64,000 bases of DNA, taken from Bryum argenteum. Taxonomy: Eukaryota > Streptophyta > Bryopsida > Bryales > Bryaceae. The translations under genes and the position numbers were made by a program. This document shows, one piece after another, positions 1 to 64,000 of this stretch. Each line of letters begins with the position of its first letter. Within the stretch, counting starts at the first letter, position 1. Location of the stretch: the NCBI GenBank assembly GCA_037043015.1, contig CM073328.1, forward strand, positions 12,807,495 to 12,871,494, in the 5' to 3' direction. The notes under the pieces are model-generated. The model was not told the origin of the DNA. It did not search any database and saw only the letters and a list, made by a program, of their open reading frames with translations.

Positions 1-1
1 A

Positions 2-181
2 AATACCATTCACTCTGAACCATCCTCTGCCTCGAAGAAAAACAAGTTTCAAGACCAAGCATTACATTACTTTGGAAAAATGGTGGATAGTGGAGTAGCA
101 ATATTTGAATACTTTGCTAGAACTAATGAGTTACTTCAAAAGGTAGACCAGCAGATGGATCGCCTTATTGAAAAACTCTAG
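2..181 (+). CDS. C-terminal fragment of Myb/SANT-like protein of a PIF/Harbinger element
   Basis: An open frame enters from the left edge and ends at TAG 179-181, giving 59 residues. It is basic and serine-rich at first, then strongly helical (FEYFARTNELL, then QQMDRLIEKL). Plant PIF/Harbinger elements encode a Myb/SANT-like partner protein with this kind of helical C-terminus beside the transposase. The transposase remnant at 304-1,002 lies on the opposite strand only 120 bp away, so the two genes are convergent, as expected for such an element. The DNA-binding part is outside the window. The assignment rests mainly on context; it could also be the end of an unrelated trihelix or Myb-like host protein. 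Confidence 0.45.
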   Translation, partial: NTIHSEPSSASKKNKFQDQALHYFGKMVDSGVAIFEYFARTNELLQKVDQQMDRLIEKL

Positions 182-303
182 ATTTCAACATTGTTTTCTA
201 TGCTATCATCTTCTGGAAATACTACTTTATTTTTCCTCTTCAACTGCTCCTTGTAGTACACATCCGCTAGCATCAGATGAAATTCAGTAGCTTCTTTCAA
301 CAA

Positions 304-1002
304 TTATTTTGTTCTCTCATCTCTCTCTCCTCTTGTTTCAGTAATGCTTTCTTCTACCTCACAAGTCATGTCCATTTCACTTGTGTCAATGTATTCAATT
401 TGTACTACTTCTCTTTGTATGTTCCTCATCTCACTTATGCCGAATTCTAACACATGGGATAAATCCACATCCCTAAAATCACCAAAAGTTTGTAGAGATG
501 CTTTCTTCAACTCCTCTTCGGCACTTTCAGCCCAATTCATGTCAAATTCATCTCCATGAATTATGCACAAGTTGTGAAGGCAAAGGCAAGGGGTTACCAT
601 ACCCGGGATACTTCGAAGTGGCATATCGATTTTCTTCAATAGAATCCTCCACCTCCCCTTCAACATTCCAAATGCACGTTCGACCGCCATTCTTGTACTT
701 GATTAAATGACTTTCCAGTGTTGTTTCTCCCTAGAAAAACCGGCCTTCTCTCCTTTGAATGGTGAATAGAACCATAGACGCATAGGATAGGCGGCATCTC
801 CAATAAGCTTATATGGTAAAAATGTTCCACTCATAGTTCTCTTCCCAATTTCTGATTTTTGAAATAGAATCCAATCATGTATACTACCGGCCCACCCAAA
901 ATCATAATCCCAAAATTTGCATTGAGAATCCACTACACCTTGAAGTAAAACCAAATAAAATTCCTTCCTACAATAATATAAAGCCGGATATATATCAAAA
1001 GG
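304..1002 (-). pseudogene. PIF/Harbinger transposase fragment (DDE_Tnp_4 type)
   Basis: The minus strand encodes the C-terminal half of a Harbinger nuclease. Visible motifs are GVVDSQCKFWDYDFGW followed by SIHD (first and second acidic positions), KLIGDAAYP (third region) and RMAVERAFGMLKGRWRIL (the final acidic residue in VERAFG). The frame continues upstream of the first TTG/ATG-like start as far as about 1,002, reading ...YPALYYCRKEFYLVLLQ, and then meets a stop. An in-frame TAA at 703-705 separates the GDAAYP block from the VERAFG block, and the N-terminal half with the HTH is missing. It is therefore a truncated, inactive copy. It ends with an acidic tail at 304. Its partner gene fragment lies at 2-181. 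The family match is strong; exact element ends were not found. Confidence 0.85.
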
Positions 1003-1192
1003 TCAAAAACCATTAAAAAATGTGTATTATTATGGAAATTTTGGTGATATTACAGAAATCATGTGATACTACGGAGTACATGTGTGATATTATTAAACAT
1101 GCCATTTTTTACGCATAAATACTTCTGAACTTTACTTCAAAAATATGCTTGTAAAATGGCACGTTTGCACAATCTGCCACTTTAGCTCCGCT

Positions 1193-1220
1193 AAAATGGC
1201 ACATGGAATAGTGCCATTTT
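1193..1220. repeat. 10-bp perfect hairpin inside a short dispersed repeat
   Basis: AAAATGGCAC at 1193-1202 pairs perfectly with GTGCCATTTT at 1211-1220. The surrounding block (about 1,150-1,250) resembles about 3,880-3,970, which has the related hairpin at 3916-3943 and the same downstream text (AAYGRAATTGARGTTT). These are probably two old copies of one short element. No target duplication was identified. Confidence 0.5.
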
Positions 1221-1412
1221 AACGGAATTGAGGTTTTGTTCAAATAATACCTACTAACAACCCTTCCAAAACACTCTACAATATCATGAGCACTGCTGTA
1301 TAATTTGTCATGAACATTTTTCAACGTAACCTATAGTAGATTGAAGCATTGACTAGCATGCTATGGTTGAAAGAAGGAATCTAGGGTTGCATGATACACG
1401 TCCCCCATTTCG

Positions 1413-1505
1413 ATAAATGGGATGTTAGTGTGAACAACCGCATAAATGGGATGTTCTAAAGTGTGAACAATCGCACAAATGGGATGTTAGTGTGAACAAC
1501 CGCTA
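1413..1505. repeat. Short tandem repeat, about 30-bp unit, three copies
   Basis: The block AAATGGGATGTTAGTGTG, followed by AACAACCGC, occurs three times with small indels. It has no coding signature. Confidence 0.7.
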
Positions 1506-4093
1506 CACAAATGTTTCTTCCTTGCCTATGAAATGAAAAAAGCCATGGCTCATCTCCTTGTCAAGCTTACGCTCGCCTTCCAATCCGTTACCAGCCGACC
1601 ATGCCTGTAGGTAGTGCGTGGGCTTACCACCTACAAAATATACAATGATAACACATTTTGCATAGTATTCCATTTCTTTTTTTATTTTTCCTTCTACAAG
1701 AGTAAACGTCGTTATTGTCTTGCTAAGAAGGAAGTCAACACTGCTCTAGAACAGATTGTCATGAAGAGCCTCTCTTGGAGCCGCCTTGGTTGGATAAAGA
1801 TCTGTGAACCTCCCGAGGTAAGCTATAGCCGCAACAACTTTAATTTGTTTCCACTCCGTCATTTTTTGCCATCTCCCCGGCTCTAGCTTGAACCACATGA
1901 CTTTAGGGAGTAATAGAGACATGGAAAAATCTTTGAGTAAGGGTGTCTACGTAGTTGATCGATGAGTTCCCCACGATGGAAGAAAGATCAAAATGCTTGT
2001 AACCGGATGGTACAGTCGCAAATCTAGGTGTAGTGGATCTGAGAATATAGCCCCCTTAAATATGTCCGAAAACGCCTCAATCAAAGCCTACAGGAACCAA
2101 AGGCACACTAAATGTACTAGACTTCAACTATAGGTAGAGGACAAAAGATCTCAGGAGGAATTATGACCAAGCAAGAGATGTCTAGATCTGCACTTGAGAT
2201 TGAAGTTCGAAAGCGTGACTACGCAGGTGGAAGAGGGTCCGATGTGAAGCCAACACGCTTTCCAAGTATTAGCTTGACTGTCATCTCCTAGCCGTGAGAT
2301 TACGACGACTTTTAATCTCATTTGAAAACTAAGCAACTGGACAACCTTGAGGCAACCTTGCTTTCTTGAGTAGCTACTCCTCACCACGGCTTTCCACTCC
2401 CATACATCAACTCACGTCGAGAACTTAGCTTCTCTCACACTGATTTTGGTGATCATTACGAGCTTAATATCCTTAAGCCACAAAGTCGTTGGTCCAACAT
2501 CACCATGAACTTTGATCTGAATCGCCGCTAGATCTCGAACTAAGTTGGGTTAACTTTCCTAAAAAAGTGGATCCACATTTTCGAGTTGATCTCTCTTTAC
2601 CAACGTAAATCATTTGTAGAGCAGTCGGTAAGGGACCACCTCAAAGGGACCACCTCAAGCTAGATTCTATTGATCCACACCACTCTTCGGAGACAATGCG
2701 TGTGTATGACGCCACAATCTTCTAATGCGGCCTTTCACAACAAAGTACAGAGCTCCATTACCTCCCAAAGCTCTCATGTCTCCAATTTTAGATTTTCATG
2801 AAATTCTACTTCGATAGTTGGCTACATATGCCTTATAGCAATACAATAGTTGGCTGGGCATCCCTAATAGCAAGGTGGTATCTAGCTAGACATGACTCAT
2901 GTTTGTAGTTTACTTTATCCCAAACTAAGGCTTTATAATTCTATTTTTGGGGTGATTTGAAGACCGGAATCGCACAAGTGTGTCTTAGGCACAAAGGAGT
3001 CTCATTGCTAGTAGAGGGAGATATGTAGTAAAGGTTTTCTCTATGGTGTTAGGAGATGAATCCCAGAATAAGGTCATCCTCACTTTGTATGGCAGGTACA
3101 TGATCGGCAAAACTTGTGGCATTTTGGCATGTTAGAGAGCTCCATGTCTCCATTTTCCTTGAGAGCTCCTCTTGCTGTGATATAATAAGTACAGAAGCAA
3201 GGTGGGAGCACAACATTTGGATCCCAAAGCATAAGAGAGACATAAGTTTGGAGTTGTCACAAAGAATAAGCAAGTGGAGGCACTTGTAACCTTGTCAAAC
3301 GGTTGTTGCTTGGAGGATGTATTTGACATAAGTATATTCGATCGATTGGCTAAAGCTCGTCTCTCTAATTCTTAAACTCTTACAAGATCCAGTTTGGGCA
3401 TTTAGGGTTTTGAGATCCCTACTTTGAACATTATGGTGTTAAAGTTTATTAGTTTTAACAAATCGTTTTGTAACACATAGTTTAAATTAACTATAAGATA
3501 TTACTAGTGGATTCACAATGCAATTTGCAGATTAAAAACTCGAAGGCTTTAAAAGTGCAAGGAGTCAATTTTGGTAATCGTAGCAAAATCTTAACCACAA
3601 ACTTATAGGGTTCAAATAAAGCCTTTGCTAGAAGTAACATCAAGTCCGTAAAGTGGCATTAAGTGCCAAAATGGTGCGTTTTGTAATGTTCATGAAGCGG
3701 AAAATAACATAGATTTTTAAACCTTTTTGTTGGTTTGTGGCCTCCGAATGGTCGTTGAGAAATGTTTATCATGTTATAGAATCAATTATTATTATAGAGA
3801 ACATGCAGAATATTGAAAATGTGTCATTTTAGAAACACAATTTGATATGCTTCTCCAATGGCAGGCTGGCCAAAATGGCACATCTAGTGCACCAAAATGG
3901 CAGAATTAGTGCACCAAAATGGTACATGAAATGACGCCATTTTAATGAAATTGAAGTTTAAGTTAAGTCGCAACAAACAAAGCAGAAACTTCAACGTATA
4001 TAGGTTGAGCATGCTCCACGACCTTAAGGTCAAACTCTTAAGTTTCATGTTGTGTTCGTTCATACAAGGACGATCTCCCAACATTGTAATTCA
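1506..4093. other. Region without recognisable genes
   Basis: Only short open frames without family features were seen here on either strand. The 3,880-3,970 part repeats the 1,150-1,250 block. A stretch around 2,040-3,420 has slightly richer codon texture but no motif I can name; it may be old transposon debris. Confidence 0.5.
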
Positions 4094-4208
4094 AGACACC
4101 ACAAGCCTTGGCTTCGTAGGTAGGGCTCATAGCCCCGTGGTTGTGGGTTGTATACTCCTTGTTGTCGTTGTTTTCACCACCACAATCCACCCAACAATAG
4201 TAGAGGTC
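4094..4208 (+). mobile_element. SINE fragment (tRNA-like head only)
   Basis: This stretch matches the first ~115 bp of the full SINE at 12,405-12,762: CACCACAAGCCTTGGCTT, a diverged box B region, then CCACCCAACAATAGTAG. It is the most diverged copy in the window and lacks the 3' half. It lies 280 bp outside the piggyBac left end. Confidence 0.7.
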
Positions 4209-4841
4209 TAATATGCCTCATTATACAGCATACATTGAAGACCTTTTGGGATAATACCATGCCGTGGGGTAATTCTATGGGAAATGACATTATAGGCAGA
4301 TTTTCCTTTAAGTTAAAGAAGTAATTGAAAATAATACATTGATTGGTTCAAAAATAAACATATATTATCAATAAAACTGATTCAAGGAATCATTTACTAA
4401 TTAGTTGGCCATAAGTTTGGCTACCTTGGCACACTACTGACCCACCAAAGTGAGCAATAACCTTGCCTCTCCAATTGAAAGAAACTTAACCCTTAAAGGC
4501 GCCAGTCAACCCGAGGGGCTGTTTCCAGAACTTTAGGGGGGCCTACTGACGTCATGCATGCACCGAATATTCTTGCTTTGGTACCGTTGTGGTCAGGACC
4601 ACCTCCTCCGTCGAAAACAATTATCATCACTTCGATCGCTCTTGTATCGATTTTGCAATTGCAATCCCAAGCTATTCGGAGGCCCTCGCTCATGTTCGAG
4701 CTCCTGCCCGAGTGCGGCCATCGCCATTCTCCGTTTGGTTTCGAAGGAGCCAACCTCCTTTTCAATCACCGGTGTCAGAACGTAGTTGTATTTTTAGGTT
4801 GCAGGAGACAAACCGTTTCTTTGGACTTTTGTGCAACGGTC

Positions 4842-5219
4842 ATGGCAGGTAGAAACAGTGAAACGGTTGTGGATTGGGTTCATCATGGCGAGCAACACCG
4901 TACAAGATTTCTCAATGAGTTTGAGAATTGGTTGCGTACTTGTCAAGGACAAGGTGATTCCGTTGTCGCTGAGTGTTTCCGCTTACTTGATGAAACCTAC
5001 CTACTTTCTCTCCCGCTTCCTAGAGGTGTAGTACTTCCTGAGAATCTTGGACCTAGAAATTTCAGATTTTTGTTTAGAAAAAACGTTGCTGCTTTGTTGC
5101 GTTGGAAGGAACGAAGAAGTGAAGGAGATAGCAGTGGATTCTCTAATTCCATGAACAACTACATTCGCAAAATTTGGTGGCCTGACAAATACTCGAGCGC
5201 GCTTCATCGACGTGCATAG
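4842..5219 (+). CDS. Unknown 125-aa protein inside the piggyBac element
   Basis: Starting at the ATG at 4,842, this frame gives 125 residues beginning MAGRNSETVVDWVHHGEQHR. The frame is open further upstream to 4,554, but that part reads like non-coding sequence. Notable features are tryptophan-containing blocks (FENWLRTCQGQG, RKIWWPDKYSS) and a basic C-terminus. It looks more like a real or once-real protein than the surrounding frames. I do not recognise the family. Its position between the left terminus and the transposase suggests an accessory gene of the element or a captured host exon. Confidence 0.4.
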   Translation: MAGRNSETVVDWVHHGEQHRTRFLNEFENWLRTCQGQGDSVVAECFRLLDETYLLSLPLPRGVVLPENLGPRNFRFLFRKNVAALLRWKERRSEGDSSGFSNSMNNYIRKIWWPDKYSSALHRRA

Positions 5220-5484
5220 CTCGGAGGTGAACAAGCGATGGAGCAAAACAATTTGGTTCGTTTTTTTCTTTCTTACTTGATGTGTCAATGTGTCGTTTTC
5301 TAATTTATTCCATATACTAGAACCCCAAGCGGCCTTAGCACCTAAAAAAAGAAGGCGGAGTTGTAGTGTGCTCTTATTGAAAGCTACATGAGCCAAGGTC
5401 TTGTCGATCGAGGCAAATGAAGCCTTTTAGAGACTATGCGGCTTGCCGTTGGCGATATCGTACCCTCGGTTCTGAGCTTTGATA

Positions 5485-5902
5485 GCGATCATGGGGATTT
5501 TCACCATTCTTTGGACTATTGACCGTTGCAATCATAGGGATTTTCACCATTCTTTGGATTCTTGGACTTGATCATAGGGATTTTCACCAATCTTTGGATT
5601 TGTTGGACCGCTGCGATCATAGGGATTTTTACCATTCTTTGGATTCTTTGGACTTGGATCATAGGGATTTTCACCATTCTTTGGATTCTTTGGACTTGGA
5701 TCATAGGGATTTTCACCATTCTTTGGATTCTTTGGACTTGATCATAGGAATTTTCACCAATGCTGGACTGTTGGACTGCTGCGATCATAGGGATTTTTAC
5801 CATTGTTGGATTGCTGGACTTGGATCATAGGGATTTTCACCAATGCTGGACTGTTGAACTGCTGCGATCATAGGGATTTTTACCATTGTTGGATTGCTGG
5901 AC
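5485..5902. repeat. Minisatellite, about ten units of 40-44 bp
   Basis: The core GATCATAGGGATTTT, then CACCA and TTTGGA, recurs about ten times. Two unit types partly alternate, one ending in GGACTTG and the other in CTGC. Both strands are open across part of the array, which follows from the unit composition and does not indicate coding. The array lies inside the piggyBac element. Confidence 0.9.
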
Positions 5903-5934
5903 GATTACAAGTTAGAAGGGCTTTTACTTGATTA

Positions 5935-6225
5935 AGGTACAATGCTCTTAAACCGCTCGGCACCCCAAAACCGATCAGGCCCCATTCCTAGATTCTAAAA
6001 GAACAGATGTACCTCATTCGTACATTTGAGTATGTGAGCGGTTTAAGGTCATGTACACTTTTGACTTCAGAAATTTCTAGCAAATTCAGCTTTTGCTATT
6101 TAATTGTGGAATTTTTCGCACTCACTCTCCCCCTGTTTCCGCATCCAAGAAAAATTTCAAATAATAGACCTGAAGTCACAACCATGCTGCATCGCTTATT
6201 CGAGCGGTTTAAGGGCAGTGTACCT
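5935..6225. mobile_element. MITE with 25-bp inverted ends and TA duplication, nested in piggyBac
   Basis: The left end AGGTACAATGCTCTTAAACC, continuing GCTCG, matches the reverse complement of the right end (CGAGCGGTTTAAGG to GTACCT, ending 6,225) at 23 of 25 positions. TA flanks both sides (5,933-5,934 and 6,226-6,227). The interior (291 bp in all) has no coding capacity. TA flanks fit Tc1/mariner or Stowaway-type mobilisation. Confidence 0.75.
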
Positions 6226-6496
6226 TAGAAGATAGACTTGACTTGATAGGTATCAAAATCAGTGGAAACGATCTGGTATTTTACTGAATCAACTAATCAG
6301 GATTTACATGTTAATAATCGGTGTAGGATGATTTGATTAGGTTAGGAGCACGCTCGAATTTTTTTGAACTAGTTAATCCACTTGAATTAACCGAATTGAG
6401 CATTTCGTAACCCTAATTCATCCCAAGGCTTGGGCAAGTGAATGTTATTTAGTTAGACCACAGTCTCTTTGCCCTCATGCTCCTCACTATTAGTGA

Positions 6497-9268
6497 TTGC
6501 AGGTCAATGCTGGGGCTACATCGTCCGGTGTGCAAGCAAAGGATCGATCAGAGGCTTTGATCCCGGTGCAATCCTCATTGCTAGTGCTCTTGATGCCGGC
6601 GAGTGCTAGCGGAGGTCGCAGCAGAGGTTCAGTAATTCGTAGCAGAGGTGCCGCTCCGAGGTCATCCCCTGTTTCGGCTTTGCCATCGTTGGCACCAATG
6701 TTGCAGCACGTGCATTCGTCACCAACGTTGCAGCAGGTGCATTCGTCCGTTGTTGGAGGGGTTACATTCATCGGACTTCCTGGGGCTCTACACCCTGTCC
6801 AACAAGTTGGAAGCCCTGGTGGCCAGCAGGTGCTAGGCCCAATCACACATGATGGACCCCCTCATCAGCAAGTTTGCCAGAGGTTACAATTGGGCGTAGG
6901 AGGGGAGTTGACATTGGAGCCAGTAAGTAAAAGAAAACGCCAATCAAAATAAAAAATTGCTCTATTCACTGGTGAGTCCTCTAATCCTCATGTGGATCAT
7001 AATATGATTATGTTTGATGAGATGAGAAATTCTCAACTCGAGAATACCAATGCATTTATCGGTGGTTTGCAGGATGAATTTGAAGAAGGTGAGGGCATGG
7101 AATCTCTCCTCCAAGCGCTCGGGAACGAAGAAATTTGTAGCTTAGATAGTAATCAAGAGATGGATTTTGAGAAAATTTGGGCATCTTCTTCTTTGACAAG
7201 AAGAAATGTTACACTTCGTTCCGATTCTAATATAAACTTACATGTACCTTTATTTGACTTGGGTTGTTGTGGTCGGTCTTGTGTGGTCCCGAGATGTGAA
7301 ATGCCTAATCTTATAATTCATGAAGATAGTGAAGCTAATTGTTTGGAATTTTTTTGGGGCACAGTAACTAATGAATTTTATGATCCCATGTTAGCTATAG
7401 ACATGTTCACTATTTTGTTGTATGAACCCTGGGGGTCTTTTGATGTGCCCGAAGCGGTGGTAAGGTTTGTAGATGACAATGACGAATTTGCTAGTGTAAG
7501 TGAAATTCAATTATGGGGTCAACGTTTAAAAACCCCTAGTCCATCGCATAGCTCAAGTAGTAATAGTGACTTTTCTTATTTACGGGGGCAATCGAATTCC
7601 AACTTATCTAATGATATGGATAAATTAGAATCTCTTGAATTGACCCCTAACTCTAAAAAATGGTTTATTCAATCGTCTCAACCAACACAAGAATTAGGTT
7701 TAGATTGCGATTTGACATTTGAAGAATTTAGTAAATTATCTATTGGTGATAGATTTCAAGAAGGAATGTGGAATAATCCATCCAAACAACTCCCTCCTAT
7801 TATTTGGTTGGGGGAAAATCAAGGTTTAAAAGACCCTTTGTCAAATTGTCTCAGCCCGTTGGATTTTTTTTTGCTTTTTTGGCCCAATTCTATTCTTGTG
7901 AAAATTGTTAGGATGACTAATTTGTATGCGGCATTTAATTTAAGTGAAGGTAGGACACGTGGGGGAAGTAAGTGGGTTAGATTGACTGTAAAGGAATTAT
8001 TGAAGTTCTTTGGAGTTTTAATGTTTATGGGCATAAAAAAATTGCCATGTGTTAGATTACATTGGACAAAAAAATTCATAGACTTATTTAAAACCGACAC
8101 TATTAGGAAACATATGACTAGAAAACGTTTTGAGGATATTCTAAGATGTATACACTTAGTAGATAACAAAGATGTAAGTGTTGATAAAAATAGCCCACAA
8201 TATAATAAATTGGCAAAAACCGAATGGTTAGTAGTGGAACATAACAAATTATGTAGTGATTATTATTTTCCTGAGCCAAATCTAGGTGTTGATGAGATGA
8301 TGATTAAGTATACGGAAAAATATGCTCCAATTAAACAATATATGAAGGCTAAGCCCACGAAATATGGTGTGAAAATTTGGTGTCTTGCAAATTGTGATTC
8401 TAAGTATGTGCAGAAAATAGAGATTTATTGTGGAGCATGTGACTCTCAAGAAGAAGGGAATGTTGGTGGGAGAACGGTTTTGAATCTCATGAAAAGTTTA
8501 GAAGGTAAGGGTCACATTGTCACTTGTGACAATTTTTTTACTTCTCCCATATTATTTTGGCAATTGTTGGAGCGTGGTATATTTGCTACGGGAACTTGCA
8601 GGACGAATCGCATTGGTTGGCCTCAAGCCCTCACCAATACACCGACATCGGGAACCCGAGGGCAATTGTGGTATCGGGTGCATGCTAGTGGCAAAATGTG
8701 CGCTGTCACATGGTTTGATAATAAACCGGTATGTTTACTTTCAACTGCTTGTAGTCCTATTGATTCCACAAAGTCTTTGTTTATTAGCCGTTGGCATGTA
8801 GGGGGTCACATCCAAATTCCCGCTTCTCCCGTTTTATTGCACTACCAACAACATATGCGTGGAGTAGATGTCCATGATCAATTGCGTGGTTATTATAGTT
8901 TGCAAAGACGTGATCATAAATGGTGGCACAAATTTTTTTCACATCCTAGATCAATCGTTTTTGAATGCATTTATTTTGTATAAAATGGCTATGGTGCTTA
9001 GGAAAATAAAACCAATATCACATTTAGAGTTTTATGTTCAAGTTGCTAACGCCGTGACTTACGAGCCAGAAAAGATGCTAACATGTATGCCAAGGGCCTC
9101 GGTGCCAAATCCAGGCAAGTTACACTATACCATGGCATGGTCCGGACATGAAACCCGTCGCCGACGTCATTGCGTTGTATGTAGGAAAGTTCAACAATTT
9201 TATTGCCCACTTGAAATGTGGCAATTTGTATGGGAAATTGTTTCATTATTCATCATTCAAAATATTGA
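6497..9268 (+). pseudogene. piggyBac transposase (catalytic DDD intact, frame broken)
   Basis: The main frame 6,992-8,983 (663 codons from GTG; first ATG 7,004) contains the DDE_Tnp_1_7 core. The catalytic aspartates are in LGVDEMMIKY (GAT 8,291), VTCDNFFTS (GAC 8,528) and MRGVDVHDQ (GAT 8,867), spaced 79 and 113 residues apart, close to the family pattern. In the same frame upstream, 6,497-6,949 is open and ends SKRKRQSK (nuclear-localisation-like) before a single in-frame TAA at 6,950-6,952, so the ancestral protein was probably longer. A one-base indel in the T7 run at 8,933-8,939 shifts the frame, and coding continues as ILDQSFLNAFILYKMAM. A second lesion near 9,211 breaks the C-terminal cysteine-rich zinc-binding domain, which otherwise reads to TGA 9,266-9,268. 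Known role: cut-and-paste transposition at TTAA. Three lesions make this copy non-functional as written; some may be assembly errors. Confidence 0.9.
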
Positions 9269-9785
9269 GAACAACTAGTTTGATTTTTATTTTTTTTGTA
9301 TATGTAAATCTTTTAGATTTCATGAATAAAATAAACTACAAAATCTTTTATGGTGCTATTGTATTTTTTAGATTATGATTTATGAGACTATATATCATTG
9401 GGCACTCATCCCACTCTCTCTACCCCCCATTAGTGAAAATTTTAGTCCTCATCTCAGGCCCATTCAGTCCTTCGCCCATTCAGTCCTCCGTCAGTCATAC
9501 TACAAGAGAAAAAATAAAAAATAAAAAAACAGAGGCAAGACAAGGCAAAAAAACAGAGGGGCTTGGAAAAAAATAGAGGGGCTTGGAGGGGGCTTGGAAG
9601 TTGCAGGTCCCATGCCCATGCCCGACCTCGCAGGTCCCAGCCCGCGCCCGTGTCTGGCTGCTCAATTCAACTCCAGGTTTGAAGCACGCCTTCTGCATCG
9701 AAGTCGCAGGCTGCCCCTGCTCCATAAAGTTCCCTTTTTTATTCCGGGCTGCCCGCCCAAGACTGTAAGGACCTTTAAGGGTTAA

Positions 9786-10954
<1,169 letters not shown>

Positions 10955-11060
10955 TACTCCCTCTGTCCCATTTATATTGTCCAGTAAGTTCTCTCAAATC
11001 TACCTCCCAATGTAGATTTGAGAGAAACTACTAGACAATATAAATGGGACGGAGGGAGTA
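10955..11060. mobile_element. Stowaway-like palindromic MITE with TA duplication
   Basis: The element at 10,957-11,058 starts CTCCCTCTGTCCC and ends GGGACGGAGGGAG, flanked by TA on both sides. These are the classic Stowaway ends. The two halves are almost perfectly complementary (AGTTCTCTCAAATCTAC against GTAGATTTGAGAGAAAC), so the transcript would fold as one long hairpin. A second copy lies at 43,893-43,994. Confidence 0.92.
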
Positions 11061-12090
11061 TTGATCTTTGGATTTGAGCTAGGTTTTTCATAAAGAAGAA
11101 CAGGTGAAAGTAGCCTAGCTTCAGTGGTTTATGGTTGCTAAAAGAAGGATCTCACATTCTCCAAGTGGAGCCGTTGTTCACAGCGGAACAATTGAAATTC
11201 AACAATGTGTTCAACTCAATCTCGAGGTGTGTGCTATAGTAGAGTGGTCTAAAATGGAGCATAATGGATCTCTACATCGATAATGTTTATGAGTGTTAGG
11301 TACACTAATTTACATAAATATGTTGTAATTTTTTACTTTCGATCAATATTTTTACCCTCCATATTGTTCAAGTTGGGGATATTTTAATAGTATATGCATC
11401 AATACTCTTAATAAGAATTATTATCAGGAGTAAAAACTTGTAGCATTTCAAATCTCCAAACAAAACACAACACTGATGATCATTAGAGTAGTAATAATCA
11501 CTCAAAGCTTCTCCATACCACATTACCATGTACACACTCCAAACATTATAGCGTGTCACTTTGAGGCTCCATTCTGGAAACAACTAATTCAATTTCAATT
11601 TCAATCTCAAAAATTTCAAATTTCATAAATTCCAATTTCAAAAATTCATAATTCACTTTAAAAGAGTCCAAAATTGATGATTTCACTTGTTTTATCTTTC
11701 TACTAATTTTCCCCATGTACAATAATTGCTTGCATTGGTAATACCCCCATAGATTGCCCGTGCTACATATTGAGTCATTATTGAGCATCTTATTGTACTG
11801 AACACTTGATATTATGGGACTCTTGTTCATACCTTTACACTATAAATTCTTAGTGTTCAACCCGTTCTCAAGATGTGATATACAATGTGTGGCAAAACTC
11901 AGTCAACCTTGATGAAATAGATATTTGGCAGTCAATTCCTCACAACTGATTAAATGAAATGACCATGCCATTATAAATGCAATGAAGTGGTAAAAAATGA
12001 ATGGAAGAATTTCTAAGACCAAACTGGCATGGGCACACGAATGTCAATCTTTACATAGTCCACATTGTAAGCACAGTGTGAGGATAGACC
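11061..12090. other. No recognisable gene; left flank of the Tc1-like element
   Basis: The sequence is AT-rich without coding signal. TACAATGTGTGGCAAAACTC near 11,880-11,900 resembles a Tc1-type terminal sequence, but I could not find a convincing partner at the right side. Confidence 0.4.
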
Positions 12091-12404
12091 ATGGTGCTCT
12101 TAGATGAGCTTTGTGGTAGTGCTAGAAGAGACCTCAATAACTCCATTTTGGTGATGTTGCAAGTTGGTCGGACTACAAGAAATGTAGCACATGAGTTGCA
12201 GGTGTCTGAGAATTATGTTGCAAGACTTAAAAGAAGACATTATGCGATTTGTCAGCTAATAGTAGTAGTAGACCACAAGCGCTAAGTGATGGATAGAGGA
12301 GAGCATAGGTTCTTGTTGTCACATCAAGAGGTTTTGAAATTGCTACACAAGTTTGCCGAGCATGTACGCAAGGAATGTCATGTTAGTGTCAGTGTTGATA
12401 CAGT

Positions 12405-12762
12405 GTTAGGCACCACAAGCCTTGGCTTGGTGGTTAGGGCTTAGGCCCCCAATGAGGAGGTCGTGGGTTCTACTCCCCATGCCGGCGTGGTGCTCACCAC
12501 TATAGTCCACCCAACTATTGTGGGGGGTCCTTGGACCTTGTTATATGGGTACCTCAAAGCTCTTTGGGTGGATACTATGTCAAGTATCCTCAACGCACTT
12601 GTACTAGCTAGAAATTTGCGTAGTTATTGTGTCCACCCTCGAGAGGGGGAAGTATTATTGTTCCAATCTCCCCTCGTCAAGTGGCCATTGGAATATTAGA
12701 ATTACGAACGCACACTTCATTCACGCCGGCTCTTTAGAAAGGGACCGGAGGTTCTATCTATC
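12405..12762 (+). mobile_element. Full-length tRNA-derived SINE with 12-bp target duplication
   Basis: The 358-bp element starts GTTAGGCACCACAAGCC and ends in CTATCTATC. The target duplication TGTTGATACAGT is perfect (12,393-12,404 and 12,763-12,774). The head has box A-like TGGCTTGGTGG and box B-like GGTTCTACTCC at tRNA-like spacing. Removing the element and one duplication restores the reading of the Tc1-like transposase across the joint. Other copies are at 4,094, 15,628-16,602, 47,036-47,347 and 57,774. The tail of short CTAT repeats replaces a poly-A tail. Confidence 0.92.
12423..12476 (+). promoter_or_regulatory. Internal RNA polymerase III promoter of the SINE (A and B boxes)
   Basis: Box A-like TGGCTTGGTGG is at 12,423-12,433 and box B-like GGTTCTACTCC at 12,466-12,476. 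Their sequence and spacing match the type 2 Pol III promoters of tRNAs and tRNA-derived SINEs. Confidence 0.75.
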
Positions 12763-13530
12763 TGTTGATACAGTACGAAGGACTTTGCATGGAGCGAGCT
12801 TGAGATCAAAGTGAAGCAGAAGAAACCAAAATTGAACCAAAAACACATCAAGGATCGACTTGAATTTGTCAGGCATCATCAACATTGGACCGTTGTGATT
12901 GGAAGCATGTCATCTTTTATGATGAGACCAAGGTATATCGATTCTGCTTAGATGGTCATAGTTGGTATTCGATTCGCAATGAACAATCTTGTGATTAAGA
13001 CAAGTGCAACAAACTGCGAAGTTTGGTGGTGGTTCAGTGGTGGTATAAGGTTGTATGACATTCCATGGCCCTAATATGTTATGTAGAATCAAAGGAAGAA
13101 TGGTTCAACATGAAAATAAAGAAATCTTGCAACGAGATTCATTGTATACCATCTATGCATATGATCTTGATCCTTTAAATTTGATTTTCTAGCATGACAA
13201 TGATCTCAAACATGCAGCAAAAAGATGTGCACCAATGGTTGAGATGACAAACTTTTGATGTGCTTAAGTGGTATGCACAATCTCTTGACTTGAGCATCTT
13301 TGGGCCAGACTTAAACATTATATTAACCAATATATTCACCGATATGAAAGTGCTCCAGCAGGAATTTTAAAAGTGTGGAGCTTATTGAGGAGTGTTGGGC
13401 GTCCATAACCATAGGAGTTTGTATGAAAGCATGCCAATTGCAATCAACCATGTACGTGATGTAACTGCACGATTGCGATCGGCGTGAGACAGCTCTTGGA
13501 CGCATGGTTGTGGCAGGGTAGCAAGGCTTT

Positions 13531-14058
13531 AATGCGAGCAACATCAATTGGCACAGAAGTGTACGTTTCGGCGCTGGTGGTCAAATCTTCGAATGTTTGA
13601 GTGAGATCGCTGAAAGTGAGGTCGCAGAGAGTGAGATTTCAGTATTCACTCCTCGCATGCAGTGAGGGCTCGTAACAAGCCTAAAGGCACTTGACTTGGA
13701 GGTGGTTTCACTGGCATTTGGACACAACTGTAGTCGGGGAGTGCATTCTAAACAAGGTACAATTGTTCTAGCATAAGACCATCGTTCTCAGGGTTGATCG
13801 TGTACAGTTGCAACTAATAGGTGGTGCCAATTCTCCAATGCATTTGGAGCATAACAAAGATAGGGTGGGCATAACACACCAGATATCACCAGTATTGTAA
13901 GATTGTCACAATCTCAATGCCCATAAATCACATCGCGGACACAAAGGAACGAAGTAGACTTTGAAGCAAGATGACTTTTTCTTAAACCAAGATGCAACGC
14001 AGCAGCATATCACCATAGATTACGACAACAAAACTTAAGTCTCTAGCTAAGAAAAACC
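13531..14058. other. Intergenic, right flank of the Tc1-like element
   Basis: No gene was recognised. The last ~100 bp before 14,059 are the probable 3' UTR of the NAC alpha gene on the minus strand. Confidence 0.5.
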
Positions 14059-15311
<1,253 letters not shown>

Positions 15312-15627
15312 GGTGGCGGTCGGAGATGATTCTGCTACAACGCAAGCAGCAGCAACGGCAGCGTCACAGCAGCGAGATGGGGCTGGCAGCTGAAAGGAAG
15401 ACGAAAGAGGGCGACGTCCGAAGTTGAGCGAGGCCCTTCTTTGCCAGGGTGCTCATCGGCGCCGTCCGATGCTTTATTCTCCACCGTTGGATCCTGGCCC
15501 TATCCCCCACCAGTCTTCGAGGCTGCTTGGGACTTCGGCTTTCGGACTCCAAGACCCGTTCTTTTTAAAAACCCTTATTTTTTCGTAGGGTTTTGGTGAC
15601 ATGGTTTAAAACCTCCTATTTATCAAA
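15312..15627 (-). other. Probable 5' UTR and promoter of NACA
   Basis: The sequence directly upstream of the NACA ATG is distinctly GC-richer than the repeats beyond 15,560 and has no coding family signal of its own. The ATG context CCACCATGACGG is favourable. No TATA box was identified with confidence. Confidence 0.4.
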
Positions 15628-16602
15628 TTATTAGATAGATGAAACTCCGGTTCCATTCTAAGGGGTCGGCGTGAATGAAGTGTCCGTTCGTAATGCTTAT
15701 AACCCAATACCCACCGGACTAGGGGAATTGGAGCATACGTTGTGGTCAGTTTCAACACACGAGGGACAAAATGAATTAATTTGTGCTATGCAAAACTTTC
15801 GGCAAGAGAAGTAAAAATATTTTGAACTTTTGAATTGTGCCAGCATGTTTATTTTGCCCTTTCAGCGTTTTTTGGGGTCACTGCTAATAGTGGGGATAGG
15901 CTCGAAAGGTCACCATATCTGAGGAGAAATACAAGTCATCACATGTGCTATGAAGCAATTCTAATATACTAATTACCATTATCATGGTATTTGTATTTGT
16001 ATTTGTATAGGTCGAACGGACACTTTATTCACACCAACCCTTATGGGTCTGGTTTTCTTCTTTCTTTCTTTCTTTCTTTTATTCATATAAGATAGTGACT
16101 TCTTATTTTGGTTTGAGTATGAGTTGTATTTTTAATTTGAAGCAAAATTTTTTCTATTTCTCAAATTTTAGGTTTCTCCACTTGAGTCTTTGAAATTTTG
16201 CAATTTCAAAAGACAATAAATTTTTCAAACAATAAGCAATAAGACTTTATAATTTCTCATCTTTCAACAAATTCCAACATATAATCTTCTAAAACATTCA
16301 ACATTCTTGGTCTGAATTAATTTATGTCAAAACTGACGACGAGGTAGGGTACTATTTCCCCTATCGAGGGTTGACTCTATAACTACGCGAGTTTCTAGCT
16401 AATTACTAGTGCCTTGAAGATACTTGACATAGTATTTAGCCAAATGGCTTTGAAGTACCCATACAACAAGGTCCAAAGACCTCCTACCATAATTTGGTGG
16501 ATTGTGGTGGTGAGAACCACGCTGGCATGGGGAATAGAACCCACGACCTCCTCGTTGGGGACCATGAGTCCTCAACCACCAAGCCAAGGTTTGTGATGTC
16601 CT
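15628..16602 (-). mobile_element. SINE copy split by a ~600-bp insertion
   Basis: On the minus strand the head, with box A TGGCTTGGTGG and box B GGTTCTATTCC, runs from about 16,602 down to 16,340. The matching tail, from CCAATTCCCC through ACTTCATTCACGCCG to CATCTATCT, lies at 15,732-15,628. The two pieces are consecutive in the full-length SINE, so the 15,738-16,334 segment is an insertion. A separate plus-strand SINE tail (GAACGGACACTTTATTCAC) sits inside the insertion near 16,008-16,060. Confidence 0.8.
15738..16334. mobile_element. Insertion within a SINE, possible non-autonomous DNA element
   Basis: The segment that splits the SINE begins GTTGTGGTCAGTTTCAACAC and ends with the near-complement TTTATGTCAAAACTGACGAC. 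This suggests inverted ends of about 15 bp. The interior has no coding signal and includes a (TTTC)n run near 16,055-16,080. No clear target duplication was seen. Confidence 0.45.
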
Positions 16603-18839
16603 ATTAAATTATTACTTTCAATGATTATTTAATTATATTGAGAACTAAAAAATCAAATGCAATCTTTTGAATCTTTTAAAATATTCTAGAATTGAGGTTC
16701 CAAGTACAAAAGTTTATTATATAAATTTATTATGCAGAGTGATTTCACTTTTATTCCTCTAGGACTCATTCAAAAGTCTTTGGTTATTAAAGGTCAATGG
16801 GGATTTGCTCTTGGTGACGAAGGTGTTCACCTTTAGAGAAAAGGTCTTTTCATAGCCCTTAAATGGTTATTCAAAAGCATATGCATGATGGTATTAGGTA
16901 AGGAGAAGAATAAACTAATCAAATAAGGAGTAATATAAAATTACTCAATTTAACCTTTTCTTTTACCTTTTATTATTGTAGAACCAAGAGAGAGAGAATA
17001 GTTGCACCAAATAGTATCTCTATATATATGATGAATTATTGCATAATTATCAAATTTCACTTGAGAGATTTTGAAATCCAATTATTTATTGACAAAATTC
17101 CACTTTTGGCTTAGCGTATCTGAAGGCATGGTCAAAAATCATATTGTCTTGATCATAGTGTCAAAGACCATAATGTGTTGAATTTTTGGGATTGATCTAG
17201 AAAATTAAAAGTTGAATCATTTTTTAAAAAAATAAAAAAAATCAATCATAGAATTGGTGTTCTCATGAATGCACCTTGTGAATAACATTATCCTAATCAA
17301 CCAACATGATTTCTATTTAATGATTTTCTTCCTAGTTTTTTACACATTAATACCTCAATATTCACTTTCATTGATCTTGTTATTCTAGGATTAAATTCAC
17401 ATATATCTATTAAATTGTTGCATATTTTTGTGATGTCTATGAATAATAGGAGAAATGAACAAATAATATTAACTACTGTGAGATTTTCCCTTTAGAAAGT
17501 ACTTCAATAATCTCTCTCTCTATATATACACATTACAAGAAACAACACCTACACCACATACTTGTACACCTAAAACCAATGCCCTTGGGGTCCCATTCAT
17601 TTATCAAATTGATTCTTTCCTATAATCTCTAAATAATAAAGATAATTTGTATAACCATGGACTATAGTTTTATGATATATTAATGTGTGGCAATAGTTCA
17701 TGTAAGACAAACTTCTTTTCAGTGAGAATTGCCAAAATATAATATCTTCCTTATGGGGCTCAACCCTCTCACTTGGGTTCATATCTTCATGCTCAACGCT
17801 TGAATCCATATTTTGTAATATCCTCCTTAATCGCCTATTGTGTACCACCTTAATAAACAAGGTTCATATAATAATTTAATAACCTAATCTTTAATTTTTG
17901 ATTTTTTGAAATTTATAGACAATTCTCTACTCCTATTCTTTCCGAATGCAAGTGAAAGTAGAACTCATGGCAAAAACAACCATAATGGGGGCACTGGATG
18001 GATGAAAGTATCCGTCCGAACAACGTATTCATCCACATCGGGAACCCGTACTGCACTCTCCTCACCAGCACCACCTTCCCGCCTATCAAGGTCTTGAATG
18101 GTCCGCTTCCCGATTTCAAAATCTGTTTGAATCGCAATCCGAACAACGTCAATCTCTCTCGATTGTCATTCACATCTAGGGTTCCCTGAGGCTCTGAGAC
18201 TCCACAATGGCTTAGTCAATTTCATTCCGGTGCTCTCTTCATCGATCAGTTGGTCGGTGCCGCTTCGTCAAGCTGAAGCTTTCTGTTGCAATCCAATCCA
18301 TTCCCTAAATATCCCTTAACCTACCTCAGGTTAGTGTCCTCGATCGCTTTGGTTCTTGGGTTGCTCAAATTTGAATTGCGGCGCTGCTAGTCAATCCATC
18401 GAATTAGATATCGACAAAGAAGAATGCGGTGATGTGCTTCCTCTGTTCTCTCTTGTCATCTTCCATTCTTGTTGTGTGGTGATCCGATTTGGGTGTCATC
18501 GATTCAACAAGTTGCACTTATCTTTCTTGTTTTAGATCGCTCGGGTCGAATTTGAGGAGCAATGACTGCGCAATTGTGAAGTTTCTCAATGCAGCGGTCT
18601 AGAAGACGAAGAAAATTTGAAATTCAGTGCTCCGCTCACGAGCTCAAATGGAGATGGAGAAAGTGCTGAGTTAGGAGCCTAAGGTACAATTTATATTTTC
18701 TGCTTACGAGCAACTTGTTAGTTTATCAATCTGTTAGTTGTCAATTTGTCAATTTCAAGTGTGATCGGGACTTGTCTAACACGAGTGTATGGTTGTTGTA
18801 GGTATGTGCTGCAACTAGGTATCCAAGTGGTGGGAAGCC
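16603..18839. other. AT-rich intergenic region and EXO1 upstream region
   Basis: 16,603-17,900 holds no recognised gene. On the plus strand 17,998-18,189 there is a 63-codon open frame with protein-like composition (FIHIGNPYCTLLTS); I do not recognise it and it may be a gene fragment. 18,190-18,839 is pyrimidine-rich and probably contains the EXO1 5' UTR. Confidence 0.4.
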
Positions 18840-21800
18840 ATGGGGATTCAGGGTTTGCTGCCCACCTTGAAGTCCATCATGAAGCCCACACATATACGGG
18901 ATCATGCGGGGAAGCGCGCGGCCGTGGATACCTATTCTTGGCTTCACAAGGCAGCATTTAGCTGCAGCAAGGACTTATGTCAAGGTCGTCCTAACGACAA
19001 GTAAGACGTGCAATGAAGTGAATCCACCTTTAGAGTTTAAGAAAAATCAAGAGCAATTTTCTTGTCACTGCTAAACTTTTGATTTCTTCATGAGGTACGA
19101 GCAGCTCATGTACTTTCCTGAATGGAGAAGCTGATGTGATTGCGTGATGCTGTCAGGTACGTAGAGTACTGCATGCATCGAGTCAATATGTTGCGGCACT
19201 TTGGTGTGGTGCCCGTTCTAGTGTTTGACGGAGGAAGTCTTCCCATGAAGTCTGATCAGGAAGTTAAAAGAGCCAGGTCTGTTGCAATTTCTCTTTCCAG
19301 TTGATCTTGTATGTTCATGTGCACATTGCAGATATTGAATTGAGGTTTTGTTGTGCTGGAACAGATCAAGGAAGGAGAATCTCGAACGTGCCATTGAACA
19401 CGAGCGGCTGGGAAATCACTCCGCCGCTTCTGAATGTTATCAGAAGGCTGTGGATATAACTCCTGAAATAGCGTTCAGGCTAATCCAGGTACTTGCTCTT
19501 TCTTTTGTATCGTCGGTGTACATCAAAAGCTTTACAATCCTTAGACTAAATCGTTGTCACTGGATTGTGTTTTGAGCAGGTATTGCGGAAGGAGAAAGTG
19601 GAGTATGTTGTTGCTCCGTATGAAGCTGATGCTCAAATGGCGTTTTTAGCCCGTAATGGACATGTGGACCTTGTTATTACAGAAGACTCTGATCTAATTG
19701 CATACGAATGTCCGCAGGTTGAGTTTCTTTACTTTGAATTCTATCCCGTCAAAGTGGATTGTGGAGGCATGGTTCTCATTATATTGACCATGTTGTTCAC
19801 AGATTTTCTTTAAGATGGACAAGTACGGCCAAGGTGTGGAGTTTCAGTATTCCGACATTACGGCCAACAAAGATGTCGACTTCAGCAATTTCTCGAAGCG
19901 GATGATTCTCGAGTTGTGCATAATGAGTGGTTGCGATTACCTGCCTTCTTTGCCGGGAATGGGTGTGAAGAAAGCTCATACCCTAATCAAACGTTTTAAG
20001 ACCTATCAAAAGGTTGCTTATTATCATCCGGTCGTCAATGCTCAAATTTGCTTCAGAACTTATTAGGTCGGTATGCGACATTCTGAAAGACGAGTGCGGT
20101 TGCAGGTACTGAAGCATTTGAAGATGAGTAGCGTTCATATAGATCCACAATATGAGCACGGCTTTCAAAGAGCACTTCTGACATTCCAGCATCATCTCGT
20201 ATACGACCCTGCTAAAAAGGAGTTGGTTCATCTCACTCAAGTTCCATGTGAACTTGATACGAACCTAGATTTCCTGGGACCATATCCTTTTCTTAGACTT
20301 GTCAAATTCATATCAGTTTTTCATTTTGGCTTTGTTCTGTTCTCGTTCAAGAAAGGGTTGGCGCTTAACTCGTCCCTACATTCCTTACTCAGACAATTGC
20401 CGCAGCTATTGCTCAAGGTGACATGGACCCAACCACCTATAAATCCTTCGAGGTACGATCTGTTCTCAATCAATCAAGAAAATTTACACACGAGAATATT
20501 CCAAGTCTTAATGTTACTGGTGGCAATGTTTCAGGACGTGAGCAGTACTGGAAACGCGAAGGCAGACTCTTTGCCCCTGCAAGATCATTCTGTTCAGAAA
20601 AATGTGACTGTTTTCCGTATCCACGATGATAGGCCTTTCATAGATCGATCTGATTTGAGGGCTGCTCTTGTGGCTTTTCTTATCTCTTGGATCCTTTTGT
20701 GTATCTTCTTCGCTTGCAATAAAGAGGCTTAGTCCCTCCTATTTATCAACTAACTAGTTGATAAATTAAAGCTCCAAAAGTTTGTACATTGCTTAACTTT
20801 CAGCAGAGGGGCCAGCGAAACCTGCACAGAAGCTGTTTAGAGTTACCAGCAATGGGGCATTTCAACCCTACGTGAGCCAGGAGGACACCACGTCTTCATC
20901 AGCTACCTCAAGTCAAGCATATTCGAGTTCATTGAGCAGTTGGTCACTTTCTTGTGAGCAGTCACCAATTTTTGACACACCCCCGAGTCAGGTTTCCGAT
21001 GCAGGGCCCACTGTAAGTATGACTAGTTCAGAGTGGGTGTCCTTTTCTTTCCTTTAAAAGAATGTGTTAGAGAATGCCAATTTCGGTTGACATTTCAACT
21101 GTGGATGCGTTAGTCGCCTTAAAGCGTGGATGTGGACCTTGGCAAGGTGTACTTACCTTAAGTAATTATTGTTTCGTTTCAACAGGACCTCACTCTGGAA
21201 TATCCCTTATTTTATAGGAGACGTCACACATTATCAGGTACAGTTTGCTTGATTTGATCTATCGTTAATTGCAAGAGTTCAAACTTGAGGAGGGGATGGC
21301 ATTTTGATTGAAATTGGGTGAGGTTGTTTACAGAGTCGAAAGAGAATGACGAGAACCAAACTCCTTTTCCAATAGAAGTGAAAGCAAGGAAGGCATTTGT
21401 TCCTCCTTTGCTGCAGAATGTTGCTGCCCAACAAACGAGTGGGGTGGCTGGGTATATCTCTCGACCTACACCATCCAAGTTGCTTCCAGAGGACCATCAT
21501 CGCATCAAGCGGATTACAGATGAGAATTCCCTTTGGAGCACTAGCAAAAATACTCAGAATTCTGATCTTGCAGATCACTCGGAGTGCAACAGTGATGTTA
21601 TTCAACGTCCAGATATACCCAAGGTTCGTGAAGACAATTTACTCAGTTGTTTCTAATGCCGAACTCTTACTCATGAAAGACTGTGCGCTCACCTGCTTTT
21701 AGAATGTGTGACGAATTTGTGTTCACTTCACCAATTCTGATGGTTTCAACTCTGTTGCTCGATTGACCCACAGAAACAGGGGGTCTTGAAGGATATAACA

Positions 21801-22694
21801 AACCAAGGACAGTCGGATGCTGTTGCTCGTGGAAAGAGTGAGTTTCACCAGTCGTTATAGTTAACAAAGGGCTTTCATGTTTTCTTAAAGTGCTGTCTTT
21901 GAGGCAGGAATACACTGTATTCTCGTGACTTTCACTGATCATCAGGAAACATAATATCACTTTGTGCATGATTATGAACTGCAGGAAAAACGGATGAACA
22001 GAGCGAGGAGCGACCGGTTAAAAGCAGAATTTTATCTTCTGCGTCACTCGGTGGGCTTGCCCAACGATCCGTGAACGAGTTCATGTCAAGCAGAGCTCCG
22101 TTTCGTTGCCCACCAACTAGCTCTCGCCCTAGCTGGCCACCCCCGAAGTATGGAACTCGAGCCAGTGGTCTGAGAGCACCCTCAAAACCTTTGCACAAAA
22201 ATTTCGCTCTCAGGTACACAACGCACTCATCTTTTCTCCAATCTCCTTTCAGTTTCAGGCATTGAGAAGTGTGAAATCATCACCAAAACATTAACAGTGC
22301 AATCAAAGAATTTCTCCTCATAATGTAAAAGTACTGTTAACTCTTACAAATTGAACAGCGTTACATGCTACCACTGAGTTAGCATCAGTGTTTTATATTT
22401 ATCATATATCCCCAGTTCCCCGACATGTCTCGGTATGAAGCACTTGAATACCTATTGGATTCTTTCAATAATAATTTTATGTCGAATATTGGGACTTCTC
22501 ATTTATGTGTTTCAACAGTCACAATAGTTGCTCCGAGGTGCAATTACTGAGAGTGGTTTTCATATGTTTGCCATAAGTTCGAATATAATGTTTCTGTGAT
22601 TAGCATTTGCTGATTATTGTTTACCCATTTTCCAGGAATGGGCAACAACTTTGTCCAGCTCAGACCTCAGCAGTGAAGACTGACCATTCCTGAG
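18840..22694 (+). CDS. EXO1: Exonuclease 1 (XPG/RAD2 family), about 14 exons
   Basis: The ATG at 18,840 opens [15 protein letters not shown], the invariant EXO1 start. Supported exons are 18,840-19,000, 19,157-19,276, 19,365-19,488, 19,580-19,717, 19,803-20,012, 20,106-20,300, 20,393-20,452, about 20,549-20,710, 20,804-21,012, 21,186-21,237, 21,334-21,623, 21,774-21,837, 21,985-22,213 and 22,637-22,694. Catalytic acidic residues are present in RAAVDTYSW (D30), [24 protein letters not shown] and [13 protein letters not shown] (the last also starting the helix-hairpin-helix). The enzyme is a 5'-3' double-strand exonuclease and flap nuclease acting in mismatch repair, end resection and meiosis. 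The C-terminal half is poorly conserved and serine/proline-rich, as usual. The eighth exon's donor is uncertain, and the sixth uses a weak GTCAAA donor. Coding may continue past 22,694 (possible exon 22,788-22,905). Confidence 0.93.
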
Positions 22695-22787
22695 ACCAAT
22701 TCAACTGTTGAAGCGTCGAAGGTAACATTGAAATAATTGGAACTTATTGAGAGCATTTATGAAACATTTATTGAACAAATTTGTAGA

Positions 22788-22905
22788 GAAGGGTAGTTGA
22801 TCGCGGTCAATGCGGATCTCATTGCCCATTTTCGTTTCGTAAGCTTGGCAGAAAAGAATTGCTACCTTTGGAACGAAATGGTGACAATTCAGGCATTTCA
22901 GGTAA
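22788..22905 (+). other. Possible extra 3' exon of EXO1
   Basis: The interval between an AG acceptor near 22,787 and the donor GGTAATTT near 22,906 is open. It reads RRVVDRGQCGSHCPFSFRK, a protein-like, basic, cysteine-containing stretch. It can be joined from the exon ending 22,213 through a short exon (about 22,696-22,721) instead of the exon that stops at 22,694. Transcript data are needed to choose. Confidence 0.35.
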
Positions 22906-23494
22906 TTTAAACTGGAGTTTCTGATATCATCAATTGCCCTTCAGCGTCTGTAATTTGAGTGTGACGCTCATTCAATTCTAGTTACCCTAAGAAGCTGTCC
23001 ATGCTTAATCTTAGGACTCTCGTTAAATTCTTTGGCCATTTTGGTAGGCCCTTCAGTATGGCTCATGTTTTTTCGGAACTTTGTTGCAAAAAGCTCACTT
23101 TTTCATCAGATGAAAGATCTTGCACACCTCCGGATTCCTTGTACTATTTTGATGAAAGAATAAGCAATGACTGAAACCAACGTCACAATACTAATGCAGT
23201 CTTCAAACATTTGAGTAAAGAGAGCCACCAATCCTGGATTGTTTGTAATCACAATAACTTATTAAAGTATTATTCAACAGAAACATACTTAGAGCAGTTA
23301 GAAATTTTGTACCTCATCTACATGTTGTATGCATTGACGACAAAAAGAATGAGGAACTCATACCAAATCAGTGCACATTGCGATGGGACTATACAAACTT
23401 TCTGAAAAATACAAATCAACAAAGGGCGATAGACTCCATACCGTAAGTGGAAGAATTTCACACTGTCTGTTTTGCCGAAAAACTCCAATCCTGG
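22906..23494. other. No recognisable gene
   Basis: AT-rich sequence between the EXO1 3' end and the NACA pseudogene; no domain or repeat was recognised. Confidence 0.5.
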
Positions 23495-24185
23495 CTACCG
23501 AATGGTCACCAGTGTTCTCCATTCACGGCCAAAGCTTCTGAATGGCCTTCCTGTTCAGTATCCCACCACAGCTCTGCTTTGACCTTCCATCACTACCTGC
23601 AGAGTATTACATTTCACCCCCTTCTCATCCAAAAATGGCCACTATGAGCTTCAAAGATGGTATCAACAAGAAGCAAATGTCAGATGTGTGATGGTGCAAA
23701 CAGAAATGATGTATACACCTCCGCCTTGGCCGTCGTTGTCATAATCATCCTTGCCGGAGGATCATCGGACTGCAGATTGATCAAAACATATGAAGGCAGA
23801 TATGTCGGAGGCAGTGTATACTAAAAACATCAAACAAAAAGTGCACACACACACAAACTCTCTCTTAGTTTGTACTCTACAGTGTTGCAGGCCCGAATCT
23901 GGGTTTAAGGAATAGAAATGTTAGTAGAAAGCCCAGCTCAAATACTGGACATGTAAAAAGTCAAAACTCCGACCTAGCTCCAACATCCACAAAACCTTAC
24001 TCGACATTCACAAGCAATACCAGTACAAAACAAGTAAGTGGGAGAAAATTAGGGTTTTAGCGAAATTGAAATCCACAATCACAAATGAAAATGCGCAATA
24101 CTCAAATTTCTGACCTCGCAGATCACTTGATGTGCTTTGAAAACAAAATGCAGGACTCCGATTCTTGAATTTACAGAGGGGAGAA
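23495..24185 (-). pseudogene. Truncated NACA pseudogene retaining intron sequence
   Basis: The segment aligns with the NACA locus from the exon-3 start through exon 2 and into the long first intron. Shared text includes ATGGCCTTCCTG and CTCTGCTTYGACYTTCCA at the exon-3 start and AAAATGGCCACTRTG in intron 2. CGCCTTGGCC lies in the acidic exon, and GGGTTTYRGCGAAA with a CAAGCAAT motif is in intron 1. Intron sequence is kept, so this is a DNA-level duplication and not a processed retrocopy. The coding parts are degraded, the aspartate run is mostly deleted, and everything downstream of MKPVTG is missing. It is therefore non-functional. Confidence 0.75.
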
Positions 24186-24318
24186 TCATGATGGTGCAAA
24201 AATGGTGATAAGGAACCAAGGAGATCGGATAATCTCTTTCTATAAGACCTGTATAGAGGTACCGATGCTAACCCTACTCTCTACTGAAAGCAACAACCTT
24301 AAGGTTTTCTATGCACGA

Positions 24319-24865
24319 TTAAATTGTCTCCAGTGGCGTGATTGGCTTATTCGCAGCTGACTTGATGTAGCCCAATGCTCGAAGCTCCTGAAATAATCTC
24401 CGCTCTGCAAATGCCTGTCAAAAAACGAATTTCCATGACACAAATTGACACAGGGATGGAAAATGCCTGTCACAAAACGAATTTCCATGTCACAAATTGA
24501 CACCAGGATGGAAAGAAGTGAAAGAATTGCAATGGAAGTACCTCGAGAAGTGGGGCATTAGATGGTATGTTAGAAGCCAAAATAATGCTCCATCCCGTTC
24601 GCATGGAGAGACGACGAGCCATGGAAGCTCCGGTGCTGTCAGCTCCTCCTCCAACCAAGGCTGCGACACTTGCAGATTTGTCCCATCGAGTGGGAAGAGC
24701 GGCATATAAGTTGCCCATGCGAGCTGTGTTGCATCCAATCCAAACGTACAACTGGTCGATTAACTGGAGAATCTGGAAGTGGAAAGTGGAGTCGTTGGAC
24801 TCATCGGAGAATTGCGTCATCTCCAATCCGGGTGCAACGTCGGGTGCAGGTGATGCTGCGTCCAT
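24319..24865 (-). CDS. PSMG4: Proteasome assembly chaperone 4-like protein
   Basis: Two exons, 24,865-24,542 and 24,414-24,319, join in phase to give 139 residues. After a disordered start the protein reads STFHFQILQLIDQLYVWIG, then MGNLYAALPTRWD, then DSTGASMARRLSMRTGW. It ends AERRLFQELRALGYIKSA... PITPLETI. These blocks and the length match PAC4 (PSMG4), which with PAC3 helps assemble the 20S proteasome alpha ring in the cytosol. The donor is GAG/GTACTT and the acceptor TGACAG/GCATTTG. The 127-bp intron contains a 52-bp tandem duplication that also copies the acceptor. The promoter faces prefoldin subunit 3, about 1 kb away and divergent. Confidence 0.85.
24408..24512. repeat. 52-bp tandem duplication covering the PSMG4 3' splice site
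   Basis: ATGCCTGTCA at 24,411 recurs at 24,463, followed in both copies by ACGAATTTCCATG and CACAAATTGACAC. On the gene strand each copy contains TGACAG/GCA, so two acceptors exist. Use of the upstream one would add 52 nt and shift the frame. Confidence 0.9.
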
Positions 24866-25866
24866 CTCGATGCTTCAAACTCTAATTGCTACTGCTCTGT
24901 GATTCTCAAAACACCTGAAAAGCGATCGATCGATCGTGAAGGTCGTGAACTCTCGGATCCCTTGGAGTGCTATTGAGAATTTCGTCGTCTACGAGGAGTT
25001 AGGGCATGTATGAACGATTCAAAACTTTGAGTGTGATTTTAAAATTTGTACACGTTAAGCGAGGGTCTCATTTTGGGTCAAATTGGGTAAGTATTTTGGG
25101 TTTCTTCGTTGCAAATTTATGAAGAAAGGGTAACTTGGATGAGGTACTTGAGTTTCTATTTAAAAATATATTTAACCCTAAAGTTTCAAGAGGCCCATTT
25201 GGCTTTGGTTAAGCCTCTACTTACTATTATTAGATCATATGGAGTTGAAACCTTTTGTAAGTTGTAGAGCTTTTGCATAGCTTTCCAAAAGTTATCTCAT
25301 GCTCCAAAATTCCTCATACCTTAAGAGATATTTGCAATCAAAGTTTGAAAACAATATTTGAAACTTGCCCAAACCGGAGTATATTGGAATGCTCATTCAT
25401 CCTCAAAATCTACCCAAATTTGATTAAATTGTAGAAACATCATAAATTCACCAAAATTGAGATTTCACTCTTTTTCAAGTTTTGTTTTTTGTGCATGTAA
25501 AAAAGGTAGTAAGGCATGATCTTACCATTTGGGTTATATTTGATAATTAAAATTTCATGCATTTTGCACACTTGAACCTAAATTTTGTGCACTTAACTTT
25601 GGTTATATGGTTATATGTATTTCACATTATTTGAATTTATCACCAACACAAAAGTGGATAGGTCATTGAACTTGGCACCGAACAAACTCAAAACATGTAA
25701 CATTAGAACAAGTAGAAGAAGACAACGTGGACGATCGTCCATTTATTTCGTCGATTTAGGGTTGAGCTAAGTGGAAGAAGCCAAGACTCAACAAGGAGCA
25801 AGAAGGCAATGGCGATGGCGAGAAGCCACTGATCACTGAATCAGCAATCACAGTAGCAGCGGAGCG
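24866..25866. other. Shared upstream region of PSMG4 and prefoldin 3
   Basis: No gene was seen. The sequence is AT-rich in the middle (25,000-25,650). The stretch before 25,867 probably holds the prefoldin 5' UTR. Confidence 0.5.
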
Positions 25867-26421
25867 ATGGCGTCGACATCAGAGAGGCGCGGAATCCCCG
25901 CAGCAGCATTCGTGAAAGACGTACAAGCTTTCCTAGTCCAGTACGACGGCAATCCAGCGACATGCCTAACAGCCCTCCAGGAGAAGCTTCAACAGTACAA
26001 GATGGCGGAGATGAAGCTCCTGGGGCAAAAACGCGATCTCTTGGCCAAGATCCCCGACATGCGCAAGTGTCTCCAAATCGTGGACCTCATGCTGGAAAAG
26101 AAAGAGTCGATGAAGATGGACTTCGAGGTCGCGGAGGGTATATACGCGCAGGCGGAGTTTCAGAACACGGAAACAGTGTGCTTGTGGCTTGGCGCCAATG
26201 TCATGCTGGAGTATGGATGCGAGGAGGCTCAAGACTTGCTTACTCGAAACTTGGACACTGCGAATAAGAGCTTGAAGTCGATCGTGGAGGATCTGCACTT
26301 CTTGCGTGATCAGATGACTATTACGGAGGTTACGATCGCTCGTGTGTATAACTGGGACGTGCATCAACGCCGCAAGCAACGCGCTATCAGACCTGAGTCT
26401 GCTGAAGTTGCAGCTGCTTAG
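25867..26421 (+). CDS. PFD3: Prefoldin subunit 3 (VHL-binding protein 1 family)
   Basis: A single uninterrupted exon gives 184 residues with normal length for the family. The order is: RRGIPAAAFVKDVQAFL (conserved N-terminus), an N-terminal coiled coil (LTALQEKLQQYKMAEMKLL), KIPDMRKCLQIVDLM, a beta-hairpin core (YAQAEFQNTETVCLWLGANV), then the C-terminal coiled coil to YNWDVHQRRK. The alpha-class prefoldin subunit is part of the hexamer that hands unfolded actin and tubulin to the CCT chaperonin. The chosen ATG is the first in frame with the conserved N-terminus. The GC-richer codon use contrasts with the flanking repeats. Confidence 0.97.
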   Translation: MASTSERRGIPAAAFVKDVQAFLVQYDGNPATCLTALQEKLQQYKMAEMKLLGQKRDLLAKIPDMRKCLQIVDLMLEKKESMKMDFEVAEGIYAQAEFQNTETVCLWLGANVMLEYGCEEAQDLLTRNLDTANKSLKSIVEDLHFLRDQMTITEVTIARVYNWDVHQRRKQRAIRPESAEVAAA

Positions 26422-28001
26422 GGTTTCTTTTCCTGTAATTGTTGTGAAGCATTTCGCGATCATCGGAGCCGAATTTCCATGGTGATTTTCTGGTCTTTCA
26501 ATGCTTTCTGTGTAGGTTATTCTAAATTATCGAATTGTTAAGCTTATCGAAAGAACGTTCAGGTGTAGGAAATCGACTCTGTGATTGTTGTTTATTTGCA
26601 AATACCGAAAGATGATCTTTAACCGATTTCGATCATGGAGCTGATTTGCATTCTCAACATTAATATTGGCTCCTTGTCAGCACTGTCGCTCAAAGGTAGC
26701 AAATAGGTGTGGTTACCTTATGCTGAGAGATGAACTCGTCGTCATTATGTCAAAATGGGAACATGCTTCTTCTTCTTCTTTAAGTCCCTCAGTGGAAGTT
26801 GTTTGCAGTGGAACTCTCTTCTGGTTAAGAAACTATTCCTGTTTAGGTTCAAGGGATGATAGCTTTCTGTTGAGGTTTAGAATGAAGGGTTTCTGGAAGC
26901 TGTAGATCGCTTGAGCACGAAATATGGCTTGTTCGATGTTGATAACTGCGAGAGTAGCTCTCGGTTGCATATTTCAGGGCTTATTGCACTTGAAAGAATC
27001 GCTGATGCTTTTGACATGTTATGCTTTGTGCAGCTTCTTTTTCTTACTGATGGAGTTAAAGGGCAATTACTGGAATGAGCTCTACGCGGTTGGGCTTGAG
27101 AGTTTCTTAGTAGCTTAGCAGTTGTCAAGGCTTAGAACGCTTTATGTACTCATACTCCTGGAACCCCATGTAGAATCGTCGGGGTCTTCACGAATGTCAT
27201 TTTGCCACATATTCAATGTTGCTGTTTACTCGCCTTGTGGAAGTGGTATTGCTCCTTGGTTCTGGATTATTGCAACTTACTCCTCCATTATGGTACTATC
27301 TCAGCCATATTAGCCATCGTCCTGTTTAAGAGGTGGTTTTTGAATAGGTATGTCCCGATTGTGCTGTGTAGCTAAGAGAGTCCGAGTTTTTACTGGAATC
27401 GTGTATTGTACCTTATCGCATCTTTTGCATTCATGTCGTTTGATCATTGGAAGTTCAAGTGCAAATATACAATTGCGGTTGTATCAGCAACTACCGACAC
27501 ACTGAACTCGCCATGCAATGCAATCAACGATAGTAATGAAGTGTGGAGAATGTGTGGTGAAAACAGAACGGTCTTCATCAAGTGGATGTATAAATGACAG
27601 ACAATAGAATCCGTCACAATAAATACTGTGAAGTATGAAGGGCTGAAATCGCTGCAAGGTTTGAAAATGATGAAGGCCTTTTGTATAAGGTGAGGGATCC
27701 TTTCGTAGAATGATTGTGCACAAGCATAGTCATCATTGAATTTGTAAACTCGAACAATCGTGAAGCCATCCAAAACTGGACTAACCACCTGGTCATTTCT
27801 TTTCTCCATTTTGACGAGATCCGAACATTGTTCAAGACACAGAAGATCATCAACTTCTGAACATGATGAGAAAAATAACGTGTGCATTGCAGGCAAAATA
27901 TGAACACAATGCTTAAGCCACTAGTCTTGGGTACAGATCCCAAATTCTGTCAGATAAAGTCCGAGCACACTCGCTCATTGCTGCACATACTAATGGTTAC
28001 T
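26422..28001. other. Intergenic; no gene recognised
   Basis: The first ~200 bp are the probable prefoldin 3' UTR. Several short frames exist, but none has family features. The minus-strand frame at 27,444-27,896 is the longest and looks like chance. Confidence 0.5.
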
Positions 28002-29701
28002 CTAATCAAACCAAGACTTCTTAGGCTTCTCAGCCTCTTCCTCGTCGTCTCTGGGCTTGGGACGCCTGCCCCCACCTGCTCAACAACACCAAAATCATCA
28101 CAGCATTAACATCACACACCACTGAAACAATAACTGCTGTCTTTGCGGGCATGTATGAAACTTAAGAAGGTAGATTAACCAAGCACCTTGAGATGATCCA
28201 TAGGGACCTTCCTCGTCTCTCTGAGGACGGTTACCATACGGGCCTGGAGCGTCTTCTTCATCGTACTGAGATTTCTGGGGCTTACGAGCATGGCCACCTC
28301 CATATTCTGGTAGTCATCGCAATAGTCAGGTGGAGAAATTATGAAAGCTTGAAAGACGATGGAAAGTATGGAGTTTCAACGATACCTTCGTCGTCAGCTT
28401 GGGGCCTCTGGGGGCGGCGACGGCCACCAGACTCTTCCTCGTCCTCGTACTGGGAGGGTCGAGGTTTGTGCTGAGCGGGACGATCACCGTACTCAGACTC
28501 CTCCGACTCATCGTGCCTGGTCGGACGAGGCTTCGAAGGCCGAGACTCCGACTCTTCATCGTCGTACTTATGTGGTCGTGGCTTGGACGGATCCTCAGGA
28601 GCGTGAATACCTGCATGCATACATTGCCACTAAAACTCAAAACAAACCCTCATACTGTGTACCTGATCAAATGGCTCTTCATAGTCAGCCCCATTCATCT
28701 CTCAGCTCCATGTTGAATCTCTATAAGAGTGTCATGTTGGCAATACAAGATAGTTGAGAGCTTACCAGTGGCTGGTTTTGCACCACCGTGGCTCTGCTCG
28801 TAGCTGTTCAAGTAAGTGCTCGCCTGTTGGGCGTACTTCCCATAAGCGGACTTTTCACCTCCATACATTGACAATCCTTCCAGCAAATCGGATGCCGCTC
28901 CTATTATCCACAAATGTTGCTTAGCAAACAAGTCTGAAACAAGCCATTCATAAACTGGAATAATCGATGAAATGAATCATACCTGCCAGTTTGCCTTGAT
29001 CTACTTTCCCTCCAGATGCTGCTGCGTACAGAGTCTGCACACACCGACAAAATATAGTGAAGGACTGAGCAGATAAAAACTGAGAGGTAATCATCTTTCT
29101 CTTGAACTATACATCAATAAACAAGATAGTTGCCGACATCGTAGGTTCTGATACGGAAGACTAACTCAACAAGAAAGATGTCGAAAAATTGAGCGGCATT
29201 AGAATCTAGACCCCTTCTGTTTGTTTGATGGTGAGAACAATACTTAGCTAGGAAAATCATGACCTAAATCCAACATAATACGCATTAATCGTAACCGTGT
29301 CCCAACTTCGATTCTTGTAAGGAAAAACCTTGAATTAGCTTGTGGATCCACGGTTATATTCTTTTAAGTAAAGATGTAAGCCGAGGAACATGTTATTCTT
29401 TAGAAAAAGGTGACATTGCGAGTACACAAACCTGGGCATCGCCAAAAAGCTCGCCAGTGGAAGGCTTCTTCTTCGTGTGACTAGCACCAGAAGTAGTAGA
29501 AGAAGAAGAGTGAGGCCGTACTTCCTCGTCGTCGTCATCGCGCCTGCTGTTGGGCTGTTGCTTGGTGGGATTATCGCCACCGCCACCCATGAAGCCGCTC
29601 AACATATCTCCATACCCACCCGATGATCCACCTTCTTGCGAAGGTTTCTTGCCTCCCTGCACTTGCTCGGCTATCTTCGCCGCATTCTTTAAAAAATCCA
29701 T
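28002..29701 (-). CDS. Nodulin-related protein 1-like
   Basis: Six exons join in frame on the minus strand: 29,701-29,432, 29,034-28,983, 28,900-28,766, 28,610-28,386, 28,306-28,187 and 28,075-28,002. Together they give 291 residues. The N-terminus MDFLKNAAKIAEQVQGG and the central block KLAGAASDLLEGLSMYG ... GKYAQQASTYLNSYEQSH match the plant NRP1 family, in which this helical repeat-like region is conserved. The second half is low-complexity, rich in charged residues and proline (KPRP, HDESEESEYGD, DDEEEAEKPKKSWFD), and is longer than in the Arabidopsis proteins I recall. Family members are linked to heat and ABA stress responses; the biochemical role is unknown. All splice sites are GT-AG. 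The ATG at 29,701 fits the conserved N-terminus. Confidence 0.85.
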
Positions 29702-29961
29702 GCTTGTAGTAACGTACCTACAACCACCGTTGGCCACCGATCAGATCTAGCCAGCAAACAGAGATTGGATCTAAAGGAAACCCCAACAATGTTTTGCGAA
29801 AGTTGCAGAAGCTTACGGAGTTTGGATGCGTGAGAGAGAGAGAGAGTGTGAGGGTTTGCAGATTCTTCGACGACCTGGGACCACGGCGCTTGAAAGCAGA
29901 GTGGGGGGGTTCACGTTTGCAGGCAACCAGGAATACTTTTAGTTGTTCAATAACTAACTAA

Positions 29962-30399
29962 AGGCCCGTTCGCACTTGGCCTTAGAGGAGGTCTTAGGAG
30001 GGGGTCTTAACTCTATTAAAAAGTGTGTGTTCGCACCTACATTCATTAGTAATTACCAATCCTACATGGATGTCCACATGGCACACTTTAAAGAGTAAGG
30101 TATTAGCAAACATTTAGGAGGACAAAAGAGCTTTGAGCAATAGTAGGCAATACTTAAGGGAGCACCAATATTGGAAAGATTCTCAAATTTTCCTCACTTA
30201 AGAGTGGTCTTATGTATTGTCCCACTTGAGGGGCCATTACATAATCCCCGGGGCCATTACATAATCCCCTCACTATTGATTACACGTTTACGAGCCTCAT
30301 TGATGACACCTTTCCTCAAAAGAAGGTATTCCTCCCCAAATTGTGGGGGTGTTAAATATTTAGCCACGCTCTTTGCAAAGGCCAAGTGCAAACGGGCCT
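29962..30399. mobile_element. Tourist-like MITE with TAA duplication
   Basis: The left end AGGCCCGTTCGCACTTGGCC and the right end GGCCAAGTGCAAACGGGCCT are complementary except at one position. TAA flanks both sides (29,959-29,961 and 30,400-30,402), the usual target duplication of PIF/Harbinger elements. The 438-bp interior is non-coding. It sits just upstream of the nodulin-related gene. Confidence 0.85.
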
Positions 30400-30552
30400 T
30401 AACTTGCCTTTTGGCTACTTCTTGCTAAATGCCACTTGTCTTTTTGTATTCTAATGTGGTCTGCGCTAGGTGTTGCAAGAGTGTGACTTCAACTAAAATT
30501 TTCTTCTTTTCTAATTTTTAATGCTTGGTGCAGTCTCACTTTGGCAATTTAA

Positions 30553-31501
30553 CCAAAATCATGTTGAAAAACAACATTTTGGATGAAAGGCACAAACTTT
30601 GAAGAGTCATAATTTCTTTGTCCAGAGTCGGTTTTGAACAAATCATTTGGGTTGAGTTTCAACTAAGTCTAGTTCATGTGGTAAAAATTGCACAGTCATA
30701 CAACGAAGTATTAATAAATTACATGCATTTTAGTGAAGAAAGCTTTTGTTTTTGGGTTTTCAAACATGGGGCATGTATACCATCGCTTACGTATTATTTA
30801 AAAACACAAATAGTTTTTCAGGAATTCTATTTTGCATACACATGATCTTAAGATGAACATCACGAAATTTCTAGTATTAAGATTTTTGATCTAAGTAATT
30901 CTAGTATTGGATTTGCAACAATGTTTCTACAAATGAAAATAGTGAGAAACTGGATGATTTTTGAGGAGCTATATCTCCTTCTTCCACAGTTAGATTTCAA
31001 CTTTGTTTCTAGGAATGGGTTCTTGTTTAAGTCTAGTTTGAGTGGTAAAAACCTTGACCCATTCAAAGGTGCTCTAAAGATAGGGCAAGAAATCAATTTG
31101 AGTGCAATTTGGACTAATTTTCTTCTTGTAAACTTTTTTGGCAGTTTCACCATTGCTACGCAATAATTTGAGCCAATTTTTCCATGGAATATTTTTGTAC
31201 ATGAGTGTTGTTGAGATAAATTTGAACAGTTTCCTAGTTGGTGAATTTTTCATTACAATAGTTTATTTGCAATTCAAATTGAAAATGATGAAATTTTGTA
31301 CTTTGATTTGAGAACTGATATGTTACGATCTCACAATCAATGAGGCCTCGTGACTCCAAATTTGACCCACATGACCTAGAACAAGTCTATCACAATATTG
31401 TACAGTTGAGATTGAGATAGCTCACTTTCACTTTCATTTATCTAGATAACTCACCTTCACCTGTGATCCTAGGCTCGAGACCCCCCATTTGGCGTTTAAG
31501 G
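30553..31501 (+). mobile_element. ~950-bp piggyBac-like non-autonomous element
   Basis: This is the same family as 49,464-51,592, with long colinear similarity (AACTTTGAAGAG, GGGGCATGTAT, GAGGAGCTATATCTCC, CTAGTTGGTGAATTTT, GGCCTCRTGACTC). It starts at TTAACC (30,549) and ends GGCGTTTAAGG with a mutated TTAA. Importantly it has an unoccupied TTAA at 30,848-30,851, exactly where the other copy carries nested insertions. Confidence 0.75.
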
Positions 31502-31689
31502 TTCAATACCCATTGCGTAAAAAATAACAACAAACTTTAGGTATCCCATCATAATTTTTTATTGTGAACAAGTTCTTACATGTGTCCTCGATATGACCTT
31601 TTTGATGTTCGTGTCAAGTAGACACAGGCAAAGACTTGCGTCTTGAATCATAATTTAAAACTTAACTTCGATCGCAAAGCTTTCCCTCA

Positions 31690-33709
31690 TTGATGGCTCC
31701 GTTGCTTTATGATATTTATAGCATGTATTCCACTCCCTTCTTCTTGGTTCCCTGTGCTCTTTGAGATCTATAGCGAATTCTTCGTTCCATGGATCCCTTG
31801 TTCCCATTTCTTCGTCCTCTTTTCTGGTTCACCATTCCCCTTTTCTTCAGTAATAGTCTCCTATCTCTAAACTCCGGTTCTCGGTTTTCATCATTTGTTC
31901 CCAATTCCCCATCTCCCAAATTCCCTTCTTGGTTTCCATCATTTGTTCCTAGTTCCCATCATTCGTTCATGGTTCTCATTATTATTTTGTTCCTCGTTCT
32001 CATCCTCCGTTTCTAGTTTCTATCTTTTGTTCGGAGTTCCTAGTTCTTGTTCCATGTTCCCATAATCTCATGTTCACTCCTTACTTTGCTCCCATTTCAC
32101 ATGTTCCACATTCCTTGTCCCTTTGACTCCTTGTTATATTATTGGGATCAAGATAAACTCTTAATTATAATCAATTACCACTTACAAAAACTCTTCAAAA
32201 TATTGAAAAAAATTTATGCAATATATACATGACCAAATGATGATGGCCATAATCATGACCATGCATGTACATACATGCACCAAGGACAGACAGACAAATT
32301 GCAAATCATGTTCTTTATATATAGAGTTGAGTCCTTTATGCTCCTATTTTTTTAATCACATTTTATGTATAGACATAATCAAACCAATATAAATTAGGCA
32401 AGTTATCTTTATATATAAAAGGACACGATTAGGGTTTTGTCTGTCCGTCCTAGGCGATCCTTCCCGGTGGTAGGGCGGTTGCTGGTGGTCATGTACACAT
32501 GGTATGAAAAGTTTTAAAGATTTTAAAGAGTTTCCATAAGTCGTATTTGATTGTTATTAAGGATTTATTAGATGTTAAAAATATAACAAGGAGGCAAAGG
32601 GAAAAGGAATATGAAACATGAAAATGGGAGCAAAGAAGTGAAGGGGGGATGAATGGGAGATTGGAGGGGATCTAGGACTGGGGAACGAAAGATAGGAACT
32701 GAGAACGGAAGATGGGAACCAAGAACAAAATAATATATGAGAACTAGAAATGACTGATGGAAAATAGGAATGATTTATGGGAACCGGGAACAAATGATGG
32801 AAACCAATAAGGGAAGTTGTGGGATGGGAACTCAGAACAGAAGATGGGAATGTTGAACGAGACTTTGGAAGTAGATAACCAAAAAGATAAAAAATGGAGA
32901 ATGGGGATTCATAATAGCAGACCGTGAACTACGAGCAATAGAACGAGGGAACGTAAGATAAAAAATGGAGAACTGAGAAGCACGTAACTTCCATATTGAT
33001 TGCATATCTCATAATTTCAACAACACCAAAAACCTCCAACTTCATACTTTTTTTATACCTAGGTCAAGATTTCTTATGTATTCATTAATTTCAATCTCAC
33101 TTTTTCGATTCTGTGTCCGGAAGATAGGGGTAAGGACTTGTCTCTATATATAACATAACACAATTTGGGATTTGTATGTTTGTTCCATCCTTAGCGATGC
33201 ATAGTGATGATCATGGTCATCATCAATTGGTCATGTATACATGGTATGAAGAGTTTTAAAGATTTTGAAGAGTTTCCATAAGTGGTATCTGATTGTTATT
33301 AAGAGTTCATTAGATCTTAAGAACATAAAAAGAAGGTAAAGGGACAAGTAATATGAACCATGAAAATGGGAGCAAAGAAAAAGTGAAAGGGGTTGGAGGA
33401 AACTTGAAAATGGGAGCAAAGAAGAAGTGAAGGGGGGTGAAGGAAACATGAAAATGGGAGCAAAGAAGAAGTGAAGGGGGGTGAAGAAAAGAGTGGAGGG
33501 GATCCAAGAACGGGGAACAAAAGATAGGAACTGAAAATGAATGATGAGAATTAGGAAAAAATATTGAGAACTAGGAATGATTAATGCAAACCATGAACGA
33601 ATGATGGGAACTAAGAAAGAATGATGGAAACCAATTAAGAAAGTTCGGGGATGGGGAAGTGGAACAAAATATGGGAACTTGAGTTTGGAGGTAGAGAAGC
33701 GAAGTAAGT

Positions 33710-33743
<34 letters not shown>

Positions 33744-34745
33744 AAGAAGAAGAAGAAGAAGAAGAAGAAGAAGAAGAAGAAGAAGAAGAAGAAGAAGAGA
33801 GAAGAAGAAGAAGAAGAAGAAGAAGAAGAAGAAGAAGAAGAAGAAGAAGAAGAAGAAGAAGAAGAAGAAGAAGAAGAAGAAGAAGAAGAAGAAGAAGAAG
33901 AAGAAGAAGAAGAAGAAGAAGAAGAAGAAGAAGAAGAAGAAGAAGAAGAAGAAGAAGAAGAAGAAGAAGAAGAAGAAGAAGAAGAAGAAGAAGAAGAAGA
34001 AGAAGAAGAAGAAGAAGAAGAAGAAGAAGAAGAAGAAGAAGAAGAAGAAGAAGAAGAAGAAGAAGAAGAAGAAGAAGAAGAAGAAGAAGAAGAAGAAGAA
34101 GAAGAAAGAAGAAGAAGAAGAAGAAGAAGAAGAAGAAGAAGAAGAAGAAGAAGAAGAAGAAGAAGAAGAAGAAGAAGAAGAAGAAGAAGAAGAAGAAGAA
34201 GAAGAAGAAGAAGAAGAAGAAGAAGAAGAAGAAGAAGAAGAAGAAGAAGAAGAAGAAGAAGAAGAAGAAGAAGAAGAAGAAGAAGAAGAAGAAGAAAGAA
34301 GAAGAAGAAGAAGAAGAAGAAGAAGAAGAAGAAGAAGAAGAAGAAGAAGAAGAAGAAGAAGAAGAAGAAGAAGAAGAAGAAGAAGAAGAAGAAGAAGAAG
34401 AAGAAGAAGAAGAAAAAAAAAAAAGGAACCATAACAGAGCACATGGAACTAGGAACAATGGAATGAGGGAACGGAGGACATGCTACAAATCTTAAAGAAC
34501 ACAAGGAACTAAAAAGACAAGAACGGAGGACATGCTGTAAATCTTTAACAACATGGAGAATGAGAAGCAAGAAACTTGCTTATTCATTACATATCCTATA
34601 ATTTCAACATCAACAAAAACCTTCAATTTCGTTTTTTTTTTTTTTAGTACCTAGGTCTTGATTTTTATACATTTTATAAATTTCAATTTCACCTTTTTGA
34701 TGTACGTGTTTGGAGGACACATGTAAGGACTTGTTCTTTATAAAA
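31690..34745. repeat. GGGAAC-rich repeat family, three copies, one inverted
   Basis: Copies are at about 31,690-32,335 (minus), 32,405-33,130 (plus) and 33,131-34,745 (plus). Shared blocks are GTCATGTAYACATGGTATGA, AAGAGTTTCCATAAG, GATTGTTATTAAG, then a run of imperfect GGGAACNNAAGATNGGAAC units, and finally ACCTAGGTC and GTAAGGACTTGT. Copies two and three are head to tail and both start TCTYTATATATAA. That start resembles a Helitron 5' end, but no CTRR 3' end was found. No protein is encoded. Confidence 0.7.
33715..34424 (+). repeat. GAA microsatellite, about 700 bp
   Basis: GAA repeats are interrupted near 33,798, 34,106 and 34,295 by small phase changes and end in a short A run. All three frames on the minus strand are open (poly-Leu, -Ser, -Phe); none is a gene. 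It is an expansion inside the third GGGAAC-rich repeat. True length is probably variable or uncertain. Confidence 0.98.
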
Positions 34746-34772
34746 GTTCTCATATGTAGATAATTTGACTAC

Positions 34773-37700
34773 AACAAGGGTTTTGTTAAAAGTGCCCATT
34801 GAAATGTGCACTATTTTTTGGGATTATTTTTTAATATTTTAATCACAAATTTTGGTGTATAAAAGCACTAATATCAAATTTCGTTGGGGTCTTTTGAAAT
34901 ATTATTGATTGAAAATAAAATCAAATGAAGCTATGTATTATATATATATGTCATATTTATGATGTGCTTCGAGTTCATAATTAAGAATTTTTTGGATAAT
35001 AAATCAAATATACTGCATAATATCATTAAATTTGTGCATTTTAAATAATTGTTTGGAAGTTTCATAGAAAATGGAACACTTTTACCTTATTCGATCGAAA
35101 AAATATCTTATTGAGGCAATTTCAAACAAAAGAAGATAAAGAAAATGAATCATATTTACGTAATATATTCTTCAAATAAATTAACAAAAAAATACACCAT
35201 GATAGTATGATAGTAAAACACAGTAATGTATAATATACTCAAGTAATAAGTTACACGGTAACGCATTCTCTTACTCTCTATTATATCACTATGCTATAAT
35301 ATTAATATCAACAAAAGAAATATAGCCATACTAAGAGTCAACACATATTTATTTATTCTCTATTATATCACTATACTATAATATTAATATAATTAAAATA
35401 AATCTAACCATCCAAAGAGTCTAGACCCAAGCCTAGAGAAAATTGATCTTCGCGCACATCTGGATGTATCAATGCATTTTCTCCAAAATAGGTAGCTCCT
35501 TCTACAGTAGCATTTACTTCAAGTTCTTCTCCATGATTGAGTCCAAGACTTTGCTCAATGTATTTGTATCTGATAGGTTCTTCTGGATTTACAGAAGAGA
35601 TTGCCTCACGTTTGAAAAATTTCATGTTCCCATCAGTCCACAATTCAGCACCCTCGTTCCAAAAATATCCATCTTCATTTGCTTGAGCTGCTGCATCACT
35701 AGACCTCTGTTTCTTTTTTGAAGGACCACCCTCAAAAGTAGAAGCATATATTTTCTGTTTTTTTTTATAAATCGAGATTTTTCCTTACTTCGTCTTCTTT
35801 ATCACCATCACTGTCGTCATCGGAATCATCTTCATCATCTCCGGCATCATCTTCATCACTTTCATCCGAATCTTCTATAGATTTCTCTTTATACAACCAA
35901 AGTGGATTTTTATCGGGTAGAGCTTGTCTAACTTTGTCAACGTAACGCTCTTTCCATTTCTCAAGCCATACTTCCATGTCCAAATTTGATTCCATAAGAA
36001 TGAGTTGCTTAACTGTACCACATACATTTTCAATCAAATGCGAAAATCCCTCCATCACCAGCATCCAATCAGAAAAAAAGAAATGGCTGATCAACTCTTC
36101 GACAACTGCCGGGCAACGAGCAGTTCGATTCTTTGAGCACATACTCCAACCGTTAGATGGTTCAATATAATAGGACTGAATGGTTTGTGGGGCCGTCTTG
36201 TTTTTCGCAAAATTTTCTTCTAAATACGTATTAAGTGGATGTCGGAGAACCACAATATACTGCCCAATAAGAGAAAATTTGACAATGCATTTTGATCCAT
36301 CTTTAACTACTAAACCAGTAGTCTCCGATTGAGAACCAAAAATATATGTTTCGATGTGTACGAAATATTCGGGAACATTGTGCAAACCAATGACATTTTT
36401 AATTTGCTCCACATTCTCTCCAACAGGAAGCATAAAAATCACATTCCAACGTTGAACATCTCCCATCCATGATTCAATTTTCTTCATGATTGATGTGTAC
36501 TCTACCTCTGTCCAATAAGCATTTGTAGGTCTATAGCGACAATCAAAAACCTACAATGCACTTCTTCTAAAAGTACCACCATCACTTGTAAATATCGAAT
36601 CGCCAATTTTGACTTCAATAGAAAATCTCGATGCATTTGCCCCTTGATAATCAAAAAACATTTTCAAATTTCTCTCATGACTTCTAGGAATGACTTTTCC
36701 ATTGCAAAATAGTCCCAAACCGCTTTCAACAATAAGTTGATGATGATCAACCACGTTGCGCGGTATAAAATCAACATGCTTATGTTGTTTAACATGAGCT
36801 GTGTGGGGTTTGATATGACACCATCGCTTCAAAAACTCAACTCCTTTTGGAATGGCTTTAGCAAAATAATCTAATGCATCTTTTCCACCAAATTTCTCCA
36901 CACCGGTTTCTAACCAATTTTTTTTCTCACCCTTCGGATCAATATGTACCGATTCCAACCACTTAAATGTATTTTGAATGCCAAGTCGACGCTTTGCAAC
37001 TTCGCACCAATGGGCCAATTCGGGTTCACTCTTATTCCCGTCAAACCAAAGTGCTTGTTCTTTGTCTACCGAGTCCACTGTTAATTTTTTACAAAGCAAT
37101 ATATGTTCATTGGCTGTAAGACCCTGAAAATGACGTAGCCAACCAACAAACATACGTGGACGATGTACAACTGAATCTTTCACCTTCTTCCCCTTCTTTG
37201 ATGCAGTCAATCCAAGCTCTGCATTTTTATGTTTTTTTGACTTGAATATAAAACCATTGTCATATGCATCGCACATCTCTTTCAACGCTTGCCAACTATC
37301 ATCTGGAAGTGTTGCCATAATCGTGTAATCACGAAATTTTTCTCTCATTTGTATAATTGAGATTTTGCCATCTCCTACCTTTGTGCTTGTAATACTCGGC
37401 ATGGAACGTAAAAACTTCTTCCGATTCTCATCTTCGGCATTTGGTCGGCCAAGACTCTCCCATAGTATTCTAGCTTTCTCAAGCATTTCTCCCGTTGTAC
37501 TATGATATTTTCTCTCCGTTGTAATGTCATTTAACCTTGTTGATGAGAAAAGATACGTAATCTCGTTATCATACAACACAATAGTTGCCGGCCGTCGTGC
37601 AAATATTCTATTATAATCTTCTTGAGAAATCTTTTCAGCCAAAAGATCATTTTTGGCCAACACATTACAAGCATGTTGTACGTGTTGTCCATCAACAGGC

Positions 37701-39125
37701 TCCCATGTTATACGGTTGAAAAAACATTGTCTTTTCTCTTCCATAGAAGCTCCCGGCATGCTTTCCAAACACTCAACAAATAAATTCTTAGCTCTTGCAC
37801 CTTTGAATAGCTTAACATCATTGGGATTTCCTATTGGATCCTTGTAAAACATTGGTCTTAATGTAATCCATGAAGAGTCCACATTATGCCTCTCTCTCAA
37901 AGCTTTATAATTTTTTTTGCGTTTTCAACATTTAGAATACGTTGGTTTGTAAAACCATCGGTAGGAGCTCGAACATGTTTCATATCAACAGTAAATGAGA
38001 AATCTTTCCCATAAATATACCCTCCATCAATTTCCTCTTGAGTTGGAGGATTGAAAGACTCTTCTATAGAAGAATTAGCTTGAGAGGTAACTAATCTTTT
38101 TCTTTTACCTTTTGATTGTTGAGCAATTGGAGCCTGAGTAGGAGTTTGTAAATCCTCTACAGTCAATTCAAATTTGGTGTCTCTTTGAAAATGCAATGGT
38201 ACTTGAGAACACAATACAATTTGAAGTTGAGAATCAACAATGGCTTCACGTTCATAAGGAAACGATAACGCTCCACGCCATTCTGAATTTTAGAAGGCTC
38301 TTCAGGTTCTTCTACAACGCTCTCATTTGACAAAGTGTCAGAAGCTCTTGAATGAAAGCGTTCATAAGAGTTCATATATTCAACCATATGATCTTCTTGA
38401 ACCCGATTAAGACCTTGCGATACTTGAAGCATAAATGAACGAAGAGATTTTTGAGTCTCGTGAAGGTCATTCCACCATTTTACACCATGATTACTGTTTT
38501 GGGTATTAGAACTGAAAAAGAGTTAAAGATTCCATGTGGTGAAAAGTTTCATTTCGAATATCACCTTAGCCTCTTAGAATAGTTATTCTATATTTGTTGT
38601 ATATTTACCTTATATTTGAGAATTTATAAAATGCAATATTGATATATCATTTTGTTGAGTTCTCATGTGAATGGATCTTTTTTCATGACTAACAATTATT
38701 GTCATTATGTGTGTATCTAAATTCAAAACTTCAACAATTTTGTGCATAATTGAACTTGCATGTACATACCTCATTTTTTTCTTCTTGTAAGTGAAATACA
38801 TATATTTCAATTACTATATATAATTATATATTTATATTTATGATCATAGATGGATTCTTGGTAAAAGGAGCAATAAAGAGTTATAAGAAAATCCTAGCAA
38901 TGTTTATATTATTTTTATCAACTCAAACTTTTCATCAATTGCAATTGTAATTTCCTCAATAACAAAGCATAATAAACTTAAAATGTATCCTTATTTTTAA
39001 TTTTAATTTTTCTAACTAGTAGGATAGTTATAAGTGGTGAATTTTTCGTTGAAATTGATATGTTTCCAAAAAAACCTTATGTGCACTTTTACACATTGAA
39101 TTGCACTTTTAACGAAACCCTTGTT
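34773..39125 (-). mobile_element. Unclassified 4.35-kb DNA transposon, CTAC duplication
   Basis: The left end AACAAGGGTTTTGTTAAAAG and the right end CTTTTAACGAAACCCTTGTT are complementary at 22 of the 23 terminal positions (inverted repeats 34,773-34,795 and 39,103-39,125). A perfect 4-bp CTAC flanks each side (34,769-34,772 and 39,126-39,129). Subterminal GTGCAC motifs occur at both ends. The one long gene inside (35,404-38,515, minus) shows no DDE-type transposase motif I can identify. Superfamilies with 4-bp duplications include Sola, Ginger and Academ, but neither the ends nor the protein give me a match. The boundaries are well supported; the classification is open. Confidence 0.8.
35404..38515 (-). 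pseudogene. Large protein of the CTAC element (ParB-like PVDGQH motif, acidic tail)
   Basis: The coding region starts at a TTTTTCAG acceptor near 38,516 and runs leftwards for over 950 codons. Four breaks are seen: a frame change near 38,285, a one-base indel in the T8 run near 37,912, an in-frame TAG at 36,551-36,553, and a frame change in an A-run near 35,765. The longest piece (37,900-36,554) contains WEPVDGQHVQHAC (motif at 37,691), ARRPATIVLYDN and GRPNAEDENRKKF. This arrangement recalls ParB/DndB-type DGQH domains. The next piece has GDVQRWNVIFMLP and WMLVMEGFSHLIENVCG, then an acidic run (DESDEDDAGDDEDDSDD). The spacing vaguely recalls the motifs of ParB-methyltransferase fusions in phages, with catalytic residues replaced. 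This is inference; the protein may be the element's mobilisation enzyme or a passenger. Confidence 0.6.
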
Positions 39126-39835
39126 CTACACAATAGTGTACAAATATTGTGTCGCTTGACAAGAGTATTGTTTTGTATATAAATATTCAAACGATTTTGG
39201 ACTGATGGGCATTATAATTTTGTTTTAGTGACCTCATTTGATATTAGTTTCTATGATAAGCGTCAACAACTTGTTTCTTACCGTATGCATTATCAACAAG
39301 TTGATGGCTTGCAATTGCTACATCACTCGCTATTTTATTTTATTTACTAGGACATTTCAATACCTCATATGCCTATGATTTTGTTGGAGAGATAAGACAA
39401 TATCAAATCCTTGACCATTTTACTACAATTATATGACATCATTTCTTTTGTGCTCTTGATTATTGTGAAATTCAAACATGTCACTTTTATTATCAACACT
39501 AGCGGAGAACTCGTTGTACCAACGAGAATAGGTTTAATTCAAGTTCAGCTTTTAGCTAAAATCAATATTTACTCGTTCATTGTTCTCTCTTATTTTGAGA
39601 ATTGGTTTCTCATACTCTTGTTTTTTCATCCTCCACCTCTACTTGTCCCTCTCTTCTCATCTCCTTGCCTTCTCGTCCCTTTATCCTTGCTCCTTTTTAT
39701 TTTCTCTTGTCTCCTTATTCCTTATCTCCTTGTCCTTCTGTCTCTCTCTTTGTCCCTTCATTTGGTTCACATAAAAGACTAGACATGTGGACAAAAATCT
39801 ATTCATTCAATAGAATTTTCACGGGTTTTTAGCTA

Positions 39836-40936
39836 CACTAAAAATGATATCTAGTGTTGGCAACACTAAACACGAACAACAACACCAATTGTCAACAATG
39901 GTAGGATTGTAGCAACTCTAATTGTCAATTCCAACACCAATTTTGAACAATAGTAAGTATTAAAGAATCAAGTATATACATTGACATCTAGTGTTGGATT
40001 GTAGAATATAATTGTATACATTCTTTCAAATTGTGAGAAAATTCCAATTATCAAAAAATGAATCGTATGGCAACTATATGAAATGTGTGACAAGCTTAGA
40101 GCAATGGCCACTTCGAACCAATTGTTGCAGTGTGAATTCCCAATTGAGTATGAGTTTGTTTGATAAACACTACTCCAACAACTTCTGACACAACGTCAAC
40201 TTCTAACCCTGAAGAAACTCTGACTCCAAACCCTCCGTGGCAACTCTAACTATGATATAATGAGATAATCCCTACCATGAGTGAATGAGCGCTTGTGGCC
40301 AACTACAGTGCAGTTTCCTACAATCCTTCGCATGGTTGAGCGTGCTGCTCACTTTGCAAGGGATGCAATCAAGCTTGTGTTTGGAAAGGGGAGGTGAGGA
40401 ACAAGTAGGTTTTGGAAAGGAGGAGGTGAAGATTGACAAAGAAAGGAGGAAGGTGGCCGCTCGATGAAAGGTTGTGATAAAGAAATGGGAGCTCAAACAC
40501 TAATTGTCCAATATGTGACAATTGGTGTTGTGCAGGGTAAATACACTAAGGTTGACTGCCCTAAAACCACCAACTTAAGGATTCTGAGCTTTTTTTTGCA
40601 GAGTTATTCTTGGGGTATATTTTTCCCATGTAGGAAAGTTATTTTCTAACAGAATGCAATTTTTTTGGAATTTTGTGCCCATTACTGAAATAGATACAAA
40701 TTTCTGGAGGTAAAAGTACTTCGTGACCCAAACCTGATTTGTAGGTTTTCCCATTGTCACACCATGCGGTACCCAAAACCACCAGCTTTTTCTTTGCAGG
40801 GATTGGTCAATATTTGGTGTTTCTGGATATCAACTGTGGTGGTTTAAGAAAGGTCTACATATCAGAGATGGGGAAGGTGGTGGTTTTAGGACACTCCACC
40901 GTATTTGTCATTCAACACTAAATATAATTTTTAGTG
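39836..40936. mobile_element. CACTA-like non-autonomous element
   Basis: The left end CACTAAAAATGATATCTAGT continues GTTG, and the right end reads ...ATAATTTTTAGTG. They are complementary at most of 24 positions, and the next TA on each side also matches. Subterminal repeats of the type CAATTGTCAACA or AATTGGTGTTG occur at both ends. A second inverted-repeat element is nested near the right end. Flanking TA on both sides would be a 2-bp duplication, unusual for plant CACTA elements, where 3 bp is typical. Confidence 0.65.
40547..40903. mobile_element. Nested inverted-repeat MITE
   Basis: CCCTAAAACCACCAACTT at the left pairs with AAGGTGGTGGTTTTAGG at the right. A related end, GTCCTAAAAGCACCACCTT, occurs at about 59,907-59,925. 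The interior is non-coding. Confidence 0.6.
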
Positions 40937-41283
40937 TAGTGGTTTCATGAATGGACAGGCTAGTGTGCCAAAAATAGTTAAGGATTCCCCATTCTGAAAT
41001 TTGGACGGTTATTGAGCAGGTAACCTTATTCAAAAGTTGAGGATACATGGGACATTGGGAGAATGGGAGAGTCCACTCGGTACAAATTTCAATAAGTAAT
41101 ATTCTCTAGAACATGAATCATGTGCCGTTGAGAGTCAACCTACTATAACTAAATAAACCAAATAAATGAAGGGGGTGACAGCGCCTCATTACTATGCCAG
41201 CATGTCGTTATCCACAAAACCGACACTACGACTCTCGTAATACAGTTTATATTTTAAAAGAACACGCCTCTTAACATGTCCAC

Positions 41284-41355
41284 GGTCCCATAGTCCAGTG
41301 GTTACGACTTTGGACTTTGAATCCAAAAACCCGAGTTCGAATCTCGGTGGGACCT
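41284..41355 (+). tRNA. trnQ-UUG: tRNA-Gln (UUG anticodon)
   Basis: A 72-nt cloverleaf. The acceptor stem GGTCCCA pairs with TGGGACC, with discriminator T at 41,355. The D arm contains box A TAGTCCAGTGG. The anticodon arm TTGGA-CTTTGAA-TCCAA has anticodon TTG. The T arm has box B GAGTTCGAATCTC. It closely matches nuclear plant tRNA-Gln. No intron is present. It reads glutamine CAA codons. Confidence 0.96.
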
Positions 41356-41489
41356 CCTATATTTTCTCTTTGCTCCGGATCGATATCAGGTTCTTCTCTT
41401 CGAGATTTTGATTCGGAGCGATGACGAATTTGACGCTGGCATTCAACACAGTTTAAGTATATGATTCTCTCTAAAACCCTAAGTCTGAA
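41356..41489. other. tRNA 3' flank
   Basis: Pyrimidine-rich sequence with short T runs (ATTTTCTCTTTG) shortly after the tRNA could end Pol III transcription. Confidence 0.4.
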
Positions 41490-42334
41490 TGAATCTTTTT
41501 GTGGTGGTTTTGCGGAAGCTCGCTAGCTGACATTGTAATACAGGAATGAAATTCATTGTAGGAAACCCAGATGTGGAGAATAATCAGGTGATCATTTGAT
41601 GTTTGGTGTTTCAGGACCTCGATGCTTAGTGAAGGTAGCGAGCGGCTGTGAGCTCCACAATGGTATGAAGCACTAGTTCCATCCAAACACATCAATATCG
41701 CTGAGAGTTGTTGTATCTTTGAGATGTATGAGCATATTTACAAAGCCAAAATTCCATGTTTGGAATCTCCCTGTGGTGGTTTTTGTGGAAGCTCTCTGGC
41801 TGACATTGTAATACAGTGATGAAATTCATTGTAGGAGACCCAGTTATGCATCAATATGTGGAGAATAATCAGGTGACCATTTGGTGTTTGGTGTGAGAGG
41901 ACCTCGATGCTCAATGAAGGTAGCGAGCGGCTGTGAGCTCCACAATGGTATGAAGCACTAGTTCCATCCAAACACATCAATATCGCTGAGAGTTGTTGTA
42001 TCTTTGAGATGTATGAGCATATTTACAAAGCCAAAATTCCATGTTTGGAATCTCCCTGTGGTGGTTTTTGTGGAAGCTCTCTGGCTGACATTGTAATACA
42101 GTGATGAAATTCATTGTAGGAGACCCAGTTATGCATCAATATGTGGAGAATAATCAGGTGACCATTTGGTGTTTGGTGTGAGAGGACCTCGATGCTCAAT
42201 GAAGGTAGCGAGCGGCTGTGAGCTCCACAATGGTATGAAACACTAGTTCCATTCAAACACATCAATATCGCTGAGAGTTGTTGTATCTTTGAGATGTATG
42301 AGTATATTTACAAAGCCAAAATTTCATGTTTGGC
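41490..42334. repeat. Tandem triplication, 285-bp unit
   Basis: Three consecutive copies start near 41,490, 41,762 and 42,047. Copies two and three are almost identical; copy one is shorter by about 13 bp and more diverged. Each holds a similar minus-strand frame of 74-80 codons starting MMCL. This follows from the duplication, has no family match, and is not called as a gene. Confidence 0.95.
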
Positions 42335-43353
42335 TTGCCAGGAACAGACAACGGATACTCCATTGTTAATCTGACCACAATCAAATGTGCTACTTTTATA
42401 ACCGCATGGTCCCTTGTACCCTAGATGTGTGTTGTCAACAACATTGATTTAAAACTGCAACCTGATTAGATTCCGGTCGCTTATAATTCATGCAACAACC
42501 CTGCTTGGGCATTTCAATTTACCTTCAAACACAATCTACATTGAAATTATTTTGTCTCGTCTCCCCTCTCCTCTTTTAGGGCACCCTGAATCTTCCATAC
42601 TCACATACCCTCTTTTTTTTTAAATTCTTGAAACAAAACAACCTTCGACCATGGTCTGCATGAAACGCAAAAAACTCCATAGAGTAAACAATGAACCTGA
42701 CCAAAATAAAAACAGGTATAGAAATGTGCGATTTACATATTGAATTTCAGTGTCTCTCAACGACGACAACCATTTGTTTTTCTTCTTCCCCAGTTGCTTC
42801 GAAACTGAGATTCGGTTGCCTGCAGGGTCTCACCTTGTGATCGTTGAAAGCGAAGAACGAACGGTTTGTTTACAGAGTCAGGGGACAGTCAGTTTCTCCG
42901 AAATGAGGGAGTGTGGATAAGCGGCCAGTACTAACTTAGAGTGGTGGTAGCTTAATGGCAGCGATGGCGTCGGCCGTTGCTCTGCCACTGCCAACTGACA
43001 ATCGCAGTTGACATTCAGACTACACAAGTGGGAGGGAGAAAGGAAACTTGGAGTAAAACTCAGTCGTACTACAGTTTAATAAAACTCTTTCCACATCATT
43101 TCACTCTAGATCTACTCACTCAACTGTAGCTTGGCAACCGACTGGCTCGTGGTAACTTATTGCATGTGTAACTTATTCTGCAATCTATGTGCTTCAGAAT
43201 GATTGCAGATAGGCGCATGAGTAAATGAATCGATAAGCCCAGTCATGCATTCAATGCTTCTTCGCCTGCTTTGAAATTGGGGTTTGGGGTGCTCAAACTT
43301 GCAGCAATTGTCGGTAATGAACTGAAAATGAGGTTGGAGTTGAATTCGACCAC
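42335..43353. other. No recognisable gene
   Basis: Neither strand has a domain or a clear repeat. The part around 42,780-43,020 is GC-richer than its surroundings. Confidence 0.5.
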
Positions 43354-43373
43354 TACACAAGAAGAGTTGTTAA

Positions 43374-43633
43374 CCCCTTAAGGTCCTTGATACAAAATTG
43401 TTTAAATTATCAAAAAGATCTTTCTTCTACTTCAGGTGCAAAGAAACTCAATCTAAGCATGGATAAGAAGATTCAACTGTAGGATCTTGAAGTTAACTCG
43501 ACCCTTTTCTCGAATGTCAAATTTGAACCGTTAATTTTTCTCCAATTCTGAGATTATAATGGTCAATGTTGGCTGAATTTTCTCCTTGCGGAAATTCCAA
43601 AAAGCGATTTCCGCTTTCTTGGACCTTTAGGGG
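43374..43633 (+). mobile_element. piggyBac-like MITE, copy A, TTAA-flanked
   Basis: TTAA at 43,370-43,373 and 43,634-43,637 flank ends CCCCTTAAGGTCC and GGACCTTTAGGGG. The interior motifs GTAGGATCTTGAAGTTAACT and TTATAATGGTCAA are shared with copies B to E. It is 260 bp and non-coding. Confidence 0.9.
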
Positions 43634-43892
43634 TTAATTAGTAGTTGTTAGTTAGTGTTACATGGATATTAGTGTAACAGGTAACTTTTGATTGAAAACA
43701 TTATTTCTCAACTCTCTTATGATTAGTGTTCACTTTGGGCCGCCATTGCCTTTGTCCCTTGTCTTTTCTTCAAGTCACCAATTGCACCACTCCCAAGATA
43801 TTCTTCCTCTTGCAAGAAAGTGTGCATGCTCTTACATTTAGTGTTGTAACCATATAGTGACGTGTGACATTTAGGTTCGCAATTAACATGTA

Positions 43893-43994
43893 CTCCCTCT
43901 GTCCCATTATGATTTTCTGGTAGGTTCTCTCAAATCTACCTTTGGATATAGATTTGAGAGAACCTACCGGAAAATCATAATGGGACAGAGGGAG
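43893..43994. mobile_element. Stowaway-like palindromic MITE, second copy
   Basis: The ends CTCCCTCTGTCCC and GGGACAGAGGGAG are flanked by TA. The 102-bp element is almost a perfect inverted repeat, with the same length as the copy at 10,957. Confidence 0.92.
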
Positions 43995-44022
43995 TATAAA
44001 ACTTATTAACAACTCTTGTGTA

Positions 44023-45446
44023 ATGATCGTGAGTCTCAAGGCTATATGCATCCATTTTGAGTACGATTGGTGTAGAATTCACGAGGAGGCGTACATGATG
44101 ATGCGTCTATAGTTTTTTTTTCATTTGATAATTGCAATCTTGCTCGAAAATTCATGCATGTACATTTGTTTGGTTTCTTGGAAGTTTTGTGCACCAAAGT
44201 GTAAGTGATGAGAAGCATGCAATACTTGAGATTGCAATCGGGAGATTGAGAATTACTAGCTATGTCGTACTAAAGCACCTTGCTACATTTTTTGTTTCAA
44301 AAATTCACCTTACGGCATGGACCAGTTTAACCTTTTGCATGTCCTAGTGCCTTCTTTTCAGAAGTTTCTATAGATGTCACTCAACCTTCTTCATAACAAT
44401 GAACCCTCTTTGATGACACTCTTGTGTAGTGATCAATATATTAAGATGTCACTCAACTCTCGAATTAGACTCTTGCATAGTAACCAACTTACTTGCACAC
44501 ATATCGCTTCAATTAAGTTTGTCATATAGATGCTTGGCGTGTTCGTTTTTGAAGTTTATTCCAAAATTATAAGGCACAATTACACTACTAACACTTGACA
44601 AGATATACAATAATTTTTTGCAGTCTTTAAAAATTCTATACAAGAGTAAATTTTTGCATTGAAAGCAAAATGGGTTTGAATATTCCTACCCTAGAGTATA
44701 ATTTTGACAACTTTTACACATTCTACAAAAACATCTCGCACGTAATAAATCACACAATCACCGCCATTCTCTTGCCAAATTAGGAATCACCACCATAATC
44801 ACACGACAACCATATCCAACAAGGACAAGAAATAGACGAGCAAGCAAAGCCATTCATTTTGCAATAGTAAAAAAATATCTTGTGAGGAAAAAGCCAAAAC
44901 GTAGCCTAGACTAGATTTGGATTCAACAGTGGCTACCACATGGTAAACTTACAATTGGCAGTTAGTTGGGAAAAAGGAAATGAAATAATGGGGGAAGGGG
45001 GGGTTGCATGTTGAATGACAATTGGGTACTTTGTCCATGACAGTTGGAAACCTTCTTCTTCTTCTATATCTTCTAGTCAAAAGGAATTATCCAATGGCAG
45101 GGGAGTGTTGTAGTACCGGCCTATGAAGGATGTCCTGTTGAATGGAAGGGATGTGGCTCCCTATTGGCTCACTCAAAATACAAAATAGTCGGTTTAAAAA
45201 AAATTGGGAAAATAAAAATAAAAATAATAAGACTTATGGATTGCCTTCAATTGTATGTAGGTTAGCCGAACATTTTTGAAGAAGTGTTACTATATCAAAT
45301 TCAAAAGTGTAATTTGTTTCTCCTTCTTTTTCTTGGCACAAAGAAACTCTTCCAATTATTGATTGTAGAGATGTAATAAATTGAATAAATTTAAAGAAAT
45401 AGATAAATTGTTTCTTGAAAGGTAGAGAGAGCTGAAACTAAACTTC
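44023..45446. other. No recognisable gene
   Basis: AT-rich sequence without coding signal on either strand; no repeat boundaries identified. Confidence 0.5.
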
Positions 45447-45449
45447 TAA

Positions 45450-45967
45450 GGGTCGCTTTACACTATGGACCATGAAGATTGACCACGGCCTTCTAAAACT
45501 TGTCATTGGAGAGTATAGTGCACTTGGTCTCATTTCGTTTTACACTGCCATGGGAAAAAAAAAAAAGAATGACCAGTAGCTTTCAAAGTCCCTAAAGTAT
45601 GCTAAATCATACATGGTGAATAATGTTTTCATGATCTCCTTGATTATAGTTGAGTTGAAGAAAATGCCTCCACTCAACTACAAGCAACGAGACCATAAGG
45701 CTCAAAATTTATTGATTGGCTAGTTATTTAAGAAGAAAAGAGGAAGAAGGGGAGGGTAAAAGAGAGAATGATGAAGATTTATATTAAAGGAAATTGAACT
45801 TAAATTTCTCCGAGTCCAAATCCACTTTACACTACAAGAGTGACCAAGCCACTCTACAATTCGTATCTGATTTTTTCATGGCCATGGCTCTTGGCCAAGA
45901 ACCATGACCAAGAAAATGATTTTAATTTTCATGGTCATGGCTCGTGGTCCATAGTGTAAAGGGACCC
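45450..45967. mobile_element. Tourist-like MITE, TAA duplication
   Basis: The left end GGGTCGCTTTACACTATGG continues ACCA, and the right end TGGTCCATAGTGTAAAGGG continues ACCC. They are complementary except at one position. TAA is present at 45,447-45,449 and 45,968-45,970. The interior is non-coding and has secondary GGCCATGG and ACCATGACCA motifs. Confidence 0.85.
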
Positions 45968-45970
45968 TAA

Positions 45971-47023
45971 ATTAACAATTGTTGCAGATAGCTTGGATCT
46001 CTTCTTCTCCCGGCCTAGCTTTGCCAATGAGAGAGTGCAATAAAATCTACTTCCATTTCCTAATGCCATAAGGCCTCAAAAGTACCAAAAAGGCTCGAAA
46101 CAACCCCAACTCATTGCAAGGTGCAAATTTTCAACTTTTGAGAAATCTTTGAGTATGTAACCATAGGATCTAGTACCCAACTTATACATTTATGTGTATA
46201 CCAAGTCTTAATTTCAAATTAAAAATCAAAAACTATGTAAATAAGGAGTTGAGAATACATGGAAGATTTGATTGCTGAGTAGGAAACAAATGAATTATGA
46301 TGTCTACACAAATAATCACAAAAAGTTGTAGGTGAGCATCCATCCTACTCAGCCTCATCTGCAAACTAAATAATATTTAATTTTTATCATTAAATTAGTT
46401 GTTGGAATGCAAATGAATAGATTCCATTTGCATGCCATACTGACAAACTTGTACAACATTGTGTTCATAACTTTTGTCTCTAATACATTATTACATTATT
46501 AACTCGTAGAAGCTTTGTATACTCACTATTGTCAGTAATATTTTAAAATAATTTTGTAGCAATGCATCAGTTCTTCAATACTTATTATGGTATTCTATTT
46601 TATTTAATTGTCTCTCTTGAAAAAAGTGTGGCTTGTTTGATATGATTTCAATTTTAATCGTGCAATCTTCACGATTTGAACCATGCAAGTGTTGTGGGCA
46701 TAGATTGTGAGTACTAGGTGTATCGGTTGGTATAGTCGCTGGTATACTCGAACCACTTTTCTACTAATGATTGGACCACAATACAACTATATATGAAAAA
46801 AATAATCTAAGTGAATTGATTTTAAGATTGAATCGTAAAGGGAGGTTAAATTGACTACTACACCGGCTAAGCAGTTGAAATATAAATCCGACTGAGGAGA
46901 AAGTTTCTCGTAGTACATCACTAAAAACTTGTGGTGAAAATAAAGATTGAGAACCTAGGCTAAGGTAGGTGGCTTGAGATCCACAAACACCGAAAACTAT
47001 CCACTAGGTACATCATTGCTTTG
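45971..47023. other. No recognisable gene
   Basis: AT-rich. The 46,705-46,765 part resembles 10,590-10,650 (GGTTGGTATAGTCGCTGGTA), perhaps remnants of another short repeat. Confidence 0.5.
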
Positions 47024-47035
47024 AATTTTCATGCA

Positions 47036-47347
47036 GATAGATAGAAACTCCGGTCCCTTTCTAAGGGGGCCGGCGTGAATGAAGTGTCCGTTCGTAATGC
47101 TAATATCCCGATGGCCACCGGACAAGGGGAAATTGGAACAATACTACTTCCCCCTCTCGAGGGTGGACACTATAACTACGCTAGTTTCTAGCCTAGTTAC
47201 TAGTGCCTTGAAGATACTTGACATAGTATCCCCCCAAAGGGCTTTGAGGTACCCATACAACAAGGTCCAAGGACCCCCCACAATAGTTGGGTGGACTATA
47301 GTGGTGAGCACCACGCCGGCATGGGGAATAGAACCCACGACCTCCTC
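47036..47347 (-). mobile_element. SINE copy, 5'-truncated, with 12-bp target duplication
   Basis: The tail (GATAGATAG in plus orientation) starts at 47,036 and the element ends at box B at 47,347; box A is missing. The perfect duplication AATTTTCATGCA lies at 47,024-47,035 and 47,348-47,359. Truncation at the tRNA head with an intact duplication means reverse transcription stopped early and the copy still integrated. Confidence 0.92.
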
Positions 47348-47359
47348 AATTTTCATGCA

Positions 47360-49459
47360 CTCAAAGTGCAATTTGCAGATGAATTAGTTTTAGAGACACT
47401 TACAAGTTCCACTTCCAAAATTCCTAGCTAATCTAAAATAAATCCAAAATATACGATCCCAATTGATCTCATCTCATATATATACTTTGCACTGTTTTTT
47501 GACATTAATTCCCTCAAGAACTTCCCAATGTGCTCCCAATCTCAGAACATATTCATTATACAGTGAAGAAGTCCACTGGTCAAGAAATTTAGAAGAGATT
47601 CTAAAATTTAAGAAGAGATTCTCATATTGAATTAGAGAGACTCATGAAATTATGTGATTGGTTGAAAACAAAATTCTTGACCAACCGGTAGCTTTCTCCA
47701 CCGGGCATGAAATTTGTGAGAGGGATGAGCCTCCTACCTTATGACTCTCCTTTCGACCTAAAGGGCTTTTTACTATGGTTGTTTTTGGCAGTGCCTTTTT
47801 CTAACTTAAAAAGTGTAAAAAGTGACATTTTTTCAAACAACAAAGAAATTTCTATGGTAAAACATCCATTTTTAAAACTGAGGCAAGATGATAGTGACAG
47901 CATCCATTGACCTCCATGGAAGTTGACCCAGAAACTGGCCATGTAGTAGTCAAATGGAAGTGTACCTCTAAGTCTCTGCAAGAGGCAAAGCAGGTTAGGT
48001 CTGGCAATTGTGAATGCTGAGAACCAAAGCCAAACAACATTGTTGCTCCACTCTGCCCAAGTCAGATACTTCCAACTTCCAAGTACCAAATACAACACGC
48101 AATAATATACAACCAGTTTGTCAGCAAACCATCTTTTATAGAAAACTTCATTGGACCTGGCACGCGTCCCGATGGGGCTCCGCGAAAGAGGACGTCATGC
48201 AGTCTATGAGGTGCTCGCGCTAGATAGTTGGTTCAAATCCGCTGCTCGCTGCAGTTTGGGAACTCTCAATTCCTTGGAACTTGGGGACGGGGCATTTTGG
48301 CCCCCCTCCCTCCTCCATGCTTGCGCTATGACAAAGTCACATCATGCCAAATTGTTTCCCGTCCTAGCGGATTTTTTTGTTTGGTTGATCTCGAACAACC
48401 CCAAAATGCCATCATGACATTCTTGAACAACGTTGTTGTTGTTGTTATTGTCTCTTTTTCGTAACAAGTTTCGTGACGTCATAAGGTCGTTCGTGGGGCA
48501 CCCACATTCATGCAGGTCGTGGGGCACCCTCCAAAAACTTCAAAAACAATCTTCACAATGCCTGGAAGACAAACTTTGAATGTTATGACCTCTCGAACAA
48601 TATACATCCAAGGGTCAACTTTCAAAGTAGTAACTAACGATAGACTCAAGTACAAGATCTTACGGTTAGAAGTTCAACTAAACCGTTAAACACCGAAGGA
48701 GACCCGAGGGGCTATTTTCTAACAGAATGTGTGCTCTGTAGCTCGCACTGTACTCAACTTTTCACTTATATTTTGATGTCAAACTGGTTACCTTCTTGTG
48801 ATGCATTCAAAAAGTGAAATTTTATAATCACAATTTGTATGAGTGATTTTGTGGTTTGAAAGGATTGTGGTAGGTATAAATTGGGGTTGTATATAACCTT
48901 GTGTAGGAGGTTGCAAGCTCATCATTGATTTGGTTCATTCATGATGCCCAAGTTCAAAATGTGCAATATTCATGATGCCCAATTCCAAAAGATGTTGTGA
49001 TCCAATTTTGGGTTGCCCATTTCACACCCCATGGGCGCTTGAGGGTGAAGGAAAATATGTTGGTTCACACCACTGCAAATGCATAGAGGTAGGAACTCAT
49101 AGTTTTGAGGTTTCAAGCTCTCAAAAAACACTAAAGAAGCTTAGGGGTAAGTAACATAGGCCTCAACACTTCATCGTAGTATGTTCCTTCCGCAGCAGTG
49201 TCATCACCTCGCATTTTTGAACTGAGCACTATCTTATGTAGTAGCTATGACATTCCTTATTCTGAACAGAATCACCCGCTCCAACGAAATAATTCAATGT
49301 TTACTCGATCACCTCATAAAAGGGCTTTCCTAGAATTCTTGACCGCCCGGTGACCTTCTCCACTGTAGTGTAAACATGCCCTCCGAGAGATTTCGGTTAG
49401 ACACACCAATTTCAAACCACTTGTGTTGAACCCCATTGCAAAAACAACAAGTTGTGACC
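47360..49459. other. Mostly gene-free, with repeat remnants and a possible exon fragment
   Basis: On the plus strand 47,907-48,018 reads protein-like (SMEVDPETGHVVVKWKC...), interrupted by a TGA near 48,018; I cannot name it. 48,225-48,245 has a good box B (GGTTCAAATCC) without a clear tRNA fold. GTCGTTCGTGGGGCACCC is repeated at 48,485 and 48,516. 49,065-49,145 repeats text found near 61,350 and 63,500 (CATAGAGGTAG). Confidence 0.4.
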
Positions 49460-49772
49460 TTAACCCTTAAACGCCCACGATGTCGAAAAACGACATTGTG
49501 GATGTACATCCAGAAACTTTGAAGAGCCATATCTTCTTCCTCCGAGGTCCGTTTTGGATGAAATCACTTGGATTAGGTTCCAAATCAAGTCTAGTTTGCG
49601 TTGTAAAATTTTCAAGCCCGTACAATAAAGTATGAATTAATGGAATGCACTTTAGTGAAGACAACTCTTGTTTTTGGGTTTCCAAGCATGGGGCATGTAT
49701 TACCATTGCAAGCCAATTATGTGAAATTAAGAATAGTTTTTCATGATTTTTTTTTCATGGTCATGATCTTAA

Positions 49773-50678
49773 CCCCTAAACGTTTCGATCCATTGGGCCC
49801 GCTGGAGTAGGGTCCAAAAACGTAAAAAATGTCAAGGTCAGTAAAATAATGTGAGGGCAGTAAATCTAAAATCCAACCGTAGGATCTTGATCTCCATTGT
49901 CTAAAGATTGCATGGGCAAATATTTGTGCCATTTGGAGTTGGGATGGGGCTTGATCCACTTGATTGAAGGCGAAAAAAGGGAGCCCGAAATGGAGGGGCA
50001 GTCACTAATTTTGGACTTTGGAGTGAAAAGTCGTATTACAAATTGCCCCGAAAGCAAAAATGGCAACTACAAATGGGTGAGGAATCAAGTAAAGAAGCTA
50101 ATCCAAAAAAAAAAAACAAACATGCCTCTTTCCAATTGCACACAATCCTACTTGAAATGGAAGTCACTTGGGATTCTTGTTTTTGGTGCTTGGTATTCCA
50201 AGGTCGCCCACACAAGCTCTTGTCCTCCGTGGACAAAAGATGATGTAAGGTGGGCGGGGCTTTTACAAAGAAAAGAACAGAAAGATGAACTCAAAATAGC
50301 TTGCAAGGTCATAAACATCATGCCACATGTCCACCATGATAATAACAAAGCCAAGCGCATGCGATGCAGCTGTCGAAGCTCGAGGCTCTCTTGCCCCATT
50401 TCAATGCCTAATCGCCCCATTTCTATGCCCAAATGGCAAAATTTCATACCGAAATAGACAAAACTCCTCTCATGACAAAAATGCAGCCCACTAAAATCGC
50501 TACTGTAAAATGTAGGAATGAGGTATAACAACGGGGTAAGTGCACGAACTACACCCATTTACCCTTGAGGAAAAAAAAACGGCGGATGAAAAACAGCGAC
50601 GACGAGAAGACGGGAAGAGTTTCAACATCCCCTGCTTCATCCAGAATGTCGATTTTCGACATTCGGCCCGCTTAAGGG
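49773..50678. mobile_element. 906-bp piggyBac-like element nested in the previous one
   Basis: TTAA at 49,769-49,772 and 50,679-50,682 flank ends CCCCTAAACG and GGCCCGCTTAAGGG. The plus-strand frame 49,897-50,457 (about 186 codons) has no family features, and its C-terminal part is repetitive (PISMPNRPISMPK). I do not call it a gene, though it is the longest frame here. Confidence 0.75.
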
Positions 50679-50682
50679 TTAA

Positions 50683-50923
50683 CCCCTAAAGGTCCAGGAA
50701 AGCGAAAACTGCTTTTCGGAGTCCAAAATTCAGCCAACTTTGACCATTACAATCTCACAAATGAAGAAGAAACAATGGTTCAATTTTGGCAAGTGAGTGG
50801 AAGGTTAAGTTAACTTCAAGATCCTACGGTTGGATCTTCCAAATAATTCTTAGATTGAGAGTTTTTAGGCCTGAGGTAAGGGAATGTCCATTTTTACAAT
50901 TTTGCATCAAGAACCTTTAGGGG
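50683..50923 (-). mobile_element. piggyBac-like MITE, copy B
   Basis: It shares its left TTAA (50,679-50,682) with the 906-bp element, and its right TTAA is 50,924-50,927. The ends are CCCCTAAAGGTCC and GAACCTTTAGGGG. It lies in the opposite orientation to copy A. Confidence 0.9.
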
Positions 50924-51596
50924 TTAAGGTGATTCTTAACAACTTTGTAGTGAGAAGTTTTTTGATCCAAATGATTTTGCTATTGGATTTGCAATGATGT
51001 TTTGTCAACAGAAAAAGTGAGACTGTGGATGATATTTGAGGAGCTATATCTCCCTCATCCACTGTTGGATTTCAACTTAATTTTTTGGGATGGCCTCCAA
51101 TAAGAGTCTAGTCTAAGTGGTAGAAACCTTAACAAGTTCGAAGATGTTTTGAAGATAAGGCATGAAATTGAATGCAAAGGGTCTAGTTTTGGACTATTTT
51201 TGCTTTGTAAAATGTTCGGTAGTTTTTACCATTGCATGGCTTTTATTTGAGCCAAGAAATTTTTTTGATGAATTTTTGTTGGGTAAAGGACTTATAAAGA
51301 TGAAGGTGAACATCTTTCTAGTTGGTGATTTTTTCATTGCAGTAGGTATATTGGTAGCATTTCCACCTCAAAGTGAAAATGATGAAATTTTGCAGTTTGT
51401 TTTTGATATTAATATGTTATGATCTCCCGATCGATAAGGCCTCATGACTCAAATTTTGGTCCACATGATCTTCGATAAGTCTATTACAAGTTTGTAAGGT
51501 TGAGATCTTAATAGCTTCTCTTGATTTTCATCTATAACGATATCTATGGAAATGTGCTTTTCTGTTAAAAATAGGCTCGGTCGTTTTAGGGGTTAA

Positions 51597-51858
51597 CCCT
51601 TGAAAATCCAAGAATGCAAGAAATGTCTTTTTGGAATTTACGGAGAGAAAAATTTCAGCCAACTTTGGCCATTATAATCTCAAAATCCGAGGAAAAAGTA
51701 ACTGCTCAAATATCACTTGTGAGTAAAGGGTCAAGTTAACTTCAAGATCCTCCGGTTGAATCTTCTTATTAATGCTTAGACTGAGTTTCTTTGGGCTTGA
51801 AGTAAAAGAACGTTTTCTGTGATAATTTAGACAATTTTGTATCAAGAATCTTCAGGGG
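51597..51858 (-). mobile_element. piggyBac-like MITE, copy C
   Basis: TTAA at 51,593-51,596 (shared with the large element) and 51,859-51,862 flank this copy. The ends CCCTTGAAAATCC and GAATCTTCAGGGG are diverged, but the interior is clearly the same family. Confidence 0.88.
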
Positions 51859-51862
51859 TTAA

Positions 51863-53426
51863 CCAGAAATAGGTAAGGAACTGACAGAAAGAAGAAAATT
51901 AAAAAAAAAATAAAAAAAAAATAATAATAATCAAATGACTTCGACAAGAACAATAAGAAGTCCAATGAGTCCTAGTCGTCCTGGCTGTTGATAATAAGAA
52001 GATCTTGTTTGCTTTGCTTTGTGTAGCTAGTAAGCCCAATGCATGCTATGCTATGCTATGGCTAGTGCATGATGCTCCTCATATGAATGGTGGAACTCAA
52101 AGGGGATTCCCCACAATCCAGTTGTGGCAGCATGAAGGACACTCAGTCTGGGAAGTACCCAACACCACCCACTTTATAGCACAATGCACCTTTGAAACTG
52201 TCCCTCGTCCATCAACTGCCTGCCCATGTGTATGAATTCAACCAAAAACATTCGTACCCCCACTTTTTCTCCTTTTTTCGCAGACAGAATGTTCTCTACC
52301 CCCTTTCTTGAAAAGAGACGAGCATGAAACACACAAGTGCGCGTCTAATCCGATGCCGAAATGGTGATGTATACAATGTTCGAGTGTAAACAACTCAATG
52401 GTGAGTTTTTCGTGGAATTTGAGGATTCTTACGTTTGATGTAGTCGTGGTATACTTTGATTGAGAATTGTCCAATCTTGTGATATATTGGTTGTTGACCC
52501 CAAGATTCCCTTGTTGTTTTGGGAGTAAGAAGTCTCAAAATTGCGTTTTTAAAGTTCCGTGCACTTTTGGTTGTGTGAATCGATTCTTTTCTTTTTCTTC
52601 TAACCTTCCAACCGTAGGATCTTGTACCTTCGCTTGTTTTTGAGCCATTGCTGAAATTTTCAACAGTTGGAGCTTCTCCATTTGTGAGATCAAAGTTGAT
52701 GCAGAATTTTTTTTGGCCATTGCAGGGGACACATTGTTTGAATGGTGCTAAGGGCAAGATGAAGTTTGCTACTCCAAATATTTTGGGCATATTTTTTTCC
52801 ATGTAGGTAATCAAGTAGGGTAAGCTCATGCAAAATTTAAGAGACTCAGTTAGCTATTCTGACCTTCATGCAAATTTTTTTTAACAAGTGTAGAGTTGTG
52901 ATGAGGTCGAAGAACTTCCTAGTTGGTGAATTCTCCATTGCAATAGGTCCATAAGTAGCGTTTTCACTTTAAAGAAAAAATGACAACATTTAGTGACCTT
53001 TTTTAGCACTTATATGTTATGATCTCACAGTTCATGAGGCCTCATGACTCCAAATTTAATCCACATGACCTAGAATAAGTCTACTACGAGATTGCACGGT
53101 CGAGATTTAGATAGCTCACATTCATTTTTATATACGGCACTTTGAAAATACTTGTGTTTGTAAGCTCCCCTTGGGCATGCAAGGGTTAAAGTTAAACCTC
53201 AACATGAATAAAACAGAGTCGAATTCTAATTCTTTAACATGGCTTGCATCAATTTAGAAGATGATGCGTGCCACATAATTATTTCTTTGCAGATAGACGG
53301 TTATGTGCAAAACCAAGGTTAAGAAAGGAAGTTCAATGGTTCTCTTTTCAAGGAAAGGATGAAGACGTTTATTGATTATTGCAATTAGAGGGCAATCTTG
53401 TTCCTTATTTTGTGAATAACAACAAT
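51863..53426. other. No gene; partial piggyBac-like element at the right
   Basis: About 52,870-53,185 matches the right third of the ~1-kb family (CTTCCTAGTTGGTGAATT, GGCCTCATGACTCC) and ends GCAAGGG then TTAA at 53,186-53,189. 51,865-52,870 has no recognised gene; the minus-strand 144-codon frame at 52,395-52,829 lacks family features. Confidence 0.5.
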
Positions 53427-53730
53427 TACACAAGAGTTGTTGATTAGTGTTGTATAAAAATTAGTGTTACTTATTAAAAGTTGCCTATTACACTATTTTG
53501 AACAGTATTGAAATAAGTGTTCAAATTCTTGAATGCAATGCTCTTTGTTCTATCTTGAACCCATCAATTGCACCAATTTCAATGAATTTTCCCCTTTCCA
53601 AGGAACTTCCGAGCTCTCTCATTCAGTGATATGATTTTGAGATCAATTTTGTAATACTAAGGTGACGTGCAACATATAATGTTTCAGTTTGCAATTACCC
53701 ATGGTAACACTAAGGAGCAACTCTTCTGTA
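53427..53730. mobile_element. Short relative of the 43,354-44,022 element
   Basis: The left end TACACAAGAGTTGTTGATTA pairs imperfectly with the right end AAGGAGCAACTCTTCTGTA. The interior shares TTGCACCA and GTGACGTG motifs with the copy at 43 kb. It carries no nested MITEs. Confidence 0.5.
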
Positions 53731-54375
53731 ATGAAGAAATGTGATATTTCCAATGAGCTCTCCATCACGATCTCCACCAAAGCATGTCTCATTCCATCGA
53801 CTTGGCACGACACGATCTCCACCAAAGTGTGTCTCATTCCATCGACTTGACACGACACGATCTCCACCAAGTTGATGGAATGAGACGCTCTTGGTGGAAA
53901 CACTGCATAGATCAGGGTGGAAATATACATCCCTTTTCCAGTCGTGCTAGCATAGGCAAGAGAGTAGAAGTTACTTTCATCCCGAACACGTCGTGGAGAT
54001 TGGGATCCTCGTGGGGGAGAATGGGATAATGTTTCAGTTTGCAATTACCCATGGTAACACTAAGGAGCAACTCTTCTGTAGTGAAGAAATTTGATATAAT
54101 TTCTACTAAGCTCTCCATCGCAATCTCCACCAAAAGAGTGTCTCATTCCATCGACTTGACACGACACGATCTCCACTAAGTCGACCAAAAGAGTGTCTCA
54201 TTCCATCGACTTGACACGACACGATCTCCACCAAGTCGATGGAACGAGACACTCTTGGTGGAAACAGTGCGTAGACCGTGGTGGAAATAATACGTCCCTT
54301 TTGCAGTCGTGCTAGCATAGGCAAGAGAGTAGAGGTTACTTTCATCCCGGACACGTCGTGAAGAAGATTGGGATC
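53680..54375. repeat. ~350-bp direct duplication containing hairpins
   Basis: The block starting AATGTTTCAGTTTGCAATTA at about 53,679 repeats from about 54,027. Inside each copy are tandem ~45-bp units and an inverted repeat. In the second copy the arms 54,184-54,213 and 54,232-54,261 pair at about 27 of 30 positions around an 18-nt loop; the first copy has the same structure near 53,827-53,903. No gene was recognised. Confidence 0.85.
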
Positions 54376-55761
54376 GTCGTGGACGGGAGGGGGTACAATC
54401 TACGGGTTCCAAATTATTTGGTTTGCACTCAAGGACGGACACGCATGCTTATATCCTACAAGTTGGCTATGCATGTCTCTTCCATATCTATCTACCAAAA
54501 TGTTAGGAAGGGGTCCCGCCGGGGCGGAGGGGTCCGGGGGGATGTAGCGCCTGTCCAACAAAAGCCTGGACTGCAGATGTAGTGTGCTTTATGGCAGTTG
54601 TTGTGCATGATGGTGACACGGCAGAGTGTTTTATAACAAAGCGGGGCGGAGTTGTTATGGCCTCTGCTACAGTATTAAGTCACTAACAGATTCTGCTCCA
54701 CTGCCTCTCTCTCTCTCTAGAGAAGTACCACTTCTGCCATGGACAAAAAGAGCTATGGTAGCTAGCTCCCCTCCCGGCCATAATTGACTCCCTTGTACTA
54801 CTACTCTGCTCACAACATGCCATTACTTGGACTAGAGGACTGTCAAATACGTTAGCATATAATCAAACTGTGACTTCCAGTAAAAACAAAACAGGCTACA
54901 GACAACTAAAGACATTAAAACTGTGACTTACACTAAAAACAAAACACGAAAAACTAAACTCTAAGTATACTACAAGATTATACAATTAAGATTTGAATAA
55001 CTTTTTTTTGTATTTTTTGTTTAAGAAGCTTCCAAGAATAAAACTAAGGAAAACTATCGTTTTTACTTTGAAAATACTATCAACATGAAATTTGCAATCA
55101 GAAAATCATCGACTAGAAAGATATTCATCGTCATTTCAAAGAGTCCTTTTGTACCAAAAAAATTCATCAAAAAAAATATCTTGGCTCAACAACAACATCA
55201 AAGGAGAACCAAAACAACATCAACAGAGAACCGAAACAAAGTGACGACAGAAAAATAAAAATATAAAGGAGGAGAGGGATAGTGGTTGAGTTTTCCAAGT
55301 CCTTTATTCAGAGATGCAGTTGGTCCATACCTGCCTAGTGGGAAAAGCATTTTGACCAAGTTCAACGTTTAATCCCTAAAGGTGCAAGAAAGTTAAAATG
55401 ATTTTTTTGTGATTTCGGGCAGTTCAGATGAAGGGGTTAAGAATAATATTTTTTCCAATGATCTTTATGCATTGCTCCTTATATCGCAAAGTATATGTGG
55501 TAAAATTTGCAAAGCCTAATTCCAATTTAGAAATCTTCATTTGGAGATTTTAGTTTTCAAGTCCAAAAATGGCAATTTAAAATTAGTCTTTTTTTGAAGT
55601 TCTTCTTAAAGAAATACTCTCATTACCAAATCATTATTTAGGTTTTGTAGTGACCCTTGTCATGATGTTTGTCAATTTCATTAGGGGAGCCTCCAAAAAG
55701 TACAAAAACAACCTTCACAACTATTAGTAATTTCCAAATTATTTTGATCATAACTTATGAG

Positions 55762-55765
<4 letters not shown>
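54376..55765. other. No recognisable gene
   Basis: Contains a GC-rich patch at 54,510-54,545, a CT run near 54,705-54,718 and AT-rich remainder. 55,060-55,200 matches the minus strand of the ~1-kb piggyBac-like family. 55,371-55,441 has remnants of TTAA-type ends (TCCCTAAAGGTGC, GGGGTTAA). Confidence 0.45.

Positions 55766-55817
<52 letters not shown>
55766..55817 (+). repeat. Poly-A tract of 52 bp
   Basis: Uninterrupted A run inside the repeat-rich region; length probably approximate. Confidence 0.95.
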
Positions 55818-55818
<1 letters not shown>

Positions 55819-56590
55819 AGTGAAATTTCATCATTTTCATTGTAAAGTGGATAATCTACTAAACAGTGAACTGCAGTAAAAAAGTTACCAACTAGAAAGT
55901 TGTTTGCGTCTATCTAAATAACAAACTTGTACCAAAAAATTTCATCAAAACAATTCATTGACTCTTATAGTAGCCATGTAATGCTGAAAACTGCCAAAAC
56001 GTTACAAAGGAAAAGTAGTTTAAAACTACACCTCTTGCACTCAAACCAACGCCTTATTCACAAAAAATCTTCAATTTGGTCAATATTTCTACCACTAAAA
56101 CTAGACTCTAATTGGATTCCATCCCAAAAAATTATAATTTGATATCTAATGGTGGATGGAGGAGATATAGATCCTCAAACTTTATCCAATTTTTCACTTT
56201 CTTCATTGAAGAAACATCATGGCAAATTAATATCATATCATTTGGATCAAAAATCTTCCAACTAGAAATTTGTTAGGAACCATATCAAGATCATACTTAA
56301 GTGAAAGAATAAATCGTGAAGAACTTTATTTAGTTTCTCATAATTAGCTTCCAATGTTATAACATGCCTAATCTTTAAAATCTCAAAACCCAAAAGCTGC
56401 CGTCACTAAAATGCACGCCATTTATTCATACTTTATTGTATAGGTCTGTAATTTCTACCACACAAACTAGATGTAATTTGGGACCCAACTCAAGTGATTT
56501 TGTCAAAAAAGGACTTTGGAGGAAGAAGTTATGGCTCTTCAAAGTTTCTGCCCTTCATCCAAAATGTATCAAAACAACCGTATAGGGTCA
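55818..56590 (-). mobile_element. piggyBac-like ~1-kb family, minus-strand copy, incomplete
   Basis: The reverse complement is colinear with 30,553-31,501 (GAAAATGATGAAATTTCACT, GAGGATCTATATCTCC, AACTTTGAAGAGCCATAAC). The end near 56,590 is degraded (TTGACCC in place of TTAACCC). Confidence 0.7.
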
Positions 56591-57103
56591 ATACCCGTAG
56601 CTTCAAGTGGAAAGGACCCATGATTCATCTTCAATGATATTACGTACATATAAATCACCAATTATGATGTCCTCACAAAAAACTTCACATACAGACCAAC
56701 AGTTCCCAGCCAATACTGAAACAGAAGGAAAATGATTGCCTAGTTCAATTCACAACAATTGTCAACAAGCGTATGCCCTTCATTATAAGCTACCTCCGAC
56801 TTATTGTGGGTTAGGTCCTTACACAATAAGCAAGTACTGTCTATAGTCTATGATTTTGCGATTCTATAGAACCATAAATGCATATAGCTCCTTGTTATGA
56901 TGTGTGTCAAAATAATGATGTTGGTTGTTCCTAAGAAGATTCCAGATTTCATGATAAGAAAAATTTGAGTCAAACTTCTTGTTTACATGAATATAAAGAT
57001 GGTGTTTAGTTGTCTATGCTAAGGTGAACTAATGAAAACATTGCAACATAAATATAAACAAGAGAGCATATCAAGTGGATAGGATTATGATTATCTCTTT
57101 TAA

Positions 57104-57363
57104 CCCCTAACTCTCCTTGTTGCAAAATGGTCTACGTCACAAAATTTGACCTTCCTTTAGATTAAGCTCAATAAATCTCAATCTAAGCATTATTTAAAAG
57201 ATTCAACCCTAAGATCTCAAAGTTCACTTGACATTCTTCTCACACACCAAATTTGAACCGTTCATTCTTCCTCATTTGTGAGATTATAATGGTCAAAGTT
57301 GGCTGAGTTTTTCTCCTCCGGGAACTTCCAAAACCCGTTTCGAGTTTTAAGTAGAGTTAGGGG
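57104..57363 (+). mobile_element. piggyBac-like MITE, copy D
   Basis: TTAA at 57,100-57,103 precedes CCCCTAACTCTCC. The right end is GAGTTAGGGG with the TTAA mutated to CACC. The interior belongs to the MITE family. Confidence 0.8.
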
Positions 57364-57478
57364 CACCACTTTGTGCATTAAATTTACCATAACAATCTCT
57401 AAATAGAGGTTTTGACTAGTATTGTAAAATTTGAAGCTTTGAATAGAATATACAAGTATGTTAGAAGTGCAGATTTAA

Positions 57479-57738
57479 CCCCTAAAGATCCTTGATACAA
57501 AATTGTCTAAACTATCAAAAAAGACCCTCTTCTACTTCAGGCTCAAAAAAACTCAATCTAAACATTAATTAGAAGATCCAACCATAAGATCTTGAAGTTA
57601 ACTTGACCCTTTACTCATATGTCAAATTTGAACCATTAATCTTTCTCTGATTTTGAGATTATAATGGTCTAAGTTGGCTGAAAATTTCCCCTTCGGAAAT
57701 CCTAAAAAACCAATTCGGTTGTCTTGGATCTTTAGGGG
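57479..57738 (+). mobile_element. piggyBac-like MITE, copy E
   Basis: TTAA at 57,475-57,478 and 57,739-57,742 flank ends CCCCTAAAGATCC and GGATCTTTAGGGG, perfect over 13 bp. At 260 bp it has the same length as copy A. Confidence 0.92.
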
Positions 57739-57773
57739 TTAAGATAATGGATAATAGGTGGTTGTTGGTAAGT

Positions 57774-57838
57774 CAAACAGATACTCTATTCACGACGGCC
57801 TCAAAAGAGAACCGGAGTTCATATTTATCTATCTATAT
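57774..57838 (+). mobile_element. SINE tail fragment
   Basis: It matches the last ~65 bp of the SINE (TATTCACGACGGCCTC, GAACCGGAGTTC) and ends in TATCTATCTAT. The head is missing. Confidence 0.7.
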
Positions 57839-60800
57839 GGGTGTTGGTAAAATCTTTTTTTTCAAAAGCAGGAGTCTTGATAATACCGAATGTCTCATTT
57901 TCAATGTACTTCACTCATTATAAAAAGACTTGTCTATTATCCAATTCTAGGATGAGCTTCATAGAATTGAAGTTTGAAAGATGCATAAATGTTCCCAATA
58001 CGACAAATAAGATTATGCTCAAGGACATGTTTCTCCATGTGGATGACATAGAATGTATATATATAATTTTTTAAACCAAACGACGTATTAATCACTCGGC
58101 TACGGGGAACTTTTTTGGTTTTTTTTTCCTACTATCGGACTGTATGTCCTACTTTGTATAGAATGTACTTCATTGCCCTTTACGAACAAAGAACAATGTT
58201 GTACAAACATTAGAGTACAAGACTTGCACAAGTATCCACCACTCCAAATTTAAGCAAACGTTTTTTTTCCGTGTGTACTTTTAAAAAGTTTTCACATGTG
58301 GATGCTTTTATATGATACATCAAATTACTATTCTGAATTGAACTAATGGACCCTCAAAAATTTGAATATCTTCAAAAAAGAATTTGGCTATTTGTGTTAC
58401 TAAATATTTGATAGCAACAAAAACCAATGCATGATTTTATGCTTTACTCCCTTAACACCTCGAGATACTTAAAGCCCAAAATAAGATTTGGCAATATTGC
58501 ATCAATTTTGATCGTTAGGATCTCACAAATGGTAAACATTGAACAATTGTACTTGTAGTGGTGGTTACCCCTCTAAATGACATGGTATTTAAGAAGCTCC
58601 AAACTTCACAAACTATGAGTTTCTACCACCTTTTTATCTTATGGATATGAGATTTTATTTTTTATTCTTTTTGAAAAAATTCAACCCTAAGATATTGAAT
58701 ATAAGTACCAAAAGAGGTAGTTGTTTTAATTTCAACAAAAAATGCCCCTCAAGCATAAAAAATGCATATTTCACTTTCCAAGCCCAAAACGGGCAATTCG
58801 GGCAAGTGAAATTTGGTTTTTTTCTTTTTTCTTTTTTTTCTTTTTTTTTTTTTTTTGGTGAAAATAAGTTCAGAACCAAAGTACTACTTGAGTTCCAAAG
58901 CCTCCAAAATTTATAAGAGCAAGCTTCAATATGTTGCAAAAAAAAACTTTTGCATCAACTTTGAACGTTACAATCTCACATGTGGTAAAGATCCAAGGGT
59001 TGAAACTTAACACGGTGTTAGTAAATGTGGTTTTCTTGAAGATCTTAAGGTTGAAAGTACCAAAAAAACTGAATCATACCTCAACTTGCACAAACTCGTC
59101 AAAAAATTTGCAATTTTCGGTTTCGAAGTCTCAAAAACACTCTCGGTCCTCCACGACTTAACCAACTATTGTAATTATTAATCAAAATCAATACACGTGA
59201 TCTCATACTTAAAAAAAATAGATGGTTCAATCTTTGTGTACAATAGCAAATTTAGTCAAAATTGAAATTTTCCGGAAGGTATCCATGTGAAATACACGTA
59301 CACAACTTCGAGATTGCACTACATCTCACCGATCAATAAAGAGAGAGTTGATATATAGCTTCGGAACAAGTCGCGCTTTCTCTCTCGTCCGCAATACTCA
59401 AAGGCAGTTGGCTAGTTGGGAGGTATGATTAGTCTGATTGCGCGACTAGGTAGCCGTACATGCCAAAGAAAAAATAAGACTTTGAAACATGTAACATCAA
59501 AGGCAGGCAATTAGTGGCTTGAATGAATGCCTAGAAGCACGAGCCAACAACATGCTTGGTCCGGACTCCAACGCAAGTTGCAAAATCCAAGGAATGCACA
59601 TACATACATAAAGACAGGGGGGACTCAATGCAAGCAAGCAAGCCTACATGGGCTATGAGCGCTTTCACGATCAACGACGGACGGACGGACCCGTTCCCCA
59701 AGTACAAAAAAACATTCTCGATCATCATCTTCTTCTTGGTGGTCACAACGAGGGCCCGGTCGTCGTGGTTGGATTCATTTGAGCAGCACGAAGGTTCTTT
59801 GCATGCCAGCCTTGATATCTCTCATCAGACCGGCCACATCACCGAGAGCGCTTTTTCCTCGAGACAAAAAAATTTGGAAATTGCTGCTGCAACTAAGGTA
59901 GAGTGTCCTAAAAGCACCACCTTAAGAGATCTGACCTATTTTTAGCACTAGTAAATTCAAAATAAAATTATGACCACATTCGAAATAGGTTTTCGGGAGG
60001 ATTGCAAAAATTTGCAACATGTAATTCGCATTTGTGAATTTTATACAAAATTCCAAAGTGCTAAGAGAGATTTGACCCAATTGCGTTATATACAAATGAG
60101 GTACATCTGTATTTTCACAATCTACAAATGAGGTACAGAGCGCTTTTGGGTCCCCTAGCGATTAGGTAGTCATACCATATCGCATTCATCGGTCGCCCAA
60201 AGTTGCACGAAGACGTGTATTGTGGTTTTGATTTTGTTTAACACTTGCATTGACTCACTACCGTACCACCATAGCAGGTTCGTTCATAAATAATTCTATT
60301 CTAAAAAACGTAAAAAATTACAAATTACAAATGAAGAGAACAAAAAGTTGGGAAATTATGAGTTACTGCAAAAGTCAAGTGGATGAGTGACTGCAAGAGT
60401 GAGAGCCTCCGGTTCATCTCTCTCCAAAAAACAAAAGAACAAATTTCAAAAAAATCTATTTTTGGCATAATAACCTTATTTTTTCAAAAAATAAATAAAT
60501 ATTTGTTCGTTGAGGACCGAACGTGCTATGGTGATGCGGTATGAAGTTTACACCCCTGTAGAGTATAGAGTTTTTTGACATCTTTCCAAAATGGCCATTC
60601 TTGCTTCAAAGTTACATGTGCTTTAAGAGTTATCACTACATAAGAGATCTTGATTCTTGTTAATTGTGAATTATAATACTAATTGTCAAGACGTCACCAT
60701 AGTGCTACAACACTAGTCTTCAAAGAGAACACTAGACGGGAGAGCATGCAATCTTTCTTGCAAGTGGCTTGTAGAAACTTCAAATATTTATTAGATGATG

Positions 60801-61050
60801 AAAATTGACTTTTTTTTCAATTTTTGTTTTTCTAGCGTATAAAACATGTATGAAGGCATATTCTCATGGTTTGGAGTTTTGATCCAAAAATAATGTAGCA
60901 TTGTCTTTGAGTCAAAACTAGCCTTTGTCATTGAAGTTTAGTATATACCATGTGAAAAGTCAAACTTTTCTCTAGGCTTTAAATGTCATATGAGGGTAGA
61001 AATCATGTAGACATATTCTTAATTCACCTAGAAACACTGAGTGAAGAGCC
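57839..61050. other. Repeat debris, no recognisable gene
   Basis: 58,880-59,060 shares text with 61,140-61,290 and 63,300-63,450 (CCTCCAAAATTTATAAGAGC; AAGATCTTAAGGTTGAAAG), another dispersed family. 59,907-59,925 is an isolated end of the MITE at 40,547. The plus-strand frame 59,556-59,945 (129 codons) has no family features and runs into that MITE end. Confidence 0.5.
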
Positions 61051-61054
61051 TTAA

Positions 61055-61415
61055 CCCCTAGACGGTCCGGTCCTCAAAAACTGAAATTTTAAAAAAATAA
61101 AAATAAAATAAATAATAATAATAATAAAATTCTACAATTTTAGCCTCCAAAATTTATAAGAGCAAGCTTCAAAGTTTTTAGAAATTTTCAATAAAAACTT
61201 TTGCACAAACTTTGGATATTTTTATCTTGCAAATGATAAATATCCAATTGTGAGTTTTTGGACGAGTGACTAGAAATAGGGTTTCTTTATAAGATCTTAC
61301 GGTTGGAAGCTTAAATATAGTTACAAAATTCCTTCACACTCCCGGGAGTGCATAGAGGTAGAAAATCGCAATTTTGAGGTTTCAAGCTCTAAAAACACAC
61401 AAGGAAATGTAGGGG
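61055..61415 (+). mobile_element. piggyBac-like TTAA element with diverged ends
   Basis: TTAA at 61,051-61,054 is followed by CCCCTAGACGGTCC. The right end is ATGTAGGGG followed by TCAA (a mutated TTAA). The interior contains AAGATCTTACGGTTGGAAG and CATAGAGGTAGAAA, shared with 48.6-49.1 kb and 63.4-63.5 kb. Confidence 0.6.
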
Positions 61416-64000
61416 TCAACAAATAATTGATGCATATCCTTCTAGATCTTCATAGCTAGTGAATTGCTCATCGGCCTTCAGAGCATGCGTTGTGCGCCTC
61501 GGTAATTAAGAGACCCACAAACGGCTCTTCCAAGGAGCACCTGCAAGTTTTCTAGCCCCAACGCGAACTCCAAGGCTCACGTCATTTTCCGGTCTCCCCC
61601 CAACGAGCTCCCCATCTCGTCGAATTCACCTCAGTTGTCGTGCATTCTTGCACTCCTTGTATCATCAAGAAGACAAACCCGCGCGAAAATTATCGCTTTC
61701 ATCGATAGCTCTAGCGGTTTGCAAAGCCGTCGCTTGGAATCCGTCTCTCTCCCCACCCCCCAAATCCACATGCTATTTCGAGGGCCTCACCATCGTCCTC
61801 CCCAAGTGAGCTTTGCACGGTAGTTTGGGGGATGCGACAAGGGGTGCTCTTACAGGAGAGGCCCGGGCGGGGGAGCGACCCCCAAGACGTACACAGGAAA
61901 AGGGGGGAAGGGAGGGGGGGGGGGTAAATAAAGTTGACGATGGATGGCGATGATGGTGATGAGGCTTGCAAGCGGGTGAGTCAGATACCTTAACTTAGCT
62001 TCATGGCTGGGGAAAGTTGGCCCGCATATGCAAATTGTACTGGAAAGCGTAAGAGGATAGCCTGGGAATTGGCATATTTCTGTTGACGGGTAGAGCAACT
62101 GATTTTGCCCATGATGTGATGGTTGGTTGGTATGCCCCAATTATCACGCCCACCCCTAGCCCCGGCTAGCCCTACTCCTACTCGGGGTCTCGGACACATC
62201 ATCCTAACAATGGCCATGCATACTATTCGGTTACACGTTTTTGGTTTTTTCTTTTTGAAACTCCTCTCGTGTCATCAGAGAGATTAACTTACTCTCTCTT
62301 CTCTATTCGCAATGAGTGAGTGACTATCATGGCAAATTTCTCGATTTTCTGGACCATGAATGATTGCCTTGACAAACAACCATAAGAGATTGATTTGGCT
62401 TTGGAGTGTTGAAGACTAGAAAACTTATTTGGTGATTGATTAGTTTATAATTGGAAATTTGTGGTATTGAATGATTGGTATCATTATTTTTTTGTGGAAG
62501 AACATTCAATTAGAAAGTTGTTAAACCTCATCCCAAATGGGGGATTGGGGAACAAGGAAATGGCGAACAAGGAACAAGGAAATGGCAAACTGGGAACAAG
62601 GAAATGGCAAATTGGGAACAATGGAATGAGAGAAAGGGAGAAGGGGAGACATGGAACATTCAAGAGACCGAGACCTATAGGGAAGGAGGGTGGAAAACGG
62701 ACATCAAGGGATGGAGAATGAGGGAGGGTGCATATGTAAGTGATCTATGCATTATGCGGGGAGTCTTCGTCTCTTTATAATTTTTGAAGAGCACGAAATA
62801 AAGAGTTGCCTCCTTGGGAGGAGAAATACCTTAGCTGTTCATTATGTAAATACTTAGTCAAATTTTTATCGAATTTTTTTCATCCCCTGTGATTTTCTTA
62901 CTTTATAAGAGATATAATGAGATCAAATTCCAAATATTGCATGGCATATCTATCACATAGTTTTGTAATCTTCTAGAACAAAGTTCCAACTCACTAGTAG
63001 AGATGTGGTCTAAAACTCTTAACCCTTGAAGCTCTTTTCAAGCATAATTCAAGTTTTGAACTTTTAAGCAACCTAGATGTATAGATTGCCTAGATGGGTT
63101 AAGCTTAATAGATTGCCTAAGATTTTACTAGGTATTTGGTAAAATTTGCAAAGCCAAAATTAAATTTCAGAGCCTTCATTCAGTAAGTTTAGGTTTGAAA
63201 TCTAAAGAGGACAACTCAAAAAAAGGGGTTGTTTAAAATCATGTTTATTACCAAATGACTACTCAAATTTTAAAGCGACCCTAGTCAAAAAGTTTACAAT
63301 ATATCAACAGCAACCCCCAAAAGTTTTGATGACAATCTTTACAATGCCCAAAAAAAATATTGGGAGACAAAATTTTGACAATACGATCTCTCCAATAGTA
63401 AACATTTAACAGTCAATTTTTTTAAAAAAAGAAAACCAAAAAATAGTTTTAAGATCTTATGTTGAAAGTTAAAAGCTGTATTAAGAATTGTTTACACCAT
63501 TGGAAGTACATAGAGGTAGAAATCTCAGTTTTCAGGTTTCAAAGCTCCCAATTAACAACATTATAGTCGTTTGCGCTCTTGGAGGTTAGACTATAGTACG
63601 ATACTCAATGATGGCTAAACTCTCACTACGAGAAATCTAATTGGATGTAACTCGTAAAAGCAATTTTTGTGCATGGGGAAAACTAGTAGAAAATAGAGCA
63701 AGTGAAATCATTGTTTTATGGGCTCTTTTACAATGAGTAAAGAATTTTCTGCAGTTCGATATGTAGGTGTTCCTAAACATGTGTCTAAAGGTGACACAAT
63801 ATACTATTGTATGACGAAACTATCATGTATAAGTGAGTGAAGATTACTAAACCTCCATCATGGAACCTACTCCATCTTAGACCACTCTAGTATACACACA
63901 CTAAATCCAAAAACGATTGGAAACCCAAAAAGGATTGGGAATCCAAAAAGCATAGGGCTTGTACATTTGCTACGAAGGTGTCATTGGGTTGATATATATA
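61416..64000. other. No gene assigned
   Basis: 61,500-62,200 is GC-rich (CCCCACCCCCC, a G-run at about 61,911-61,922) and could be a gene 5' region, but no exon is recognisable. 62,530-62,740 has imperfect GGGAACAAGGAAATGGC repeats, like those at 31.7-34.7 kb. 63,019 has a TTAACCCTTGAAGC end, and 63,300-63,560 repeats text of the 61-kb element. Confidence 0.45.

Follow-up and report, generated by a model that had tools for sequence, protein, structure and literature searches.

Two-gene DNA transposons of plants are exemplified by En/Spm (TnpA/TnpD) and MuDR (mudrA/mudrB), each of which encodes a transposase and an accessory protein and has internal-deletion derivatives that are moved in trans. 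En/Spm generates target-site duplications (TSDs) of 3 bp and MuDR of 9 bp, and defective derivatives of other plant elements are known to carry internal deletions with filler DNA. Among 4-bp duplicating elements, Sola encodes DDD transposases, has terminal inverted repeats (TIRs) and is mostly 2 to 9 kb long with some members above 15 kb, as described in the portions of the two reports used here (PMC10741241, PMC9033089). According to the same portions, Sola occurs in the moss Physcomitrella and is apparently uncommon in flowering plants (PMC10741241, PMC9033089), and an excerpt of a further report states that Sola2 elements may bear a second protein gene, Fanzor1 (PMC3627910). Here we analyzed a 64,000-nucleotide stretch of contig CM073328.1 of the moss Bryum argenteum, hereafter the window, which very probably contains a deleted copy of a two-gene transposon that resembles these systems in part.

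Boundaries and target-site duplications of the insertion

The original prediction described a transposon with inverted ends matching at 22 of 23 bp and a perfect 4-bp CTAC flanking duplication, and direct reading of the window bore out both features. The left TIR, AACAAGGGTTTTGTTAAAAGTGC, lies on the plus strand at 34773-34795 and was also recovered by a genome-wide end search; the right TIR lies on the minus strand at 39103-39125 (reverse complement AACAAGGGTTTCGTTAAAAGTGC), and the two 23-bp repeats are identical at 22 positions. They delimit an element of 4,353 bp (34773-39125) between CTAC copies at 34769-34772 and 39126-39129, with no strand assigned to the element or its duplications. 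When we searched the whole genome with the window TIR, allowing up to two mismatches, we found 63 matches, and a reversed-pattern control found none. Exact 4-bp TSDs flanked all seven copies that were read at both ends, the window's included, each with independent flanks. In the orientation of the fetched loci, these were CTAC in the window, TTGT in copy C2, ATAC in C1, AAAT in C4, CTAA in C7b, and GTCA in C7a, joined by TTAT in a diverged copy on C3; five further end pairs from the genome-wide search lie outside this count of seven. At three loci (C11, C3:22521846, and C1b) a single end was matched within the sequence examined. Lastly, alignments between the window element and the long copies ended at, or no more than 4 bp from, the TIR ends. 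Other copies with the same boundaries therefore exist, and 34773-39125 is confirmed as a genuine TIR transposon insertion with a 4-bp TSD.

The deleted region and the DUF7869 gene

A whole-genome search with the window element gave at least 48 matches (40 of 86 candidates scored). Upon alignment, element positions of about 1-3709 and 3716-4353 corresponded to opposite ends of 11.4-kb copies, and in several other copies the two segments, numbered 1-3713 and 3720-4361 in that search, appeared as pairs of matches several kb apart. Copies with both ends measured 11,471 bp (C2), 11,383 bp (C1, with limits taken from the alignment), 8.4 kb (C4), and 7.4 kb (C7b), and C7a, longer by about 5.5 kb, reached 16.9 kb. 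By this comparison the window holds an internally deleted copy of an approximately 11.4-kb two-gene DNA transposon, with about 7.1 kb of the C2 copy missing. The deletion junction, which includes a short filler, falls at 38481-38488 (no strand) in the alignment to C2. Beyond it, the alignment to long copies identified a transposase-side remnant on the plus strand at 38489-39102, where only the extreme end of the DUF7869 coding sequence is left, followed by the terminal region of the element. Because the junction is spanned by no other copy among the at least 48 genome matches, this derivative may have arisen in place, after insertion, and perhaps never itself moved. We infer that the window copy is non-autonomous and could be mobile only in trans with proteins from other copies.

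The gene lost from the window copy is found in the long copies as a plus-strand gene at the right end, whose product matches DUF7869 (PF25273). For instance, the C7a protein matched this profile with an E value of 5.7e-55 and 186.3 bits (cut-off 26) over profile positions 6-190 of 192. All seven of the transposase sequences that we scanned, each taken from this genome, contain the three motifs I(I/V)DGMDQNTT, QADNCGRENKN, and VGHTxEDIDQ; the variants were a G to V change in the first motif of L043 and a G to R change in the second motif of L018, a sequence piece that terminates inside the third. Judging from sequence conservation, these D...D...D motifs would supply the catalytic residues of an RNase H-like DDD transposase, and the DUF7869 protein is likely the transposase of the element. 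A genome search with the DUF7869 protein gave at least 81 matches (64 of 1712 candidates scored), and unbroken frames of 986 and 1099 aa occur in diverged families. Scanned against Pfam to E 10, the transposase-side protein matched DUF7869 and, weakly, DUF2199 only; a profile search of the PDB with this protein gave no match, and the literature searched held no mention of DUF7869 that we could find. While the Pfam name states no function, the domain occurs here in a TIR element with 4-bp TSDs and a recurrent partner, which places the family in a defined genetic setting and suggests what it probably does.

These observations revise how the window was first understood. No DDE/D signature was noted at first; the window copy lacks the transposase-like gene, and its 11.4-kb relatives carry the DUF7869 gene with its D...D...D motifs. 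The proposal that the window protein is an unrecognised transposase gives way to a separate, transposase-like DUF7869 gene that has been deleted from this copy. We caution that a deleted copy can disguise an accessory protein as a novel type of transposase.

ORF2 and its pairing with DUF7869

The gene visible in the window, ORF2, lies on the minus strand at 35404-38480 by reading-frame analysis and is a broken, 5'-truncated, putative accessory gene for a DGQH protein with an acidic tail. It had been taken for one long gene; the PVDGQH-bearing minus-strand frame is present, as is the acidic tail, but the frame is interrupted by frameshifts near 38288, 37908, and 35766 and by a TAG at 36551-36553, and its start is absent. 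An upstream splice acceptor, also predicted, is unnecessary for the start of the window's 457-aa frame because in copy C7a a single 851-aa ORF2 frame spans both breaks upstream of it. Both genes are unbroken in none of the six family copies read (window, C1, C2, C4, C7a, and C7b).

Aligning 11 ORF2 rows revealed a WEP(V/C)DGQH core. On its N-terminal side lie a TN.R segment and an LRP strand, and on its C-terminal side a hydrophobic strand and a conserved N. The DGQH codons, located by reading the sequence and by cross-family conservation, are at 37682-37693 on the minus strand of the window, and the core ranks among the most conserved ORF2 blocks across families; a block LW.(F/V/I)D(C/Y)R recurs further on. 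The core pattern was matched in 15 of 17 ORF2 stretches scanned, three of these being altered (DGQQ, DGKH, and DG-stop-H), and was unmatched in L015, which reads NGQH, and in L025. By copy, the altered cores belong to C7a (DGQQ), C2 (DGKH), L036 (stop), and C7b (NGQH). A genome search with the ORF2 protein, in which 53 of 299 candidates were scored, gave at least 56 matches with identities as low as about 30%.

In ParB/DGQHR domains the DGQH core lies between N-x-R/LRP and a hydrophobic strand with a conserved N, and by eye the ORF2 order N-x-R, LRP, DGQH, hydrophobic strand, N resembles that of these DndB-type domains. It differs from the ParB and DndB families in that no profile match to them appears among its Pfam, NCBIfam, or PADLOC hits. 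When ORF2 was compared by profile (hhalign) against seven ParB-like proteins, YbdM and six from phages, the probability was 0.2% and the E value 0.34, and the DGQH-type motifs were left unaligned. The ParB_N profile found no match in the host genome (1 candidate scored), and single-sequence folds, one of the window's 457 aa (mean pLDDT 35.0) and one other (39.5), were too low in confidence to use. The ParB likeness noted in the original prediction is therefore suggested by the highly conserved core and, by eye, the motif order, but is supported by no profile search, and we treat it as a lead rather than a result.

The predicted methyltransferase-like motifs fared less well. A DPPY-type motif ([DNSH]PP[YFWH]) was absent from all 10 ORF2 proteins scanned, several of them partial or incomplete at the C-terminal region, and on this ground we rejected ORF2 as an N6/N4 DNA methyltransferase. 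Weak matches of single ORF2 members to TRM13 (E 0.021, Pfam) and RsmA (E 0.085, NCBIfam) were discounted as evidence for such an activity. A PDB profile search gave 56 matches to E 10, the best being RQC2 at 1.9e-7, in or beside the acidic tail, and we read these as low complexity of that tail. The best Pfam match across the 11 ORF2 rows, Mpp10 (1.8e-4, one member), is tentatively put down to acidic sequence as well. With PHROGs the best match was 0.022, to a family without a named function, and PADLOC gave none. ORF2 matched no curated family here and is defined as a conserved partner protein.

In the long copies, ORF2 (minus strand, left) and the DUF7869 gene (plus strand, right) are divergent, head to head. 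We counted pairs using all 56 ORF2 matches and 66 of the 81 DUF7869 matches, omitting 15 short C-terminal ones; matches no more than 4 kb apart on the same strand were merged, yielding 47 ORF2 loci and 63 DUF7869 loci. A DUF7869 gene lay within 20 kb of 33 of the 47 ORF2 loci, head to head in all 33, and the pairing persisted down to about 30% ORF2 identity. Random placement (1000 trials, with the sizes of C5 and C10 guessed) paired a mean of 0.6 ORF2 loci and a maximum of 6. The diverged element C3:4168683-4180376 (11,694 bp) has a related TIR, ends AACACTYGATTCRTTAAAAGTGCAC, and the TSD TTAT; its boundary was placed where the duplication appears, in agreement with the AAC start at L041 and L043, although two other offsets also give 4-bp matches, which are AT-rich. 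We also computed dN/dS for 17 sequence pairs. Between families, two ORF2 pairs gave 0.18-0.26 and two transposase pairs 0.04-0.06, with dS near saturation, and six further pairs yielded no ratio owing to saturated dS. The seven within-family pairs ranged from 0.28 to 0.85, with C7b at the top, as expected of partly decayed copies. Since 33 of the 47 loci are paired and between-family dN is far below dS, the pairing is old, and this old, recurrent association favors an accessory role for ORF2 over that of a passenger picked up by chance.

This bears on the suggestion that ORF2 was captured from the host, a bacterium, or a phage and is carried as a passenger with no role in transposition, which we consider unlikely. 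Capture of accessory genes by Sola2 and other elements, e.g., of Fanzor1, is described in the excerpt at hand (PMC3627910). The 14 ORF2 loci, window copy included, that lack a DUF7869 neighbor at up to 20 kb among the matches counted (64 of 1712 candidates scored) would also suit a passenger, but the single orientation of the 33 paired loci across such divergence is not stray-like, and dN is far below dS in the four between-family pairs that gave a ratio. Moreover, ORF2 relatives were found neither in phages, scanned with one protein, nor in viral contigs or prokaryote genomes, where the scans reach close relatives only. Very unlikely, in our judgment, is a reversal of roles with the DGQH protein as a ParB-like nuclease transposase and DUF7869 as its helper. 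ParB-like folds do include nucleases and the DGQH core is strongly conserved, but it is the DUF7869 partner that has three spaced, conserved acidic motifs as in DDD transposases and that evolves more slowly (dN of 0.28 versus 0.56 for ORF2 between C7a and C3:4168683). The missing ParB_N match (1 candidate scored) and the changed cores of C7a, C2, L036, and C7b, which decay of these copies may explain, also count against it. That a degraded host gene is flanked by inverted repeats through chance would suit the broken gene of the window copy, but it is scarcely credible given 63 end matches against none in the control, seven of seven exact 4-bp TSDs, and alignments that stop at the TIRs.

Proposed mechanism and comparison with known systems

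The reading we hold with high confidence is that the window contains a deleted copy of a two-gene element comprising a probable DUF7869 transposase and a putative ORF2 accessory protein. The full element is about 11.4-11.7 kb long, with TIRs of about 23 bp (AACA...TTCRTTAAAAGTGC), a 4-bp TSD, and two head-to-head genes. The DUF7869 protein, as a DDD-type (RNase H-like) transposase, would cut the element out at its TIRs and link the ends to target DNA at positions staggered by 4 bp. ORF2 may help through its DGQH (ParB/DGQHR-like) region, most likely in DNA binding or complex assembly, or alternatively may act as an anti-silencing factor that relieves silencing. In the window copy, an internal deletion with filler eliminated the transposase gene together with the 5' portion of ORF2, and deleted copies of this kind presumably rely on fuller ones. 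Tentatively, and as a possibility we would not favor at present, DUF7869 elements might constitute a superfamily-level plant group marked by the permanent pairing of a DDD transposase and a divergently transcribed ParB/DGQHR-like partner, whose fold, used in bacteria for DNA partition or DNA modification, would have become a transposition or anti-silencing factor. Should ORF2 prove to be ParB-like, eukaryotic transposition would have co-opted a fold that serves in bacteria as a DNA clamp or in DNA modification; in the literature searched, we found no eukaryotic transposon with a ParB domain and a transposase.

Several known superfamilies were compared. Academ encodes a transposase with an XPG nuclease, and no XPG domain appeared among the Pfam hits of the DUF7869 protein and ORF2. 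Ginger was rejected as the Gypsy-like integrase core is absent, the Pfam scan to E 10 giving the two DUF matches named above and nothing else. The TTAA duplication of piggyBac and Kolobok is not seen among the TSDs (CTAC, TTGT, ATAC, AAAT, CTAA, GTCA, and TTAT). Lastly, CACTA, hAT, MULE, PIF/Harbinger, and Tc1/Mariner were rejected on the 4-bp TSD in seven of seven copies, and none of their Pfam domains was found; established TSD lengths served for CACTA, hAT, and PIF/Harbinger. Those of MULE and Tc1/Mariner were taken from the portion of one report used here (PMC10741241).

Compared by description, the element resembles Sola in its 4-bp TSD (seven of seven copies), DDD-like motifs, TIRs, and moss host, and its length lies within the Sola range. 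Contig C12 (114,600 bp) of the host genome bears a match to the full RuBisCO large-subunit profile within an open frame of 505 aa, which marks the host as photosynthetic; this rbcL sequence and a prefoldin gene resemble those of the green lineage, probably of an early-diverging land plant or streptophyte alga. The ORF2 partner is absent from the portions of the Sola descriptions used here, and the partner of Sola2, Fanzor1, is described there with a different motif (PMC3627910). The features of the element thus fit Sola, and we set it beside Sola by description without assigning it to that superfamily. Like En/Spm and MuDR, it is a two-gene plant transposon with defective derivatives, and it differs from both in its 4-bp TSD and in the protein families that it encodes.

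Paired and repeated element ends

When we searched the genome with the element end, allowing ≤2 mismatches, we found five end pairs spaced 2.5-4.1 kb apart, three on contig C1 (C1:31326764-31329388, C1:36270058-36274101, and C1:36512623-36515421) and one each on contigs C8 (C8:865195-867727) and C11 (C11:2029304-2032668). These are probably further short non-autonomous derivatives. At C1:30963378-30968008 (loci L004, L006, and L012), the element end occurs three times with an identical outer flank and in alternating orientation. This triple end is an inverted segmental duplication or an assembly fold-back rather than separate insertions.

Extra length of a long copy

The long copy C7a exceeds the 11.4-kb copies by ∼5.5 kb, which lie between its two genes (loci L013/L014). 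Since several unrelated long frames were among those listed for this stretch, the extra length is probably a nested insertion.

Other features of the window

An AAG microsatellite of about 233 copies (33714-34414) stops ∼350 bp left of the element. Farther right, we found a tRNA gene (41284-41355) and, just after it, a tandem array of three 285-bp repeat units (41500-42333). The window also contains a Prefoldin subunit gene in a single uninterrupted frame (25840-26421, + strand, E = 4.4e-27). Lastly, although plants seldom harbor piggyBac elements, the product of a 676-aa open frame (6953-8983, + strand) matches the piggyBac-type transposase domain DDE_Tnp_1_7 with E = 6.4e-71.
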